Assembly: GCF_002197845.1 (NCBI RefSeq)
Contig: NZ_NIDE01000014.1
Location: 558,001 to 622,000, forward strand
Reading direction: 5' to 3'
DNA from: Fimbriiglobus ruber
Lineage (GTDB): Bacteria; Planctomycetota; Planctomycetia; Gemmatales; Gemmataceae
DNA length: 64,000 nt
Shown here: positions 1 through 64,000 of the stretch, piece after piece
Layout of the letters: each line of letters starts with the position of its first letter
Numbering within the stretch: position 1 is the stretch's first letter
Position numbers and translations under genes: made by a program
Notes under the pieces: generated by a model
The model's database searches: none
Seen by the model: only the letters and a program-made list of their open reading frames with translations
What the model was told of the DNA's origin: nothing

Positions 1-672
1 ATCGCCATCCTCATCGGGCTCCTGCTGCCGGCCGTGCAGAAGGTCCGGCAGGCCGCCAACAAGGCCCGGTCGTCCAACGACATCAAGCAGATGACCCTCG
101 GGTTGCACTCTTACGAAAGTGCCTACGGCGGCTTCCCGCTGACCTGGGTGTTCTGCTCGGACGACCCGACCGCGATCGGGTACGTGCATTACCAGATCTA
201 CCCGTTCGTCGAGACCAACTCCAACGTCTACCGGTGTTCCGCGGACCCGTCGAGCGAGACGGCTCCCACCATCACGAGCTACTTGCAGAACGACAACTTG
301 TTCCCGATCCTCACGCCCATGAAGATCGTGCAGATCACGGCCGGAACCTCGAACGTGTTGGCTTTCGGCCCGATCTACCGGAACTGCAATGGCAGCCTCG
401 TGACCTGGCGGACGAACACGTCGGACGGTTTGTTCCCCGACCTCTACGACGGGACGAATTTCGGCCAGTTCGCCGCGACCGTGACCGACCCGATCCGGTC
501 CCAGGTTCCGACCTCGCAGTGTACCCAAAGCCGGTTTGTCACGCCGTTCCCGATCGCGCTGTTCGGGTTCTGCGACGGGAGCGTCCGCGGGCTCGCCCCG
601 GGCGTGACCGCGGCGTTCATGAACCAGATCATGAACCCCACGAACAGCCAACCGGTCACCTTCCCGAATTAA
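1..672 (+). CDS. DUF1559 domain protein, 5' end outside window
   Basis: The reading frame is open from base 1 and ends with TAA at 672. It begins inside the hydrophobic type IV pilin-like helix ([19 protein letters not shown]), so about 15-20 N-terminal residues with the prepilin [12 protein letters not shown] signature lie before the window. The rest shows DUF1559 features: SYESAYGGFPLTW early, YRCSADPSS in the middle and a C-terminal FGFCDGSVRGL segment matching the family's DG-S-R motif. DUF1559 proteins are pseudopilin-like exported proteins greatly expanded in planctomycetes; their function is unknown. A second, complete member lies at 13921-14826. Family call is firm; role is not known. 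Confidence 0.9.
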   Translation: MAILIGLLLPAVQKVRQAANKARSSNDIKQMTLGLHSYESAYGGFPLTWVFCSDDPTAIGYVHYQIYPFVETNSNVYRCSADPSSETAPTITSYLQNDNLFPILTPMKIVQITAGTSNVLAFGPIYRNCNGSLVTWRTNTSDGLFPDLYDGTNFGQFAATVTDPIRSQVPTSQCTQSRFVTPFPIALFGFCDGSVRGLAPGVTAAFMNQIMNPTNSQPVTFPN

Positions 673-761
673 CGGACACACCTCGCTGGCGGCCTCCCCC
701 GTTCCTTCTCCAAAATCCATTATCACCCTGCCCGGGCGGGGACTGATCGGAGTACGCAGTC

Positions 762-1658
762 ATGACCGCGAAGAGGGTCGGGTTAACGCTGGCGGGGTTG
801 CTCTTGTGTGTCGGGTCCGTCGGGGCGTTCTGGCTCTTGTTGCGCCCGCGGGAAACGACCGGGCTCGTCTACTCCACCCCGGCCGGCGGTGAACCGCTGA
901 CGCTGGACATCGATTACCCGCTGGTCCGGAACGGGGCGCTGCCGACGGTCGTCTTCGTCCCGCACGACCCGAGCTGGCACCCGGACTTCAAGAACGACAA
1001 CCGCATCCGGCTGGCGATCGAGGTGTTTACTCGGGCTGGGTACGCGGTCGCGACGATCCACTACCGGAGCCCCGGGAAGACGCCGTTCCCGGGGCCGGTT
1101 CAGGACGGCAAGGCAGCCGTGCGCTTTCTCCGGGCGAACGCGCCCCGGTACGGGCTGTCGCCGGATCGGATCGGGGTGATGGGAGCCTCGGCTGGCGGGT
1201 ACGGGGCGGCCATGCTCGGAACGACCGCCCCGGCCGACGGCTTCGACCCGCCCGACGGTCCGGCCGATGTGTCGTGTCGGGTGCAAGCGGTGGCGGTCCT
1301 GGCGGCCCCACTCGACCTGACCAAGAAGACGTGGCCGGACCTGGCCGAGAAGATGTACATGAAGCCGTTCCTGGGAGCCGGTTACGACGAGAACCCGGCC
1401 GCGTACCGGAAGGCATCGCCGGGGACCTACGCGACGCCGGACGACCCGCCGTTCCTGCTCCTACACTCGCCGTCCGACGGCATCGTCAACATCGGCCAGG
1501 CCCGGGCGTTCGCCGACCAGTTGAAGCGGGGCGGGGTCGAGGTCGAATTCATCGAACTCCAGTCCGCCGCGGCGTCCACACACGTTCCCAAAAACCAGGA
1601 ACTGGAACAGACGCTTCAGCAGGTCGTCCCGTTCTTCGACAAGCACCTGAAGAAGTGA
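762..1658 (+). CDS. Membrane-anchored alpha/beta hydrolase (esterase/acetylesterase type)
   Basis: 298 residues. An N-terminal hydrophobic segment (about residues 7-27) acts as signal anchor or signal peptide, so the enzyme probably works outside the cytoplasm. The fold is of the BD-FAE/esterase group: nucleophile elbow GASAGG at 141-146 (Ser143), a probable acid in HSPSDGIVNI near 239 and a probable His in the STHVPKN segment near 272. The start is supported by GGAG nine bases upstream of ATG. Substrate is not evident; in planctomycetes such enzymes often deacylate polysaccharides (inference). It stands alone, downstream of the DUF1559 gene. A degraded copy of its last 50 codons lies at 6622-6784. 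Confidence 0.85.
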   Translation: MTAKRVGLTLAGLLLCVGSVGAFWLLLRPRETTGLVYSTPAGGEPLTLDIDYPLVRNGALPTVVFVPHDPSWHPDFKNDNRIRLAIEVFTRAGYAVATIHYRSPGKTPFPGPVQDGKAAVRFLRANAPRYGLSPDRIGVMGASAGGYGAAMLGTTAPADGFDPPDGPADVSCRVQAVAVLAAPLDLTKKTWPDLAEKMYMKPFLGAGYDENPAAYRKASPGTYATPDDPPFLLLHSPSDGIVNIGQARAFADQLKRGGVEVEFIELQSAAASTHVPKNQELEQTLQQVVPFFDKHLKK

Positions 1659-1760
1659 TTGGCGGCCGGTGCGGCCGGTCTGTCGATCTGCGGCCGGCGG
1701 AAGCGTTCGACAGTCGATAGTTGTCCCTGCCGGCAACCTGTGGAACTCCTCGCCGGAGTA

Positions 1761-1877
1761 TTTTTTGCATTTGTTGCGCTGAAACCCCGGTTTTAGGAAC
1801 AGCGGGTTTTGCACCTGCCGAGTCAGGGTGCCTTGGGGCATTTTTTGCATTTATTGCGCTGAAACCCCGGTTTTAGG
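1761..1877. repeat. Direct repeat pair of 37 bp, 80-bp period
   Basis: The same 37-bp unit occurs at 1761-1797 and 1841-1877, differing at one base (TTTGTTG versus TTTATTG). Each unit runs from TTTTTTGCATTT to CCCCGGTTTTAGG. The copies follow the hydrolase gene and contain no gene. Cause unknown; a terminator pair or a recombination scar is possible. Confidence 0.85.
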
Positions 1878-1942
1878 GTCGGCGCATCGCCACAGGTAGT
1901 CAGACAGGCCGCTCTGACCCACGCCGCAGTGGCGCTGGGGCG

Positions 1943-2374
1943 TCAGCAGTGAAAGATGAAGCATTTCGGCAAGACTTTTTGCAACGCCTCCACAGCAGCG
2001 TCCGTCACCTTGGTCTCACACAGGGCCAGTGAGGCAAGGTTTTTAAGGTTGGCCAGTTCCTTGAGACCGGCGTCCGTCACCTCCGTTTTGGCCAGGTCGA
2101 GGCCGAAGGACGCCTCGGGGGCTGGCAACTTCCCCACGACGCCATCCTTCCATTTGAGGAACCGGAAGGCGGGGATCGCACCTGCTTCGGGCTTCTCAAC
2201 AAAACTCAGGACGCCGGACGCTTCGACCTTCATCCACCCGACAGTTGCCCCGGCGTCTTTCCACGCCTTGATCACGTTGTCGGGCAATGGCTTGGGCAGG
2301 TCTTTCTTGGCGGGCTGTTCGGCGAAGCCGAATTGCCCGGTGACAAGCGCCAACGTGGCAATCAATGCACGCAC
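1943..2374 (-). CDS. Small secreted leucine-rich-repeat-like protein
   Basis: 143 residues from a GTG at 2374, chosen because GGAGG sits six bases upstream and the protein then opens with a signal peptide (VRALIATLALVTGQFGFAEQ). A longer frame to 2530 lacks these signs. The mature part has a lysine-rich linker, then two LRR-like repeats (LDLAKTEVTDAGLKELANL and LASLALCETKVTDAAVEAL) of the short planctomycete type. It ends in a cysteine (KCFIFHC). Such proteins are thought to mediate protein contacts in the periplasm or at the surface, but no specific role can be assigned. It follows the haem protein gene on the same strand with about 150 bp between. Confidence 0.7.
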   Translation of the reverse strand: MRALIATLALVTGQFGFAEQPAKKDLPKPLPDNVIKAWKDAGATVGWMKVEASGVLSFVEKPEAGAIPAFRFLKWKDGVVGKLPAPEASFGLDLAKTEVTDAGLKELANLKNLASLALCETKVTDAAVEALQKVLPKCFIFHC

Positions 2375-2526
2375 GACGAGCCTCCGAGTGTGGTTCAAGG
2401 CCGCTACACCTCCCGCAGTTGGTCGGAACCCCGGCATTCCCCCCGCGCGGAGTGTCAGAAATGGCTTCACGGGCGTGACTCGCAGATGCGATCCCTTTGC
2501 CTTAACCGGCTCGCCAGGTCGCGATC

Positions 2527-3408
2527 TCATTCCCCGGGGCGCGTCACGTCCAATTGATCGACCGGTTCTTCGAGGTAGTACGTGAACGCGCCGAGCAGTT
2601 CACCCCGCTTCGCGCCAGTATGACAATCCAAACACTGCCGCTTGGCGCGGATCGCCCCGAACATCCGAGTCGGCGCCTCCCGAGACCACACCAGGTGTTC
2701 GCCACGTCGCACCATATCGAGTGCGCGTTGCTCGAACTCGTCGAGCGGCCGGCGCTCCGCTTGCCGGGCGAGCGCGGGCGTCGGTGTCTCGTCCAGCACG
2801 TACACCGACGGTTCGTCGTCGGTCAAGAGGCTGACCAGCTCGACACGGTCAACAATCCGTGACACGACCCGCACGCCACGGCGGTTCATGGAAATCCACA
2901 TGCGATGCAACCCGAAGCCCGACGCGCTTTCAAACTCCCAAAGCATGCGCTCGTGGATGCCGTACGGCTCGGACCGTATGACGGCGTCAGCGCGTTTGGG
3001 AGCCGGTTCGACCGACAGGCACGAGGTCGGCGGCATCGGGTAGGTGGGCTTGGGGTACGGCGGTGGGTCTTTGTCGCTATCTTGTCCCGTCACCACCGCG
3101 TCGTAGGTAAGGACGTAATTCCTTTGTTTCTGATAAGCGTGCCGGTGCGGCAGCCGGGCCCGCTCCAGTTCGCGAATGTTGGCGGGTACGTCAGCGAGCA
3201 CGACCCGCTCATCCAGCCAGTAGGCGCCATCCCTGACGTCCTGCGGCTCGCGGGACGACTCAGTCGACTTGATCGGCTCTTGGGGCCATTCCAATGGTGT
3301 GTCGGTTCGCTTGCTCGATTGGCGAATCGAATGAACCATGGAAACGGCTGTTACCGCACCGGCCACGACGAGGACACCCGCGATCACGAAACGCCGAAGT
3401 CCGTACAT
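2527..3408 (-). CDS. Exported protein with a single c-type haem motif (CLDCH)
   Basis: 293 residues. An N-terminal transmembrane or signal segment (residues 7-27) is followed by a proline-rich linker (DPPPYPKPTYPMPP) and a mixed alpha/beta domain without recognisable fold. Near the C terminus stands AKRQCLDCHTGAKRGELLGAF, where CxxCH is the covalent haem c attachment site. The arrangement of an extracytoplasmic sensor-like domain plus one haem near the C terminus resembles uncharacterised planctomycete cytochrome-like proteins; it could take part in electron transfer or redox sensing. No cytochrome maturation genes are nearby. The haem motif is clear; function is inference. Confidence 0.7.
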   Translation of the reverse strand: MYGLRRFVIAGVLVVAGAVTAVSMVHSIRQSSKRTDTPLEWPQEPIKSTESSREPQDVRDGAYWLDERVVLADVPANIRELERARLPHRHAYQKQRNYVLTYDAVVTGQDSDKDPPPYPKPTYPMPPTSCLSVEPAPKRADAVIRSEPYGIHERMLWEFESASGFGLHRMWISMNRRGVRVVSRIVDRVELVSLLTDDEPSVYVLDETPTPALARQAERRPLDEFEQRALDMVRRGEHLVWSREAPTRMFGAIRAKRQCLDCHTGAKRGELLGAFTYYLEEPVDQLDVTRPGE

Positions 3409-3589
3409 GTGAGCAGCCTCCCGTAAGTTCCGCTCGCCGAGCTTTTACTGAGATTGAGCCCGCACAACCTGTCCCGATCAATGTTCAGTTGGCCTTAGCC
3501 GCACCAGCCGCCGGGTGGCAAGCTAACCGCTCGACAACCGCCTGTCAAACATGACATCGAGACCTGCGGGGCGTTCACCGCCGAACGCC

Positions 3590-3838
3590 TTACTGCTTGC
3601 CGTCGGTGTAGTGATAGTGTTCCTGGCTCGCGGAACTGAAACGTCCGACGAACCGTGACCCCGACTGATCAGGTCGCTTGGGCACGAACTCGCCACTTTC
3701 GATAGCCCATTCGTACACGCCGATGTCCAACGGGTACAGAGTCAGAACGCCCGTGAGCCTGTGGTAACTGATCCACGATTCGTCGCGTTCGCGCGAGGAG
3801 AACACACCCAAAGGGAAGTTGCCGCCACCGTCCATCAT
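3590..3838 (-). CDS. Small hypothetical protein, third gene of an operon
   Basis: 82 residues. Two adjacent ATGs (3838 and 3835) follow an AGGAG box. The gene starts 21 bp after the membrane protein gene 3860-5107 ends, which supports co-transcription. The sequence is soluble, rich in aromatic residues (SWISYHRLTGVLTLYPLDIGVYEW) and polar at the C terminus. The WISYHRLTG/YPLDIGVYEWAI pattern may be a small beta-rich domain. I do not recognise a family. Confidence 0.6.
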   Translation of the reverse strand: MMDGGGNFPLGVFSSRERDESWISYHRLTGVLTLYPLDIGVYEWAIESGEFVPKRPDQSGSRFVGRFSSASQEHYHYTDGKQ

Positions 3839-3859
3839 TAAGCTCCTGTTCTCGTCTCC

Positions 3860-5107
3860 TCACGGCCCCGGTTTGGCCGCCTTCACTTCCGCCAACTTCA
3901 ATAGCGCGTCCAGTCGTACACGAGTCGTTTCCGAGACGTTTGATCGGCCGAGTAGCGATTCCAGGCGTCCGGCATGTTCCGCTACGATGGCCGGTCCCTC
4001 GGGCAGTAGCTCCAACAGTCGGACCACGCGGGCCAGCTCGTCTCCCCGCGTCGGGCCGAAATAAAATCCGGTGACGCCCCCCACGAACCTTCCGAACTTG
4101 TTCACGTAGCATTGCCGGACCCACGGGGCGCATTCCCGGACCACGAGAACGTCCATCACGTCGAGAATCGGCGGGGATGACGCGCGGTAGCCGATCCGGG
4201 GCGGTGGTTCCCACTGCGGCGGGAAGTCGGACTGGGCGTGTGCGGATAGTACGTCCAGTCCCTCCGCGATCCGGCCGCTATTCATGTCCCTCTCCACCTG
4301 CGAACGCAACTGCTGCTCGGCTTGCGTCCAGGGCAGGATGGGTAGCCAAATGACCAATGACAATACGGCCAGAGCCCAGACCGCCCGGGTGGGGACGGTC
4401 GCTTCCGCTGGTGCGTATGGGACTTGCCAGACCGGCTTTTCGGAGAGGACCGCGTTGAGCCCGCAGAAGAACCAAAAAGGGGCCGAGAAGAGGCCGTAGC
4501 AGGCGACAGTCATGGTCGCGCCGCTGACGGCCGATTCACTTTCCGTCTGCCGGACGCCGCCCATGCCGGACAAGACGGGCCAGGGCATCAGGAAGACGGC
4601 CGTCAGGGCGGCCGCGTCGGCGACCGTCATGACCAGTACCAGGGCCGAGACGGTCTTCCGGCCGGTCAACACAGAGACGACCCGCACCATCAGCGCCACC
4701 CGCCACGCGGCGACCAGCGCCAGCGTCCAGAGGTTGGCCGAGGTGGCACTGCCCGGCGACAGGAACCGTTCGTAGGGGATCGCGTACAACCACGCGAGTG
4801 GGGCGGTCATCCAGAAGAGCGTCAGGAACGAGCGGTAGGCGGTGAGGAGTGGCGGCCGCTTTTTGGGCCGAAACAGCAGGCGGCCGCAGGCAACGAGAAA
4901 TAACACGGACGCCGCTGCGAGGGACGCGCCTACCGGAACGAGCAGGTGCCAGGGCTCGCGCAGTAAGTCTTGCCCGTCGTATTCGCGGGCGAAGCCGGCC
5001 GAGAGCACGAACAGCAAGCCGACCCAAACGGCCCGACGGTCCGCGGCCAGATCGAGGATCGCCTGGCGGTCGCCGGTCAGGAAGAGGAAGAGGGTTCGGA
5101 CGCGCAC
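3860..5107 (-). CDS. Multi-pass membrane protein with C-terminal soluble domain, unknown function
   Basis: 415 residues with about seven hydrophobic segments in the first 270 residues (for example VWVGLLFVLSAGFA, LLVPVGASLAAASVLFLVACG, LVLVMTVADAAALTAVFLMPW, VWALAVLSLVIWLPILPW), then a soluble C-terminal region of about 150 residues. The N-terminal segment LTGDRQAILDLAADRRAVWVGLLFVLSAGFAREYDG recalls Yip1-like planctomycete membrane proteins. Its start overlaps the end of the radical SAM gene by 31 bp, so the two are probably translationally coupled. The function may relate to that enzyme's product, but nothing in the sequence shows it. Confidence 0.75.
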   Translation of the reverse strand: MRVRTLFLFLTGDRQAILDLAADRRAVWVGLLFVLSAGFAREYDGQDLLREPWHLLVPVGASLAAASVLFLVACGRLLFRPKKRPPLLTAYRSFLTLFWMTAPLAWLYAIPYERFLSPGSATSANLWTLALVAAWRVALMVRVVSVLTGRKTVSALVLVMTVADAAALTAVFLMPWPVLSGMGGVRQTESESAVSGATMTVACYGLFSAPFWFFCGLNAVLSEKPVWQVPYAPAEATVPTRAVWALAVLSLVIWLPILPWTQAEQQLRSQVERDMNSGRIAEGLDVLSAHAQSDFPPQWEPPPRIGYRASSPPILDVMDVLVVRECAPWVRQCYVNKFGRFVGGVTGFYFGPTRGDELARVVRLLELLPEGPAIVAEHAGRLESLLGRSNVSETTRVRLDALLKLAEVKAAKPGP

Positions 5108-6414
5108 GGGCGGAGCCTCGGGTTGTTATGCCAGACGCGCTTTCGGATCGCCTGACGGCGGACCGATTGTGCCGGGGAAAAGACCCGCCTGGCGAGGTCG
5201 CGGAACGCCAATTCCATCTCCTCGATGCCCATCAGGTCGGGCCGGAAGGTCAGGTCGAAGAGCGTGCAGTGAGACCACCCGCGGCCCGGCAGCAGGCGGC
5301 CCTCGCGTTCCAACCGTCGACGGAGCGGGGTGCCGGGAAACGGGGTTTGGAGCGTCAATTGGACATCGGCGAGCGAACTCGCTTCGATGAACGCCGCGAG
5401 CCGGTCGAGCGAATCGAACGTCTCACCGTCGCAGCCGACGATGAAACAGCCGATGACCGCGACTCCGGCGGACTGGATGGCGTCGATCGCGGTCATAATC
5501 CGGGGCAACTCGGCTTGCTTCGGCCCCATCCCCGGATGGCGGAACACCAGCGACTCGATCCCGATCAATACCTGCACGCAACCCGACGCGGCGAGGCCGG
5601 CGAGGAGGCCCGGGTCTTCGCCGACCCGCCAGTCGACCTCGGTGAAGTAACGGGCGTCGGCGGCCGCGAGCGTCTCCAACAGTTCGTGAGAGTTTCGCCC
5701 GCCGGCGAAGGTGTTGTCGTCGGCCAGTTCCAGAACGGGGCGCGGAACCTGGGCAGTAATCGCGGCCAACTCTCGTTTTAAATTCGCGACGGGCTTGAGC
5801 CGGTGCGGCCCGAGGAGTCGGCTGGCCCCGCAGAATTCGCACGCCAGTGGGCACCCCCGCTGGGTCTGCACGGTCAGACGGGGCCGTGGCCCGCGACCGA
5901 GCAGGTCGAATCGGGGCACCGGCGCGCGGGCCAGGTCAAACGGGGCGGACGCCCGGTACACGGGCCGCAGCTCGCCCGCCTCGGCGTCGGCCAGCACCGC
6001 CGGCCAGACCGGCTCGCCCTCGCCGATGACGACAGCGTCGCAATACCGGCCGGCCTCCTCGGGGCACGTGGTCACATGTAAGCCGCCAATGACGACCCGC
6101 ATTCCCCGGCCGCGGAGCAACCCACTGAAGCGATACGCCTCCTCGACCGACGCCGTGAGCGCGGAGAGGGCGACGAGTGTGGGGTGCTGCCGGGCGATCT
6201 CGTCTGCCAGCGACGCGCTGGCATGGTCGGCCTCGTGGTAACTGCAAGTCCAGTGGGGTGGCGTCAGGCCGGCCAGGGTGAGCAGGCCCAGTGCCGGGAG
6301 TTGTGCGACGGCGGCGGCCCGGTGCGCCAGCCCCGGCAACGTCATGCCGAGCGCGAGCATTTCCTCTTCGCGGACGCGGAACCCCGTGAATGGCACCATA
6401 GCCACGTGCGGCAT
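5077..6414 (-). CDS. B12-binding-domain radical SAM protein
   Basis: 445 residues. The first 150 residues form a cobalamin-binding-like Rossmann domain (LVALSALTASVEEAYRF, VVIGGLHVTTCPEEAG, VIGEGEPVW). The radical SAM core follows, with the cluster motif C188-x3-C192-x2-C195 (RGCPLACEFCGASR). The C-terminal part has LQTPFPGTPLRRRLEREGRL, typical of BchE/P-methylase-like radical SAM enzymes. Proteins of this group carry out methylations or ring rearrangements on lipids and secondary metabolites; the substrate cannot be told. It is the first gene of a three-gene minus-strand operon with the overlapping membrane protein and a small protein, suggesting a membrane-linked product. Confidence 0.88.
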   Translation of the reverse strand: MPHVAMVPFTGFRVREEEMLALGMTLPGLAHRAAAVAQLPALGLLTLAGLTPPHWTCSYHEADHASASLADEIARQHPTLVALSALTASVEEAYRFSGLLRGRGMRVVIGGLHVTTCPEEAGRYCDAVVIGEGEPVWPAVLADAEAGELRPVYRASAPFDLARAPVPRFDLLGRGPRPRLTVQTQRGCPLACEFCGASRLLGPHRLKPVANLKRELAAITAQVPRPVLELADDNTFAGGRNSHELLETLAAADARYFTEVDWRVGEDPGLLAGLAASGCVQVLIGIESLVFRHPGMGPKQAELPRIMTAIDAIQSAGVAVIGCFIVGCDGETFDSLDRLAAFIEASSLADVQLTLQTPFPGTPLRRRLEREGRLLPGRGWSHCTLFDLTFRPDLMGIEEMELAFRDLARRVFSPAQSVRRQAIRKRVWHNNPRLRPCASEPSSSS

Positions 6415-6621
6415 CGGCGGCTCCGGCGGTGGTCGAGACGTGTGGCACCCACCAGCTTATTGCAGACCGAGCAGGCCGCAACCTACCGGCATACCGCCGG
6501 TCGCGAGTCTGTCCGTGCCGGTCGAATTGTAAGAACCAAACCGCGTGTTCCCATCACTAGAGAGTGTCGAGGACGTGGCGGCTCTGGAAAAGACTTGATC
6601 GGGTCTGAATTTGCGGACGAA

Positions 6622-6784
6622 TCGACATCGGCTGGACTGGGCGTTCGCGGACCAGTTGAAACGGGGCGGGGCGGAGGTCGAATTTATCGACCTCCGCCCC
6701 GCCCCGGCCACGCACGTTCCCAAGAATCAGGAACGGGAGCAGACGCTCCGACAGGTCGTTACTTTTTTTTGACAAACACCTGTG
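6622..6784 (+). pseudogene. 3' fragment of an alpha/beta hydrolase gene, paralogous to 762-1658
   Basis: Translation AFADQLKRGGAEVEFIDL then THVPKNQEREQTLRQVV matches the C terminus of the hydrolase at 1505-1640 at both protein and DNA level. The copy lacks the catalytic domain. One extra T in the run near 6767 shifts the frame just before the terminal DKHL codons. It is a relic of duplication or gene conversion 5 kb from its parent. It holds a strong hairpin (6662-6706) absent from the parent. Confidence 0.85.
6662..6706. repeat. 20-bp perfect inverted repeat with 5-nt loop
   Basis: Left arm 6662-6681 (CGGGGCGGGGCGGAGGTCGA) is exactly complementary to right arm 6687-6706, with loop ATTTA. 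It lies inside the hydrolase gene fragment. The right arm replaces the parental bases at that spot, as if templated from the left arm. There is no T-run after it, so a terminator is unlikely. Confidence 0.9.
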
Positions 6785-6830
6785 ATATGCAGGCCGGGCG
6801 GCCGGTCTTGTCGCGGCGTCCCAAACGGGC

Positions 6831-9800
6831 TCACGACCCGCCGACGTACACCCCGCCCTGGAAGTCGCCGAACGGGTCGTTCAGAGTCGCGATCTGGCTC
6901 AGGGTGCTGGGGTCGAAGGCCAGGACGGGGAGGGTCGCACCGCTGCCCGGGCCGACGAGAATCGCCGGCTGGGCGTTGGCGTTGACGAACCCCGTTGCCA
7001 CCTGGACGCCGCCGGTGAACGACGCGTCGTAGGCGAAGAAACTCTTCTGGATCGCCAACGTCTGCCCGTCGACGATGTCGACCTGCGGGCCGCCGCCGGC
7101 CCCGGCCCCGACCACGATCTGGTCGACCCCGGACCCGTTCGGGTCGCCGACCGCCACGTTCACCCCGCCGCGGAACGACGGGTCGAACGCGAAGAAGCTT
7201 CCCTGCCCCTGCCCGGCCCCGTTGAAGATGTTGACCACCGGCCCGCCGCCGGGTCCGGCCCCGACCACGATCTGGTCGACCCCGGACCCGTTCAGATCGC
7301 CGACCGCCACGCTCACCCCGCCGCGGAACGACGGGTCGAACGCGAAGAAGCTCGCGATCGGGGCGAACGTCTTGCCGTCGAACACCTTGACGGCGGGCCC
7401 GCCGCCCGGCCCGGCGCCCACGATAATGTCCGGGTACCCCGCCCCCGTCACGTCTCCGACGGCCACCGACACGCCGCCGGTAAACGTCGGCTCGAACGCG
7501 AAGAAGCTCGCGAGGACCGCCCCCGTGGTCCCGTTGAACACCTTGACGTTCGGGCCGCCGCCGGTCCCCGGGCCGGTCACGATGTCCGGGATGCCGGTCC
7601 CGCTCAGGTCGCCGGTCGCGACCCGGACGCCGCCAGTGAACGACGGGTCGTACGCGAACAGGCTCGCTCGCACGGAGCCGTCGAGGTTGTAGATGTTCAC
7701 CTGCGGGCCGCCCCCGGTGCTCGCCGCCGCGACCTGGACGTGGACCTGATTGAGGCTGAGGACGGGCACCGTGACCGTCGCCGGGTTCGACACCGCCCCC
7801 GCCTTGTTCGCGACCGTGTAGGTGAAGGTGTCGGTCCCGGAGAACGTCCCGTTCGCGGTGTACGTCGCGACGCCCGTCGTCGTGTCGACGGTGACCGTGC
7901 CGTCGGCCGGCTGCGTTACGATCGTGAGGGTGGTCGGGTCGAGCGGGCTGGCCCCGGCCGGTTGGGTGACGCCCGACAACAGGTTGATCGTCACCGGGGT
8001 GGTCCCGCTGGCCTGGGCGGCGGCGACGTTGGCGGCCACCGGGGCCGCCGCGGGGGTGACCGTCACGGTGTCGACGGCGGGGTTCGAGATCGCCCCGTGG
8101 GCGTCCGCGATCGTGTACGCGAACGTGTCGGTCCCGACGAACCCCGCGGTCGGGGTGTAGGTCACCACCCCCGCCCCACTGACGGACACGGTCCCGTGGG
8201 CAGCCTCGGTGGTGACGGTGATGCTGGTCGGCACCAGGAACTGGTTGCCGTCCGGGTCGGAATCGTTGGCCGCGACGTCGATCACGACCGGGGTGTTTTG
8301 CGGGGTCGTCGCGCTGTCCGGGGTGGCCGTCGGGCGGTTGACCACGATCGTGATCGTGCCCACGTTCGAGACCGCTCCGGTGTTGTCCGCGATCGTGTAC
8401 GTCATCGTGTCGGTGCCGTTGAAGCCGAACACGGACTTGTAGGTGATGGTTCCGTCCGGGGCGATCGTCGCCGTCCCGTTCGACGGGCCCGACAGGATGG
8501 TGACGCTCGACGGGACGATGGCGGCCGAGCCGGCCGGGTCGCTCGCGTTCGCCGTCACGTCGATCGAGATCGGGAAGCCGGAGTCGGTGGTCCCGAACTC
8601 GTCGCTCGCCCCGGGCTGGTCGGAGATGATCGTCACCCGGGCCGGGTTGGAAACGACGTGGTTCGTGTCCGTCGCGGTGTACGTGAAGGAGTCGACCCCG
8701 GCGAACGTGGCGTCGGCCGTGTACGTGACGTCCCCGGTCGCGGGGTCGACGGTCGTGGTCCCGTGGGCGGGCGGGTCGACGATCGTGACGCTGCCCGGGA
8801 GGATCGCGTTGTCGACGTTGTTGTCGCCGGTCAGGACCGGGATCACCACCGACTGGCCGGGGCCCGTGACCCCGGTCGTGTCGATCACGCGGGGGGCGGT
8901 GACGAGGATCGTCACCGTCGCCGTGCCCGCGGACGTGTTGTTATTGTCGTCGACCGAATACGTGAACGAATCGGTCCCGGTGAAGCCGGCCGCGGGCGTG
9001 TACGTGATCGCGCCGGTCGTCGGGTTGACGGCGGTCGTCCCGTTCGCGGGGGCCGTTTGCACGGTCACCGTGCCGGGCGCCAGTCCGACCGGGCTGCTGT
9101 CCACCGACAGCACGTCCACGGCGACCGGCGTGCCGGCGTCCGTCCGGGCCGCGATCGGGTTGACCACGTCGTGCGTCCCGTTCGTCGGCCCGAGAACGGT
9201 GATGACGACGGTCGCCGTGTTGGAAACGGCCCCGCTGCCGTCCACCGCGGAGTAGGTGAGGGTGTCGGTGCCGGTGAATCCCGCCGCCGGGGTGTAGGTG
9301 ATGGCGTTGGTGGCGGGGTTGAGTGTCGCGGTCCCGTGGCTCGGCCCCCCGGTAATCGAGACGAGGGTCGTCACGATGGAGTCGGACGGGGGTATTTGGA
9401 TGGTGATCGGGATCACGACCGCCGTATTTTCGGGGGTCGAAACCGTGACGTCCGGCGCTTGCGGCTGGTCGACCACGACGCTCACCGTCGCCGGCACGGA
9501 CGCGATCCCGTTGGTGTCCTTGACCGTGTACGTGAACGTGTCGGTCCCGGTAAACCCGGCCGCCGAGGTGTACGTGATCGCGCCGGTCGTCGGGCTGATC
9601 GACACGGTCCCGTGGCCCGGTGCCGTCGGAACCGCGACGGTCGTCGGGTCGATCGGGGCCGCGGCGGACGAGGCCCCGGTCAGGACGGCGATCGTCTTCG
9701 CGACGCCGGTTTCGGTGGTCGCGGTGGCGGGGAGGGCGACCGGCAGGGTTACGATCTCGCTGACGTACGCCGGCAGCGAGGTCAGCCCGTCCGAATCGGC

Positions 9801-10120
9801 GACCGTGAACCCGACCGAGTCGGTACCCGCGAACCCGGCGGCGGCCGTGTACGTGATATTTCCGGTCGCCGGGTCGATTGTGACGCTCCCGTGCGTCGGG
9901 TTCGTGGTGACGTTCACCGAGCCGGGAATGAGAGTCGCCCCATCGACGACGCTGAAATACGACAGCGATTGCAAGACGAGTGGGGTGGTGCCGTCCGTCG
10001 GTTGGACGTCGTTGCTGGGGATCGGCGCGATGGCCTTGCTAGGTTGGGTACGGTCTTCGAGAGCTTCCAGCCGGAGCTTCGCTCCCGCGACTTTGCCACC
10101 CCGACGGTTCAGGCGACGAC
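6831..10120 (-). pseudogene. Giant cadherin-like/FG-GAP surface protein, main part, disconnected from its start by an IS
   Basis: About 1,095 codons remain. From the N terminus: a basic stretch (RRGGKVAGAKLRLEALEDRTQPS), the LRLEALEDR motif common at the start of large planctomycete surface proteins. About nine tandem cadherin/Big-type repeats of 90-100 residues follow, each with the pattern HGTVxxxPxTGxITYTPAAGFTGTDTFTYTV. The C terminus has five FG-GAP-like repeats of about 50 residues (GGGPxVxVFDG, SFFAFDPSFRGGVSVAVGD). It would be a secreted, repeat-rich adhesin or cell-surface protein. The frame is intact up to 10120, where the IS 10121-11824 begins. The first 12 codons lie beyond it at 11825-11861. 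Internal TTG or GTG codons could still start a shortened product without its export signal. Confidence 0.85.
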
Positions 10121-11824
10121 TAGGCTGATCGGAAGTCAGGCTGGCCGTGGTTTCGGGTTCATCCCGGATCTGGTACGGTTTTTCCCGGGGCCGAGTCGGT
10201 CCCGAGGAACTTCCGCCGTAGCCACTGGACCGTCGACCCGAACATCTGTTTCGCCCACGTCTGAACGACCTTCTCGGGAACCCGCTCGAGGTCGCCCTGG
10301 ATCTGCTCCGGGGTAGTCGTCCCGATCATGGCCCCCAACCCCACGCTCAACCCCGTCAACCCACTGGCCGATTGGTCCCCGGACAAGCGCTTGAGAACCC
10401 CGAACGCGGATTCCACGATCTCCGTACTCCCGACCAGCCGTTCGCCCGGGTGGGCCGCCCGGGTCTCCCGACCGACGTACGCCCGCAACCGGTTCCGCAA
10501 GCGTTCCGTGGTCGGATGGTCGCGGGTCGCCAACGGTTCCCACGCCTCGGCGACCAGGGCCGGGGTCCGGGCGCCGAACCCCTCGACCCGGACCACCCGG
10601 ACGGTCGCCTGGGCCAGCGCGTGTTGGTCGGCCCAGACCGGCAGCGCCGCCGCGTACCCGGCCACCCACCCGTAGTGCGCCACCACGTCCGCATCCGGTT
10701 CCGCGGCCTGCAACTTCCGCAGAACGAACGGGCCGAACCGGACGAACGCGGCCACACTCAGGTACCGTCCCCGAGCCCGCAACGTTGGGGCCATCAGGTG
10801 CGCCGACCGGGTCTGGCGAATCGCCGCCGCGGTGGCCGCCATCTGGCGGGTGAACGCCGCCCACTGGGGATCGCCCTCCCAGTAGTGCTTGAGCAGGTTA
10901 GCCGCGACGTGGGTCACGTCCGCCACCCCGACGGTGTCCGGATACCGGACCCGGAAGTCCTGAATGCCGGCCCGCCATTCGGTCGCCCCGTCGGACACGA
11001 TCTGCCGCGGCGGCCCGGTCCGGGCGACCGCGTCGGCCAGCGCGGTGGCGACCTGCGCGCGGTTCGTGGTGGCCATCGGAACCAGGGCCAGGAGATGCAC
11101 ATCAGCCAACGGGAGGGGGCGGACCCCGAACGGCACCTGATCGAGTGGGATGCCAAAGATGGCGAACAATTTCTGGTGACCGATCTGGAGGGTGTGGTCG
11201 ATCAGCCACGCCCACGAGTGGTCGTGGGCCAGGGGGCGCGTGAGGTGGGCGTACCCGAGTCGGACGACCCACGACCGGACGGTGGTCGGGCACGGCGTCC
11301 GGTCGGTGTCCAGGGCGGTCGGCCCGGCGGCGGCCACGACGGCCAGCGCGGCGGCCGTTCCGCGGAACGACAACCCGGCCTGCCGGACGAGGGCGACGGC
11401 GAGACCGATGACGGCGACGGGGTATTGGCCGCCGCGGGGGGACAAATCTTTTTGGGGGGCGCGACATCGCCCGCGTCGGCCCCATCCGGGCGATACCGGG
11501 CGACTTCCTGTTCGAGGTGGTCGACCCGTTGTTGCAGGTGGTCGACCCGCTGTTGCAGGTCCTCGGCCCGCTGACGATGACGTTGGCGGGACGCGACGAG
11601 ATCCCGGACGCGGATGGTCAAGGCTTTCTGTTCGGCTTTGCGGGCGGCCGCTTTCGCTTTCCAGGCGTCCCGCGAGCGGACCAGTTTGGGGATCAGAATC
11701 CGGGGCGGGGTGTGGAATGCCGTTGCGGTTGCCATGCGAGCCTCGTGCCCGACAAGCGGGAAACAGTTCCCGGAAGTAGAATCGCGCGAATAATCCGCGA
11801 CAAGCCCAACTTCCGATCAGCCTA
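10121..11824 (-). mobile_element. Complete insertion sequence, 1,704 bp, in a surface-protein gene
   Basis: Terminal inverted repeats TAGGCTGATCGGAAGT at 10121-10136 and its exact complement at 11809-11824, with weaker matching for about 14 more bases. The element is flanked by a 9-bp direct repeat GGCGACGAC (10112-10120 and 11825-11833). Removing the element plus one copy of the repeat restores the reading frame of the giant surface protein. It carries one DDE-type transposase in two frames. I cannot assign the IS family. The CTAG palindrome at the junction leaves a one- or two-base ambiguity in the ends. Confidence 0.9.
10159..11735 (-). CDS. DDE-type transposase, needs a -1 frameshift near 11449-11453
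   Basis: The N-terminal part starts at ATG 11735 (MATATAFHTPP, then a coiled coil with LQQRVDHLQQRVDHLEQEVA). The catalytic part is in another frame and ends at 10159 (PVAVIGLAVALVRQAGLSFRG, then SDGATEWRAGI and DVTHVAANLLKHYWEGDPQW, the probable DDE region). The frames overlap around CCCCCCAAAAAG (minus strand). A -1 slip on the A run joins PPKK to DLSPRGGQYP, giving one protein of about 525 residues. This could be programmed frameshifting, common in IS elements, or a simple indel. The same frame as the catalytic part stays open to 11913 but reads through IS end and host DNA, so that start is not used. Confidence 0.8.
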
Positions 11825-11861
11825 GGCGACGACCGTTGTTCCACGCGTCGAGAATGTTCAT
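11825..11861 (-). pseudogene. 5' end of the IS-interrupted giant surface protein gene
   Basis: ATG at 11861 opens MNILDAWNNGRR and runs into the IS at 11824. Joined to the bases after 10120 it continues as LNRRGGKVAGAKLRLEALEDR in the same frame. AGGG lies seven to eight bases upstream of the ATG. This is the original start of the gene whose body is at 6831-10120. Confidence 0.8.
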
Positions 11862-12377
11862 GTTGTATCCCTAACATGTTGATGAAGAGCAAGTTGCGAG
11901 TAATGAGAGACACGCCGCGGTCAGGACTGGATTCTTACTGCTCCGTCAGCCGAGGTCAGTGACTCGTCCGCCGGATTAACGGTGCTTCATGATCGTCGCC
12001 GCATATTCCCGACCGACTACCAGGAAAATCACGGGTGCGGACGCATCGAATACGGTCCTTGGCACTGCGAATCGCAGCAAACCAAAACGGGTCGATCGGC
12101 CAAGGTCAGGTTTTTCGGCACAAGATTGGAAGGGGAATGAAGATTACTTAAACGTAATCATTTCGCGCAGTCAATAGGTTTTTACCTAATTTACTCACTC
12201 GGCACATCTTATCGCGAGGGGCACAATCCGCACGCACAGCTCCACCCTTCAACTCATCGGTGACGAGATCGGTAAATAACCTGAGAGACGGAAGCGGTCT
12301 CGATTCCGTGCGCTCGAAATAGCGTTCGCCCTGCGGGAAGGTGATACAATACACCGCCCCTGTCGGGAGAGTAACGA
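11862..12377. other. Intergenic region between the surface-protein start and the Uma2 gene
   Basis: Lower in GC than its surroundings. It should contain the promoter of the minus-strand surface protein gene and that of the plus-strand Uma2 gene. TACAAT near 12345 is a possible -10 box for the latter. A 6-bp inverted repeat GATTAC/GTAATC lies at 12142-12159. No gene is supported; a 62-codon frame at 11989 has no ribosome-binding site or family. Confidence 0.5.
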
Positions 12378-12941
12378 ATGGCCACAGTGACGCAACCTAT
12401 CTCGCCCGCATTGCTCAGCGCGCAAGCGTTTGTGCAGCAATATGCCGATCGTCGGGTTGAACTCGTTGAAGGCCACGTCGTGGAGTTGCCCGTGCCCTCT
12501 GCAAGACACGGAAAGATTTGCAATTGGATCGGGTTCTATCTGACGCAATACATTGTTGCCAACGACATCGGCCACATCTTGACCAACGACTCGCTGTTCG
12601 TGATTGAACGCGATCCCGACACCGTGCGAGGGCCGGACGTTTGTTTCGTCAGTTACGCACGTCAACCCAAAGGAACGTTGCCGGAAGGGTTACTCGAGGT
12701 CGTTCCCGAACTAGTTTTTGAAGTGAGGTCGCCGTCGGACCGGTGGACGGCGGTCCTGGAAAAGGTGCTGGAGTATCTCGCTGCCGGTGTGCTGGTGGTC
12801 GTAGTACTCGATCTCAAGACAGAATCGGCCTCCGTCTTCCGTGGCGAAGACCGCCAGGACATCATCGCGGCCGGGGAACCCCTCAGTTTCCCCGACGTCC
12901 TGCCAGGGTTCTCGGTCCTGGTGGAAAAGCTGTTTGCGTAA
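12378..12941 (+). CDS. Uma2 family putative restriction-like endonuclease (DUF820)
   Basis: 187 residues; GGGAG lies upstream of the ATG. It has the Uma2 plan: an N-terminal helix and strand (RRVELVEGHVVELPVPSARHGKI), then the PD-(D/E)XK active site with the Asp in VRGPDVCFVS and ELVFEVRSPSD. The usual Lys two residues after the Glu is Arg here. The C-terminal half has WTAVLEKVLEYLAAG and the tail FPDVLPGFSVLVEKLF. Uma2 proteins occur in many copies in cyanobacteria and planctomycetes; their function is uncertain and some may be remnants of mobile nucleases. It has no operon partner. Confidence 0.88.
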   Translation: MATVTQPISPALLSAQAFVQQYADRRVELVEGHVVELPVPSARHGKICNWIGFYLTQYIVANDIGHILTNDSLFVIERDPDTVRGPDVCFVSYARQPKGTLPEGLLEVVPELVFEVRSPSDRWTAVLEKVLEYLAAGVLVVVVLDLKTESASVFRGEDRQDIIAAGEPLSFPDVLPGFSVLVEKLFA

Positions 12942-13299
12942 CCGCCCGTAGATTTCGCGTCGCCCGCGCGTCGTCGATGGCCCGAACCTTGAAGGGATCC
13001 CGCGCCTCTTTCCAATCGCCACCCCTGGACGCATATCATTTTGCGGTCGGCTGTGCGCCGCTGTCGGTCGGAGTGGTGCTGATTGTTCCCGCGATATCTT
13101 CCGCCACACGCCACCGATCTGTGGCGGAGAGGGAATGCTGGCTATGGCTTTTAGGCCGGTCCAAGGCCGCTTTCCGGGAACGCGGCTTTCGGGTAGAATC
13201 AAGAAACATGACTCCGATGACTTCTGCGGACTCGGGTGACATGTCGTTCGGGTCAGTCGTTTTGGATCAGGCTAATGGCTCTTGTGTGGGAAGCAATTT
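12942..13299. other. Gap between Uma2 and the tRNA gene
   Basis: I see no gene in it. Frames on both strands lack start signals and family features. The promoter of the tRNA gene should lie in the last 60 bases. Confidence 0.4.
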
Positions 13300-13372
13300 G
13301 CCCTCGTAGCTCAGGGGATAGAGCACCGGTTTCCTAAACTGGGGGTCGCGCGTTCGATTCGCGCCGGGGGCA
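13300..13372 (+). tRNA. tRNA-Arg (anticodon CCU)
   Basis: 73 nt fold into a full cloverleaf: acceptor GCCCTCG/CGGGGGC (one T-G pair), D arm GCTC/GAGC, anticodon stem CCGGT/ACTGG with loop TTCCTAA, variable loop GGGTC, T arm GCGCG/CGCGC with loop TTCGATT, discriminator A. CCA is not encoded. It reads AGG codons. The antisense frame gives the well-known false peptide PARIERATPS. Confidence 0.95.
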
Positions 13373-13490
13373 CTGAAAATTGGCACGAGCCACACGATTG
13401 ACACTCACTTGGGTGGAACCGCCCACAAGCTAACAGGGCTCTGGTACTCGTCGGTCGCGAACCCGCGGGCGTCCGGCCGGAATGCGATGT

Positions 13491-13727
13491 GCCGCGCAGC
13501 ATCCCGCGCGGGTGACCCGTCACGGCGTCCCACAATCGCACGCAATCGCCGCCCGTGGCCAGGGTCTGCCCGTCCGGCGAAAATGTCGCCGTTTCGCCGG
13601 ACCCGACGTGACTGCGCGGCACCGTGATTGGCTCGCCCAGTGGCACGTTCCACAGGATCAGGTCGCTGGTTTTCCGAGAGAGAATAACCTGCGATTGAAC
13701 GGCACCGAGGTCGCTTGGATTTGATTG
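13491..13727 (-). pseudogene. WD40-repeat gene fragment
   Basis: The frame reads SDLILWNVPLGEPITVP, ATFSPDGQTLATGGD and VRLWDAVTGHPRG, which is one and a half WD40 blades of the kind in planctomycete kinase-WD40 proteins such as the one at 40277-44206. There is no start, no kinase part and no complete propeller. It lies just 3' of the tRNA, a common place for insertions. The rest of 13373-13920 holds nothing I recognise. Confidence 0.65.
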
Positions 13728-13920
13728 GAGTCGTGAGGTTACCAGACGCCTGCGGTTCGAGCCATTCTCGATGTGCCGCCGACCGACCGACAACCGTCAA
13801 ACGAGACTTTTGCCTTTCGCGATTTCAAACGGGCCAATTCGACCACGGTCGGACGCTTCCTTCTTTGAGTTGCCGCGCCCGCGGTGTACAAGGGAATGAT
13901 CGCCCGACCGGAGGTCGTTC

Positions 13921-14826
13921 ATGTCCCGCTCTCCCGCCGCCACCACGAGGCTGGGGTTTACCCTGATCGAGTTGCTGGTGGTGATCGCGATCATCGCCGT
14001 CCTCATCGGGTTGCTCCTGCCGGCCGTCCAGAAGGTCCGCGAAGCGGCCTCCCGGGCCAAGTGTCAAAACAACCTGCACCAGATCGGCGTCGCGTTTCAC
14101 AACTACGAGTCCGCCTTCGGCTGGTTCCCGCCGGGTTATCGCGACCCGCGCCCGGACTCGCAACCCGGCCCCGGGTGGGGCTGGGCGGTGTTCCTCCTCC
14201 CGTTCGTCGAGCAGGCGAACCTGTCCGCCCAGATCGACCCCGACCACACCGTTTTCGGCAACGGCTCGGCCATCACCGTGCCCACCCCACAGACGCTCAC
14301 CCAGCTCAGCGTCTTCCGCTGCCCGTCCGACCCGGGGCCGCCGACCAACGCCAACTACGACGGCCACGCCACGGCCAGCTACCGGGGCATCGGGTGGAGC
14401 CGCCCGCAGACGGCCGTCGGCCCGATCGGGCTGATGATTACCAATATCGCCAACCCGAACGGGGTGCTGTTCCGGAACAGCCAGATCCGAGTCGCGGACG
14501 TGACCGACGGCTTATCGGGCACCATATTCGTCGCGGAGGTCTGCCTGGACGACCAGCGGGGCAAGTGGGGTGGGATCTGGGCCGGGGCGAATCGGCAAGA
14601 CCAGTACGGCTTGTGGATCAGCGGGGTCTACTGGGCGATCGACGAGGGGCCGTTCCGGCTGAACGGGTCCGACAAGTGGGCGTCCTGCAGCGACCACCCG
14701 GGCGGGACCGGGATATTGCTCGGGGACGGGTCGGCGCGGTTCATGGCGGATTCGGTCGACCCGAGCATCCCGGCCAACATGGCCAGCCGCGCGGGCGGCG
14801 AGGTGGCGTCGGGCGACGGGTGGTAA
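13921..14826 (+). CDS. DUF1559 domain protein (type II pseudopilin-like)
   Basis: 301 residues with GGAGG seven bases before ATG. The N terminus is a class III prepilin signal and helix ([32 protein letters not shown]); cleavage would follow the G at residue 14. Further family marks are [24 protein letters not shown], and the C-terminal [16 protein letters not shown]. The protein is exported and probably assembled or anchored through its N-terminal helix. The function of the family is unknown. The next small frame (GTG at 14827) follows its TAA directly. Confidence 0.93.
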
Positions 14827-14982
14827 GTGAGGACCGAAGCGGAATGGTTGGCGGCGACGGAACTGTCGACGACGCTGGCGTTCTTGAAGGACAAAGCGAG
14901 CGACCTGAGGTTACGTTTGTTCGCCGTGGCTTGGCGAAGTAGATCCTGGAAAAGCGGCCGGCCGGCGCGAACCTTCTCGTGA
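14827..14982 (+). CDS. Short TEAEWL-type protein fragment
   Basis: 51 codons from a GTG that directly follows the TAA of the DUF1559 gene. The N terminus RTEAEWLAATELSTTLAFLKDKASDLRLRLFAVAW matches, from memory, the conserved start of a large family of Gemmataceae hypothetical proteins (usually TEAEWL...LEFLRGK.SDRKLRLFACAC). The family's CxCCRR segment is lost after AVA, and the frame stops 14 codons later. It is probably a truncated copy, possibly still translated by coupling to the gene upstream. Function unknown. Confidence 0.5.
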   Translation: MRTEAEWLAATELSTTLAFLKDKASDLRLRLFAVAWRSRSWKSGRPARTFS

Positions 14983-15023
14983 CCATTCTCTCCGTGAGGT
15001 AAGAAGTCACCGGGAAGGAACCC

Positions 15024-16541
15024 ATGAATCAGACCGACGTTCTCATCGCCGGGGCCGGGCCGACCGGGCTCACCCTGGCCTGCGATTTGGCCCGCCGCGG
15101 CGTTTCCGCCCGCGTCATCGACAAGTCCCCCACCGATTTTCCCGGCTCCCGTGCGAAAGGGCTGATGCCGCGCACGCTGGAGGTCTTTGACGACCTCGGC
15201 GTTGTGGGCGAGGTACTCGCTTCAAGCGGCCCGTTTCCGCCGTTCCGTGGGTACGCGGGCGAAACGGTCCTGTGGGATCGAACTATTTACCAGATGGCCG
15301 GATTCCCGGAACTGACACCCACCCCGGACCTTCCGTACACCACTTTCCGGATGATCCCCCAGTGGCGGACCGAGGAAATTCTGCGGGCACGACTGGTAGC
15401 CCTCGGCGGCCGCGTGGAACGCGGCACCGAACTCACGGCGCTCAATCAGGACGGCGAGGGCGTCACCGCATCACTGGTCCGGGACGGCCGGGTGGAAGAG
15501 GTGCGATGCCGCTACCTCGTGGGGGCTGACGGCGGGCCGAGTTTCGTTCGCAAGGCGATCGGGATCGGGTTCGCCGGGACGACAGACGCGACCGACCGCT
15601 CCATCATCGCCGACGTGATAGCCTCGGGTCCGGACCGGGACCACTGGCACACGTGGACGAACCCCGGGAATCCCGCGAACCGGGTCTCCCTCTGCCCGCT
15701 CCCGGGAACGGATTTCTTCCAGTTCGTGGCCCCGGTCACGACCGACGACGTGCCGGCTCTCACCCTCGAATCCCTGCAAGCCATCTTCGATCAACGGTCC
15801 GGGGTCAGCGGCGTGCGGCTATCAGACCTGCGCTGGGCGACGATGTATCGGGTGAACGTGCGGCTCGCGGACAGGTTTCGAATGGGCCGGGTGTTCCTGG
15901 CCGGCGACGCGGCCCACGTCCACTCCCCGGCCGGCGGTCAGGGGTTGAACACGGGCGTTCAGGACGCCTACAACCTCGGCTGGAAACTCGGGGCCGTACT
16001 GCGTGGCGCCCCGGAAACCCTACTCGACAGCTACGAGGCCGAACGGCTCCCGGTCGCGGCGCACGTCCTCGGAATGACTTCGGCACTGCACAAGCGATGG
16101 GCTAACGGAGGCACACCGAGGAGCGCCGCTGACGACGTTTACCAGTTGCGGTTGAGCTACCAGGGCGGCCCCCTGGCTCGCGATAACGGGGGCGGCCGGG
16201 TCCGGGCGGGAGACCGCGCTCCCGACGCCCCGTGCCGCGACGCCGCCGGGAATCTGGTGCGGCTGTTCGACGCTTTCCGCGGCCCCCACTTTACCCTGCT
16301 GGCGTTCGAGCGCCACGACGGCCGCTACGGCGAACCGGTCCGAGCCTATACCGTCCTCCATCCAGGAGAGCCGATCGGCGGCCCGTGTCTGGTCGACGCG
16401 GACGGGTTGGTCAGGAGCGGTTACGGCGTCGAATCCGGGTTCGTTCTCGTCCGGCCGGACGGGTACATCGGATTGATCGCTCCCGACGAGGCGGCCGTCC
16501 GGGAATACCTGGCTCTCGTGATGGGCGGACCCGCGATGTAG
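15024..16541 (+). CDS. FAD-dependent monooxygenase (aromatic hydroxylase family)
   Basis: 505 residues; GGAAGGAA precedes the ATG. The N terminus has the FAD-binding GxGxxG (GAGPTG at 10-15), then VIDKSP, the DG motif (YLVGADGGPSFVRKAIGI) and, near residue 295, the GDAAHVHSPAGGQGLNTGVQDAYNLGWKL block that binds the FAD ribityl chain. The C-terminal 100 residues form the thioredoxin-like domain of PheA/TfdB-type hydroxylases (PHFTLLAFERHD, VLVRPDGYIGL). These enzymes hydroxylate phenols or polyketide aromatics with NAD(P)H and O2. The gene stands alone, so the substrate cannot be told. Confidence 0.9.
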   Translation: MNQTDVLIAGAGPTGLTLACDLARRGVSARVIDKSPTDFPGSRAKGLMPRTLEVFDDLGVVGEVLASSGPFPPFRGYAGETVLWDRTIYQMAGFPELTPTPDLPYTTFRMIPQWRTEEILRARLVALGGRVERGTELTALNQDGEGVTASLVRDGRVEEVRCRYLVGADGGPSFVRKAIGIGFAGTTDATDRSIIADVIASGPDRDHWHTWTNPGNPANRVSLCPLPGTDFFQFVAPVTTDDVPALTLESLQAIFDQRSGVSGVRLSDLRWATMYRVNVRLADRFRMGRVFLAGDAAHVHSPAGGQGLNTGVQDAYNLGWKLGAVLRGAPETLLDSYEAERLPVAAHVLGMTSALHKRWANGGTPRSAADDVYQLRLSYQGGPLARDNGGGRVRAGDRAPDAPCRDAAGNLVRLFDAFRGPHFTLLAFERHDGRYGEPVRAYTVLHPGEPIGGPCLVDADGLVRSGYGVESGFVLVRPDGYIGLIAPDEAAVREYLALVMGGPAM

Positions 16542-16578
16542 CCGTTGAACTTCCGAACTGGAGCCACACGGCGTTGGT

Positions 16579-17214
16579 TTACGGCTTCTTCGCCACGAGT
16601 AATTCTTCGATGGTGATCGACTTGTAATACGCCTTGGCTTTCGCGCCGCCGTGGATTTGCAGGGCGACGATGCCGGTCCGGGCGATCGCGTCGTCGGGCT
16701 CGGTGTAGTCGACGGTCTGGGTGCCGTTGAGCCACAGGCGGATGTGCGACCCCTCGCAGCGGATCACGTACTCGTTCCAGTCGTCGTGCTTGACCAGTTT
16801 CTCGATCACGTCTTTCGCCGGTTTCGCGAGTACCTTGTTGCGCCGCGATTCGTCGTACAACGCCCCCCAGTAATCCTGCCCGACGTCCGCTTGAAAGCCG
16901 CTGACTTCGTGGTGGTTGGGGATTCGCTTGGTCCGGAACTGCACGCCCGCGTTCGTCTTCGCCCGTTCTCCGACCAGCTTGAACGTCACCTTCAGTTCGA
17001 AGTCGCCGAAGGTCTTGGTCGTGGAGAGGAATTCGTTGCGGGGGACGGTCATGTCCAACGAACCGCCCACGATCGCGCCGTCTTCGATCCGCCAGGTTTT
17101 CTCCGTGTCGCCTTCCCAGCCGACGAACGTCTTGCCGTCGAAGAGGGAGACGGGCTCGGCGGCCGAAGCGGCGGTCGAGAGTGCCAGAAGCAGTGCTGAA
17201 GGAAAGAGCCGCAT
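16579..17214 (-). CDS. DUF1080 (3-keto-disaccharide hydrolase-like) secreted protein
   Basis: 211 residues from ATG 17214, chosen for AGGAG six bases upstream and the signal peptide MRLFPSALLLALSTAASA. The mature part is a single DUF1080 beta-sandwich of the concanavalin-like type: LFDGKTFVGWEGD, WRIEDGAIVGGS, NEFLSTTKTFGDFELKVTFKL, NAGVQFRT, EVSGFQADVG, WNEYVIRCEGSHIRLWLNG. The GxLW-type start motif and the QADVG segment are typical. Such domains in planctomycetes are thought to act on 3-keto glycosides or bind sugars. A 105-bp copy of its 5' half occurs at 17901-18005. Confidence 0.9.
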   Translation of the reverse strand: MRLFPSALLLALSTAASAAEPVSLFDGKTFVGWEGDTEKTWRIEDGAIVGGSLDMTVPRNEFLSTTKTFGDFELKVTFKLVGERAKTNAGVQFRTKRIPNHHEVSGFQADVGQDYWGALYDESRRNKVLAKPAKDVIEKLVKHDDWNEYVIRCEGSHIRLWLNGTQTVDYTEPDDAIARTGIVALQIHGGAKAKAYYKSITIEELLVAKKP

Positions 17215-17310
17215 AGTGTCTCCTGCTGTTTGGGCTGATACTCTCTGAACTACCAAGACTCGCACTCGACTCGGAGTTCCAAAAGAGCCGGAACGGGTAT
17301 GGGAAGGCAA

Positions 17311-17790
17311 CTAAGGAAGAACAAACCAGTAGGCCCAGTTACCTTTGAGCGGCTGGAAGCAGTAGGTCTTGAAGCGCACCCGCTTGGGAAGGTCAAAAAC
17401 CGGCTCGTCATGTTTGAGAGGGGTGGCGAGACACGGGCTACCTCCGTCGAGCGGGTGAGACGGAAGGTAGTACCAAAGCACACCGTCGCGTTCGAGGCAC
17501 GCCGTGACCCCCGCCCGGCGCAACTCGTCCGGTAATGGATACCTCACAATCTGGTTGGGGTCAGGCTCCGGTAGGATTCGCCCGCCCCTGATGCCGGACG
17601 CATGAGCTTCGAAATGGTCGGTGACTTGACCGAAGATGCGAACTCCTTCCGGCACATTCGCCCTCAGTGTAATTACGTGGCTAACCCACCCGACACCGAC
17701 CAGTAGAGCGAGTGCGATTACTGCCTTCCCGACGAAAATAGCACCTGACCATCTGTCTCGAACGGAACCTACAATCTTGGCCTCGGTCAT
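17311..17790 (-). CDS. Membrane-anchored hypothetical protein
   Basis: 159 residues from ATG 17790, which has GGGAGG seven bases upstream. Residues 24-44 form one transmembrane helix (AVIALALLVGVGWVSHVI). The rest is an extracytoplasmic domain with two paired Cys (TACLER, SPCLATP) and a third near the end (KTYCFQP). No family is recognised. It lies about 100 bp upstream of the DUF1080 gene on the same strand. Confidence 0.65.
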   Translation of the reverse strand: MTEAKIVGSVRDRWSGAIFVGKAVIALALLVGVGWVSHVITLRANVPEGVRIFGQVTDHFEAHASGIRGGRILPEPDPNQIVRYPLPDELRRAGVTACLERDGVLWYYLPSHPLDGGSPCLATPLKHDEPVFDLPKRVRFKTYCFQPLKGNWAYWFVLP

Positions 17791-17900
17791 GGGTCGTCCT
17801 CCCAATGGTGTTCAGTATGGCAGGGAGTGACCGGAGAAGTACGAATGGGAAGTGCTGGGCATGTCAGAATCAGATGACAGAAGTTTCCAGAAGAGTTCAC

Positions 17901-18005
17901 AAGAACTCGTTGCGGGGGACGGCCGTGTCCCACGAACCGCCCACGATCGCGCCGTCTTCGATCCGCCAGGTTTTCTTCGTGTCGCCTTCCCAGCCGGCGA
18001 ACGTC
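17901..18005 (-). pseudogene. 5'-region fragment of a DUF1080 gene at the edge of an IS3 element
   Basis: The translation TFAGWEGDTKKTWRIEDG...AVPRNEF repeats residues of the intact gene at 16579-17214, and the DNA is about 90% alike to 17029-17133. The match ends exactly where the IS3 end (TGAAGTGGACCCC) starts at 18006. The parental copy is intact, so this is a partial duplicate truncated by or carried with the IS. Confidence 0.85.
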
Positions 18006-19350
18006 TGAAGTGGACCCCATTTGTTGGACCAAAAATTGATTGGTACGGTATAAGGTGGAGTCGTCGGATGTCTCGGCCACCCCGGGAACGGTTCGGCCGA
18101 TACGCGCTTCCCATCCTTCAGGGACTCCGAACCGATCATCGTCTCGCCGGCTCTTCTGTCTTTACTCTTCCCGCTCCACGCATTCGCGGTCGGCCCCTTT
18201 CACGCCGGCTTCCGGGATCGCCCTTCCGCGTACGCCTCCGCCGGTGTCCGCATCCCGAGCGAACTGTGCGGCCTTTCGTCGCAGTAAAATCGGAAATACT
18301 TTGCCAACGAATGTTCGACCTCACGACCATCGGCATAGTCTTTCAGGTAAATCTCCTCATATTTCACCGTCCGCCAAAGCCGCTCCACGAACACATTGCC
18401 CAGGCAGCGACCGCGACCATCCATGCTCACCTTCACGCCCGCCGCCTCCAACCGGCTCGTGAACGCGGTCGCCGTGAACTGGCACCCCTGATCCGCGTTG
18501 AAGATGAGCGGCCGTCCGTTCGCCAGCGCCTCGTCCAACACGTCCGTGCAAAAACGCCCCTCCAAACTGTTCGACAACCGCCACGCCAAGACGCAACGGC
18601 TGAACCAATCGATCACCGCCGCGAGGGACAAAAAGCCGCGACGCATCGGCACGTAGGTGATATCCGTGCTCCAGACGTCGTCGGCCCGCGTCGCGGCAAA
18701 ATCCCGCAAAAGATAGGGATACATGCGGTGGCAACCATCTGGCAGCGAGAGCCGCGGCTTCGGACGAATGGCCTCCAACCCCATCGCCCGCATCAGCCGT
18801 CGTACCCGCTTGCGGTTCGCGTCGGTCCCCTGCGTCCCCAGCCACCACGCCATGCGACGCGATCCATAAAATGGCGTCTTCAAGTATTGCCCGTCGATCA
18901 AACGCATCAGCCGAAGGTTCTCCTCCGATTCCGGCACCGCCTCGTAGTAGCAACTCGATCGCCCCAACCCCAGAAGTTCGCACTGTCGACGCACGCTGAG
19001 CGGCGCATCGTCGAATTCAACCCACCCACGCCGAGCCTCAACCGGCAGACTCGCCTTTTTTTTGAGCCACTCGAGTTCGACCTGGAGACGGCCGATTTGC
19101 GCGAACCAGTCGTCGGTACTCGGCCCCGATTCCGTCTTCATCCGACCGTCTTCAAACAGTTCCGCGACCCGCTCGACCAGCGTCTTCTTCCACGCCGAAA
19201 CCTGGTTGCTGTGGACCGCGAATTTGCTCGCCAACGCCGACAGCGTCTTGTCTTCCTTGGCCGCGGCCATTGCCACCTTCGCCTTGAATTGCGAACTCAA
19301 AACCCGACGCTTCCTCGCCATGACCAACCTCCTCTCCCGGCCTCGCGATT
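18006..19350 (-). mobile_element. IS3-family element, transposase-5' terminus lost
   Basis: The end beyond the transposase stop is intact and starts TGAAGTGGACCCC at 18006, typical of IS3 (TG...CA) termini. The other end, upstream of the transposase, should show the complementary repeat but does not; the sequence runs directly into the ISL3 terminus near 19351-19365. ISL3 insertion or a deletion next to it probably removed it. Confidence 0.75.
18200..19321 (-). CDS. IS3-family transposase, OrfA and OrfB in one frame
   Basis: 373 residues from ATG 19321 (GGAGG upstream). OrfA part: helix-turn-helix (FKAKVAMAAAKEDKTLSALASKFAVHSNQVSAWKK) and leucine zipper (IGRLQVELEWLKKK). OrfB part: HTH_21 region (YYEAVPESEENLRLMRLIDG), then the rve integrase core with STDITYVP (D), FNADQGCQFTA (D) and FVERLWRTVKYEEIYLKDY (E). 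In most IS3 elements the parts are joined by a -1 frameshift at LKKK; here the A8 run at 19056-19063 leaves them in the same frame. All DDE residues are present, so the enzyme may be active. Confidence 0.92.
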   Translation of the reverse strand: MARKRRVLSSQFKAKVAMAAAKEDKTLSALASKFAVHSNQVSAWKKTLVERVAELFEDGRMKTESGPSTDDWFAQIGRLQVELEWLKKKASLPVEARRGWVEFDDAPLSVRRQCELLGLGRSSCYYEAVPESEENLRLMRLIDGQYLKTPFYGSRRMAWWLGTQGTDANRKRVRRLMRAMGLEAIRPKPRLSLPDGCHRMYPYLLRDFAATRADDVWSTDITYVPMRRGFLSLAAVIDWFSRCVLAWRLSNSLEGRFCTDVLDEALANGRPLIFNADQGCQFTATAFTSRLEAAGVKVSMDGRGRCLGNVFVERLWRTVKYEEIYLKDYADGREVEHSLAKYFRFYCDERPHSSLGMRTPAEAYAEGRSRKPA

Positions 19351-19364
19351 GACTCCCGATTTTT

Positions 19365-20674
19365 GGTTCATCCGGGGCGAGCGTACCTGGAAGTTGGTCA
19401 GCATGAGGAGCATGCCGTTTCTAGAAGGGTAACCACACCTTCTTCCGGAGAACGGCATGTCCTCGACAGTACTCTATCGCGCGTTCGGGTTCCGCCAGTA
19501 CGACGGCGTCCGGACGACCACCGCCGACGGCGTCCTCACCCTCCACCTCCGGCAAGACCCCACGCACGATCGCTGCTCGTACTGCCAATCCCCCGATGTC
19601 ATCCGCCACGGGGCCGAGGAACGCACCGTTCGGACCGTCCCGATCGGGGGCAAGCCCGTCGACCTGCGGCTACCCGTACCCCGGCTCGGGTGCCGCAACT
19701 GCGGCCGCATCCGCCCGGCCGCGATCCGCTTCGCCCGCCCCTTCCGCCGCGTCACCCACGCCTTCGGGCGAGACGCCCGGAGCCTGCGGTCGCACATGAC
19801 CATCCCCGCCGTCGCCGACCACCTCCAGGTCGGTTGGGACAGCATCAAAGCCCTGTTCCAGCGGCACCTGCACACCCACGTCGCCCAGCCCAAGCTCAAG
19901 AAACTCAAGCGCCTCGCCATCGACGAGATCGCCATCGGCCACGGCCACCGGGACCTCACCATTGTCCTCGATCTGGTCAGCGGGGCGGTGGTCTTCGTCG
20001 GCCAGGGCAAAGGCGCCGACGCGTTAACTCCCTTCCGGAAGCGCCGGACCGCCTGGCACGCGAAGATCGAGGCGGTCGCCACCGACATGTCGCCCGCGTA
20101 CACCCTCGCCATCCGCGAACACCTACCGCGGGCGATCCACGTGTTCGACCACTTCCGCGTCGTCAAATTGTTCCACGACCGCCTCGCCACGTTCGGCCGC
20201 GCGTGGCCACGCGCGGCCGAAGGGCCGCTCGGCCAGAAGCTCCTCAAGGGAACCCGCTGGCTGATTCTGAAGAACCCCGAGAACCTGGACGAGACGAAAG
20301 GCGAACGGACGCGGTGGGAAGAGGCCTTGCGGAGCAACCAACCGCTGGCCACGGCTTACGACATGAAGGGGGCGTTCCGGCACTTCTGGGACCAACCGAG
20401 CGTGGCGGCCGCCACCCGATTCCTGGACGACTGGTGCCGTCGAGCCGAGGCGTCGAAGCGGTCGGTGCTGGAGAAGATGGCGGGAACCGTCCGGATGCAC
20501 CGACAGGGGGTGCTCAATTACCACCGCTGCCCGATCTCGACCGGTCCGCTGGAGGGTGTCAACAACAAGATCCGGACGCTCCAGCGGCAGGCGTACGGCT
20601 ATCGCGACCACGAGTTCTTCCACCTCCGCATTTTCGCCTTACACCGCGCCAAGTACGTTCCCCTCGGATGAACT
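19365..20674 (+). mobile_element. ISL3-family element
   Basis: Imperfect terminal inverted repeats of about 26 bp: GGTTCATCCGGGGCGAGCG at 19365 and the complement of AGTTCATCCGAGGGGAACG ending at 20674. A further GACTCC match outside both ends may extend them to 19351 and 20684. No 8-bp target duplication is visible; the left flank is IS3 sequence and the right flank is a nuclease gene, so the element or its surroundings have been rearranged. Confidence 0.85.
19457..20671 (+). CDS. ISL3-family transposase
   Basis: 404 residues. N-terminal zinc-binding CxxC pairs (DRCSYCQSPDVIRHG and LGCRNCGRIRP), then a helix-turn-helix (VADHLQVGWDSIKALFQRHL). The DDE catalytic core follows: D in LAIDEIAIGHGH, D in AVATDMSPAY, and E in ISTGPLEGVNNKIRTLQRQAYGYRD. 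Length and order are normal for the family, and the C terminus runs into the element's right end. It appears intact and could be active. Confidence 0.95.
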   Translation: MSSTVLYRAFGFRQYDGVRTTTADGVLTLHLRQDPTHDRCSYCQSPDVIRHGAEERTVRTVPIGGKPVDLRLPVPRLGCRNCGRIRPAAIRFARPFRRVTHAFGRDARSLRSHMTIPAVADHLQVGWDSIKALFQRHLHTHVAQPKLKKLKRLAIDEIAIGHGHRDLTIVLDLVSGAVVFVGQGKGADALTPFRKRRTAWHAKIEAVATDMSPAYTLAIREHLPRAIHVFDHFRVVKLFHDRLATFGRAWPRAAEGPLGQKLLKGTRWLILKNPENLDETKGERTRWEEALRSNQPLATAYDMKGAFRHFWDQPSVAAATRFLDDWCRRAEASKRSVLEKMAGTVRMHRQGVLNYHRCPISTGPLEGVNNKIRTLQRQAYGYRDHEFFHLRIFALHRAKYVPLG

Positions 20675-23403
20675 AGAAAGGAGTCTATCAACCGCAACAG
20701 GTCCGCCGCCTCCGCGTCCGGCAAGGGGGTAACGGCGTGCGGCCGTGGCTCGACCGGGTCGAACCACCCAAAGACGTGGCTGGGCCGCTGGAGCCGGGCG
20801 TCCACCCGCCCGGCGACGTAATCCGACACGCTCTCGTCCAGCGTCGCATAGCCCCGTTCGAACAGCATTTCCGCCTTCCGGCTGGCCCCGCTGGAGAGCA
20901 GGTAACGATCTTCCTCGGCGTACATGGCGTCGAGCGTCACGCGGCCATTCTTCCAGTCGATGTCCCGCACCACACAGGTCCGCCCGACAGAAGACGTGAG
21001 CTGCCCGACCGCCTGCACCTACTTCGGGTCGCCGTTCCACGGGGAAAGCCGGGCGAACGAACCGGGGCCGAACTGGCACCGCCCTTCCAGGTCGGCGAGG
21101 GTCAGTCCACCGAAGGAAAACAAACCGACGACCGCCGTGATCGAGCTTTTGTCGGCCCCGACCTTGACCTGTTTGAGTGGCAGGGTCCGTCCCGCCCGGA
21201 CCCGGGCGATCGGCGGGACGAGGTGGGCGGCCACCCAGTCGGACCGGCGGACGTGCTGGTCGAGGCGGAGGAAATCGGTGGCGGCTCGCGCCAACCCGTC
21301 CCGACCGAGCCGGAAGGACGGGAGGGTGGACGGGTCGAGCGGCGACTTCTCGATGCCCGGATTTTTCGGCGTGATCCCTTCCTCGACCCAGCGGAGGGCG
21401 TGAACTCTGGCCCGGAGATACGCTTCCAGAAGGCCCGGTGCCCCGGCCGCCCGATACCGCTCGACGGACTCCCGGGTCCGCGGGTCGCAGTCCGGTCCGG
21501 GGTCCGGAAGCGTTCCCCAGGCGGCGTGCCAGTACGGGGCCGGCAGGCCGTCGGCGAACCGGCTCCTGATCTCGTAGGGGCGTAATGTCCCGTTTCCGTC
21601 CGTCGCCCAGGTTCCGTCCGCGTTCACGGCGATTTCGGCCGAGAAGTCAAAAACGCCCTGCGAGAACACGCGGGCCAAATCGTATTCGGCATTCCCGACC
21701 TGTCGAACCCAGTGATACCGCTGCCCGGATTACTCCAACGACGCCACGACCCCGAGCCCGCGGCCGGTCCAGCCGAGGGCGTACCGGCGGTCCACCTCCT
21801 CGCGAACGGCGGAGTACATTTGTTGTTCCAGCCCCTCGCGGCACCCGAACAGTTGGCGGACCGGGCCGAGCAATTCCGGGCCGGCCCGGCAACAGCCCTC
21901 GATCAAGTGCTGGACTTCGGAGCGGGACCAAACGTAGAAGTGGACCGGAACCGGCTCGGAGCCGGCCTCGCGGGCAATCAACCCGGACAGGCGGTCGAAG
22001 AACCGGCGGATCAACTCGCCCTCGGCGGCCGTGTCTTCCGGGTAGTCGGTGCTGGTCCACGGGGTCGTCTTGTACTCCACCACCTCGCACCCATCGGGGA
22101 GCGGTCGGTCGTAGTATACCGGCTTGCCATGTGGGTCCTTGATGGCCTGGGACCGCTCCGCCACAACCGGATTCGGGCGGCCGTCCGCGACCACCGTCAC
22201 GAGTCGTCCGGGGCCGCGAGTCACGCGTGCGGCCAGGGACCCGACCCGGTTCTCGGTGTAGTCGTAATCGACGGCGAGGTAGACGCGGAGGAGCCGGACC
22301 CCGTTCGCCTCGGAGGGCCGCAGATGTCCGACCCCGGTATTCGGGATCGGCTCCACGGCGGACCCGCCGGGCCGAGTTCCGGGGATGGTGTGAAGTCTCG
22401 TGCGGGCACGGAGGCGGAGCACGTCGAGACTTTCCACAAACCCCGGGTCGCGGGCCAGGGCCTCGACTTTCGGGTCGAACAGCGGCGGGTTGGCCAACCG
22501 GTCCAGGGTGTCTAGCCCGGCCGAGCGGAGCAGCCGGATCGTCACCGGGTCGATCCCGATCAACTCGACGCAGCGGAGGCGAGCCCCCTCGGTCATGCAG
22601 TGGGGAGCGTAGACACAGCCGTCGCATTTTGCATCGATCTGGAAGCCGATCTCGTCGAGCGGTCGGGAGGCGGTCGCGTCTAACCGGCCGCCGGGGGCGA
22701 GCAGGCGGGCCAGGTCGGCCTCCTCGTGGGTCAAGCCGAGAGGAGGGAGGGCGAGGATGGACTGCGTGGTGTTGAGGTCCGGGTCGAGGCGGGCGACGAC
22801 GCACTCAACCGCTTCGGGCGGGACGTGACCGCCGCCGACTGTGACTGGTTGGCCGTCGAGCAGACCCCGAAGGAGCATTCGGTAGACGGCCACCTGAACG
22901 CGGTGGTACGTGCGGTCGCGGCGGCTGGCCTTGCACTCGACGAGCGTCAGCCGGGGTGAACCGCCGTCCCAGCGGACGACGAGGAAATCTATAAGACCGT
23001 AGACGCGGAACGCACCGATCTCGCCGCCGACTGCTACTTGTCGGGCGTACCCGCAGCCCCCGGGTTGCAGCACCGAGAGGACGGCCGCGAGGGCGGCCCA
23101 AGTGACCTCGTCACGTTTCCCTTTCGGGAGGTCGGCTGCGAGGTCGCGGAACCCGGCGGCGACGAGTTCCGCCTCCCACTGGTCCTCTCGGCGCCGGCCG
23201 ACTTCGGCCAAGACCGGGTCGATGGCGTCCCGCAGGCGGTCGAAGAACGGGAGCGGTGCGACCTCCTGGTCGGCGTGGACGGCCAGGTGGAACCGGCGGT
23301 CGCAAGAGTGGTGACGGACAAACTCTCCGAGGTCGGTGGCGGTGAGTGTGATGCCGGGTGACGAGGTCAACGGATGCCCAACCATTCGTTGGAGAAAATG
23401 CAC
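20675..23403 (-). pseudogene. Cas4/Dna2-like [4Fe-4S] RecB-type nuclease, two in-frame stops, 3' end cut by ISL3
   Basis: One frame runs 2.7 kb with only two interruptions: TAA at 21730-21732 and TAG at 21019-21021. The N terminus has an iron-sulfur Cys (HHSCDRRFHL, Cys35) and the PD-(D/E)XK nuclease motifs GLIDFLVV, LTLVECKAS and HRVQVAVYRML. The other Cys are in CDGCVYAPHC. This order matches TM0106-type RecB-like nucleases, which are usually fused to a DNA2-like helicase. The region after the first stop (VGLFSFGGLTLADLEGRCQF, CVVRDIDWKNGRVTL) may be the linker domain before the helicase. No helicase remains because the frame meets the ISL3 end at 20674. The first 557 codons alone could still make a nuclease domain. 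Confidence 0.8.
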
Positions 23404-23932
23404 GTGGTATCACGGGACGCGAGGCCGGAGCAATCCCACTCGGCCAATCCGAGTCACCGTTTCCGGGCCTCAACACTTCCCTTCGGAAGCACGAGCGTGG
23501 TTCCGGTCACGGCAGATACTCACCAACTGCTCGGTTACAACGCCGAGAAACTGGGGGAACGGTTGGGCTACGACCTCGGGGGGGCGTTTTATGAGATAGC
23601 CGATGCCGTTCAGATGGCCATCAAGCCGCTCACAGGACCAAGACACCGGAGGTCATCTGCTCGGATATGATCGGCGAAGTACGACATCCGAGCCCGAATT
23701 GTCTCATCCAATCAACGACCGCAGCGGCTCTCGGCCCGTTGGAGCCTCATCAGTTCTTCGACCGGCAGAACACGGAGATGTGCGGCAAGGTAGCGACTCT
23801 GCCGAGAACCGAGATGAAAGCCGAGACGGGATGCGAGGGTCCGTGACCTCGCTACGCATCACCCTGGCGAAGGCTGTCCTCGAAGTTGATCTCCGGCGTC
23901 TTGGCCAGGATAGTTGCCGCGGCACGAGCGAC
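23404..23932. other. Gap with possible gene debris
   Basis: A plus-strand frame in 23500-23640 reads TADTHQLLGYNAEKLGERLG then LGGAFYEIADAVQMAIK, which looks like coding sequence. It has no credible start and overlaps the nuclease gene start, so I do not call a gene. The rest should hold the promoter of the minus-strand nuclease gene. Confidence 0.35.
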
Positions 23933-24862
23933 TCAAGACGCGGCTGGGGCCACGATCTTGATGACGGCCACGTCCCGCTTCGGTGGCGCACCGAACATCC
24001 GGCGGTACTCGCGGGTGAACTGGGACTGACTCTCGTACCCGACCCGGAACGCCGCTTCGCCCGCGTTGAGCCCCTCCCCCAGCATGAGCCGCCGGGCCTC
24101 CTGGAGCCGGAGTCGCTTCTGGTACTGGAGGGGGCTCCACCCCGTCACCCCTTTGAAGTGGAGATGAAACGCCGACGGGCTCATCCCCACGCGCCGCGCC
24201 AGCGTCTCGACCTGGAGTGGGTCGGCGAACTGCTCCCGGAGCCACCGGACCGCCCGCGCGATCCGCTGGGCCGGCGCGCCGGTCGCGGCGATCTGCCGGA
24301 GCCGCCCCCCGTCCGGCCCGGTGAGGACGCGGTAGGTGATCTCCCGGAGCACGAGCGGCGCGAGGGGCCCCACATCCCGCGGGGAATCGAGCAGGGCCAC
24401 GAGGCGGCTGACGGCGTCGAGCAGGGGCGGTTCGACGGGCGTCACGCCGATGCCCCGGACCGGCGCGCCGGGCGGCGGGGCGGCGATCCCCTCGGCCAGA
24501 AGCTCACCGACTACAGCCAGGTCGAGCGCGACGCGGACCGTGAGACATGGGTGGGTGGGGGACGCCTCGATCACCCGTGACGAGACCGGGATACCCACCG
24601 ACACGAGGAGCGACTGCGCCGGGTCGTAGCGGTACGCCTCGCCCGCCAGGAGCACTTCCTTCGCTCCCTGTGCAACGAGGCACAGCGACGGCTCGTAGAC
24701 GACGCCGGTGCGTTCCGATCGGGACGAGGAGCGACCCAGTCTCACTTCGGGAACGACCGTCTCATGCGGGCCGTCGGTCGGAGTGTGCCGCGCGATTACG
24801 GACGCCAGCTTCGCCAATTCGTTCGGTGCCACGCACTCCTCCGACACCGCGACCGCGTTCAA
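23933..24862 (-). CDS. AraC-family transcriptional regulator (AraC_N type)
   Basis: 309 residues. The N-terminal AraC_N cupin-like domain has PSLCLVAQGAKEVLLAGEAYRYDP and SLLVSVGIPVSSRVIEAS. The C-terminal third holds two helix-turn-helix motifs: ADPLQVETLARRVGMSPSAFHLHFKGVTG and NAGEAAFRVGYESQSQFTREYRRMFGAPP. This subgroup commonly controls an adjacent oxidoreductase gene; here the aldo/keto reductase at 25059 is transcribed divergently, about 200 bp away. The regulator probably responds to a small molecule and activates that gene (inference from context). Confidence 0.93.
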   Translation of the reverse strand: MNAVAVSEECVAPNELAKLASVIARHTPTDGPHETVVPEVRLGRSSSRSERTGVVYEPSLCLVAQGAKEVLLAGEAYRYDPAQSLLVSVGIPVSSRVIEASPTHPCLTVRVALDLAVVGELLAEGIAAPPPGAPVRGIGVTPVEPPLLDAVSRLVALLDSPRDVGPLAPLVLREITYRVLTGPDGGRLRQIAATGAPAQRIARAVRWLREQFADPLQVETLARRVGMSPSAFHLHFKGVTGWSPLQYQKRLRLQEARRLMLGEGLNAGEAAFRVGYESQSQFTREYRRMFGAPPKRDVAVIKIVAPAAS

Positions 24863-24979
24863 CTTCTCACTCAGTTTACGCGGCCGAACCTCGCAAAGTC
24901 AGGAACAGGTTCCCGGCCCGTGGAGGATTAGGCAAAAGTTCGGGGCGATCGGGTTAACGGCTTCGTGTGAACGAACCTA

Positions 24980-26045
<1,066 letters not shown>

Positions 26046-26261
26046 ATCGAGGGTTCTGATCATCGAGGACGAGCGGGTCACCGCCCCGGGGACGTGTTCG
26101 AGTGAGAACAGGACCGCTTTCTCCACCTCCGTCCGCCCGGCCATGGCGAGTGCGGCGATCAGCTCTCCGGTGCGGTGACCGTGGCGGAGCAGGAACTTGA
26201 GCGAGGTCATCCAGATATGCGGCCGAGGAGCCGGTGCCGTCGGGTCGACGTGGGCAGACAC
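26046..26261 (-). pseudogene. Probable gene fragment with coding character
   Basis: Antisense to the strand of its neighbours, the frame reads MTSLKFLLRHGHRTGELIAALAMAGRTEVEKAVLFSLEHV (shown here in full only as key segments: SLKFLLRHGH, AALAMAGRTEVEKAVLF). It has strong G/C bias at third positions as in real genes of this window. It has no stop before it runs into the aldo/keto reductase gene, so at most a relic remains. No family is recognised. Confidence 0.3.
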
Positions 26262-26361
26262 GCTACGAGGCCGCCGAGATTAACCCGACCGGCGCGGTCG
26301 AACGCCGCGTACAATCGGGCTTCCATCGTCCGTCTCGACTGCCTGCGTTCTGGGACACGGG

Positions 26362-26367
26362 TATAAT
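26362..26367 (+). promoter_or_regulatory. Possible -10 box (TATAAT) of the DsbA-family gene
   Basis: A perfect TATAAT lies 99 bp before the ATG at 26466 in a GC-rich stretch. A -35 box is weak (CTGCCT, 17 bases upstream). Confidence 0.4.
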
Positions 26368-26465
26368 AACTCGCACCCGAAACGCGGGCACAAGTGTTCG
26401 TCCTGCAACAGAGTCGAGTTTGCGGTCGTAGTGTTGCGGACGCAGCCGGGGAGGAAACTGCGGCG

Positions 26466-27152
26466 ATGATCATCGACGTTTATTCGGACATCATTTGCCC
26501 GTGGTGCTTCATCGGCAAGCGGCGGCTGGAGAAGGCCATCGCGATGCTGGGCGCCGGCGACGTGGCCGTCCGGTGGCACCCGTTCCAGCTCAACCCGGAC
26601 ATGCCGCGCGAGGGCGTCGAGCGAAGAGCATACCGGATCAAGAAGTTTGGGAGCTGGGAAAATTCACAGGCGAAGGACGCCCAGGTGGCCCAGGCCGGGC
26701 GTGGTGAGGGGCTGACCTTCGACTACGAGAAGCAAACCCGCACGCCGAACACGCTCGACGGGCACCGAATCATCTGGTTGGCCGGGGAGCGGGGCGTTCA
26801 GGGCGCGGTTGTCGAGGCGATGTTCAAGGCGTACTTCACCGACGGACGCGACCTGTCCGACCGGGCGACTCTCGTCGCGGTCGCGGTCGCGGTCGAAGGC
26901 GGTCTCGACGCCGGGGAAGTGGCGGACCTGCTCGCCGGTGACGCAGGGTTGGCTGAAGTTCGCGAGCAGGAGCAGATGGGCCGCCATCTCGGCGTGACTG
27001 GAGTTCCCTTCGTCGTCATCAACGACTCGGTGGCCGCCTCGGGCGCTCAGAGCCCGGAGATGTTCCTCAAAGCGTTCGAGCAGGCGGGCGAAGAGGTCGC
27101 AACCGGGGACGCGTGCGAGGTGGATCCGGCAACGGGTAAGCGGGGGTGTTGA
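26466..27152 (+). CDS. DsbA-family oxidoreductase (FrnE-like)
   Basis: 228 residues from ATG 26466 (GGGGAGG eleven bases upstream). Thioredoxin fold with the active site CPWC at 11-14 (VYSDIICPWCFIGKRRLEKA). An inserted helical domain follows, and the cis-Pro loop is GVTGVPFVVIN near 180. There is no signal peptide, so it acts in the cytoplasm, as do FrnE and 2-hydroxychromene-2-carboxylate isomerase relatives. Thiol-disulfide exchange or glutathione-dependent isomerisation are both possible. It lies 420 bp after the aldo/keto reductase, probably as a separate unit. Confidence 0.92.
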   Translation: MIIDVYSDIICPWCFIGKRRLEKAIAMLGAGDVAVRWHPFQLNPDMPREGVERRAYRIKKFGSWENSQAKDAQVAQAGRGEGLTFDYEKQTRTPNTLDGHRIIWLAGERGVQGAVVEAMFKAYFTDGRDLSDRATLVAVAVAVEGGLDAGEVADLLAGDAGLAEVREQEQMGRHLGVTGVPFVVINDSVAASGAQSPEMFLKAFEQAGEEVATGDACEVDPATGKRGC

Positions 27153-27217
27153 GAGTTCCAGCCCAATCGGCGACTCCTCGGAGGGTCTCCGCAGTCTCGG
27201 TCTACTGATGGGACGAG

Positions 27218-27433
27218 CGGAGCATCGGGGCTCACTGCCGCGTACCGCGATCGTGGCGGCTATACCTCAAGGACGGGTCGTGGAAACCCGTCACGGACTC
27301 CTTTGCTTACGGCAAGAAACTGTACGGCTTCAACCGTGTCATCTTTGACGCCGTTCCGACCAACGCTCTCCGGTTGGAAGTCCAACTCCAGGGCGGTTGG
27401 TCGTGTGGCATTTTGGCGTGGAAGGTTGAATAA
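27218..27433 (+). pseudogene. C-terminal fragment of a GH127-like (DUF1680) glycoside hydrolase
   Basis: The frame reads HCRVPRSWRLYLKDG, SWKPVTDSFAYGKKL, FNRVIFDAVPTNALRLEVQL and SCGILAWKVE before TAA at 27433. From memory this matches the end of beta-L-arabinofuranosidase-type proteins (SWR..YKDG.WKPV, NRV.F.PV.T.ALRLEVQLQ..GGI.EWKV). The catalytic barrel is absent. It is a solitary relic. Confidence 0.65.
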
Positions 27434-27560
27434 CGTGGTGCGCAGCCGAAGTGGCGCTACTCCTGGCTCGCCGAGCGGTGGGTATGACCCGACGACGTGG
27501 GCCGCCCACTCGATTGTAGCCACTTAAAGGCACGTCACTCCGGATGCCTTGCGCGGCGCT

Positions 27561-28874
27561 TCATTTCTTCTTCGTGTACGCCACCCGCCAGACCGTGCCC
27601 GAGGCGTCGTCTGTCACCATCAGCGCGCCGTCCTTCGCCACGGCCACACCCACCGGTCGGCCCCACACGTCGCCCTCCTTGGTGACGAATCCGACGAGGA
27701 AGTCTTCGAACTCCCCGGTCGCCTTGCCGTCCTTCATCGGAACCCGGATCACCTTGTACCCGACCCGGCGGGCCCGGTTCCACGACCCGTGCTCGGACGC
27801 GAACGCGTCGTGGAAGTACTCCTTCGGAAACTGGTCGCCGGTGTAGAAGGTCAGGTCGAGCGAGGCCATGTGCGACTGAAGGAGCACGTCGGGGACGATC
27901 ACCTTGCCCTTCAGCTCGGGCTTCTTGCCCTGGTGCCGCGGGTCCTGGTTGGAACCGAGGTAGTACCACGGCCAACCGTAGAACCCACCCTCCTCGACGT
28001 GCGTGATGTAATCGGGCACCAGGTTGTCGCCCAGTAAGTCCCGCTCGTTCGCCGAGGTCCAGAGCTGGCCGGTCTTCGGGTGCGTGGCCAGCCCGACCGG
28101 GTTGCGGATACCGGACGCGAACACCCGCTCGTTCTTGCCGTCCGGGTCGAACGCCAGGATGGCCGCCCGGCGGGCCTCCCGCGCGTCGTCGTCGTCGGCG
28201 TTCGACCGCGATCCGACCGACACGTACAGGGTCTTGCCGTCGGGCGAGAACTCCAGGTCCCGCGTCCAGTGCCCGCCACCGCCCACCTGCTCGTTGCCGC
28301 TGGGGATGTCCTTGACGACCACCTCGGCCTTGCCCGCGGCCTTGGTGTCGTCGTTCTTGTACGGGAAGCGGACGACGGAGTCGGTATTGCCGACGTACAC
28401 GTACTTCGGCTCGGCCCCGACCGGATAGAATGCGATCCCGAACGGGCGGTTCAGGCCCTCGGCGAAGATTTCGTTCACCTCGGGCTTGCCGTCGCCGTCG
28501 GCGTCGCGGAACACGTGGACGCGGTTGGCGCTGCTCTCGGCCACGAACAGGTCGCCGTTCGGAGCGCGGACGATGACGCGAGGTTGGGTCAGCCCGGTGG
28601 CGAACTCCGTCACCTGGAACCCCTCGGGGGCTTTGGGCCACGCCCCGTCGGGCCGCTTGACGACGCGGGGGTGATTGTCGGCCGAAGGGGTGTCGTAGGG
28701 CCGGGCCAGATCGTCGAGTGTGATTTTCCGGCAGACGCCGGGGGCGTCGGTGGTCCAGTCGCCGAGCGCGTCTTGGCCGGTACGGGTGCCGGTGGGCTTC
28801 TTCGGATCTTCGCCCGGGGCAGTCGATGCGATCAGGAGGAGGGGCAGGACGGCGAGTCGGAGACGATCGCTCAT
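27561..28874 (-). CDS. Secreted sorbosone-dehydrogenase-like beta-propeller protein
   Basis: 437 residues with a signal peptide (LRLAVLPLLLIASTAPGE). The rest is a six-bladed soluble glucose/L-sorbosone dehydrogenase propeller: PEGFQVTEFATGLTQPRVIVRAPNGDLFVAES, FRDADGDGKPEVNEIFAEGLNRPFGIAF, GGGGHWTRDLEFSPDGKTLYVSVGS, FASGIRNPVGLATHP and ANERDLLGDNLVPDYI. Relatives bind PQQ and oxidise sugars, although many planctomycete members are uncharacterised. The protein is probably periplasmic. It is monocistronic, convergent with the glycosidase fragment. Confidence 0.9.
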   Translation of the reverse strand: MSDRLRLAVLPLLLIASTAPGEDPKKPTGTRTGQDALGDWTTDAPGVCRKITLDDLARPYDTPSADNHPRVVKRPDGAWPKAPEGFQVTEFATGLTQPRVIVRAPNGDLFVAESSANRVHVFRDADGDGKPEVNEIFAEGLNRPFGIAFYPVGAEPKYVYVGNTDSVVRFPYKNDDTKAAGKAEVVVKDIPSGNEQVGGGGHWTRDLEFSPDGKTLYVSVGSRSNADDDDAREARRAAILAFDPDGKNERVFASGIRNPVGLATHPKTGQLWTSANERDLLGDNLVPDYITHVEEGGFYGWPWYYLGSNQDPRHQGKKPELKGKVIVPDVLLQSHMASLDLTFYTGDQFPKEYFHDAFASEHGSWNRARRVGYKVIRVPMKDGKATGEFEDFLVGFVTKEGDVWGRPVGVAVAKDGALMVTDDASGTVWRVAYTKKK

Positions 28875-30019
28875 GGATGACCTCGATGGGTGCGATCGGA
28901 CGGCGGCTGGGTCGGCCGGAAAGGGCTACGGAAACCAGCAAATGTGCAAGAATTGTGCCGCCCCTTTCTGTCGAACCGCTCCATGCCTTAATGCGAAGTA
29001 GCCACCAAATCGCGGCTGCGGCGATATTGCCGGGGCGAGCAGTCCATGACCCACATGAAGGCGGTGCTGAGCGCGCTTTCCGATTCGTCGCTCAGTGCTT
29101 GCGCGATGACTGAAATCGATCCCATCCGTCTGCCGGCAAGACCGCTCTCGAACGGATGTCCTTTCGCTTGCTGAGCGTGTCGGTAGCCCGTTGAGGGAGT
29201 CGCCGGCCGGGCCAGACACCCGGCGGACGCCGGCCACGAGCAGCGTCTGTCACCAATTCCGCGACCTTCGCCTTGCCCCGAGTCTTTCCTTCGGAGTCGA
29301 TCCGTCGATCATTCCCGGACGGCTTCTCGTCCTCTTGCCGGCCCGGCAGACCGCCGATCTTTCTCCCGGCGGCCGTGCGATTGCCCATGTTATCCGGTCC
29401 AGAATAGTGGTGGGAGACCGCATCATCGGGACCCCCACCCGTGAACGTTCTGTTGAACTGCCCGTCGACACGCCCGCGCGGCAATCGCCCGTGATCCCGG
29501 CCGGCCGACCCGGTTGGATACAACAACGCGGGCGAGGTGCCGTCGGGACCCGCCCGTAGTGACGGACCCCGAGCGGGACGCGGACAACGGGTCCGCGTGA
29601 TCCAAAACGTCTTGGGTCGGTTCGTGGGCGACTTCCGTGCGGCGACAGACCCGTCGCACCGGGCACCCGACCCGGATCCGGAATCCTCGTCGAATGGGTT
29701 CAGCGGCGGCCGCCGGGGGGCGTTCCCGGAACGACGGCGAGAAGCGAGGAACCGCTCGTCGAACACCCGAAGTCGGATGGCGGAGGTTGACCTGCCGGAC
29801 GGCACGTCCGGGACGCGTTCGGCGGCCATCGGTGGCACGCCGCGGAGGTGGTCGCTGACCTCGTAGGATTTGAAGAGGGTCCGGGGCGTGGACGTCCTTC
29901 CGGACGGTAGGCGAAGGGAATCGCGCCCCGGCCCCGGGCACGCTGGTGAACTCGACGCCCGCGAGGCGTCACCGGGGACGGCTGCCGCCCCTCAATTTCC
30001 CCTCTGGTGGAGTGAATTC
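28875..30019. other. 1.1-kb region without a supported gene
   Basis: It separates the divergent dehydrogenase and esterase genes. Frames of up to 249 codons exist on the minus strand (29092-29838), but they are rich in Arg, Pro and Ser, lack ribosome-binding sites and show no family. It may hold degraded coding sequence. Promoters for both flanking genes should lie at its ends. Confidence 0.4.
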
Positions 30020-30922
30020 ATGCCTTCTGCGCGATTGTTACTGGTTACTTGTGCCTTGTTCGTCGGGGTGCCGACGGTTCCTGCCGCCGACCCGCCCCAA
30101 AAGGCCGAACCCGAGCGCCTAAAACTCTGGAACCTGCGCGCGCCCAACGGCGACGGCACGTTCGAGAAGGCCGAAACGTGGGTCACCATCCACCGGCCGG
30201 AGAAACCGAACGGCACCGCCGTCGTGATCTGTCCGGGCGGCGGCTACGGCGGGTTGGTGACCGGGGCCGAGGGCCGCGGAATCGCGACGTGGTTGAACGC
30301 CCACGGGATCACCGGGGTGGTGCTGGAATACCGCCTGCCGAAGGGGCGGCCGTTCGTGCCACTGCTCGATGCCCAGCGGGCGATCCGCACGGTCCGGGCG
30401 AACGCCCGGGGGTGGGGCGTCGATCCCGCCAAGGTCGGCATCATCGGATTTTCGGCCGGCGGGCACTTGGCCTCGGCCGCCGGGACCCACTTCGACGACG
30501 GTGACCTCAAGTCGGAAGACGCGATCGAGAAGATGAGCTGCCGGCCCGACTTCATGATCCTGGTGTACCCGGTCGTCACGATGGGCCGGGGCACGCACGG
30601 GGGCTCCCGAACCAACCTCCTCGGGAACACGCCCGACGACAAGCTGGTGACGCTGTTCTCGAACGAAACACAGGTGACGGCGAAGACGCCGCCCGCGTTC
30701 CTGGCCCACGCGAAGGACGACACGCTCGTCGTGCCGGCGAACAGCCGGGCGTTCTATGCCGCCCTGCGGGCCCAGAAGGTGCCGGCCAAATACCTGGAGT
30801 TGCCTTCCGGCGGGCACGGCCTGAACGGGTACCAGGGGCCGATGTGGGACGCCTGGCAGGCGGAGTCGCTGGCGTGGCTGGCGGAGGAGAAATTCGTTCC
30901 CGCGATCGGAGCCAACAAGTAG
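30020..30922 (+). CDS. Secreted alpha/beta hydrolase (acetylxylan esterase/lipase-like)
   Basis: 300 residues from ATG 30020 (GGAG seven bases upstream), which opens a signal peptide (MPSARLLLVTCALFVGVPTVPAA). Family marks: oxyanion-hole GTAVVICPGGGYGGL, the Tyr loop VVLEYRLPKGR, nucleophile elbow GFSAGGHLAS, and the C-terminal ELPSGGHGLNGYQGP with the catalytic His. An Asp stands in AHAKDDTLVVP. The BD-FAE/carbohydrate esterase type suggests removal of acetyl groups from plant or algal polysaccharides in the periplasm or outside. It is monocistronic. Confidence 0.9.
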   Translation: MPSARLLLVTCALFVGVPTVPAADPPQKAEPERLKLWNLRAPNGDGTFEKAETWVTIHRPEKPNGTAVVICPGGGYGGLVTGAEGRGIATWLNAHGITGVVLEYRLPKGRPFVPLLDAQRAIRTVRANARGWGVDPAKVGIIGFSAGGHLASAAGTHFDDGDLKSEDAIEKMSCRPDFMILVYPVVTMGRGTHGGSRTNLLGNTPDDKLVTLFSNETQVTAKTPPAFLAHAKDDTLVVPANSRAFYAALRAQKVPAKYLELPSGGHGLNGYQGPMWDAWQAESLAWLAEEKFVPAIGANK

Positions 30923-31052
30923 GCGGGTTCGTCCCGTCCGGTGCGTCGACTCCTCGTCATCACGAATGCCGCGGCGGATTTGGCCGCGGGGCTTTGGGCC
31001 GGTCGCTGCTTCCCCATCTGCCCGCTTTTATCACGCCACCCCGAAGGGGGGC

Positions 31053-31337
31053 TCATTTCTTCTCATCCCCGGCTTTCCGGCCCGCCCGGATCCGGCCCGG
31101 CCGGGGCAGGACTTCCCGCTCGACCTCCGATAACAGGTCGCCGGTGGTCATCCCGAGCGCCCGGGCGACCTTCTGGGCGACCAGGATGGACGGCATCCGG
31201 AGGCCCCGTTCGAGCAGCCCGACGTACGTCCGGTGGAGGCCGGCGGCGGCGGCCAGGGCCTCCTGCGAGAGGCCGGCGGCGGCCCGCCGCCGGCGGACGA
31301 TCTGGGCGAACTGGAGCAGGAGCGGGTCGGCGGGCAT
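31053..31337 (-). CDS. XRE-family transcriptional regulator
   Basis: 94 residues from ATG 31337. A clear Cro/C1 helix-turn-helix spans residues 8-65 (FAQIVRRRRAAAGLSQEALAAAAGLHRTYVGLLERGLRMPSI). A short basic tail ends in RKAGDEKK. There is no sensor domain. The start has no clear Shine-Dalgarno box; an in-frame start at 31379 is possible. It is divergent from the zinc-finger gene at 31527, and repeated GAGAC/GTCTC palindromes lie between them, so it probably represses both genes. Confidence 0.85.
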   Translation of the reverse strand: MPADPLLLQFAQIVRRRRAAAGLSQEALAAAAGLHRTYVGLLERGLRMPSILVAQKVARALGMTTGDLLSEVEREVLPRPGRIRAGRKAGDEKK

Positions 31338-31394
31338 GGGGCGGCACCGAAATCGGTACTCGACACCACCCCGAGACATCGGTCTACAGATTGT

Positions 31395-31471
31395 TGTCTG
31401 GAGACAGTTGTCTCAAAGACGCGCGGCGGGTATAGTACCCCCGGCCCGGTGACCCGAGACGATCGTCTCGG
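31395..31471. promoter_or_regulatory. Operator cluster of GAGAC/GTCTC palindromes
   Basis: Three inverted repeats share the half-site AGAC: TGTCT-GG-AGACA (31395-31406), GAGACA-GT-TGTCTC (31401-31414) and the perfect 18-bp CCGAGACGATCGTCTCGG (31454-31471). They bracket the promoter at 31408-31436 and lie between an XRE regulator and its divergent neighbour, the normal place for autoregulatory operators. Confidence 0.7.
31408..31436 (+). promoter_or_regulatory. Sigma-70-like promoter of the zinc-finger gene
   Basis: TTGTCT (31408-31413), 17-base spacer, TATAGT (31431-31436). The -35 box lies within the GAGACA/TGTCTC palindrome, so a repressor bound there would block it. The ATG of the gene is 91 bp downstream. 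Confidence 0.65.
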
Positions 31472-31526
31472 TCCGACCGGCGGCCCGGTCCCGCGGCCGC
31501 CCTCCACTCTTCCGCGAAGGTGTCCG

Positions 31527-31844
31527 ATGGCGAACGAGCCGACCCCGCCCGCAAACCCCAAAGACGCCCACGCGGGGGTGGCGATCCTCATCGCCGTGGT
31601 CCTCGGACTGATCGGGTGCGGGTTCCTGCCCCCGTCGTGCGGGAAGATGCTCCCGGTCGTCGGCCGCCACTTCGCCCACTACTGCGACGCGTGCGGCGGC
31701 GACGGCAAAGTCCGAGACGCGTGCCCGACCTGCCACGGCCACGGCTACTCCGGCGGCGCCCGCTGCGTGACGTGTGGGGGGGCGGGCAAGGTGGAACACG
31801 TCTGCCGGTACTGCAACGGGTCGGGCCAGAAGCCCGCCCGCTGA
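31527..31844 (+). CDS. Membrane-anchored DnaJ-type zinc-finger protein without J domain
   Basis: 105 residues from ATG 31527. One transmembrane segment (VAILIAVVLGLIGCGFL, residues 17-34) is followed by four CxxCxGxG motifs: CDACGGDG, CPTCHGHG, CVTCGGAG and CRYCNGSG. This is the full cysteine-rich zinc domain of DnaJ, which binds two zinc ions and has thiol-disulfide activity, but J and substrate-binding domains are absent. It may be a membrane-bound redox or folding factor (inference). It is divergent from, and probably controlled by, the XRE regulator. Confidence 0.8.
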   Translation: MANEPTPPANPKDAHAGVAILIAVVLGLIGCGFLPPSCGKMLPVVGRHFAHYCDACGGDGKVRDACPTCHGHGYSGGARCVTCGGAGKVEHVCRYCNGSGQKPAR

Positions 31845-32319
31845 CGGGACTCGGGCCGCGGGTCCGCGTTCCGGACCCGCCGACGCGGGCGCCGATCTCC
31901 TCCCCACCGGTTGCCGGGGTTGGTTCACGGTCCTTTGCCTGGTCGGTGGTGTGATCGCCTCCGTCGTCCAAGTCGTGACCGTGCCGTTCGGCCACGGCGG
32001 GAAGAGGTCGGCCGCGGTGTTGCGACGGCGACGGAAGACCGGGTAACGTCCTGCGTCCGGACGCGGCCGCCCATCGAGGCCTCCCGACCCGTGTTCGACG
32101 CGATTCAAACCCCATTCCCCGCCGTTGGTCTTCTCATGCCCACCCCCGATCACGCCCGGTTCGCCCTCCGCGGGTTGTTAGTGGGATAGGTTGCACGGAA
32201 TCGTCTGGTGCAAATGGTCGAAAGGCTATGGGGTTAGTAGATTTAATTTGGATTGGATACCGACCGTGATAGGTTGTACACGTTCACTCCAATTACCAGC
32301 TCGGCGGCAGGAGGTGCGC
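31845..32319. other. Gap downstream of the zinc-finger gene
   Basis: I see no gene here. The stretch 32195-32300 is lower in GC than its surroundings and may hold the promoter of the next gene. Confidence 0.4.
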
Positions 32320-32649
32320 TTGCCAACACGTGACGAGTTCCTGCGAGCGGTCTGGGAGCGTGCCATCGATCCGTGGGCGCGCGGCACTTGGTCTGACGCG
32401 ATGGTCGCCGAGACCCAGACCCGTCCCAGCGGGTCTTTCGCGGACGCAGGCCATGCGATATCCCGCCTGCTGGCCGCCGGCGCGGACCGCGGTGACCTGG
32501 CTGCCGTAGCGCGGGCCATCGCCTACGAGACTGCGTTCTCGCTGCTGTACATGCTGGATGATCCCGGGGTAGATGGCGGCGCGGTGTTCATGCTGCACGA
32601 GTCGCTGCTGTCCGCCGACCCGAGCGGGCGAGAGGGTCGCCCCGAATAG
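32320..32649 (+). CDS. Hypothetical soluble helical protein
   Basis: 109 residues from a TTG at 32320, chosen because AGGAGG lies five bases upstream; the frame itself is open from 32191. The sequence PTRDEFLRAVWERAIDPWARG, FADAGHAISRLLAAGADRGDLAAVARAIAYETAFSLLYMLDDPG is helical throughout and has no membrane segment. I recognise no family. Its end is followed within 100 bp by the ISNCY element. Confidence 0.55.
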   Translation: MPTRDEFLRAVWERAIDPWARGTWSDAMVAETQTRPSGSFADAGHAISRLLAAGADRGDLAAVARAIAYETAFSLLYMLDDPGVDGGAVFMLHESLLSADPSGREGRPE

Positions 32650-32750
32650 TTAAGGCGCGGGCAAGCGCGAAGCGGGTACTCGTCAAGGACAGGTCATCGC
32701 CGATAGGATGCAGGTCTGGTTATCGGGCGGTGGGAGCGTTCGGATGTGGG

Positions 32751-34294
32751 TGTTGAAACACATTAGAAATGTCCGGCCTTAACTCGTTAGAAATGTCCTC
32801 CTTGTTCATGCCAAGGAGGACGTATGTCTACCGAGCTACAAGATTGGGGCATTCTAGCCATGAGTCAGCGCGAGCGTGACGTTTTGGCGATTCTGAAGGC
32901 GGTGGTATCGGGAGATCGGACGGTTACGGAAGCCGCTGGTTTGTTGAAGTTGAGCGCGCGTCAGGTCCGGCGACTGAAGGGCAAACTGAAGACCCAGGGT
33001 GACAGCGCCCTGGTGCATGGCCTTCGAGGTCAGCCGTCGAATCGCTGCCTGGAAGCCAAGCTGCGAACGCAGGTGCTGGCGGCGTACCGCCAGCGTTACC
33101 GCGACTTCGGCCCCACCTTCGCGTGCGAGAAGTTGGCGGAAGAAGGGTTGAAGGTGGGCGTCGAAACGCTGCGTCGCTGGTTGCTGGCCGAGGGCTTGTG
33201 GGAACGCCAACGTCGCCGTGACCCGCATCGCAGTCGTCGGCCGCGACGGGCTTGTTTGGGCGAGTTGGTGCAGATGGACGCCTCGGTGCATGAGTGGCTG
33301 GAGGGTCGCGGCGAGACGATCGTTCTGATCACCATGATCGATGACGCCACCAGCCGCGTCGAAGCGAAGTTTTACCGGCATGGGAGCGTGGAATCGCACC
33401 TGGATTTGTTGGGGATCTGGCTGCGGAAATACGGCCGACCGCTGGCGGTTTACACGGATCGACACAGCATCTTCGAGCCGCACGAGAAGGGACGTCCGCT
33501 CGCCGATCCCGACGCGCAAACGCAGTTTGGCCGAGCGCTCGGCGAACTGGCCATAGAGTTGATTCGGGCGCACAGTCCCCAGGCGAAGGGACGTGTCGAG
33601 CGTTCGTTTGGCACGGCTCAGGATCGGTGGGTCAAGGAACTGCGGTTGGCCAAGGTCACGACCTGCGAGGACGCCAACGCGTTGTTGGCGAAACTCCTTC
33701 CCGACCACAACAAGCGGTTCGCCAAGCCGGCGCGTCAGCCAAACGATGCCCATCGACCGTTGGGTCGAGATCACAAGCTGGCGTCGATCCTGTCGATTCA
33801 GAGCGAGCGGGTGGTGAGCAACGACTACGTGGTGCGTTTCGCGAATACGTTCTACCAATTGTTGCCGCCAGCGTACCCGGGAGAGCGTGGCGGCCGGGTG
33901 GTGATTGAGCAGAGACTGGATGGGACGCTGCACATTCGGTTCGGGAAGCGTCATTTGCCGTACCAGGAGATCACCGTGGGGGGCAGCCTTGGGGGCTCTG
34001 CCCCAAACCCCCGGAGTTTAGCGCATCAGCGGCCGATGCCAGTGCGGAGACGACGGGACGGGAGCCGGTCAAGGACTCCCGTCCCGCGGGCATGCAGCCG
34101 ACTGCCGGACGCTCGGTCGCACTCCTGCGGAGCCCTATCCTTCCGGCGGCGAGGAGGTAGATAACCCGAAGCGATCGTACCGTCCAGCTCCAAATCATCC
34201 TTGGCGAAAACGTCTATGATGAGTGGAAATATGTCCCGGGGGGAGGACATTTCTATTGGGGCCAAACCCCGGACATTTCTAATGGGGCGTGACA
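32751..34294 (+). mobile_element. ISNCY-type (IS1202-like) element with a 17-bp target duplication
   Basis: Both ends start TGT and carry two spaced copies of TTAGAAATGTCC or a close variant in the same order (left 32762-32797, right 34240-34284 on the complement). The element is bracketed by a perfect 17-bp direct repeat GAGCGTTCGGATGTGGG at 32734-32750 and 34295-34311. Long target duplications are known for the IS1202 group. Inside is one transposase gene. Confidence 0.85.
32824..34164 (+). CDS. ISNCY-family transposase
   Basis: 446 residues; AGGAGG lies just before the ATG. N-terminal helix-turn-helix regions (VTEAAGLLKLSARQVRRLKGKLK and VETLRRWLLAEGLW) precede an rve integrase core: LVQMDASVHEWLEG (D), LAVYTDRHSIFE (D) and SPQAKGRVERSFGTAQDRWV (E). 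The conserved part ends near residue 385 (HIRFGKRHLPYQEI). The last 60 residues are Arg/Ser-rich and derive from palindromic DNA (11-bp stem at 34054-34064/34076-34086), so the true C terminus may have been replaced by inserted sequence. Confidence 0.88.
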   Translation: MSTELQDWGILAMSQRERDVLAILKAVVSGDRTVTEAAGLLKLSARQVRRLKGKLKTQGDSALVHGLRGQPSNRCLEAKLRTQVLAAYRQRYRDFGPTFACEKLAEEGLKVGVETLRRWLLAEGLWERQRRRDPHRSRRPRRACLGELVQMDASVHEWLEGRGETIVLITMIDDATSRVEAKFYRHGSVESHLDLLGIWLRKYGRPLAVYTDRHSIFEPHEKGRPLADPDAQTQFGRALGELAIELIRAHSPQAKGRVERSFGTAQDRWVKELRLAKVTTCEDANALLAKLLPDHNKRFAKPARQPNDAHRPLGRDHKLASILSIQSERVVSNDYVVRFANTFYQLLPPAYPGERGGRVVIEQRLDGTLHIRFGKRHLPYQEITVGGSLGGSAPNPRSLAHQRPMPVRRRRDGSRSRTPVPRACSRLPDARSHSCGALSFRRRGGR

Positions 34295-35058
34295 GAGCGT
34301 TCGGATGTGGGTAGCAGCGACCGCGCCGAACACGTATAAGGTTCCGGTAGTCAAGAGAGAAAATCTCCACGCCCATGGCTTTTGTTGGTTCAACAAAGCG
34401 TGGTTACAGGGGGTGGGGACGAGTTTCTCGGGCGGTCTGCTTCTGGGGCTCACGCCGCGGTGTCACGCGCCGATACTCGGCGGCTGCACCCAACACGTAT
34501 GGGGACTCTGGCGGCCGAGCCCCGAAGGGTCCGGCGGCTGTGTCCGGGCACACGGCTCCCGGACCGGCCCGATGCCGTTCCGTTCCCGCGGTCCCGGCCA
34601 TTCAAGGCGGCTGGCTCACCCCCGAAGGGGTGTCCCGTTTCTGGGGGCTCGGGTTGCGGGGCAGACGTCGAGGTCTCGCCCCCGGTGGCGAGGGGGCGGG
34701 GAGCGTGTGAGGGCGGCACCGCGGTGCCGCCGCTCGTCGAGCCGCCGGCGGTGCCGTGCGGACTCGTGGACCGGTCGCACGACCGGAGCCCGTGTCACGT
34801 GTCCCCGCCCGCCCTCGCGACCGGGTGTTCTCGTCACGCGCTCACATCGGTCTTCTCCTTCGCCGGCTCTGCGGTGTTGTTCGGGACGGATCGGCGGCCC
34901 ATCAAAGCGACTGGTTGCCCGCGACACGACCCCCGACGCACGGCTCGGGCTCACGGTGACGGTGGGCGTCACTCGTGGCCCACGAGTGCTCGTGCGGGGT
35001 CACTCGGGTTGACGCGTCTGGCTCCCGTTCGGCACCGGCTCGCCGATCCCCCCAGTTC
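34295..35058. other. Gap between ISNCY and IS110 elements
   Basis: It begins with the second copy of the 17-bp target duplication. Frames exist on both strands but none has a family or start signals; they are rich in Arg, Gly and Pro. Several short GC-rich inverted repeats are present. I see no gene. Confidence 0.4.
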
Positions 35059-36170
35059 CCGCCGGTTCAACCGCGGACGAACCGGTCCACGTCGAACACC
35101 TTCTTCGTCCGCAGCAGGTGATACACGACCCGGCCGAGCTTGTGCGCGAAGATCGACAGCCCCTTGCCGCGGCCGTGCGTCGACTGGAGTTTGGCCAGAC
35201 ACTTCTTCATCCGCTCGTCCTTCTGGGCGCTCAACACGGCGGCCTCGGAGAACGCCCACTTGAGCCACGCGTTGCCGGCCTTCGCGTTCCCCACGCCGAC
35301 GATCTTGCCCCCCGACTCCTGCTTGGGCGTGATGAGTCGGGCGTAACTGCAGAACGGCTGCCGGGAATCGAACCGGGTGACCGTATCGATCTCCAAGAGG
35401 ATGGTCAGGGAGATGATCGATCCGACGCCGGGGATGGTTTGCAGGGCGGCCCGTTCGGTCGGGTCGTGTTGGTCGGCCGCGACTACGATGTCCCGCTCGA
35501 GCCGGCGGATCTCGGTGTCGAGCGGGGCGAGCAGGTTCAACCGGGCCTCGACCCCTCGCCGGGCGTGCGGGTCGGTGATGTCGTCCGCAGCCCCGTCCCG
35601 CTTGGACTTGTACTTGACGTCCGAGCCCACGGGGTCGAGGTTGAGTTGCCGGCGGACGGTGTGGACGTGGCCGTAGAGTTCGGCCCGTTGGCGGACGAGC
35701 CGGAGTCGGGTGCGTAACAGGTCCCGCAACCCGCGGCGCTCGTGTGGGTAGGCGTACGCGAGGGGGAAGTTGCCCCCGCGCAGGAGGCGGGCGAGGACCT
35801 CGGCATCGTGGGCGTCAGACTTGGTCTTGGACGCGTGGACGGCCTTGATCCCGAACGCGTGCCCGAGGGCGAACGGGAGGTGGTGCTCGCGGCACGTATC
35901 GGCCAGCCAGTACCACGAGTGGACGCACTCGCACCCGACGAGCAGATCGGGCCCGAACGGTTCGACCGCCTTCAGGAACGGCGCGGGCTTGGCGGGCAGG
36001 TTGCGGGACAGTTGGACGGTCCCGGCCTGGTCGAGGACGCAGACGAACAGGGTTCTTGCGTGCAGATCGACGCCGACATACGATGCGGCGGTTGCAGTGA
36101 GGTAACGCATCGGAAGACTCCGGGGTTGATCGGGGCGACATTCGCCCCACGGGGATTGAACCGGAACCTT
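35059..36170 (-). mobile_element. IS110-family element, ends approximate
   Basis: The transposase gene is bracketed by a 9-bp inverted repeat, CCGGTTCAA at 35062-35070 and TTGAACCGG at 36156-36164, like the subterminal repeats of the IS1111 group. IS110 elements make no regular target duplication, so exact ends cannot be fixed. The right end lies next to the 3' part of an attC-like site (36186-36266). Confidence 0.65.
35067..36110 (-). CDS. IS110-family transposase (DEDD type)
   Basis: 347 residues from ATG 36110 (GGAG seven bases upstream). The N-terminal DEDD RuvC-like domain has YVGVDLHARTLFVCVLD (D), LLVGCECVHSWYWLAD (E) and KTKSDAHDAEVLARLL (DxxD). The C-terminal Transposase_20 domain has LQTIPGVGSIISLTILLEI, FCSYARLITPKQESGGK and NAWLKWAFSEAAV with the conserved Ser. 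Length is normal and there are no breaks. Members of this family use a bridge RNA encoded in a non-coding end; which end would hold it is not clear here. Confidence 0.92.
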   Translation of the reverse strand: MRYLTATAASYVGVDLHARTLFVCVLDQAGTVQLSRNLPAKPAPFLKAVEPFGPDLLVGCECVHSWYWLADTCREHHLPFALGHAFGIKAVHASKTKSDAHDAEVLARLLRGGNFPLAYAYPHERRGLRDLLRTRLRLVRQRAELYGHVHTVRRQLNLDPVGSDVKYKSKRDGAADDITDPHARRGVEARLNLLAPLDTEIRRLERDIVVAADQHDPTERAALQTIPGVGSIISLTILLEIDTVTRFDSRQPFCSYARLITPKQESGGKIVGVGNAKAGNAWLKWAFSEAAVLSAQKDERMKKCLAKLQSTHGRGKGLSIFAHKLGRVVYHLLRTKKVFDVDRFVRG

Positions 36171-36185
36171 CAACAGTATCCAAGC

Positions 36186-36266
36186 GCTGCAGCAGACCCC
36201 GCCTCACGTGTTCTGTCTGAGTGATCAGTCTCCCCCTGGTGGGGTTGCTGAGCTGGGGCGTTCGGC
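36186..36266 (+). repeat. attC-like site J, 5' box missing next to IS110
   Basis: Inner arms CAGCAGACCCCGCC and GGTGGGGTTGCTGAG pair with one extra base on the 5' side. The 3' half is TGAG-CTGGGGC-GTTCGGC (GTTCGGC at 36260-36266), identical in layout to the sites of the 56-59 kb array. No GCCGAAC is found upstream, where the IS110 element ends. Confidence 0.55.
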
Positions 36267-36385
36267 CTGCTTCGAGTGTGTTGTGATTGCGGAGACGGGC
36301 CTCGGCGGTTGGGTTTGCGGCGCACGCCGCGCCGGCAAGTACGGATAAGCGGCGAACTCGTCTCACCGCTCAAGGAGTAGGCGCC

Positions 36386-38140
36386 ATGACGCACCGGTTA
36401 CTCGCGATCGTCGGACTCTTCTCCGTGACACTCCCGGCTTACGCCGCCGATCCGAAGAAGGCCGTCGATCCGGCCGTCGCATTCATCGACCAACTCGAAA
36501 AGCTCGACACCCAAGACACCGGCTACGCGGGGAGTGTCTCCGGTTCGTCGTTCCTGCCGTTGGGCTACAGCAGCGCTTCGGTGGTGCTACTCAGCCCGGC
36601 CGCGCCGACCGGGAAGTCGGAGGCGATGCTCTCGCTGGTGAAGCTCGGTTCCAAGGCGGTCCCGGCACTGCTCGATCACCTCGCCGACGACCGAAGAACC
36701 AGGATCGTCATCCGCAACAGCCTCTACGGTTTCTTCGGGATTTCACAAGACAGAGGAGAAAGGGCGGAAGACGTGGTGCCGAACGGGAACGGCGGGAATC
36801 CGCTCGGGTCACCGAAACAATACACGCTCCGCGTCGGCGATTTGTGCTACGTGGCGCTGGGCCAAATCGTCAACTGCGACTACACCGCCGTGGAGTACAT
36901 TCCCTCGGGAATCGTCGGGATCGTCTCCGTCCCTCACTCCCGAAAACTTCGGGCCGATCTGAAGAAGCAATGGGGCGGACTCACCGAGAAGAAACACCTG
37001 GCGTCGCTCGTGAAAGACTTGAACGTCAAGAAGCCCAAAGGGGACAACGACGACGGCGATCGCGCCCGTGTTCGTGCGTCCCTACGGTTGGCTTATTACT
37101 TCCCGAAGGAGTACGAGTCGATCGCCGTCGAGCAACTCAAAAAGCCGACCCGCAACTTCATTGATGCCCTGCAATACGTGGAAAGCGAGAAGCTCGACCG
37201 GGCACTCCGCGACCTGATGGCGGAGACCGACGACCTTCAAGTGAGCTTCGCCCTGGTGGACCGGCTCGCCGGCCGCGGCTACGACGCCGACATCGAAGCG
37301 TTCGTCAACCGACGGTTGCCGAAGGTGGCCGGCGAGGACCGCCGTTACATCGAAGATTTCCGCGACAAACTCGGTTTCACGCGCCTGCATATCGCGGTGG
37401 AGGTGCGGTCGTCGTATCTGATCGAAGCGGCCTTGAAGACGAAGGCGGACGTGAACGCCCGCAGTAAGGACGGCCGCACCGCCTTGCACGTCGCCGCCGC
37501 CCAGGACGCCGCCGGCACGGTCGACTTGCTCCTGAACGCGAAAGCGGACGCGAATCTGAAAGACAACGACGGGCGGACGCCGATGGAATACGCCGCGTCG
37601 CAAGGCCATTCCGATTTGGTTCGACGGCTCGCGAAAGTTCAGACCGAACCTCTCGGCTTCTTTTCGGCGGTGATCCTCGGCAAGGCGGAGCGCGTGAAGG
37701 AGTTGCTGAAGGCGAAACCCGAACTGGTGAAAGCGCGGACCAGGCAGGGGAATGGTTGGACCCCGCTTCAAATCGCGGCCAGAGAGGGGCACGAAGAAAC
37801 CGTGCGTGCTCTGCTCGACGCCGGGGGCGATGTCAATGGGGCGAAAGGGGCGAAAGGGGAAATCTCTCCTCTGGTTTGGGCCGTTTGGACGGAACGACCC
37901 AATATCAAGCTCGTGAAGTTGCTGATCGAACGCGGCGCGGACGTGAACCAACACGGCGGGTGGGGGTCGGAAGCGCCGCTGCACCACGCGGTGAAATACG
38001 GCAACGTCGAGTTGGTGAAATTGCTATTGGAGGCCAAAGCCGATCCCGCCGTGACGGAATCGTTCGGGAAAACGCCGTTGGATTTGGCCAAGGAAAAGAA
38101 TAATCAGGTGATCGTGAAGATGCTTACATCGGCGAAGTAG
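36386..38140 (+). CDS. Secreted or periplasmic ankyrin-repeat protein
   Basis: 584 residues from ATG 36386 (AAGGAG upstream), with signal peptide MTHRLLAIVGLFSVTLPAYA. Residues 40-330 are a helical region with Lys-rich stretches, possibly HEAT-like. From about 330, seven or so ankyrin repeats follow, for example GFTRLHIAVEVRSSYLIEAAL, DGRTALHVAAAQDAAGTVDLL, GNGWTPLQIAAREGHEETVRALL and SEAPLHHAVKYGNVELVKLLL. Such proteins mediate protein binding; the partner is unknown. It lies directly after attC-like site J but is larger than a usual cassette gene. Confidence 0.85.
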   Translation: MTHRLLAIVGLFSVTLPAYAADPKKAVDPAVAFIDQLEKLDTQDTGYAGSVSGSSFLPLGYSSASVVLLSPAAPTGKSEAMLSLVKLGSKAVPALLDHLADDRRTRIVIRNSLYGFFGISQDRGERAEDVVPNGNGGNPLGSPKQYTLRVGDLCYVALGQIVNCDYTAVEYIPSGIVGIVSVPHSRKLRADLKKQWGGLTEKKHLASLVKDLNVKKPKGDNDDGDRARVRASLRLAYYFPKEYESIAVEQLKKPTRNFIDALQYVESEKLDRALRDLMAETDDLQVSFALVDRLAGRGYDADIEAFVNRRLPKVAGEDRRYIEDFRDKLGFTRLHIAVEVRSSYLIEAALKTKADVNARSKDGRTALHVAAAQDAAGTVDLLLNAKADANLKDNDGRTPMEYAASQGHSDLVRRLAKVQTEPLGFFSAVILGKAERVKELLKAKPELVKARTRQGNGWTPLQIAAREGHEETVRALLDAGGDVNGAKGAKGEISPLVWAVWTERPNIKLVKLLIERGADVNQHGGWGSEAPLHHAVKYGNVELVKLLLEAKADPAVTESFGKTPLDLAKEKNNQVIVKMLTSAK

Positions 38141-38169
38141 CGCGGCGGGAGTCTGTATGCCGCCCCAGG

Positions 38170-38600
38170 AACTTCCGGCTCATGAGGCGGCAGAGGAGGA
38201 AGGCATAACCCCTCCCGTCGCAATCGCCCCCCCGCCCGCGCTCGGAGCGTGTGAATAAATCGAGCCAATCTCCGTACGGTCGATGATGAGCGAAAAATGA
38301 ACTCGTAGGTTCGCGCAGGATCGACGATCTCGGTATCCGGCGAAAGATTCTTCCCCTGAGAAATTCGCCGATCCGATTTATTCACACGTTCTCGGCGCGG
38401 GTCTCCGACCCCGCCGCTCTTCGGACCGCAGGTCTCCAACGCCAACCTGGCAGAGGTGGCGGTGTCCGAGGGGGCGAGCGTCGGGAGACCTGCGGTCCGA
38501 AGAGCGGCGGGGTCGGAGACCCGCGCCGAGCGCGGGCGGGGGCAGCGAGCGTCGGGATGGAAGACCTACGGTCGAGCCGAAGTACCTCTGCCGCCTCATG
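38170..38600. repeat. Compound fold-back repeat, copy 1
   Basis: Nested inverted repeats: outer TCATGAGGCGGCAGAGG (about 38178) and its complement near 38584-38600; CGTGTGAATAAATCG (38248-38262) with its complement at 38374-38388; and an inner pair starting CTCGGCGCGGGTCTCCGACC at 38391, ending 38530. The inner part is nearly identical to 60931-61119. It holds no gene and looks like a non-autonomous fold-back element. Confidence 0.8.
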
Positions 38601-38601
38601 A

Positions 38602-38719
38602 ACCGAACTTCCTTTGAATCGGAGCGGTTGTGGCGCGGCAGCAGACGGCAGGGCTCCGAGTCCTTTTCGACGTCACACACCCGACGGCCCGCCGCCGCTG
38701 CTGAGTGTGGGCGTTCGGC
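38602..38719 (+). repeat. attC-like site H
   Basis: ACCGAAC (38602-38608), CAGCAGACGGC..GGGC paired with GCCCGCCGCCGCTGCTG with one extra A, then TGAG-TGTGGGC-GTTCGGC (GTTCGGC at 38713-38719). It is longer than the others (118 bp), and its 5' box adjoins the fold-back repeat. The gene 38736-39401 starts 17 bp later. Confidence 0.6.
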
Positions 38720-38735
38720 GAGGGAGGGCGCACGG

Positions 38736-39401
38736 ATGGCGGACACGATGTGGGTGGACCTCGTCGGCACCCTCCGCGACAACGGTGTCGAGTTCGAGCC
38801 GGGTCTGACGGACGCCGAGGTCGCCGGCGCCGAGTCGCGGTACGGGTTCCGGTTCCCGCCAGACCTGCGGGCGTTCCTCCGGGCCGGGTTGCCCCACGGG
38901 GGTGACTTCCCCGACTGGCGGAACGGCGACGAGGCCGCCTTGCGCGGGTGGCTCGATCTGCCCCGTCGGGGCGTTCTATTCGACATTGAACACAACGGGT
39001 TCTGGCTGAGCGACTGGGGGCCGCGCCCGGCGTCGCTCGGCGAGGCTCAGCGGGTCGCGGACGAGTTGGTGGCCGCCGCGCCGAAGCTCATCCCGGTCTT
39101 CAAGCACCGGATGATGCCATCGGAGCCACACTCGGCGGGTAACCCGGTGTTCTCCGTCCACCAGACGGACATCATCTACTACGGGGTGGACCTGCGGGAC
39201 TACCTCATCCACGAGTTCTTGGCCCGCGAGGACGTGGGCATCTGGCCGATCCCCGAGACGGTTCGGCGGGTGCCGTTCTGGGACATCGAGCGGTTTTTCA
39301 GTGTGCGGTGGGCGGATGGGGCGTGTGTGTTCGACAACGGCGCGGGTCAACTCCCGTGGCAAAGGCCCGCCGAACCGAGTTCAACAGACCCCGTCGAGTG
39401 A
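38736..39401 (+). CDS. SMI1/KNR4 (SUKH) family protein in a cassette
   Basis: 221 residues from ATG 38736 with GGGAGG eleven bases upstream. The N-terminal region matches SMI1/KNR4: [38 protein letters not shown], then [25 protein letters not shown], and in the middle [34 protein letters not shown] proteins are often immunity proteins against toxins of contact-dependent or polymorphic systems, but many bacterial members are unassigned. No toxin gene is adjacent. Its 3' end overlaps attC-like site I, and it starts right after site H, as integron cassette genes do. Confidence 0.8.
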
Positions 39402-39459
39402 CGGCTCCATAGGGGTAGAGTCATCCGAGCGACGGGGCTGCCGAACTCGGGCGCTCGGG
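39369..39459 (+). repeat. attC-like site I
   Basis: GCCGAAC (39369-39375) and GCTCGGG (39453-39459) form the outer boxes. Inner arms AGTTCAACAG-A-CCCCGTCG and CGACGGGGCTGCCGAACT pair with the extra A unpaired. The core carries GCT instead of GTT, so it may be less active. It overlaps the end of the SUKH gene. Confidence 0.6.
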
Positions 39460-39477
39460 TATAGAGGGCAGTCGTGC

Positions 39478-39930
39478 ATGCGGCCGCGATACCTCCACCA
39501 GGAATTCGATCGGTGCCTCCTGTCCCTGGACGGTCACGACTACCCGACCGAGTACCGCTGGCTTCGAGCCCACGGGTTCAAAGGGCTCACCCCGTGGCAC
39601 TGCCTGGACGACGCGTCGGTGGCGGCCGGGTGGCGGCGAGAATTCGCGGCCGAGGCCGGGGGCGGGTCGATCCCGGTCCGGGACATACTCCCGTTCGCTT
39701 ACGCCCAGCACACGGACGACGTGGCGGGTTTCGTAGTGTCGGGCGGGACAGTCACGCCGCAAGTGTGCGTCGCCCACCTGACGTGGAGTGGGAAGCCGGA
39801 GGAGCCCGGGTGGCCCTCCTGTGTACTGTTCCCGGGAGTGTGGGACTGGTTTCGGGCGGCGTGCGCCGAGTCGCAGGAGTGGTGCTCGCCGGAAGAATTA
39901 ACGGATCTGACCGATAACATCATGGACTGA
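39478..39930 (+). CDS. Hypothetical cassette protein, possibly SUKH-like
   Basis: 150 residues from ATG 39478; no strong Shine-Dalgarno box is visible. Segments DRCLLSLDGHDYPTEYRWLRAHGFKGLTPWHCLDD, IPVRDILPFAYAQHTDDVAGFVV and VCVAHLTWSG have the layout of SMI1/KNR4-like proteins (an aromatic DD followed by a beta-rich middle), but the match is weak. Soluble, no signal peptide. It lies between attC-like site I and a broken left half-site (GCCGAAC at 39938-39944). Confidence 0.55.
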   Translation: MRPRYLHQEFDRCLLSLDGHDYPTEYRWLRAHGFKGLTPWHCLDDASVAAGWRREFAAEAGGGSIPVRDILPFAYAQHTDDVAGFVVSGGTVTPQVCVAHLTWSGKPEEPGWPSCVLFPGVWDWFRAACAESQEWCSPEELTDLTDNIMD

Positions 39931-39981
39931 GGGTAGCGCCGAACAGTATTGGCGGCTTTCCTTTTATCTATACTGCCTGTG

Positions 39982-40110
39982 GTCAAGGATGGGTCTTGGG
40001 GCGAGCGGGGGACGTGAGTCCCCTGATTCTGGGAAACAGTCTCCCTGAGTTTGCTGTTCCCAGAATCAGGGGACTCACGTCCCCCGCTCGCCCCAAGACC
40101 CATCCTTGAC
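39982..40110. repeat. 54-bp perfect inverted repeat with 21-nt loop
   Basis: Arms 39982-40035 and 40057-40110 are exactly complementary over 54 bp. The core arm motif is GGGGGACGTGAGTCCCCTGA. It follows a GCCGAAC half-site (39938-39944), so it may have inserted into an attC-like site. It could also act as a two-way terminator between the plus-strand cassette and the minus-strand kinase gene. Apart from these, 39931-40276 holds nothing. Confidence 0.95.
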
Positions 40111-40276
40111 TACTCGTTTAACTTCTAACTCCTAAACTCCTCTGCAAATCCACGCCCGCCACTTCCGCCCAGCCCGTCGTCGTCGCGGCCGCCGGCGGCC
40201 GCATCGCGTCGCTCGACCCCCTGCCCGACCCCGGCGCACGACCGGACGAGGGAGAACGCAATTTGGCGACCGAAAC

Positions 40277-43200
40277 CTATTTCTTTTGCGTTGCGGGCAA
40301 GATCTTCACCCAGCTTTTCGGGTTCCAAACTGCGGCGGCAAGGCGCGTGCCGTCCGGGTGGTAAGCGACGTCCCAGCTTACGCCGCGGAGACTTTTCGGC
40401 TCGACGACCGAGTTGCCCGACTCCGGATCCCAAATGCACAGAGTTTTGTCGAGACCCGTCGTCGCCAGCTGTTTGCCGTCGGGTCGGAACGCGACGCCGC
40501 AGACGTAATCCTTGTGGCCGGTTTTGGGGTTATTCAATTCCTTATCGAACGTGGCCCTGCCGTTGTCGAATCGCCACAAGCGCACGCTGTTGTCCCAACC
40601 GGCGGTGGCGATCTGGCGGCCGGCTTTGTCGATCGTAACGGTGAAAACCGTGGCGCCATGACCGGCGAGAACGGCAGGTTCTCCTCCGGCGAGCGGCCAG
40701 AGTTTGGCCGTGCGGTCGCCGCCGGCCGTGGCCAAATAGCGGTCGTCGGGGGTGAACGCCATGCTGAACACCGGCAGGTAATGGCCTTTGATGGGCGAGA
40801 CCTCTTTGCCGGTCTCGGCATTCCAAACTTTGACCGTGCCGTCCCAGCCCCCCGCGCAGACGTATTCGCCGTTGTGACTGTACGCCACGCTCTGCACGGG
40901 GCTCTTGAGAACCCACCTCTTTTCTTCCTTCCCCGTCGCGGCATTCCACAACCGAACGGTCGTGTCCCAGCTCCCCGAAAGGATGCGCTCGCCGTTCGGG
41001 CTGAACGCCACGCCCCAGACCGGCCCTTCGTGTTCCAACTTGCGAATGGCGGCCCCGTTCTTTGCGTCCCACACACTGACCGCGCCGTCCCAACTCGCCG
41101 TGGCCATCCGCGACCCGTCCGTACTGAACGCGATGCGGTTAACGCGGTGATCCTCGTCCGGTTTTTCGGGACTGTTCCGAAGGGTAAACGCGCCCGGGAA
41201 CGCCGGTTCCACGGCCGGGGAGGAGTCCCAGATCCGGGCAGTGCCGTCGAAGCTGGCCGACACCAGTTTCGAACCGTCGGGGCTGAACGCGATGCTCCAA
41301 ATCGTGTTGGCGTGGCCCCGGAGGGTGATTTTTTCGTCAGCCGTTTTGGGCGCCCCCGGGGGGAGTTCGGCACCCGATTTCGGGTCCCAAACGCGGACGG
41401 TTCGATCGAATCCGGCCGTGGCCACGCGGGTACCGTCCGGGCTGAACGCCACCCCCAGCGCCGCGCCGATGTGGCCGCGCAGCTGCACCGGTTCGGCCGA
41501 CGCGGGGTCGGGGAGGGTCAAATCCCAAAGATACACGTTGCCGTCCGTGCCGGCCGTGGCGAGTTGCGTGCCGTCCTTGCTGAAGGCGACGTCGTGAACC
41601 GTCGCGCGGTGCTTCCCGAACTTGTGCTTCGCCGTTTTAGCCGATACGTCCCAAAGAATGGCGGTGCCGTCGGCACTCCCGGTGGCGACGTACCGGCCGT
41701 CCGGGCTGAACCGGGCCTGGACGATCCAGCCCTTGTGTCCGAGAAACGTGTGGGCGACGGCGCCCGATTCGCGGTCCCTGAGCTTCCACGCGTGCTCGTC
41801 GTCCATACCCGCCGAGGCGATCTGATCGCTGCCCGGGCGGCAGGCGAGAGCCAGGATGAGGGTTTTGTGCATCGGGAATACTTTGTGCGAATTCCGTTCG
41901 CGGTCCCAAACGATCACGGTTCCGACCGGCCGGAGCGGCTCTTTTTTCGCCAGCCTGAGTGCCATCTCGCCGTCGACTTTCGGGTCGAGGGCGCCGGACG
42001 CGAGGTAGCGGCCGTCGGAACTGTACGCGACGCGTATCACGGGCGAGAGGTGCTCCGGGATGTCGCCGGGGTTGAAGGCGGTGGGCACGGGCGGAATTTT
42101 GGGCGCCACGGGTGCGAAGACGCTGACGGCATTCATGGCGGTTTCGATGCTGCTTTTCGCCTGACCCAGGGCGATGGTTTTTTGCAGGTCGTTCAGCCCT
42201 TTCGCCCCCGCGATGACCTTGCCCACGTCGGCCTTGTGCGCGGTCAGAACGGCGGTTTCCCGTTGCGTCTTGACGTCCCACAGGCGGACGGTTCCGTCGA
42301 TACTGGCGGTCGCGATTTCGTCACCGCGCGGGTGATACGCCACGCTCCAGAGACCGGCCTCGTGACCGGAAAACTCTTGGCGGCCGCCGTCGCACTTCCG
42401 GACGAGATACTTCCATTCCCACCCGCGGTACTCGGGCCGGCAGGCGTCGAGCATTTTCTCGGCCAGTACGATATCCCCCTTGGGTGATGACAGCTCGCGC
42501 TCGGAAATGCCGATCAGAAGGTCGTAGTCTTGGGACTTGATCGTCTTTTCGTCTCGGGCTTTCTGAATTTGCTTCTCGGCTTCAGCCTTAACTTTGGCGA
42601 GCTCGGCCGCATCCTTCTCGCCCTTGGCGGTCAGCGCCTCCGTTTCGGCATTCGCCTTGCGGAGGTCCGCCGCCGCGCGCGCCGAGGACGCCGCCGCCGC
42701 GATTCCCGTCGCCACTATTGTGAGGAGCAGGAGTACGACGATCCCGGTGCCGGCGTAGACCACGCGGGGGTTGCGACGATAGAACTTCCAGGCCTGTTCT
42801 AAAGAACCGACCGGGCGCGCGAGGATCGGCTCGCCCCGGCGGAATCTCCCCAGGTCGTCGGCGAGCGCTTCCGCGGACGCGTACCGCTGGGTCGTGTCTT
42901 TTCGCAGGCACTTCAAACAGATCGTCTCCAAATCGAGCGGGACGGAGGGCTGCAGCAACCGCGGGGAGACGGGATCGCGGTGCCGGACCAGGTCCAGGGT
43001 TTCCACGACCGACGCGCCTTTGAAGGGCGGCCGGCCGATGAGCATTTCGTAGAGGATAGCGCCGATCGCGTAGATGTCGGCCGGCGGGCCGACGTCTTGA
43101 ATGCGGCCCTCGGCTTGTTCGATCGCCATGTAACTTGGCGTGCCCATGATGGCCCCGGCGTGGGTCTTATCGCCGTCGTCGTCGAGCTGCTTCGCCAGCC

Positions 43201-44206
43201 CGAAGTCCGTGATCTTGGCCACGATTTCGGGAGCCGCCCCGCTTCGCCCTTTCGGCGACGACCATTCGAGCAGCACGTTCGCCGGTTTGAGATCCCGGTG
43301 GACGATCCCGGCGCGGTGGGCCGTTTCCATCCCCCTCGCGATGGCCTCGGCCAGTGCGGCGGCGGCCGCGGGCGGTTGGGGCGCGTTGCCCAGGTAGCGC
43401 GACAGGCTGCCGCCTTCGAGGAATTCGAGCGCGAAATAGGGGCGGTTTTCGAACTCGCCGTAGGCGAAGATCTGTACGATGTTCGGGTGCTTCAGTTTCG
43501 CGATCGACTGGGCTTCCAAACGGAAGCGCGCCATCTCTTGCTCGTCGGCGTCCCCCCCAGTGAGGATGAGTTTCAAGGCGACGTGCCGCTTCAAGCCCGT
43601 GTCCCACGCCTTGTACACGACCCCCATGCCCCCCTTCCCGAGGACGCTTTTGATCTCGTAGCCGGGAATCGCGGGGAATGCCGTGTCGGCCGGCTTGGCC
43701 GCGGGCCGCACGTCGGTGGCGCTCGGCCGCGGGACGTGGGGACCGGTCCGGGAAAGTGAGACGGGAGGTGGGGGAAAAGGGGCGCCGCGCAAACTTTGTT
43801 CGACCTGGCTCAGCCGGGTCGACAGGCGCGGTTCGAGGTGCACGTAGTCGCTGCAAAAGCCTTCCCGGCCCGGCCGGTCCCCCCACTGCCACCGCACGCG
43901 GAACTCTTCGCACAACAATGGTACGGCATCCCACCCCGGAACCCGCAGCTCCGCGAACCGTTGGGCGTAGTCGCGGGTGCCCCATTTCTCGCGGGCGGCC
44001 GAGCCGGGGCGCCAGCGGAACTCCAGATCGAGCTTGACCAACTCTTCCAAGAGGGTCGTCCGGTTCGCCGCATCCAGTACGCGCGCCTCGGTCCGGACGA
44101 CCCGGCCGTAGTACTCTTCGATGGAGGCCGGCGGCGCTTGCTTCCAGGTCAACTCGAATTCGTCCAGCAATCGCCCGATCAACCCGCCGCGCGAGATACT
44201 GCTCAT
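40277..44206 (-). CDS. Transmembrane Ser/Thr protein kinase with WD40 propeller(s)
   Basis: 1,309 residues. N-terminal helical region 1-175, then a PknB-type kinase at about 180-470: glycine loop GKGGMGVVYKA, Lys212 (VALKLIL), HRD at 303-305 (IVHRDLKPANVLLE), DFG at 334-336 and GTPSYMAIEQAEG (APE changed to AIE). One transmembrane helix (VVYAGTGIVVLLLLTIVATGI) near 505 and a coiled coil of Ala/Lys/Glu follow. From about 620 to the end there are at least twelve WD40 repeats (for example GRYVATGSADGTAILWD). The ATG overlaps the sigma factor stop (ATGA), so the two are translated together. The kinase is cytoplasmic; the propeller would lie across the membrane if the helix spans it once. Typical of planctomycetes. 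Confidence 0.95.
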   Translation of the reverse strand: MSSISRGGLIGRLLDEFELTWKQAPPASIEEYYGRVVRTEARVLDAANRTTLLEELVKLDLEFRWRPGSAAREKWGTRDYAQRFAELRVPGWDAVPLLCEEFRVRWQWGDRPGREGFCSDYVHLEPRLSTRLSQVEQSLRGAPFPPPPVSLSRTGPHVPRPSATDVRPAAKPADTAFPAIPGYEIKSVLGKGGMGVVYKAWDTGLKRHVALKLILTGGDADEQEMARFRLEAQSIAKLKHPNIVQIFAYGEFENRPYFALEFLEGGSLSRYLGNAPQPPAAAAALAEAIARGMETAHRAGIVHRDLKPANVLLEWSSPKGRSGAAPEIVAKITDFGLAKQLDDDGDKTHAGAIMGTPSYMAIEQAEGRIQDVGPPADIYAIGAILYEMLIGRPPFKGASVVETLDLVRHRDPVSPRLLQPSVPLDLETICLKCLRKDTTQRYASAEALADDLGRFRRGEPILARPVGSLEQAWKFYRRNPRVVYAGTGIVVLLLLTIVATGIAAAASSARAAADLRKANAETEALTAKGEKDAAELAKVKAEAEKQIQKARDEKTIKSQDYDLLIGISERELSSPKGDIVLAEKMLDACRPEYRGWEWKYLVRKCDGGRQEFSGHEAGLWSVAYHPRGDEIATASIDGTVRLWDVKTQRETAVLTAHKADVGKVIAGAKGLNDLQKTIALGQAKSSIETAMNAVSVFAPVAPKIPPVPTAFNPGDIPEHLSPVIRVAYSSDGRYLASGALDPKVDGEMALRLAKKEPLRPVGTVIVWDRERNSHKVFPMHKTLILALACRPGSDQIASAGMDDEHAWKLRDRESGAVAHTFLGHKGWIVQARFSPDGRYVATGSADGTAILWDVSAKTAKHKFGKHRATVHDVAFSKDGTQLATAGTDGNVYLWDLTLPDPASAEPVQLRGHIGAALGVAFSPDGTRVATAGFDRTVRVWDPKSGAELPPGAPKTADEKITLRGHANTIWSIAFSPDGSKLVSASFDGTARIWDSSPAVEPAFPGAFTLRNSPEKPDEDHRVNRIAFSTDGSRMATASWDGAVSVWDAKNGAAIRKLEHEGPVWGVAFSPNGERILSGSWDTTVRLWNAATGKEEKRWVLKSPVQSVAYSHNGEYVCAGGWDGTVKVWNAETGKEVSPIKGHYLPVFSMAFTPDDRYLATAGGDRTAKLWPLAGGEPAVLAGHGATVFTVTIDKAGRQIATAGWDNSVRLWRFDNGRATFDKELNNPKTGHKDYVCGVAFRPDGKQLATTGLDKTLCIWDPESGNSVVEPKSLRGVSWDVAYHPDGTRLAAAVWNPKSWVKILPATQKK

Positions 44207-44796
44207 GTGTCGCCTTCTTGCGGGCCGCTCTCCCGGGCCAGGCGGCGGTCGAGATCGGTGACGAATCGTTCACACACGCGGCGCACCGTGCGCTGGGACC
44301 AATCGACCGCCGTCGCGATTTCCTCGTACGGCGCCCCGCGGATAAAGTGCTCGAGGATGGCACGATCCCGGGGCTCTCGGTTGCGCAGGCAGGCCTCCAA
44401 CTCGTCCCAGACGGCTGCGGCCTCGGCGGGCGACGGCTCGCGGGCCACGGCGGCGGCCAACGGGTCGCCCGTTTCGCGGCCGACATCCCGGCCGGCCGCC
44501 CGGTGGCGCCGGCACTGGTTGTGGAGTTTGTGAACCGCGATCTTGACGAGTAGCCGCCACACGTCTTCACGCTGGCGGAACGTGAACCCGCCGTCCGAGA
44601 CGCCGCGAAAGAAGCTATTGAATACCGATTGCACCACGTCGTCGGGTTCGAGGCGGCTCGCCAGACGGTCCGACACCCGCGGCTTCAAAAACCGGAGTAC
44701 GCGCTCGCTGTACCGCCGGAACAATTCGTCCGCTGCCGTCGGACTGCGGTCGGCCCGGTAATGATCGATGAGTTCCAAGGTCAATTCATCGGCCAA
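44203..44796 (-). CDS. ECF-type RNA polymerase sigma factor
   Basis: 197 residues from a TTG at 44796, chosen because GGTGAGGT stands upstream and the protein then starts ADELTLELIDHYR as its relatives do; in-frame starts reach to 44925. Sigma region 2: ELFRRYSERVLRFLKPRVSDR...LEPDDVVQSVFNSFFRG. Region 4: LRNREPRDRAILEHFIRGAPYEEIATAVDWSQRTVRRVCERF. Planctomycete ECF factors encoded with WD40 kinases are thought to be controlled by that kinase by phosphorylation rather than by an anti-sigma factor. The 4-bp overlap with the kinase gene supports this pairing. Confidence 0.9.
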   Translation of the reverse strand: MADELTLELIDHYRADRSPTAADELFRRYSERVLRFLKPRVSDRLASRLEPDDVVQSVFNSFFRGVSDGGFTFRQREDVWRLLVKIAVHKLHNQCRRHRAAGRDVGRETGDPLAAAVAREPSPAEAAAVWDELEACLRNREPRDRAILEHFIRGAPYEEIATAVDWSQRTVRRVCERFVTDLDRRLARESGPQEGDT

Positions 44797-44991
44797 GGGC
44801 CACCTCACCGCCCTGGGGAAGGTCCTCCCTATCATCGTAACCCCGAGCATCATGGAAGCCAGACATTTCACCGCGTTCTTCGGCCCGCGCGAATCTCGGA
44901 AAAAAATCGTGCGACCTGGCCTCAACGGCCTTCGGTCCGCGATTTACTTCGCGGGCGGGGTTCCGGCGCGAGACACCTCGGGAGGACGGAC

Positions 44992-45183
44992 ATGTCGAAG
45001 TTGCATCGGTTTGCGGTCGTGGCGGTTTCCGCGGTTCTTCTGGGCGCGGCGGTCTGCGCCTTCGCAATCACGCGTCAAAAATACTTACGCGGTTGGCCCG
45101 GTTTCACGCGACGACTCGTTCTCGCTTATATACAATTCTCCTACCGCAATTGCGACAACGACCTAGATTCTTACATTCCATGA
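44992..45183 (+). CDS. Small signal-anchored protein
   Basis: 63 residues from ATG 44992 with GGAGG six bases upstream. The N-terminal 30 residues are a signal anchor (FAVVAVSAVLLGAAVCAFAI). The tail is short and aromatic (GWPGFTRRLVLAYIQFSYRN). It is divergent from the sigma factor gene. No family is recognised. Confidence 0.55.
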   Translation: MSKLHRFAVVAVSAVLLGAAVCAFAITRQKYLRGWPGFTRRLVLAYIQFSYRNCDNDLDSYIP

Positions 45184-45402
45184 TTCGTTTATAACAAGAC
45201 AGCGAAATGACCGACGCCGCGGTTCTCGGGCGCACGAGATTGGGGCGGTGATGTCAAACCATCGAGATCGCCGGGCGACCGCCGCCAGGGCTGTTAAAGA
45301 ACCCGGCGGCCGTCGCCCGCGTTCGTCGGTTCTTGATCAGGCTGCGGAGGTTACAGTGCCCGAGCCGGCTCCGCCTTCCGCCCCACTTGAGGACGTGACC
45401 CC

Positions 45403-47817
45403 GTGCCCCCTACCGAACTCCCCGCACTTCTCGATTGCGCCACCAACCAATACCACGCGATCGGCGGGACAACGCACTTCTTGGTGGGGCGCAGCGAAGA
45501 TGCCCACCTGAGCGTGGCCAACCTGCGCTGTTCGCGGAAGCATTTCCAGATCGTCCTCGAAAGGGGACGGTACTTTGTCGAAGCGCTCGCCAAGGGGAAC
45601 CCGACGTTCCTCGACGGGCGCGAGGTCGTCGGCCGGACCCCGCTTGCCCACGGCTCGTTGCTGCGGGCCGGAGAATGCGACTTTCGCTTCCTGCTCGCCG
45701 CGACTGCGCCGCCGCCCGTGCCGGCAACTTTCCCCGCCGCCCCCGCGGGGCAGCCGGTAGAACAGGACGAATCGCAAACCGTATCGGTTTCGGCGTCGCA
45801 GGTCACCGAACTTTTGGCTCTGGGCCGCAACATCCGCCTGGCCGGCTCGATGCTGATCGGGCGCGACGCGGACGCCCACATTCCGCTCGTGCACCCCCAG
45901 GTCTCCCGGCGACACGCGATCATCGACCGACTCGCCGACGGCCGCGTCGTCTTGCGCGACCTGGGCAGCGCGAACGGGACGTTCGTCAACGGCGCCCGGC
46001 TGACCACGCGCCCGGTCCCACTGAAGCCCGGCGACCAGATCAATATCGGACCCTACGGCTTGGTGTTTTCCGGGACGGAGCTGGTCTCGAAAAATCGGGT
46101 CAGCAACATCGAGCTGATTGCGGACGAGGTCACCCGCGTCGTGACCGACCGACAAACCGGAAAGAAACTCAAGCTGCTCGACGGGATCACCCTGGTGTTC
46201 CAACCGCGCGAGTTCGTCTGCCTGCTCGGGCCGAGCGGCTCGGGCAAATCGACCCTGATGACGATCCTCAGCGGCCGCTCCGCCCCCGACAGGGGCACCG
46301 TGTTCGTCAACGGCCAAGACCTGCACGCCAACTTCGACGCGCTGAAAAAAGACCTGGCACTGGTGCCGCAGAAGGACGTCCTGCACGATTCGCTCACGTT
46401 GGGGCAGGCGCTCCGCTACACCGCGCGGTTGCGGCTCCCGCCCGACACCAGCCGCGCCGAGGCCGACGTGTGCATTCAGGAAATCCTGAACACGGTGTCG
46501 CTGACGCACCGCCACGGGACCGTCATCCGGGAGCTCAGCGGCGGCCAAGTCAAGCGGGCCTGCCTGGCCAACGAGATCCTGTGCAAGCCGAACCTGCTCT
46601 TCCTCGACGAAGTGACGTCCGGCCTCGACGAGCGCACCGACAGCGACATGATGGACCTCTTCCGGCAGATCGCCCACGACGGCAAGACCGTGGTCTGCAT
46701 CACGCACAGCCTCGCCAACGTCGAACGGGCTTGCGACCTGGTCGTCATCCTGACCCCCGGCGGGAAGTTGGCCTTCGTCGGATCGCCTGCCGAAGCCAAA
46801 ACCTATTTCGGCATCGACCGCCTCGGGCTCGTGTACGACCTCCTCGAAGACAAAGACGTCCGGCCGCCCGAGTATTGGCAGGAGCGGTTCCTCGACAGCC
46901 CGTACTATGCGAAATACGTCACGGGGCGGTTGCCCCGGGGGCGCGGCGCGGACGCCGCCGAGGTCGTACAGCCGAGGGTCGGCTCGGCCGAGCGGGTGTC
47001 ACTCTTTCTCCGCCAAGCCGCGGTCCTCACGCGGCGCTACCTGGCGATCTGGCGGAGCAACAAGGCGTCGCTGGCGGCGATGATCGGCCAGAGTCTGATC
47101 GTCGCCCTGCTGCTCATTATCGTGTTCGGCGACCTCTCGAACTTGAAGCTCGTGGAGAAGGCGTCGCGGACGGTCAACCTCCTGTTCCTCCTGGCGATCT
47201 CGAGCTTCTGGTTCGGGTGCAATAACGCGGCCAAGGAAGTCGTCAAAGAGCGCGTCATTTTCACCCGGGAGCGCGACTTTAACTTGCTGAGCAGCAGCTA
47301 CTTCCTCTCGAAACTCGTCGTGCTCTGTGGGTTCAGCTTCCTTCAGACCTTCGTCCTCTTCGGGTTGACGAAAACGGTCTGCGGCCCGCCCGGGGACGGC
47401 GCCGGCCAAATCGCGGTACTTTTGGCGCTGGCGGCGGCCGGTACCACCTTGGGATTGCTGATTTCGACACTCGCCACGTCAGAGGAAATGGCGATCACGC
47501 TGATCCCGATGGCGGTCATTCCGCAGATCATTCTCTCCGGAACCATCGCGCCGCTGTCGGGGTTCGGCAAAGGGTTGGCGCTCTCGGGCATCACGACGTA
47601 TTGGGGCAAGCGCGGCCTGGACGCGCTTCTCCCGGACGACCTCGCCCGGACCGCGCGCGCCGCCAACGTCGCCGAGGACGGTTCGCTCGCCCTCTCGCTG
47701 GCCCTGATCGCACTCCATTGCTTCTGCTTCGTCGCCGCGACTCTGATAATTATGACGCTCCGTGGTCTCCGGACGACGTTGAAGTTGCAGAAAGTGAAAC
47801 GCACCGCCCACGGATGA
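45403..47817 (+). CDS. ABC transporter (ABCG-like half transporter) with two FHA domains
   Basis: 804 residues from a GTG at 45403. Two FHA domains come first: about 24-95 (FLVGRSEDAHLSVANLRCSRKHFQI) and 149-223 (MLIGRDADAHIPLVHPQVSRRHAII, LGSANGTFVNG). The ABC ATPase follows: Walker A GPSGSGKS at 276-283, signature LSGGQVKRACLANE, Walker B NLLFLDEVTSGLDE and H-loop CITHSLA. The C terminus has an ABC2 membrane domain with about six helices (LIVALLLIIVFGDL, LLFLLAISSFWFGCNNAAKEV). FHA domains bind phosphothreonine, so the transporter is probably controlled by the Ser/Thr kinases nearby. Substrate unknown. Confidence 0.92.
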   Translation: MPPTELPALLDCATNQYHAIGGTTHFLVGRSEDAHLSVANLRCSRKHFQIVLERGRYFVEALAKGNPTFLDGREVVGRTPLAHGSLLRAGECDFRFLLAATAPPPVPATFPAAPAGQPVEQDESQTVSVSASQVTELLALGRNIRLAGSMLIGRDADAHIPLVHPQVSRRHAIIDRLADGRVVLRDLGSANGTFVNGARLTTRPVPLKPGDQINIGPYGLVFSGTELVSKNRVSNIELIADEVTRVVTDRQTGKKLKLLDGITLVFQPREFVCLLGPSGSGKSTLMTILSGRSAPDRGTVFVNGQDLHANFDALKKDLALVPQKDVLHDSLTLGQALRYTARLRLPPDTSRAEADVCIQEILNTVSLTHRHGTVIRELSGGQVKRACLANEILCKPNLLFLDEVTSGLDERTDSDMMDLFRQIAHDGKTVVCITHSLANVERACDLVVILTPGGKLAFVGSPAEAKTYFGIDRLGLVYDLLEDKDVRPPEYWQERFLDSPYYAKYVTGRLPRGRGADAAEVVQPRVGSAERVSLFLRQAAVLTRRYLAIWRSNKASLAAMIGQSLIVALLLIIVFGDLSNLKLVEKASRTVNLLFLLAISSFWFGCNNAAKEVVKERVIFTRERDFNLLSSSYFLSKLVVLCGFSFLQTFVLFGLTKTVCGPPGDGAGQIAVLLALAAAGTTLGLLISTLATSEEMAITLIPMAVIPQIILSGTIAPLSGFGKGLALSGITTYWGKRGLDALLPDDLARTARAANVAEDGSLALSLALIALHCFCFVAATLIIMTLRGLRTTLKLQKVKRTAHG

Positions 47818-48097
47818 AAAAGGATCCGGATTGGAATTCTGGGAGAATTAGGAGACGTTAGCACCACGGGTGACCGACCTAGGGCTCCGGGCGATCGGGA
47901 GGGCTGAATCTACGGGGGGCCGCTGTCTGCATTTCCCGCCCCGGCTGGGGAATACCTCCTTGCCGTGAGCCCGAACGCCGGAAATGCTTGGCCCTACCGC
48001 GTAAAAGCAACGGATTGGACCGGATTCCGATCACCCGTGATGTTAAAGTCTCAGAATTAGGCGAAAATACGCGGCGCTCCGAGCGAGAGATCCCACC

Positions 48098-48997
48098 ATG
48101 CCCGATCCCCGCGATCCTTTTTTTCAGCATTCCTGGCTGGACTTCGAGCCGCCCGAAGAAGACCGCGCGAATCTCGGGGCCTTGCAAACCATTCTGCCCG
48201 GCCAGTTCAAGCACGCCGGCGTCGCGCCGGCGGGGCCGGCGCCCACCCCGCCCCCGCACGCGGTGGAAGACGCCACGCCGTTCCGACCCCGCCAGCGCCC
48301 CCCGATGGCCCTGCTTTGCGTCCTCCACGACGGCGACACGGGGGGAGAGTGGATTCCCCTCCGGATGGACCGCCACGTCATCGCCCGCAACGAGGGCGAC
48401 ATCCGCATTCCGCACGACGCCCAGATTTCCGGCCGCCAGCACGCGGAAATTGTCCGCGCGCGGTTGGAGACCGGGGGCTACCGCTGGTTTATCGCCGACT
48501 TGGGGAGCACGAACGGCACGTTCGTTCGGGCGTCGAAAATCAACCTCGCCGTCGGCTCCGAAGTGCTCTTCGGCCAAACCCGTTACCGATTCGATGCGGG
48601 GCAACCCGCGGCGCCCGCGCCTCCGCCCGTCTTGGAAAACTTCATGACGGTCCGACCGGGCAGTTCACCCCTGTTGCGTCTCCCCTCGGTTGTCGAATCG
48701 GCGCCGCCATCGTTGGTGGAGATCACCGCGACTGGCGACGGGGAAAGAATCGCGCTGATCCGCGACGAGTACTGGTTGGGGTGCGATCCGACGCACTGCG
48801 CCATTGTGCCCCGGGATGATCCGTTCGTGAGCCCGCGCCACGCCCGTATTTTCAAGGACGAGAACGGCCGCTGGCGCGTCGAGAACAACCGTTCACGAAA
48901 CGGGGTCTGGCTGCGGCTCACGCAGCGCCTGCCCGTCGAGAAGATGTGCCAGTTTCTCCTCGGGGAACAGCGATTTATCCTCAAGGTGATAGCCTAG
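48098..48997 (+). CDS. Protein with two FHA domains
   Basis: 299 residues. After a proline-rich N-terminal third, FHA 1 spans about 75-165 (WIPLRMDRHVIARNEGDIRIPHDAQISGRQHAEI, IADLGSTNGTFV) with all phosphothreonine-binding positions. FHA 2 spans about 215-298 (YWLGCDPTHCAIVPRDDPFVSPRHARIF, VENNRSRNGVWLRL). It is cytoplasmic and has no enzyme domain. It lies between the FHA-ABC transporter and the tandem kinases on the same strand and is probably an adaptor that reads kinase phosphorylation. Confidence 0.88.
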   Translation: MPDPRDPFFQHSWLDFEPPEEDRANLGALQTILPGQFKHAGVAPAGPAPTPPPHAVEDATPFRPRQRPPMALLCVLHDGDTGGEWIPLRMDRHVIARNEGDIRIPHDAQISGRQHAEIVRARLETGGYRWFIADLGSTNGTFVRASKINLAVGSEVLFGQTRYRFDAGQPAAPAPPPVLENFMTVRPGSSPLLRLPSVVESAPPSLVEITATGDGERIALIRDEYWLGCDPTHCAIVPRDDPFVSPRHARIFKDENGRWRVENNRSRNGVWLRLTQRLPVEKMCQFLLGEQRFILKVIA

Positions 48998-49042
48998 GTT
49001 GGGTCCGATTAGCATCCCCGCCATACTTTCGGAGTCGATGCG

Positions 49043-49579
49043 ATGCCCGCCGTACCCGCCTGCCCGACCGGCGACCAGTTGCTCGCCCACGCCCGCGGGC
49101 CGGGCTCGGGTACGGAGTCGATCGCGTCGCACCTGGCGGCGTGCGCGGGGTGCCGCCGGCGGGTCGCGGCGATGACCGGGGACGAGGCCGCGGCCCGGCC
49201 GCCGCTGGCCCAACTCGAGACCGTGCTCCCGGGCAAGGCCGCCCCGGCCGCCCCGGCGGCCCCCGCCCCGGCGGCCCCGGAAGCCTGGTGGGAAACCCTG
49301 ACGATGCCCGCCGTCACCGCTTGCCCGACCGGCGAGCAGTTGCGCGGCCACGCCCGCGGGCCCGGCTCTGGCCCCGGTGCGGAGTCGATCGCCGCCCATC
49401 TGGCGGCATGCGAAGGGTGCCGCCGACGGGTCGCGGTGATGGCCGGCAACGAGACCCCGGCCCGGCCGTCGGTCGCCCAACTTGAGACCGTGCTCCCGGA
49501 CAAGGTCACCCAACCGGCCGGCGGGCCGCGCCCCGCCCCCCCCCGACACCCGCGGCCGACGTCCCGGTCGAATTGCTGA
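49043..49579 (+). CDS. Zinc-finger (anti-sigma-like) N-terminal part of kinase 1, out of frame
   Basis: 178 residues, two copies of a module: CPTGDQLLAHARGPG, ESIASHLAACAGCRRRVAAM and LETVLPGK. HLAACAGC is the HxxxCxxC of zinc-binding anti-sigma domains. The frame ends TGA at 49577-49579 after a short out-of-frame tail. After the C9 tract at 49536-49544 the kinase frame reads PTPAADVPVELLSHPDYTD, the natural continuation. One added C, two lost C, or slippage would fuse the two into one kinase with a regulatory zinc domain. The arrangement is repeated exactly in 52390-52881. Confidence 0.8.
   Translation: MPAVPACPTGDQLLAHARGPGSGTESIASHLAACAGCRRRVAAMTGDEAAARPPLAQLETVLPGKAAPAAPAAPAPAAPEAWWETLTMPAVTACPTGEQLRGHARGPGSGPGAESIAAHLAACEGCRRRVAVMAGNETPARPSVAQLETVLPDKVTQPAGGPRPAPPRHPRPTSRSNC
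49536..49544 (+). promoter_or_regulatory. C9 homopolymer at the zinc-finger/kinase frame junction, copy 1
   Basis: Nine C in a row between GCCCCG and GACACC. The zinc-finger frame reads through to stop at 49579; the kinase frame is open across the tract. It is a candidate site for transcriptional slippage, phase variation or a sequencing miscount. Confidence 0.6.
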
Positions 49580-52356
49580 GCCACCCCGATTACACGGACG
49601 TCCGGGAACTCGGCCGCGGGGGCCTGGGCGTCGTCTACCTGGCCCAGCACACGTTGCTGAAGCGGTGGGAGGTGTTGAAGGTGATGGGCCGCCCTCAGAT
49701 GACCCAACCCGGGGCGGCCGACCGGTTCCTGCAGGAGGTCCAATCGGCCGCCCGGTTGGAGCACCCGAACGTGGTCAAGGCGTACACGGCCATGCGGGTC
49801 GGGGACACGCTCGCGTTCGCCATGGAATACGTCCCCGGGGTCGACCTGGCCAAGGTGGTCCAGACCGGGGGTCCGCTCGGGGTCAAGGTGGCGTGCTTTT
49901 ACGCGGCCCAGGTGGCCCTCGGGCTGCAGCACGCGCACGAGAAGGGGATGGTCCACCGGGACATCAAGCCGGCGAACTTGATGCTGCTGAAGGACGGGGC
50001 CAAGCAGGTCGTCAAGATCCTCGACTTCGGGCTGGCCAAGGTGACGAGCGAGCGGCCGGCGGACACCGGGCTGACGGGCGACGGTCAGATGATGGGGACG
50101 CCGGACTACATGGCCCCGGAGCAGGCCCTGGACGCGGCGAAGGCGGACATCCGGGCCGACATCTACGCCCTCGGGGTGACCCTGTACTTCCTCCTGACGG
50201 GCGTGTCGCCGTTCCGGCGGTCGAGCCTGCTGGCGACGCTGCACGCGCACCAGACGGAGTCCCCGCGTCCGTTGCAGGAATTGCGTCCGGACGTGCCGCC
50301 GGTGTTGGGTGCGGTCGTCGCCCGGATGCTGGCGAAGCAGCCGGCCGAGCGGTATCAGACGCCGAAGGAGGTGTTCGAGGCCCTGGCCCCGCTGTGTAAG
50401 GGGCAGCCCGGCGACGGGAGTACGGCCGGGCCCGCGGTCCCGACCGTACTCCCGTCGGCCGTTCCCGCCCCTGCGTCGTCGATTCACCAAGCCGCGACGA
50501 TTCTCGGGCCGAGCCCAGGCCCGTCGACCGCCGTCGACTGGCACGAGAACGTCCCACTGCCGAGCCCGCTACCCCACACGCGGCCGGTCGGTCCCGACGA
50601 GTTTGAAGAGAAGGTCGAGCAGCGGACGACGCCTTGGCTCTGGCCGATCGTTGGTGTGTCGATGCTGTTCGCTGTGACGTTCGCGACCGTGGGGGCGCTT
50701 TGGCTGGCCGGCGTGTTCAACAGTCACTCGCAAAGGAGTGCGACCGCGTCCTCGACGACCTCGACGACCTCGACGACCTCGAAGGCTGCGAGTGCTCGGG
50801 ATGACGTTTTGGCGCAACTCGCCCTCCGCAAAGCAGAACTCGATAGCCCGGAAGCGTCCGTGCGGCAGAAAGCCCTGCGAACGATCGCGGGCTCCCTGTC
50901 GCATTCCGACCCGGTCGTCCGTCGCAAAGCGGCGGAAATAATCGGCGGCGTTGAATCCGACATTGACCCGGTACTCGGCGCGATCAAAACGGCGGCGAAA
51001 GACGAAGACGCGCAAGTACAAATATCGGCCAGGAAAGCATTAGACAATCGCGACAGGCGAATCGCCGCGCGCGAGACGAAGGCACGGGAAGCAAGATTGG
51101 CCGCGCTGGGCGACCGCATAGAAGCCGCGAATTCTAAACCCGAGGGCCGGTCGAAGGCGATAGATGAGATCGCGGCCTACCTGAGCGACCCCGCCGCGGA
51201 CGTGCGCCGCCAGGCGGCGGCGTGGTTCGCCGAGACGGACTTCGATACCGAAGCGGTGATCGCTTCCATCCGAGCCGCTTCGAAAGACTCCGACGAGGTA
51301 GTGGCGAACTCCGCCCTCAAGGCCGTCGAGAACTACGATAAGCTCGCCGCGATGAAAGCCGTGAAAAAGCGGGAGACGGCTCTGGCGCGGCTGAAAGACG
51401 ACTTGGCGAACGCGAAGGACCCGGATGCGGCGACCCGCCAGAAGGCCCTCGCGGGGGTCGTGTCGTCGCTCAAAAGCAGCGATCCCGTGGTCCGGCGCGG
51501 CGCGGCGGAAGGGCTCGTCGGTCTAGACAGCGATGACGTCAACGTAGGTGAGGCGCTCCGCACGGCCACTACGGACTCCGATAACGAAGTGCGTCAATTC
51601 GCCCTGAAAGCCTCGGAGGCGTTCGAGAAGCGGGCCGGGAAGGCCCTGGAGGCCCACGTCAAGAAGCTCCAGTCGTCACGAACGACGGAGCAACTCGCCG
51701 CGCTCGGCGAGTTGGCCCGAATGGGCGCGAGGGCGCGACCGGCTTCGGCGGCGGTTGCCCAAGTGCTCGTGGCGAGCGGGGACGACACCGAGGTCAAGGA
51801 CGCGGCGCTCTCTTGCGTCGAGAAGATCGACCCGAAATGCCACCCCCACGTAGTCATCGCCCTGTTCGATGGGAGCCCGGCGAAGAAAGCGGCCGCGATC
51901 AACAAGCTGGGGAGCCTGGGTCCGGAGGCCATCGGTTCGGTGCCCGTTCTAAAACACATCTATCGTGAGAGCGCGAAGTCAACAGGATTCGCCATCATCA
52001 ACCCGAATTTTTCGAGCCTCCGAGCGCTCGTGAAAATCGTTCCTGATGACCCGGACATCGTCGCGGAAATCTTGATTTATCTGAAAATCCCCGCACAAAA
52101 CTTCCGGTCGTCGGCCATGCGCGGCGTCGGATTGGAATGCATCGATACGATCAAGGCCGACACGTCGCGCAAGGTGGAAGCATTGACGGCCGCCTTGCAA
52201 GACCCCGTCCACCGCGTCGCGGTCATCGAGAAGTTGAGGGGATTCCGCAAAGAGGCGAAACCGGCCCTGCTCGAAATCATGAAGCTCAAGACCGATCCGA
52301 ATGCCGCCGTCCGCGCAGCCGCAGGTCAAGCCGTCGAGGCGATCAAAGCGGATTGA
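49573..52356 (+). CDS. Transmembrane Ser/Thr kinase 1 with HEAT-like C-terminal domain
   Basis: 927 residues if started at TTG 49573, which overlaps the preceding TGA, so re-initiation is possible. The kinase frame is open further upstream into the C9 tract. Kinase: LGRGGLGVVYLAQ, Lys36 (EVLKVM), HRD 128-130, DFG 151-153, GTPDYMAPEQ; ends near 290. A proline-rich linker and one transmembrane helix (PIVGVSMLFAVTFATVGALWLAGVF, about 360-385) follow, then Ala/Lys-rich HEAT-like repeats (SHSDPVVRRKAAEIIGG, SSDPVVRRGAAEGLVG). The kinase domain is nearly identical to that of 52875-56024; the C-terminal halves differ. Confidence 0.9.
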   Translation: MLSHPDYTDVRELGRGGLGVVYLAQHTLLKRWEVLKVMGRPQMTQPGAADRFLQEVQSAARLEHPNVVKAYTAMRVGDTLAFAMEYVPGVDLAKVVQTGGPLGVKVACFYAAQVALGLQHAHEKGMVHRDIKPANLMLLKDGAKQVVKILDFGLAKVTSERPADTGLTGDGQMMGTPDYMAPEQALDAAKADIRADIYALGVTLYFLLTGVSPFRRSSLLATLHAHQTESPRPLQELRPDVPPVLGAVVARMLAKQPAERYQTPKEVFEALAPLCKGQPGDGSTAGPAVPTVLPSAVPAPASSIHQAATILGPSPGPSTAVDWHENVPLPSPLPHTRPVGPDEFEEKVEQRTTPWLWPIVGVSMLFAVTFATVGALWLAGVFNSHSQRSATASSTTSTTSTTSKAASARDDVLAQLALRKAELDSPEASVRQKALRTIAGSLSHSDPVVRRKAAEIIGGVESDIDPVLGAIKTAAKDEDAQVQISARKALDNRDRRIAARETKAREARLAALGDRIEAANSKPEGRSKAIDEIAAYLSDPAADVRRQAAAWFAETDFDTEAVIASIRAASKDSDEVVANSALKAVENYDKLAAMKAVKKRETALARLKDDLANAKDPDAATRQKALAGVVSSLKSSDPVVRRGAAEGLVGLDSDDVNVGEALRTATTDSDNEVRQFALKASEAFEKRAGKALEAHVKKLQSSRTTEQLAALGELARMGARARPASAAVAQVLVASGDDTEVKDAALSCVEKIDPKCHPHVVIALFDGSPAKKAAAINKLGSLGPEAIGSVPVLKHIYRESAKSTGFAIINPNFSSLRALVKIVPDDPDIVAEILIYLKIPAQNFRSSAMRGVGLECIDTIKADTSRKVEALTAALQDPVHRVAVIEKLRGFRKEAKPALLEIMKLKTDPNAAVRAAAGQAVEAIKAD

Positions 52357-52389
52357 TTAGTCGTTTTTAATCAGTCAGGAGACGATGCG

Positions 52390-52881
52390 ATGCCCGCCGT
52401 AACCGCCTGCCCGACCGGTGACCAGCTGCTCGCTCACGCCCGCGGCCCGGGCACCGAGTCGGAGTCGATCGTTACCCACTTGGCGGCATGCGCCGATTGC
52501 CGCCAACGGGTCGCGGCGATGACCGGGGACGAGACCGCGGCCCGGCCGCTGGCCCAACTCGAGACCGTGCTCCCGGACAAGGCCGCCACGGCGGTCGCCC
52601 GTCCGAACCCTACCGCCTCCCCGGCGCCTGCGGGAGCGTGGTGGGAATCCCTGGCGACGCCCGCCGTAACCGCCTGCCCGACCGGCGACCAGTTACCCGC
52701 TCAAGCCCGCGGCCCGGTGACCGGCCTCGGTGCGGATTCGGTGGCCGGCAACGAGACCCCGGCCCGGCCGTCGGCCGCCCAACTTGAGACCGTGCTCCCG
52801 GACAAGGTCACCCAACCGGCCGGCGGGCCGCGCCCCGCCCCCCCCCGACACCCGCGGCCGACGTCCCGGTCGAATTGCTGA
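52390..52881 (+). CDS. Zinc-finger (anti-sigma-like) N-terminal part of kinase 2, out of frame
   Basis: 163 residues and the same design as 49043-49579: CPTGDQLLAHARGPG, HLAACADCRQRVAAM and LETVLPDK, then a second, decayed module in which the HxxxCxxC pair is deleted (VTGLGADSVAGNETPAR). The last 60 codons match copy 1 almost exactly, including the C9 tract (52838-52846) and the out-of-frame tail to TGA. A GAGACGATGCG leader precedes both start codons. Confidence 0.8.
   Translation: MPAVTACPTGDQLLAHARGPGTESESIVTHLAACADCRQRVAAMTGDETAARPLAQLETVLPDKAATAVARPNPTASPAPAGAWWESLATPAVTACPTGDQLPAQARGPVTGLGADSVAGNETPARPSAAQLETVLPDKVTQPAGGPRPAPPRHPRPTSRSNC
52838..52846 (+). promoter_or_regulatory. C9 homopolymer at the zinc-finger/kinase frame junction, copy 2
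   Basis: Same nine-C tract and same flanks as 49536-49544. The frame break is identical, so both paralogues carry the same arrangement. Confidence 0.6.
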
Positions 52882-55800
52882 GCCACCCCGATTACACGGA
52901 CGTCCGGGAACTCGGCCGCGGGGGCCTGGGCGTCGTCTACCTGGCCCAGCACACGTTGCTGAAGCGGTGGGAGGTGTTGAAGGTGATGGGCCGCCCTCAG
53001 ATGACCCAACCCGGGGCGGCCGACCGGTTCCTGCAGGAGGTCCAATCGGCCGCCCGGTTGGAGCACCCGAACGTGGTCAAGGCGTACACGGCCATGCGGG
53101 TCGGGGACACGCTCGCGTTCGCCATGGAGTACGTCCCCGGGGTCGACCTGGCCAAGGTGGTCCAGACCGGGGGGCCGCTCGGGGTCAAGGTGGCGTGCTT
53201 TTACGCGGCCCAGGTGGCCCTCGGCTTGCAGCACGCCCACGACAAGGGGATGGTCCACCGGGACATCAAGCCGGCGAACTTGATGCTGATGAAGGATGGG
53301 GCCAAGCAGGTCGTCAAGATCCTCGACTTCGGGCTGGCCAAGGTGACGAGCGAGCGGCCGGCGGACACCGGGCTGACGGGCGACGGTCAGATGATGGGGA
53401 CGCCGGACTACATGGCCCCGGAGCAGGCCCTGGACGCGGCGAAGGCGGACATCCGGGCCGACATCTACGCCCTCGGGGTGACCCTGTATTTCCTCCTGAC
53501 GGGCGTGTCGCCGTTCCGGCGGACGAGTCTGCTGGCGACGCTGCACGCGCACCAGACGGAGTCCCCGCGTCCGTTGCAGGAATTGCGTCCGGACGTGCCG
53601 CCCGGGCTGGCGGGGGTCGTCGGCCGGATGCTCGCGAAGCAACCGGCCGAGCGGTATCAGACGCCGAAGGACGTGTTGGACGCCCTGGTCCCGCTGTATA
53701 AGGGGGCACCCGCCGGGCTCGTGGCCCCGGCCGTACTCCCAGCGGCCGTTCCCGCCCCCGCGTCGTCGATTCACCAAGCCGCGACGATTCTCGGGCCGAG
53801 CCCGTCGACCGCCGTCGACCGCCGCGAGTTCGTCCCGCCACCCCACACGCGGCCGGCCGACGGACTCGAATCCGAGTCTGATTTGCCTCGGTCGGACTCT
53901 TTTCGAACAAGTCCTTTGGTCGATATGCCCACCGTAATATCAGACCAAACGGAGCCTTTCTCGCGTCCGGCAGATCAGCCACTTGGCCGCGCGACTAAAT
54001 CGACCCACAACCGGCGGGGCAAGTTGATACGGATTGGCTTTGTCCTGGTGGGGTTGTTCGTGATCGGTGGTTTGTGCCTTGCCGCGGCGTTCTGGTACGC
54101 GGACCGGTCTTCCCGGTCGCCGGACCAGGCAACTGCGGGCGTACCCATCGCTGTACCGAAGGATCCCGCGCCGCCGGCGACGACGACTGAAATCGCTCCC
54201 GAGAATTGGCTGCCGACACTCCGGGCAAACGACGCGGCTGCGACACTACGCGTATTGAAGTCCCTCGCGGCAGTCGACGCCGGCCGCCAACCGCCGGGCG
54301 AGGAGTTGCTAACGGAAGTGACCGTCAAACTGAATCACGACTCCTCCGCCGTCCGGGACGCCGCTCTGGCCGTCTTACGACGCCACGACGCCGCCTCCCC
54401 GCCGACCGAGGCGCGCTTGCGAAAGGCTCTGTCGTGTGCGTGGATCGAAGGGCAGTTGTACGCCGTCCAGTGGTACGGACGAATTCAGGCCCCGCCACCC
54501 GTTGTTGACAGGTTGGAGGCACTCTGCCGCAACCCGTCTCCACAAACCACGGCTTTGCGTCTGGCTGCGGTGGACGCCTGGGTTGGTTGCCAGCCGGGAG
54601 CCCGGGCGTCGGCGTTTCATTGTTTGGCCGAGCGACTCGATGACCCCGAGCCGCAGGTCTCTGCGGCGGCGCAACGGGCTCTGCGGCGAACCGGATTCAC
54701 TCCCGAACAGCGGTCTCTCCTGGTGAACTATTTGAACTCGCCTCGGTTGGACGTCAGGTTCAAAACGACCCCGGCTCGTTCCGCCGTTGCCCAACTGTTG
54801 AGGGACGATCCGGCCGACACCGATCAACTCCTCCGCGCCTTTCGCCCCCTGTTGTCGGCCCGCGAACCTGCCGAGCTGAGGGCTGTCGCCGTCGACGTGA
54901 TTCTCGCGTCCGACGATGCGGTTCGCCGCTGCGCGACGAGCCAGGATGCGGACCCGGCCCCTGCTCTGGTCGACCTGCTCGTTGGCAACGACGGGGCGGT
55001 CCCCAACGCTTCCCCCGAGGTGCGCCGCCGAATCGTGACCCGCGTCGCCGCGGCGGCTCCGCTCGCGCTCCCGGCCGATCGCCTGATGGTCGTTCTTGAG
55101 CGCGACCCGGATGCGACCGTGTGGGCCGCGGCTGAGGGCCTCCTCTGTATCATGCCAGTCGCCTCCGCCGACGACGTGGCGCGGGTACGCAAGCTGCTGA
55201 ACTCACCCCGCGTCCGGGCCGCCGGGAAGGAGCAGGTGTTGGACGCGTTGGCGGCAGCCGACGACGGCCCGGCCCGCGATCTCGTGGCCGCGGCCTGGCC
55301 CGAGGTGTGGGATGTCTTTCAGGCCCAGGTCCGGCGCGCCGACGCACTCTCGCTGTTGACGAAAGGACTGTCGGTCGTCGCCCGGCTAATCGACCGCCGT
55401 CCCGGTGGGGCGGATGTCGACCGCGACCGCGCCATAGTCGACACTCTCATCGCGTTGGCGTTCGACACGGACGAGCGGCAAAACGAGATAGACCCGGACG
55501 TGCGAACCACTGCCGCCCGTTTGATCCGACCGTTCGGGGGGTTGGCAATCGAGTGCCTGGACAAGCGAGCCGCGAAGACCAAAAAAGACGATGTGGCCTG
55601 CCGACTGTACGGAGGCATCATTTCACTGGGCACTGACGGCCCCCTTCGCGACAAAGCGGTGGAAATCATGGCCGGTCGCGTACTCGGCACGGCAAAGGAT
55701 AAACCCGGATTGCGTCCCGCGTTACTTTCGGCCGCCGGGCGCCTGGGCGGAGACAGGTTCGTAGACTCTTTGTTGCTCTGGAGTGACCGTAAAAATCCGT

Positions 55801-56024
55801 CGACCGATGAAATGCATCCGTTAGAATTGCGGGTTTGGGCGACCGAGACTCTTGGCGCAATTGATCCAAAAACTCTGTCAGACGGCAGAGGAAAGGCGAA
55901 GGCAGACGTGCGATCAAAAGTTATTAATCAGCTTGTATTTTTAGAGCTCAATGGTACTGATCCGCGCATCAAAACCGCGGCCTCCGTGTCACTCCAACGG
56001 TTTCGAGCGGGACTCAAAAAATAA
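52875..56024 (+). CDS. Transmembrane Ser/Thr kinase 2 with HEAT-like C-terminal domain
   Basis: 1,049 residues from TTG 52875, overlapping the zinc-finger stop. The kinase region (LGRGGLGVVYLAQ, HRDIKPANLML, DFGLAKV, GTPDYMAPEQ) is nearly the same at DNA level as copy 1 up to about 53610. Next come a Ser/Asp-rich linker with several possible phosphosites (DLPRSDSFRTSPLVD, VISDQTEPF) and one transmembrane helix (IGFVLVGLFVIGGLCLAAAFWY, about 395). A long extracytoplasmic or cytoplasmic domain of helical HEAT-like repeats follows (LNHDSSAVRDAALAVLRRH). The divergent C-terminal domains suggest that the two kinases sense different partners. Confidence 0.9.
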   Translation: MLSHPDYTDVRELGRGGLGVVYLAQHTLLKRWEVLKVMGRPQMTQPGAADRFLQEVQSAARLEHPNVVKAYTAMRVGDTLAFAMEYVPGVDLAKVVQTGGPLGVKVACFYAAQVALGLQHAHDKGMVHRDIKPANLMLMKDGAKQVVKILDFGLAKVTSERPADTGLTGDGQMMGTPDYMAPEQALDAAKADIRADIYALGVTLYFLLTGVSPFRRTSLLATLHAHQTESPRPLQELRPDVPPGLAGVVGRMLAKQPAERYQTPKDVLDALVPLYKGAPAGLVAPAVLPAAVPAPASSIHQAATILGPSPSTAVDRREFVPPPHTRPADGLESESDLPRSDSFRTSPLVDMPTVISDQTEPFSRPADQPLGRATKSTHNRRGKLIRIGFVLVGLFVIGGLCLAAAFWYADRSSRSPDQATAGVPIAVPKDPAPPATTTEIAPENWLPTLRANDAAATLRVLKSLAAVDAGRQPPGEELLTEVTVKLNHDSSAVRDAALAVLRRHDAASPPTEARLRKALSCAWIEGQLYAVQWYGRIQAPPPVVDRLEALCRNPSPQTTALRLAAVDAWVGCQPGARASAFHCLAERLDDPEPQVSAAAQRALRRTGFTPEQRSLLVNYLNSPRLDVRFKTTPARSAVAQLLRDDPADTDQLLRAFRPLLSAREPAELRAVAVDVILASDDAVRRCATSQDADPAPALVDLLVGNDGAVPNASPEVRRRIVTRVAAAAPLALPADRLMVVLERDPDATVWAAAEGLLCIMPVASADDVARVRKLLNSPRVRAAGKEQVLDALAAADDGPARDLVAAAWPEVWDVFQAQVRRADALSLLTKGLSVVARLIDRRPGGADVDRDRAIVDTLIALAFDTDERQNEIDPDVRTTAARLIRPFGGLAIECLDKRAAKTKKDDVACRLYGGIISLGTDGPLRDKAVEIMAGRVLGTAKDKPGLRPALLSAAGRLGGDRFVDSLLLWSDRKNPSTDEMHPLELRVWATETLGAIDPKTLSDGRGKAKADVRSKVINQLVFLELNGTDPRIKTAASVSLQRFRAGLKK

Positions 56025-56093
56025 GTGCGCATCGCGGAGCGTGAGGCGATCCCATACATGGTACGGCATAACGATCGTTAGGGTGCGGCGTAT

Positions 56094-56244
56094 GCCTTGC
56101 TAGGTTCGTATCACCAGTACCACCCCCGCTTGCTTCATCTTCCTAACTACGACCCGGACATTATTCCGCTCCTCGATGCGCCGGTCGGATCGGCGTTCGA
56201 GCGGAAGGGCGGCACCGGGTCGCTCGTCGCCGTCGAGGACGAGT
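56094..56244 (+). pseudogene. 3' remnant of a cassette gene
   Basis: The frame reads AYALLGSYHQYHPRLLHLPNYDPDI, PLLDAPVGSAFERKGGTGSL and VAVEDE before TAA at 56244. There is no start codon with a ribosome-binding site, and an in-frame TAG lies just upstream. DAPVGSAFERKGGTG resembles DUF2185-like immunity proteins (from memory, weak). It directly precedes attC-like site A, as the first, broken cassette would. Confidence 0.5.
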
Positions 56245-56254
56245 AACCGCAAAC

Positions 56255-56348
56255 TCCGAAACGGGTACGGCAGCAGACCCCGTCGCGTGCAGGCTCCGCC
56301 CGTGTAAAGTCGCCCGAGCGGCCGGGCTGTTGCGCTTGGGCGTTCGGC
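56255..56348 (+). repeat. attC-like site A
   Basis: TCCGAAA replaces the usual CCGAAC at the 5' side. Inner arms GCAGCAG-A-CCCCGTCGCG and GCGGCCGGGCTGTTGC pair with an unpaired A. The 3' half is TGCG-CTTGGGC-GTTCGGC (GTTCGGC at 56342-56348). Confidence 0.6.
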
Positions 56349-56376
56349 CACCGGCGGCGTTATAAGGAGGTGCCCG

Positions 56377-56577
56377 ATGTCCGAGGACATATATCGGCGG
56401 GTCAAATCGGTCCTGCTTGCTGTCTTGGTCCTCGGGAGCCTGTTCATCGGATGGCGTTGGTCGGAGAATGGGCGTTACCAACTGGTCGACTTCCGCAAGA
56501 CCGGGAGTCGGGTAAGACCTCTCCCGGTCATGGACACCCGCACCGGGGAGATTCAGACGGTGGACTGGAAGGATTGA
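56377..56577 (+). CDS. Small signal-anchored cassette protein
   Basis: 66 residues from ATG 56377; GGAGG lies seven bases upstream. One transmembrane helix (VLLAVLVLGSLFIGWRW, about residues 11-28), then a short basic and polar tail (LVDFRKTGSRVRPLPVMDTRTGEIQ). It fills the space between attC-like sites A and B exactly, the layout of a one-gene cassette. No family is recognised. Confidence 0.65.
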   Translation: MSEDIYRRVKSVLLAVLVLGSLFIGWRWSENGRYQLVDFRKTGSRVRPLPVMDTRTGEIQTVDWKD

Positions 56578-56583
56578 GGCCGG

Positions 56584-56680
56584 GCCGAACCGGCCGTTGC
56601 ACCTGATCGCGGCGGCACAATGGTTTTTCGGGGTTCATCGTCTCACCAGCTGCCGCGACAGGTGAGATGTAGCGTTCGGC
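56584..56680 (+). repeat. attC-like site B
   Basis: The clearest site. Outer boxes GCCGAAC (56584-56590) and GTTCGGC (56674-56680). Inner arms CACCTG-A-TCGCGGC and GCCGCGACAGGTG are perfectly complementary apart from one extra A. The 3' half is TGAG-ATGTAGC-GTTCGGC. A 28-base loop separates the arms. Confidence 0.7.
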
Positions 56681-56696
56681 GGCGGAGGGCTTTGGA

Positions 56697-56987
56697 GTGT
56701 CGAGCGACGCAGAAGAGCAAATCATTCGGCTGCTGACCGACCTGCGGGAGGAACTGGCCTACCGTCGGCGGGTGCTCGATGAGTCGATCGGCTTACAGAA
56801 GCGGGCCGTCCGGCTCCAACGGATCGGGTTGGCCATAGTCCTCGCGATGATTGTGGCGGGCCTGGACTCATCGCGCTCGCACAGTTCGCCCCCCGTGGGC
56901 GCGAGCACACCGAACCCAGCGCCGCGGCAGACCCCGTCGCACGACGGCATCATGGGGATTGAGTTGGCCGAGCGGCGGGGCTGCTGA
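56697..56987 (+). CDS. Small membrane cassette protein
   Basis: 96 residues from a GTG at 56697 (GGAGG eight bases upstream). An N-terminal helix (AEEQIIRLLTDLREELAYRRRVLDESI) looks like a coiled coil. A transmembrane segment (LQRIGLAIVLAMIVAGL) and a Pro/Ser-rich tail follow. The last 25 codons and the stop lie inside attC-like site C, so the tail ASTPNPAPRQTPSHDG is site-derived. No family is recognised. Confidence 0.6.
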   Translation: MSSDAEEQIIRLLTDLREELAYRRRVLDESIGLQKRAVRLQRIGLAIVLAMIVAGLDSSRSHSSPPVGASTPNPAPRQTPSHDGIMGIELAERRGC

Positions 56988-57002
56988 GCGTTGGCGTTCG
57001 GC
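56909..57002 (+). repeat. attC-like site C
   Basis: ACCGAAC (56909-56915) and GTTCGGC (56996-57002). Inner arms GGCAG-A-CCCCGTCGC and GCGGCGGGGCTGC pair with the A unpaired. 3' half TGAG-CGTTGGC-GTTCGGC. Confidence 0.65.
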
Positions 57003-57019
57003 GAGGGAGGTTGCACCGG

Positions 57020-57556
57020 ATGGGGCGATGGGGGTTCAACGACAAATCACGGTTCGGCGACAGGTCGCGGTTCGCCGTCGAGGTCGGCGAGTCCCACAGC
57101 GACACCGACGCCGCCCGACGGGTCGATGTGTGGGCCGCGGGCGTCTGGCTGACGTGCGACGACAACAATGTGTACGTCCCGCACTTCGCGGGGTGCCTCC
57201 AACACGCGGTCGGCTACCTCCTCTCCGATCCGCAGTGCAGCTGCGGTCGGCCGTACCCCGAGCTGTCGGTCGCGGACAACTACCGCCGGCTCTGGGGCGG
57301 CGCCCAGACCGACAACGCACAGTATCTGTCGTATCGGTTCATGCACTGGGGGCCGACGGCTGATAACGTGAGTATGCTCCTGTTCCGGGAAGCGGGCACC
57401 GCGTATCTGCCGTTCTCGTTCTGTTGGCCCGTCCGCGCAGAGCTGGGCCAGGTGTTCGTGGCCCAGCTGCCGGAATGGGAGCTGGCGGCCGTGCTCCACG
57501 ACACCGCGTGGGCGCTCATGTGGGACTGGGCGGATCGCAGTAGGTGGCCCAAGTAG
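57020..57556 (+). CDS. Hypothetical cassette protein, soluble
   Basis: 178 residues from ATG 57020 (GGGAGG nine bases upstream, at the cassette junction). Segments: SRFAVEVGESHSDTDAARRVDVWAAGVWLTCDDNNVYVPHF, CSCGRPYPEL and FREAGTAYLPFSFCW, then LPEWELAAVLHDTAWALMWDW. No signal peptide or membrane helix. The strand-rich N-terminal part and the Trp-rich helix at the end recall immunity-protein folds, but I cannot name a family. It lies between sites C and D. Confidence 0.65.
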   Translation: MGRWGFNDKSRFGDRSRFAVEVGESHSDTDAARRVDVWAAGVWLTCDDNNVYVPHFAGCLQHAVGYLLSDPQCSCGRPYPELSVADNYRRLWGGAQTDNAQYLSYRFMHWGPTADNVSMLLFREAGTAYLPFSFCWPVRAELGQVFVAQLPEWELAAVLHDTAWALMWDWADRSRWPK

Positions 57557-57649
57557 GCCGAGCCCGACGCCGCGGCCGACCCCGGCGCGCGGCGCAATTC
57601 CGGGCTGGATATCCTTGAACGGCCGGATCACTGAGTTTGGCCGCTCGGC
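57557..57649 (+). repeat. attC-like site D (degenerate)
   Basis: GCCGAGC (57557-57563) and GCTCGGC (57643-57649) pair with each other but have AGC/GCT in place of AAC/GTT. Inner arm pairing is weak. The spacing TGAG-TTTGGCC-GCTCGGC is kept. Confidence 0.5.
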
Positions 57650-57666
57650 GGAAAGAGACCTTCAGG

Positions 57667-58014
57667 ATGGCAAAGCTCACGGTCACTCACCAGCCTCCTC
57701 GTCACGCTGACGGTCGGCCATCGGCGGTCATCGAGGGCTTCGGTGGCGTCCTCACCGACTTCTTGTTCTGTGAGGCGGCCAGCAGCCCAGGGGTGCGGTA
57801 TACCCTCAACTGGCTCGACCAAACCATTGCTGGCGACGGGGTGATCGACTGGGCGGGCAACGTCTTCTTGATCACCGGCGATCGCGACCGCGTGTCTGTG
57901 ATCGAGGACGAAGACATCATGGGTCGACCGGAACACCGTTGTGAGTTACCGACCCAGGAGTTCCGGACACTGCTTGTCGAGTGGGCGGCCGCTCTTGAGT
58001 CTGAGGGCTGGTAA
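57667..58014 (+). CDS. Hypothetical cassette protein, soluble
   Basis: 115 residues from ATG 57667. The sequence has GVRYTLNWLDQTIAGDGVIDWAGNVFLITGDRDRVSVIEDED and ends TQEFRTLLVEWAAALES. It is acidic, has no membrane helix and looks like a small alpha/beta protein; the final helix LLVEWAAALE is typical of small immunity-like proteins. No family is recognised. It lies between attC-like sites D and E. Confidence 0.6.
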   Translation: MAKLTVTHQPPRHADGRPSAVIEGFGGVLTDFLFCEAASSPGVRYTLNWLDQTIAGDGVIDWAGNVFLITGDRDRVSVIEDEDIMGRPEHRCELPTQEFRTLLVEWAAALESEGW

Positions 58015-58018
58015 GTAG

Positions 58019-58107
58019 GCCGAACCTGGTGCAGTAGACCCGGCGCGTGACGGCTTTTCGGGGAATCAGACTCTCCAGCCCACCGCCGTTGAGTTTGACC
58101 GTTCGGC
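58019..58107 (+). repeat. attC-like site E
   Basis: GCCGAAC (58019-58025) and GTTCGGC (58101-58107). 3' half TGAG-TTTGACC-GTTCGGC. Inner arms GCAGTAGACCCGGCG and CAGCCCACCGCCGTTGAG pair only in part. Confidence 0.55.
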
Positions 58108-58138
58108 GGAGGAACGGTGCGTGCATGGAGGCGGCATA

Positions 58139-58516
58139 ATGGGTAAAAGTTCGTTTGCGTGGCGAGGGAGGTTCTGGTGGCCTTTGTCACTCGCTGCCAC
58201 AACCTTGTTAATCGGATGCTGCGCCGGGTTGGCGCATTTCGCAATACGGCCAACGAATGGCGCCCGCGTCGAAAATCTGGAACGCGAGATCAAGGAACTA
58301 TTGCCCGTAGGAAGTTCTCGCGAGCAGGTTATTTCGTGGCTGGCCTTCCACCAGTTCGAATCGTGGGACATTGAAGAGAGATCCGGCCGAAAATGCGGCA
58401 CGGGTACAACAATTCCGAACAGCAGTTGGGTGCAGTCAGCCTTGATTGACATCGAGTTTTACTTTGACGACCGAGGAGGACTAGAAAAAATTTACATCGA
58501 GAGGGAATGTTACTGA
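58139..58516 (+). CDS. Membrane-anchored cassette protein
   Basis: 125 residues from ATG 58139 (GGAGG seven bases upstream; GTG 58121 is an alternative). The N terminus has basic residues and one hydrophobic segment (WPLSLAATTLLIGCCAGLAHFAI) with a lipobox-like LIGCC, so a lipoprotein is possible. The mature part has VENLEREIKELLPVGSSREQVISWLAFHQFES, resembling the PepSY/BamE-like SSREQVxxWL helix, and ends IDIEFYFDDRGGLEKIYIERECY. Lower GC than its neighbours. Function unknown. It lies between sites E and F. Confidence 0.6.
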   Translation: MGKSSFAWRGRFWWPLSLAATTLLIGCCAGLAHFAIRPTNGARVENLEREIKELLPVGSSREQVISWLAFHQFESWDIEERSGRKCGTGTTIPNSSWVQSALIDIEFYFDDRGGLEKIYIERECY

Positions 58517-58606
58517 CGTTAAGGGACTCGCTCGTAAGCCGCAAGACTGTTGCTATTAGCTAGCCCACGCGTTCAGTTAAGCGATCGCAGTGGACGTTCG
58601 AGCAAC

Positions 58607-58693
58607 GCCGAACCCGACGCCGAGGCAGACCGGGCGCCATTACGGCTTTCCGTGACATGACGCCCAATCCGGCTCCCGGCTGCTGAGTTCGGC
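58607..58693 (+). repeat. attC-like site F
   Basis: GCCGAAC (58607-58613) and GTTCGGC (58687-58693). Inner arms GGCAG-A-CCGGGCGCC and CTCCCGGCTGC pair with the extra A. Here TGAG runs directly into GTTCGGC without the seven-base spacer. Confidence 0.6.
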
Positions 58694-58778
58694 CGAATCA
58701 GCGACTCCGCCAGGTCCGTCCCTCGGGCGCGTTGCAGCCGGCCTTCCAGCCGGTGGAAAACCTCGAAGAGGAAGTTTC

Positions 58779-59426
58779 ATGAATCCACCGTCATCGCCGG
58801 TAGAACACGTTGGCCCAGAGACTGGCTCGCCTAGCGCTCGTAGGCGCATCTTGTTCCTTTGCCCTTGCGTAGCTGGGCTCCTCGGTGCCGCCTTGGTCGC
58901 TTGGTTCTCCGGCTACAACCTGGCCATCTCGCTGGCCTGCGCGTTCGGCCCGATGGCCGGGGTTTATGCCCTCGTGGGTAGGGATAGCAATGCGGCCACG
59001 GCCCTCGGCGGGGCGGGGGCCGGCGTGCTGGTTTGGCTCGCCGCGTGGTCTGCCACGGTGCTCGTCGATTACGCCCTCTTTGCGAATATCGAGTTTATTC
59101 ATGCCCGATTGGACTTATCTGGCGGAGAATACGGACCCATGTTCCCGTTCGCCTTTCTCTGGATGTGCGGAATGCCCGCGGGGCTGCCGGCGTTCGGAGT
59201 GATCTGGTTAGTTGGCGCCGTACGTCGATGGCGCCAAGATAGGATGCTAGTCGGGGCGGCGGGGGGAACCGTGCTGGCCGGCGTAGGCGGATTGTTGGCT
59301 ACCGCTCTGACAGAATCTTATCCGCTCCACGAGTTACTGGTTGTTGGTTTGGGCCCGTTTGCCGCAGTTGCGGGCAGTGCCGGAGTTATCTGTCTTGGGC
59401 GGAAATGGGCGGCATCCATGTCGTAA
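58779..59426 (+). CDS. Multi-pass membrane cassette protein
   Basis: 215 residues from ATG 58779 (AGAGGA six bases upstream). About six transmembrane helices: FLCPCVAGLLGAALVAWF, LAISLACAFGPMAGVYAL, GVLVWLAAWSATVLVDYAL, FPFAFLWMCGMPAGLPAFGVIWLVG, VGAAGGTVLAGVGGLLATAL and LLVVGLGPFAAVAGSAGVICL. No motif of a known transporter is seen. It lies between attC-like sites F and G, an unusually hydrophobic cargo for a cassette. Confidence 0.65.
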   Translation: MNPPSSPVEHVGPETGSPSARRRILFLCPCVAGLLGAALVAWFSGYNLAISLACAFGPMAGVYALVGRDSNAATALGGAGAGVLVWLAAWSATVLVDYALFANIEFIHARLDLSGGEYGPMFPFAFLWMCGMPAGLPAFGVIWLVGAVRRWRQDRMLVGAAGGTVLAGVGGLLATALTESYPLHELLVVGLGPFAAVAGSAGVICLGRKWAASMS

Positions 59427-59461
59427 TAAGGGGACGCAGACCGTTTTTGTCACTGCTGAGG

Positions 59462-59556
59462 ACCGAACAATTTGCTGCAGTAGACCGGGCCGCCCTTTCG
59501 GCTTTCCAAGTTTGCCGCCCGGCAGGCGGTCCGGCTGCTGAGTGGAGCCGTTCGCC
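59462..59556 (+). repeat. attC-like site G, last of the array
   Basis: ACCGAAC (59462-59468) and GTTCGCC (59550-59556). Inner arms GCAGTAG-A-CCGGGCCGCC and GGCGGTCCGGCTGCTG pair with the extra A unpaired. 3' half TGAG-TGGAGCC-GTTCGCC. Confidence 0.65.
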
Positions 59557-59694
59557 GGCCGAGAAAGCGCTGCCGGGCCTGACGCTGGTCGGATGGCTGT
59601 GCGTCTCATAAGTTGCAACTCCGTCAAAGCTCTTTGACAACGTCCAGAGTTCGTATCGCTCATAGTACCCTTCGGAGAGGCTTTAAGGATCGTC

Positions 59695-60438
59695 ATGAAA
59701 ACGACTATCGCAATTATCGGCATACTCAGCGGCATTGGCTTTGCCTTTTTGGGAGTCAACTATGGCGAGTTCCTGCCACAAGCCAAGATGCCATTTATTG
59801 TCATGGGAAGTCTGCTCGGCCTCGGTGGTGTGGCCATGCTGTTCTGGACCCAACTGATGGCTCGGCCCGCTCCATTACCCGAGGAAGAGATTACCATCGT
59901 CGAGGCAAAGGATTCCGTGACCGGTAAATCGACCGTCCGAATCCCTCTGAATGGAATTGAAACGCCCATCAAGGGGCAGCGCTGCTACCTGGAGGCGACG
60001 GACGAAGGAATGCGTTTGCTGGATTCCGGCGGCGAGATTCTGACGGCGATTCCGGCGGGGGAAATCGTGACGCGAATTCACCTGCCGAGCTTCTGGGGGA
60101 CTTCGTCATTGATGATCGAATGGGAAAATAAAGAGGAGCCATTCCACTTCGAAACGAAGAAAGACGTCGTTCAACAGGTTCGTGATCTTGTGGCCGTCAG
60201 CTTGAAGCTACACCCCGAAGCCGCGATCGAGGCGATGAGGAAAAGAGGCTTTTACAGCCTGGCGATCGGCGGCGTTTGCCTGGCGCTCGGGGTCGTCGTC
60301 ACGTTTACATCGTTCGCCGCGGCTGGCGCCAATGGTCGGTTCTACATCATGACGGGACTCCTCGGCTTCGGAACGGCCTCGCTTTGTCGGGGGCTCTACT
60401 GGCTCGTCAAGGCCGCGAATTTGAAGAGCAAGCGATGA
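59695..60438 (+). CDS. Membrane protein with central soluble domain, unknown
   Basis: 247 residues from ATG 59695 (AAGGA five bases upstream). Two N-terminal helices (TIAIIGILSGIGFAFLGVNY, FIVMGSLLGLGGVAMLFW), a cytoplasmic domain of about 125 residues, and two C-terminal helices (SLAIGGVCLALGVVVTFTSFA, FYIMTGLLGFGTASLCRGLYWLV). The middle (CYLEATDEGMRLLDSGGEILTAIPAGEIVTRIHLPSFWG) has the layout of a PH-like domain. Lower GC than its neighbours. It starts 138 bp after site G and has no attC-like site after it, so it is probably not a cassette. Confidence 0.65.
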   Translation: MKTTIAIIGILSGIGFAFLGVNYGEFLPQAKMPFIVMGSLLGLGGVAMLFWTQLMARPAPLPEEEITIVEAKDSVTGKSTVRIPLNGIETPIKGQRCYLEATDEGMRLLDSGGEILTAIPAGEIVTRIHLPSFWGTSSLMIEWENKEEPFHFETKKDVVQQVRDLVAVSLKLHPEAAIEAMRKRGFYSLAIGGVCLALGVVVTFTSFAAAGANGRFYIMTGLLGFGTASLCRGLYWLVKAANLKSKR

Positions 60439-60584
60439 ATTGGGAAATGCGGTGCGAAGGCTTCCGCAATCTCGGTCGGGTGATTGAGCGGGCCCGGCGC
60501 GAGAAGAGGTTCACGATTCACGGCCGGTTCGGATCGAATGGAACATCGATTGTGAAAGCACCGGAGTGCGGCGGATGCAAAGGG

Positions 60585-60888
60585 TCTATACTTTACGCGG
60601 TCCGGAATGAGGTCTTTCGCCGCCCGGGTGTGGGCGGGGTCGGCGTCCCCGGCCGGTGCGACCTCACCCCCAGCCCCTCTCCTCCGAGAGGAGAGGGGAG
60701 CACGTGGGCGAACGTCACCGACACGGGCGGACGCCGTGTCCCGAACGGCCGCCCCCCACTCCGCGAGCCGTCCGCTCGTGCTCCCCTCTCCTCTCGGAGG
60801 AGAGGGGCCGGGGGTGAGGTCGCCGCTCCCACCCGTCTCCACTCGCCGGGACGGAGAACACCTCATTCCGAACCGCGCGAAGTATAAT
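60585..60888. repeat. 300-bp imperfect inverted repeat with nested GAGAGGAGAGGGG hairpins
   Basis: 60585-60630 (TATACTTTACGCGGTCCGGA) matches the complement of 60845-60888 with few changes. Further in, CTCCTCCGAGAGGAGAGGGG-type hairpins at about 60656-60705 and 60777-60830 are inverted copies of each other, together with the adjacent CTCACCCCC/GGGGGTGAG. This is a fold-back element without coding capacity. 60439-61286 holds no gene. Confidence 0.8.
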
Positions 60889-60930
60889 ACGTTTGATGAG
60901 TGCCATTTCGTCGAGATGTTCGCCCCGGCG

Positions 60931-61119
60931 CTCGGCGCGGGTCTCCGACCCCGCCGTTCGGTCCGACCGCAGGTCTCCCCGCCCGCCGCCCGCGCGCGGC
61001 GCCGTTCGGTCCGACCGCAGGTCTCCCACGCCAGCCTGGCGCAGGGGCGGTGTCCGAGGGGGCGAGCGTCGGGAGACCTGCGGTCGCGAAGAACGGCGGG
61101 GTCGGAGACCCGCGCCGAG
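60931..61119. repeat. Fold-back repeat, copy 2 of the 38391-38530 family
   Basis: CTCGGCGCGGGTCTCCGACC at 60931 is answered by its complement ending at 61119, with inner GACCGCAGGTCTCC/GGAGACCTGCGGTC arms. The sequence is nearly the same as 38391-38530 except for an extra internal copy of the GTTCGGTCCGACCGCAGG unit. Confidence 0.85.
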
Positions 61120-61286
61120 CGCGGGTGCGGGGGACTATTGCGGCGGGGGGTTACGTCCTTCCACCTCGGCTGCCTCATGAGCCACAAAAGTTTATCAAAA
61201 CTGGATTGAATCCATTCTAAAACGGCGCCGGCTGTGCTGCATAATCGACCGGGGTAGGCCGACGGATCTAACTGGAGGGGATTGTC

Positions 61287-61550
61287 ATGCGATCTCTCCG
61301 CTCTCTCGCTTTGTCCGCGCTGGTGGGGCTCGCCAGCCTCGGAATTGTCGGCGCCACGCCGCACGAGGCGGACGCGTACTGGTACCGGGGGTACGGCGGG
61401 TATCACTACCCGTACTACTGGAACAACACCGGTTCCTATAACCCGTATCGGTACTACCAGCCGTACTATAACAACTATCACAACTACGGGTCTTACGGCT
61501 ACAACCCGTATTCCGGCTGGTACGGCTCCTATCCTTGGTACCGGTATTAA
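61287..61550 (+). CDS. Small secreted Tyr/Asn/Gly-rich protein
   Basis: 87 residues from ATG 61287 (GGAGGGG seven bases upstream). Signal peptide MRSLRSLALSALVGLASLGIVGATPHEADA. The mature 57 residues are almost only Tyr, Asn, Gly, Ser, Pro and Trp (YWYRGYGGYHYPYYWNN and PYYNNYHNYGSYGY), as in small low-complexity cell-wall or matrix proteins. It is monocistronic and followed by a good terminator. The Tyr-rich composition could support cross-linking or aggregation at the surface; this is inference. Confidence 0.75.
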   Translation: MRSLRSLALSALVGLASLGIVGATPHEADAYWYRGYGGYHYPYYWNNTGSYNPYRYYQPYYNNYHNYGSYGYNPYSGWYGSYPWYRY

Positions 61551-61577
61551 TGCTTACAAGGCGTAATATCAGCAAAG

Positions 61578-61610
61578 AAGGGCACGCGTCCGAGAAAGGG
61601 CGTGCCTTTT
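61578..61610 (+). terminator. Rho-independent terminator of the Tyr-rich protein gene
   Basis: GGCACGC (61581-61587) pairs with GCGTGCC (61600-61606), with AAG/CTT closing pairs outside and a T-run after the stem (CCTTTTCATT). It lies 27 bp after the stop codon. Confidence 0.75.
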
Positions 61611-61633
61611 CATTATTAAAACTAGTTTGTTAG

Positions 61634-63002
61634 CAGTACAGCGCGTATTTTACGTAACACGTTTGTGCCGCTGCTTCTTATGAGATCGGGTGGCTTGCTT
61701 GTTTCGCCGCTGGTGGTATTGAATTACGTCGCTGGTATGTTGGGTGGCCCCGGTTCCCCGTCGCCGCCGGAACAGGATCGCGCACCGGACGTTGAGCGCC
61801 CGGCACACCTGCTCCATCGTCACGTCTGGGTTTTTCCCCCCGGAGCCGCTCCGTGTGGGCGGCGACGAATCCGAGGACGACCACGGCCAGGGTCCGGTGC
61901 CGCATCAGCCCCGTGTAATCCCGCCCCTCGTAGTGCATCAGTCCGACTTCCTGTTTGGCGACCCGGAATAGATGCTCGACCGTCCACCGGCGGAAGGCGA
62001 CGGCGAGAATCCGAGCCACCGGCTCGGCCGTGGCGTTCGTCAGGAAGTACTTGATCTCCCCGGTCGCGTCGTTGCGGGCGACCATCAGGGTGTGCTTGCG
62101 GTCGGCCACCCAGACGATGGCGGTGGCCACCCGCCAGACCGACGGGCGGGTCGTCTGGCGGGTCAACCGGTACACTCGCCCCCGCTCGGCGTGACCCCCG
62201 GTCAACCGCTCGTCGGCCCGCCGGGAGGGGCCCCCGGCCGCGTCCCGGACGGCGAAATTCGTCGGGATTTCACCCACGAACCGCTGTCCCATCACGCCCA
62301 ACACGGTCAGGAGCGGGACGGCTGCCCCGTACCCTTCGTCGAACGTCGGCCCGTCGAACGTGATCCCGTTCGTGTTCGCCCGGAGGAGTTGGTCGAGGGC
62401 CAGCCGCCACTTCGGGTGGTGCCGGACGGTGTCCGGGATGCCGGCCGCCTGACACCGCGCGCGGTCCACGTCCCACGACTCGGGTAGGAACAGGTCGGCG
62501 TCCAACAGGGTGCGAAAGGTGCCGTGGGTGACCCCCACGTGGACGGTCACGATCCCATTGTCGACCTTGCCCACACACCCCAGGTACTGCCGTTGGACGC
62601 CCGGAGTGTGATCCCCCACTTCCGGCTGCTCGTCTCGTCGATCACCCCGACCGTTCCGACGGGATCGGTCGGGAGATCGGCCAGCGTATCGGCCACGAAT
62701 CGGTGCAACCGCGTCCGGGCCTCGTCGTACGACCACACCGAGGTCGTCACGAACAACTGGAGGGTACGGACCGTCGTCCCGCTCGCCAACGCGATCGGTT
62801 CGATCGATTTCCGCGGCAGGTCGGATAACAGGCCCCGACAATACGTGTCGAAGTGGGCGGCCGTGCGGTCTTGCCGGAACACGTCCCGATACCGGCCCAG
62901 ATACCGGGCGAACGCCGGGCCGACGCCCACGATTTCCTGCTCGGTCATGTGATTCCTCCTAAATCCTTCCCTCCCATCCTATTAAATTACTGCGCTGTAC
63001 TG
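61634..63002 (-). mobile_element. IS701-family element with TTAG target duplication
   Basis: Terminal inverted repeats begin CAGTACAGCGC at 61634 and its complement ends at 63002. The flanks are TTAG on both sides (61630-61633, 63003-63006), which fits the 4-bp YTAR duplications known for IS701. The transposase inside is broken by two indels. Confidence 0.85.
61650..62948 (-). pseudogene. IS701-family transposase, two frameshifts
   Basis: Starts at ATG 62948 (AGGAGG upstream): IVGVGPAFARYLGRYRDVF, GLLSDLPRKSIEPIALASG, VGVIDETSSRKWG. At the G5 run near 62612 one base is missing; the frame then continues DHTPGVQRQYLGCVGKVDNG, ANTNGITFDGPTFDEGYG (DDE Asp) and AFRRWTVEHLFRVAKQEVGL (Glu). A second shift at the G6/A5 run near 61840 leads to NPDVTMEQVCRALNVRCAI and the stop at 61650. 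Restored length is about 433 residues, normal for the family. Either indel could be frameshifting, but two make decay more likely. Confidence 0.85.
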
Positions 63003-63044
63003 TTAGGGGCTAGAACTCTGAACTCTGGGTTGGTTGGAACACTC

Positions 63045-63096
63045 AATGTCGGTGGGGGAGGGGCACGCAATTGCGTGCCCCTCCCCCACCGACATT
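63045..63096. repeat. 52-bp perfect palindrome 1
   Basis: Perfectly self-complementary around 63070/63071, with GGGGCACGCAATTGCGTGCC at its centre and no loop. A TTTTATTT run follows. It may be a two-way terminator or a non-autonomous element. Confidence 0.9.
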
Positions 63097-63257
63097 TTAT
63101 TTAGGGGTAGCTATTGCGGCCCTGACTACACGCCGCTCGGTCGGCAGGAAATCCGTTGTCCTTCCTTCGGGTGTGCCGGGCCCGTTCGGACTTCGTCCCG
63201 TAAGACTTCCCCAGACCCGTTCGGACCTCGTCCCGTAAAACTTCTCGGTTGTATCCG

Positions 63258-63313
63258 GGGTATTGGTGCGGCGTCGGGCACGCGATCGCGTGCCCGACGC
63301 CGCACCAATACCC
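63258..63313. repeat. 56-bp perfect palindrome 2
   Basis: Perfectly self-complementary around 63285/63286; centre GGGCACGCGATCGCGTGCCC, similar to palindrome 1. Just before it, a 25-bp unit beginning CGTTCGGACTTCGTCCCGTA occurs twice (from about 63184 and 63219). The rest of 63007-63562 holds no gene. Confidence 0.9.
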
Positions 63314-63562
63314 ACCGATCGACCTCTCTCATTCGATGCCAAACACTTCCAAATAAAAGTACTAATTAGTCGTATTATGCAGCCCGTATCAGGCACACGT
63401 TCTGCACCTGTGTCAGACATCCCGGACGTTTGGTCGGCCTCTCGCCGGATGAGAAGGTCACGAACCGGGGTCGGATGAGTCTGTCGGCACCCCCCCCATT
63501 GCGAATGAATGTGTGGATGTTGGTTAGGCAACCATTTACTCGGTCGAAAAAGGAGTTCTCTC

Positions 63563-64000
63563 ATGCGTCTGATGATCCAAGGTGCGGCGCTGTTTGCGCT
63601 GTGCGGCGTCGGGTTAGTGGTGGCGATGGCCGACGACCCAAAAGCTCCGTCGCCATCGGGGGCCGCGGGAGCCCGGCCGGCAGACGCGGCCGGAAATAAT
63701 CGGCAGAACTCGCCCCAGTTCAACGCGGACCGGTTCATCAAGGACCATGACAAAAACGGCGACGGCAAGCTCAGCAAGGACGAGTTGCCTGCCGACATGC
63801 GGGACGAATTCGACAAGATCGACGCGAACAAGGACGGCTTCCTGACGGCGGACGAACTCACGAAACACGCGGCCATGATGTCGCAACAGGCGCCGCAACT
63901 AGTCGAGTTCGTCTTCTTCGCCATCGACTCGGGTGAAGACGAGCAGGTTACGCTTCAGGACCTGCAGCGGACCTACGACACCCTGCGGAAGATGGACAAG
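63563..64000 (+). CDS. Secreted EF-hand protein, 3' end outside window
   Basis: 146 codons to the window edge from ATG 63563 (AAGGAG seven bases upstream). Signal peptide MRLMIQGAALFALCGVGLVVAMA, then an Ala/Pro/Ser-rich linker. Two EF-hand loops follow, DHDKNGDGKLSKDEL and DANKDGFLTADEL, with all calcium-ligand positions filled. A possible third begins near 63900 (VFFAIDSGEDEQVTLQDLQ) with a less canonical loop. A calcium-binding periplasmic or surface protein; such EF-hand proteins are common in planctomycetes. Role not known. Confidence 0.88.
   Translation, partial: MRLMIQGAALFALCGVGLVVAMADDPKAPSPSGAAGARPADAAGNNRQNSPQFNADRFIKDHDKNGDGKLSKDELPADMRDEFDKIDANKDGFLTADELTKHAAMMSQQAPQLVEFVFFAIDSGEDEQVTLQDLQRTYDTLRKMDK

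Follow-up and report, generated by a model that had tools for sequence, protein, structure and literature searches.

We found an array of integron cassettes in the window (the whole 64,000-nucleotide stretch analysed here, C14:558001-622000 of a planctomycete genome of 12.36 Mb in 20 contigs), and we are confident that it is a CALIN, in which a run of cassettes lies in the chromosome off any integrase gene; most likely they were captured by an integron integrase (IntI) of the type resident in this genome and later parted from it, and the array is decaying. Between positions 56255 and 59556, seven imperfect palindromes are interleaved with six single small genes, every one of them on the plus strand (Table 1). 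This alternation had been proposed in an earlier note on the DNA, and it is borne out by the list of open reading frames and by a covariance model trained outside the window. The same note described a cluster of attC sites lacking an integrase, which is the definition of a CALIN. The description is accurate, as seven sites lie within 3.3 kb and we detected no intI match or remnant in the window or within ~20 kb on either side. The array is not a complete integron, which would have an intI gene and an attI site adjoining it; the nearest intact intI is ~660 kb away.

Table 1. Features of the cassette array (sites A-G, genes 1-6) and of a second small array in the window, with bit scores and E-values from covariance model CM R1.
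Feature	Position	Strand	Details
attC site A	56255-56348	+	R'' TCCGAAA, R' GTTCGGC; CM R1 56254-56349, 57.2 bits, E 6e-16
Cassette gene 1	56377-56577	+	66 aa; one hydrophobic anchor stretch; no Pfam/NCBIfam family
attC site B	56584-56680	+	GCCGAAC/GTTCGGC; CM R1 56583-56681, 43.2 bits, E 2e-11; subtype common in other genera
Cassette gene 2	56697-56987	+	96 aa; stop codon inside site C; homologue in G012:C5
attC site C	56909-57002	+	ACCGAAC/GTTCGGC; CM R1 56908-57003, 84.5 bits, E 6e-25; best preserved
Cassette gene 3	57020-57556	+	178 aa; soluble; no Pfam/NCBIfam family
attC site D	57557-57649	+	GCCGAGC/GCTCGGC; CM R1 57556-57650, 29.7 bits, E 6e-7; decayed, GTT triplet lost
Cassette gene 4	57667-58014	+	115 aa; soluble; no Pfam/NCBIfam family
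attC site E	58019-58107	+	GCCGAAC/GTTCGGC; CM R1 58018-58108, 26.1 bits, E 9e-6; L arms mismatched
Cassette gene 5	58139-58516	+	125 aa; lipoprotein-like; no Pfam/NCBIfam family
attC site F	58607-58702	+	CM R1 58606-58703, 28.8 bits, E 1e-6; R' side decayed
Cassette gene 6	58779-59426	+	215 aa; polytopic membrane protein; no Pfam/NCBIfam family
attC site G	59462-59556	+	ACCGAAC/GTTCGCC; CM R1 59461-59557, 45.4 bits, E 4e-12; last site of the array
Second array, attC site with IS110-family element inserted after R''	34326-36266	+	GCCGAACA at ~34327; remainder ~36183-36266; CM R1 36172-36267, 45.6 bits
Second array, IS110 transposase interrupting the attC site	35070-36173	-	
Second array, decayed attC site	38623-38720	+	CM R1 20.9 bits, E 5e-4
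Second array, cassette gene	38736-39401	+	weak SUKH-1 (SMI1/KNR4) match, Pfam PF09346 E 2e-4, below gathering score
Second array, attC site	39368-39460	+	CM R1 55.4 bits, E 2e-15

The covariance model, CM R1, was trained on 10 attC-type sites located elsewhere in the same genome, none of them from the window, and was searched without filters. It replaced a loose scan that combined the pattern GCCGAAC...GTTCGGC with folding and gave many false matches. Its R stem spans 7 bp and its L stem 15 bp, the latter with a single extrahelical A; two spacer pairs and an open loop at the terminus complete the structure. The model recovered all seven sites of the array, with E-values between 6e-25 (site C) and 9e-6 (site E); the next-best matches in the window, setting aside opposite-strand shadows and the sites of a second cluster, have E ~0.003-0.01. 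This second small cluster comprises three further sites at 36-40 kb, which together with A-G make up the "ten sites" of which the earlier note spoke.

The hairpin in the window is a genuine attC fold, with the features that mark such sites. In an alignment of 144 distinct sites taken from this genome and relatives in many genera, fitted to the structure and so giving inflated counts, standard pairs occupy 95.1% of stem cells (80.6% when shuffled) and two-sided changes occur at 20 of the 24 pairs, in 388 cells as against 122 in shuffled alignments, a figure that no shuffle out of 500 attained; when the partner is displaced by 1-3 columns, pairing falls to 27-35%. The extrahelical A persists in 145 of 150 sites though the stem around it varies, and the terminal region is variable in both length and sequence. 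An exact search for the L'-R' motif gave 19 occurrences in the genome and none in the reversed control. Stem covariation and the kept extrahelical A, with the tracking of intI by attC number described below, are part of our reason for calling the array a CALIN made by IntI. Judged by the z-score of DNA folding energy, the individual sites range from clearly low (B, C and F) through borderline (D) to not low (A, E and G), so it is homology that identifies the last three.

Canonical attC sites have the R boxes RYYYAAC/GTTRRRY, a consensus that the sites described here do not fit. R' begins with GTT in 143 of the 150 aligned sites and is GTTCGGC in 134 of them, and none has GTTRRRY, although a model trained on sites of the GTTCGGC type could under-sample canonical ones. 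Because strict conservation in attC is confined to the AAC and GTT triplets (PMC3607928), the divergent box marks a variant of attC and does not exclude these sites from the class. The boxes GCCGAAC/GTTCGGC attributed to all seven palindromes in the earlier note hold for B and E; A and C differ in R'', D and G have changes in both boxes, and R' of F is degraded. The change in D is compensatory, at the cost of the GTT triplet, and in F the model alignment places AATCAGC at R', while a GTTCGGC at 58687-58693 falls where the spacer is expected. Both triplets are intact in B, C, E and G, and they are altered or lost in A (in R''), D and F. Site B shares 84% identity with sites from two other genera, over 97 bp in one (G020) and 86 bp in the other (G026), and in a DNA search the remaining sites of the window have at most short matches in relatives. 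The array mixes attC subtypes, as would be expected if its cassettes had different sources.

A search of the genome for an integrase gene, which the earlier note had called for, found an intact intI on the same contig (C14:1281594-1282535) and a second copy on contig C18 that is split by an IS66-type element. The intact protein matches TIGR02249 with 447 bits (cut-off 265), as well as PF13495 and PF00589. It aligns over its full length (310 residues, 289 bits) with the Vibrio cholerae integrase VchIntIA of structure 2A3V, an alignment in which the IntI-specific additional segment and the catalytic R-K-HxxR-H-Y residues are present. Five attC sites follow this gene, and their cassettes lie downstream of it in the same orientation as the gene, so that intI is transcribed toward its cassettes with attC downstream of its 3' end, an arrangement known as a 'reverse' integron. 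These sites share their R boxes and core with the sites of the window. That an independently trained model recovers all seven sites, and that the same type of attC follows an intact intI, argues for a CALIN made by IntI. Across the whole genome CM R1 finds ~62 attC sites (E <= 0.002) in ~20 clusters, and the array described here belongs to those without an integrase.

The sites of the array score 26-84 bits, compared with 76-114 bits for the integrase-proximal sites, and given this divergence some of them may not be used by the resident IntI. One possible reading, which we regard as having somewhat more than one chance in three, is that the array is a fossil whose old, degenerate sites can be used by no integrase, and which is kept for useful genes or because deletion is slow. 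The loss of the GTT core in D and F, the damaged R'' of A, the scores mostly far below those of integrase-proximal sites and, in the second array nearby, one site that has decayed and one that an IS interrupts are in keeping with this. Against it, the R boxes are perfect or near-perfect in B, C and E (with C reaching 84.5 bits), all units have intact open reading frames, and the same genome has an intact IntI. Recombination activity is a prediction for the sites of the array, and B, C and E, whose R boxes are intact, may still be excisable.

The cargo of integron cassettes is typically small membrane, lipoprotein-like and soluble proteins, usually without a known family. Every unit of the array holds an intact open reading frame, searches of the six proteins against Pfam and NCBIfam gave no family at a meaningful score, and protein 3 has no relative in the GTDB genomes that were scanned. 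This cargo without known families, with sites and genes all on one strand, again points to a CALIN made by IntI. Integron integrases bind attC as its folded bottom strand, cut R' between the G and the TT, and join cassettes all in the same orientation. We judged cassette edges from unclipped comparisons, and set aside as edge evidence a comparison of the array's cassettes that had been clipped at TT, because clipping forces an edge. In one genome of another genus (G012), DNA similarity to cassette 2 begins exactly at position 56675 of the window, which is the TT of R' in site B. The left flank of that homologue has no attC. This is a single case, and the base before its TT is not G, so the edge at the predicted crossover base is suggestive only. 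In other members of the family, cassettes homologous to one another have different attC sites as neighbours, with high identity from TTCGGC onward. Both the cassette 2 edge and these exchanged neighbours argue for cassettes assembled by IntI.

Most likely, then, an integron integrase of the kind that this contig encodes 660 kb away captured the cassettes and joined them one at a time, presumably acting on the folded bottom strand of attC with its crossover at G^TT of R'. The array would later have parted from its platform through a rearrangement, through local loss of the integrase, or through integration of cassettes away from attI. With no intI remnant in the window or within ~20 kb of it, local loss is not evidenced. 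The sites would now be ageing, D and F without a GTT core.

It is also conceivable, if unlikely, that the array never had an integrase of its own, and that its cassettes arrived singly at non-attC (attG-like) sites, with attC x attC recombination joining them afterwards. Insertion at attG has been published (Loot et al. 2024, as cited in PMC11023631), many loci with one or two sites are dispersed in the genome, and both the lack of an intI remnant nearby and the G012 homologue of cassette 2, starting at the crossover TT with no attC on its left, would fit such a history. On the other hand, the base to the left of that TT is not G, no strain with an empty site came to light, and rearrangement or integrase loss accounts for the same pattern.

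At least one attC-type site is present in 43 of the 59 genomes searched (this one included), and 21 of the 59 have a match to an integron integrase. Within the family, genomes with intI carry more attC sites (Mann-Whitney p = 1.3e-4, an indicative value as the genomes are related and unequal in completeness). The earlier note had named conservation in place after core genes, with no movement of whole units, as the pattern that would count against cassettes. We did not see this pattern: a DNA search of the whole region recovered no syntenic array among the 59 genomes, sites are clustered, attC are more numerous where intI is present, and homologous cassettes have different attC neighbours. What the region matches elsewhere is site B, fragments of site C, the homologue of cassette gene 2, the gene flanking the array downstream, and some short repeats located past 60.6 kb.

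In a tree of 30 IntI sequences, the reverse-oriented enzymes of Planctomycetota and some unassigned neighbours form one clade (support 98/95), and four canonical-oriented enzymes of the same class form another (100/99). It is doubtful, but conceivable at roughly one chance in four, that Gemmataceae have an integron with its own R box code and a separate reverse-IntI clade that seeded ~20 chromosomal sites, the CALINs being products of seeding and not decayed integrons. Far less probable is a reading of the palindromes as a non-integron interspersed repeat or as hairpins acting in RNA, whether terminators or regulatory elements; they do fold and do lie at the 3' ends of genes, but we set these readings aside because the sites have no terminator-type T run and no Rfam match, their stems covary, their number tracks intI, cassettes with the same gene adjoin different sites, and they have the attC signature (R and L boxes, extrahelical A, spacer and variable terminus) in common with sites adjoining a bona fide intI gene.

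The array is genuine, though an ordinary representative of an element type already known, in a host family whose integrons are little described. What makes it notable is the lineage of its host, its variant R boxes and how many arrays are scattered over the genome, and not a new mechanism. It provides a well-supported planctomycete case for the study of integrons and shows attC-based cassette traffic to extend across the family (17 of the 59 genomes searched have an integrase above the cut-off). The R box variant could make searches of the IntegronFinder/HattCI type undercount integrons in Planctomycetota, and it lends itself to a natural test of R box reading by IntI. Our search, confined to open papers, turned up no account of integrons in Gemmata or Gemmataceae. 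The statement in the earlier note that no description was known nevertheless overstates the novelty, since CALINs are a standard IntegronFinder class, with almost 6 attC sites on average (PMC9024848), and planctomycete attC sites were collected earlier and have a covariance model by Ghaly et al. 2021 (PMC8352920).

Like other CALINs, the array has at least two attC sites (seven, close to that average; PMC9024848), small genes in one orientation and no adjacent intI, but it differs in its planctomycete host and in having GCCGAAC/GTTCGGC boxes instead of RYYYAAC/GTTRRRY. It agrees with the work of Ghaly et al. in that planctomycete chromosomes carry attC arrays (PMC8352920). Insertion of IS elements into attC also has a counterpart: ISKpn4 and ISPst6, which are IS1111-attC elements of the IS110/IS1111 superfamily, insert at one fixed point of attC (PMC11187229), and here, in a planctomycete host, two different IS110-family elements likewise insert in attC at a fixed point. 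Integrases that point toward their cassettes are known from Treponema denticola and its relatives (PMC3607928), and the intI of this genome similarly faces its cassettes, the attC sites following its 3' end in the same orientation. The R' box of T. brennaborense, GTTAGGT, fits GTTRRRY, whereas the boxes here do not (PMC3607928), and the reverse integrases of Planctomycetota form a clade of their own, in a tree that was built without Treponema sequences.

The DNA similarity between cassette 2 of the array in the window (the gene lying between attC sites B and C) and its homologue in a relative's genome, G012, starts at the base where IntI-type crossover is predicted. There is no attC site to the left of the homologue, which may represent a non-attC (attG-like) insertion. 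Elsewhere in G012, intI sits within a long array, with attC sites on the same strand flanking it on both sides.

Among the IntI genes of F. ruber and its relatives, the same family holds both reverse-oriented and canonical-oriented integrons, and in a tree their integrases form two separate clades. A second F. ruber intI is split by an IS66-type element, and attC sites lie downstream of it on contig C18.

Directly upstream of the array lies a tandem pair of serine/threonine kinase genes; the two are paralogues whose N-terminal kinase domains are almost the same. An inverted-repeat element (about 300 bp) also lies in the window and has four further copies elsewhere in the genome (91-94% identity).

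Locations of the features discussed
Feature	Location	Strand
Tandem kinase genes	window 49573-52356 and 52875-56024	
Inverted-repeat element	window 60587-60990	
Homologue of cassette 2	L158 9737-9939 = G012:C5:223735-223938	
intI inside long array	L251 = G012:C13:140000-158000	
Second intI, split by IS66-type element	G000 (F. ruber):C18:75245-77827 (L019 17166-19951)	
attC sites with shared IS110-family element	L017 (C14), L019 (C18), L160, L161 (C2), L162 (C17)	
Second IS110-family element	window 34326-36183	
Its transposase	window 35070-36173	minus

A different, second IS110-family element breaks one attC site after GCCGAACA. Nine other attC sites carry one shared IS110-family element, all at the identical point, GCCGAACAAGG^...^(A/G)(A/G)CGCTGCAGCAGAC. 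The IS1111-attC group likewise comprises IS110/IS1111-superfamily elements at a fixed attC point, but the host here is a planctomycete.
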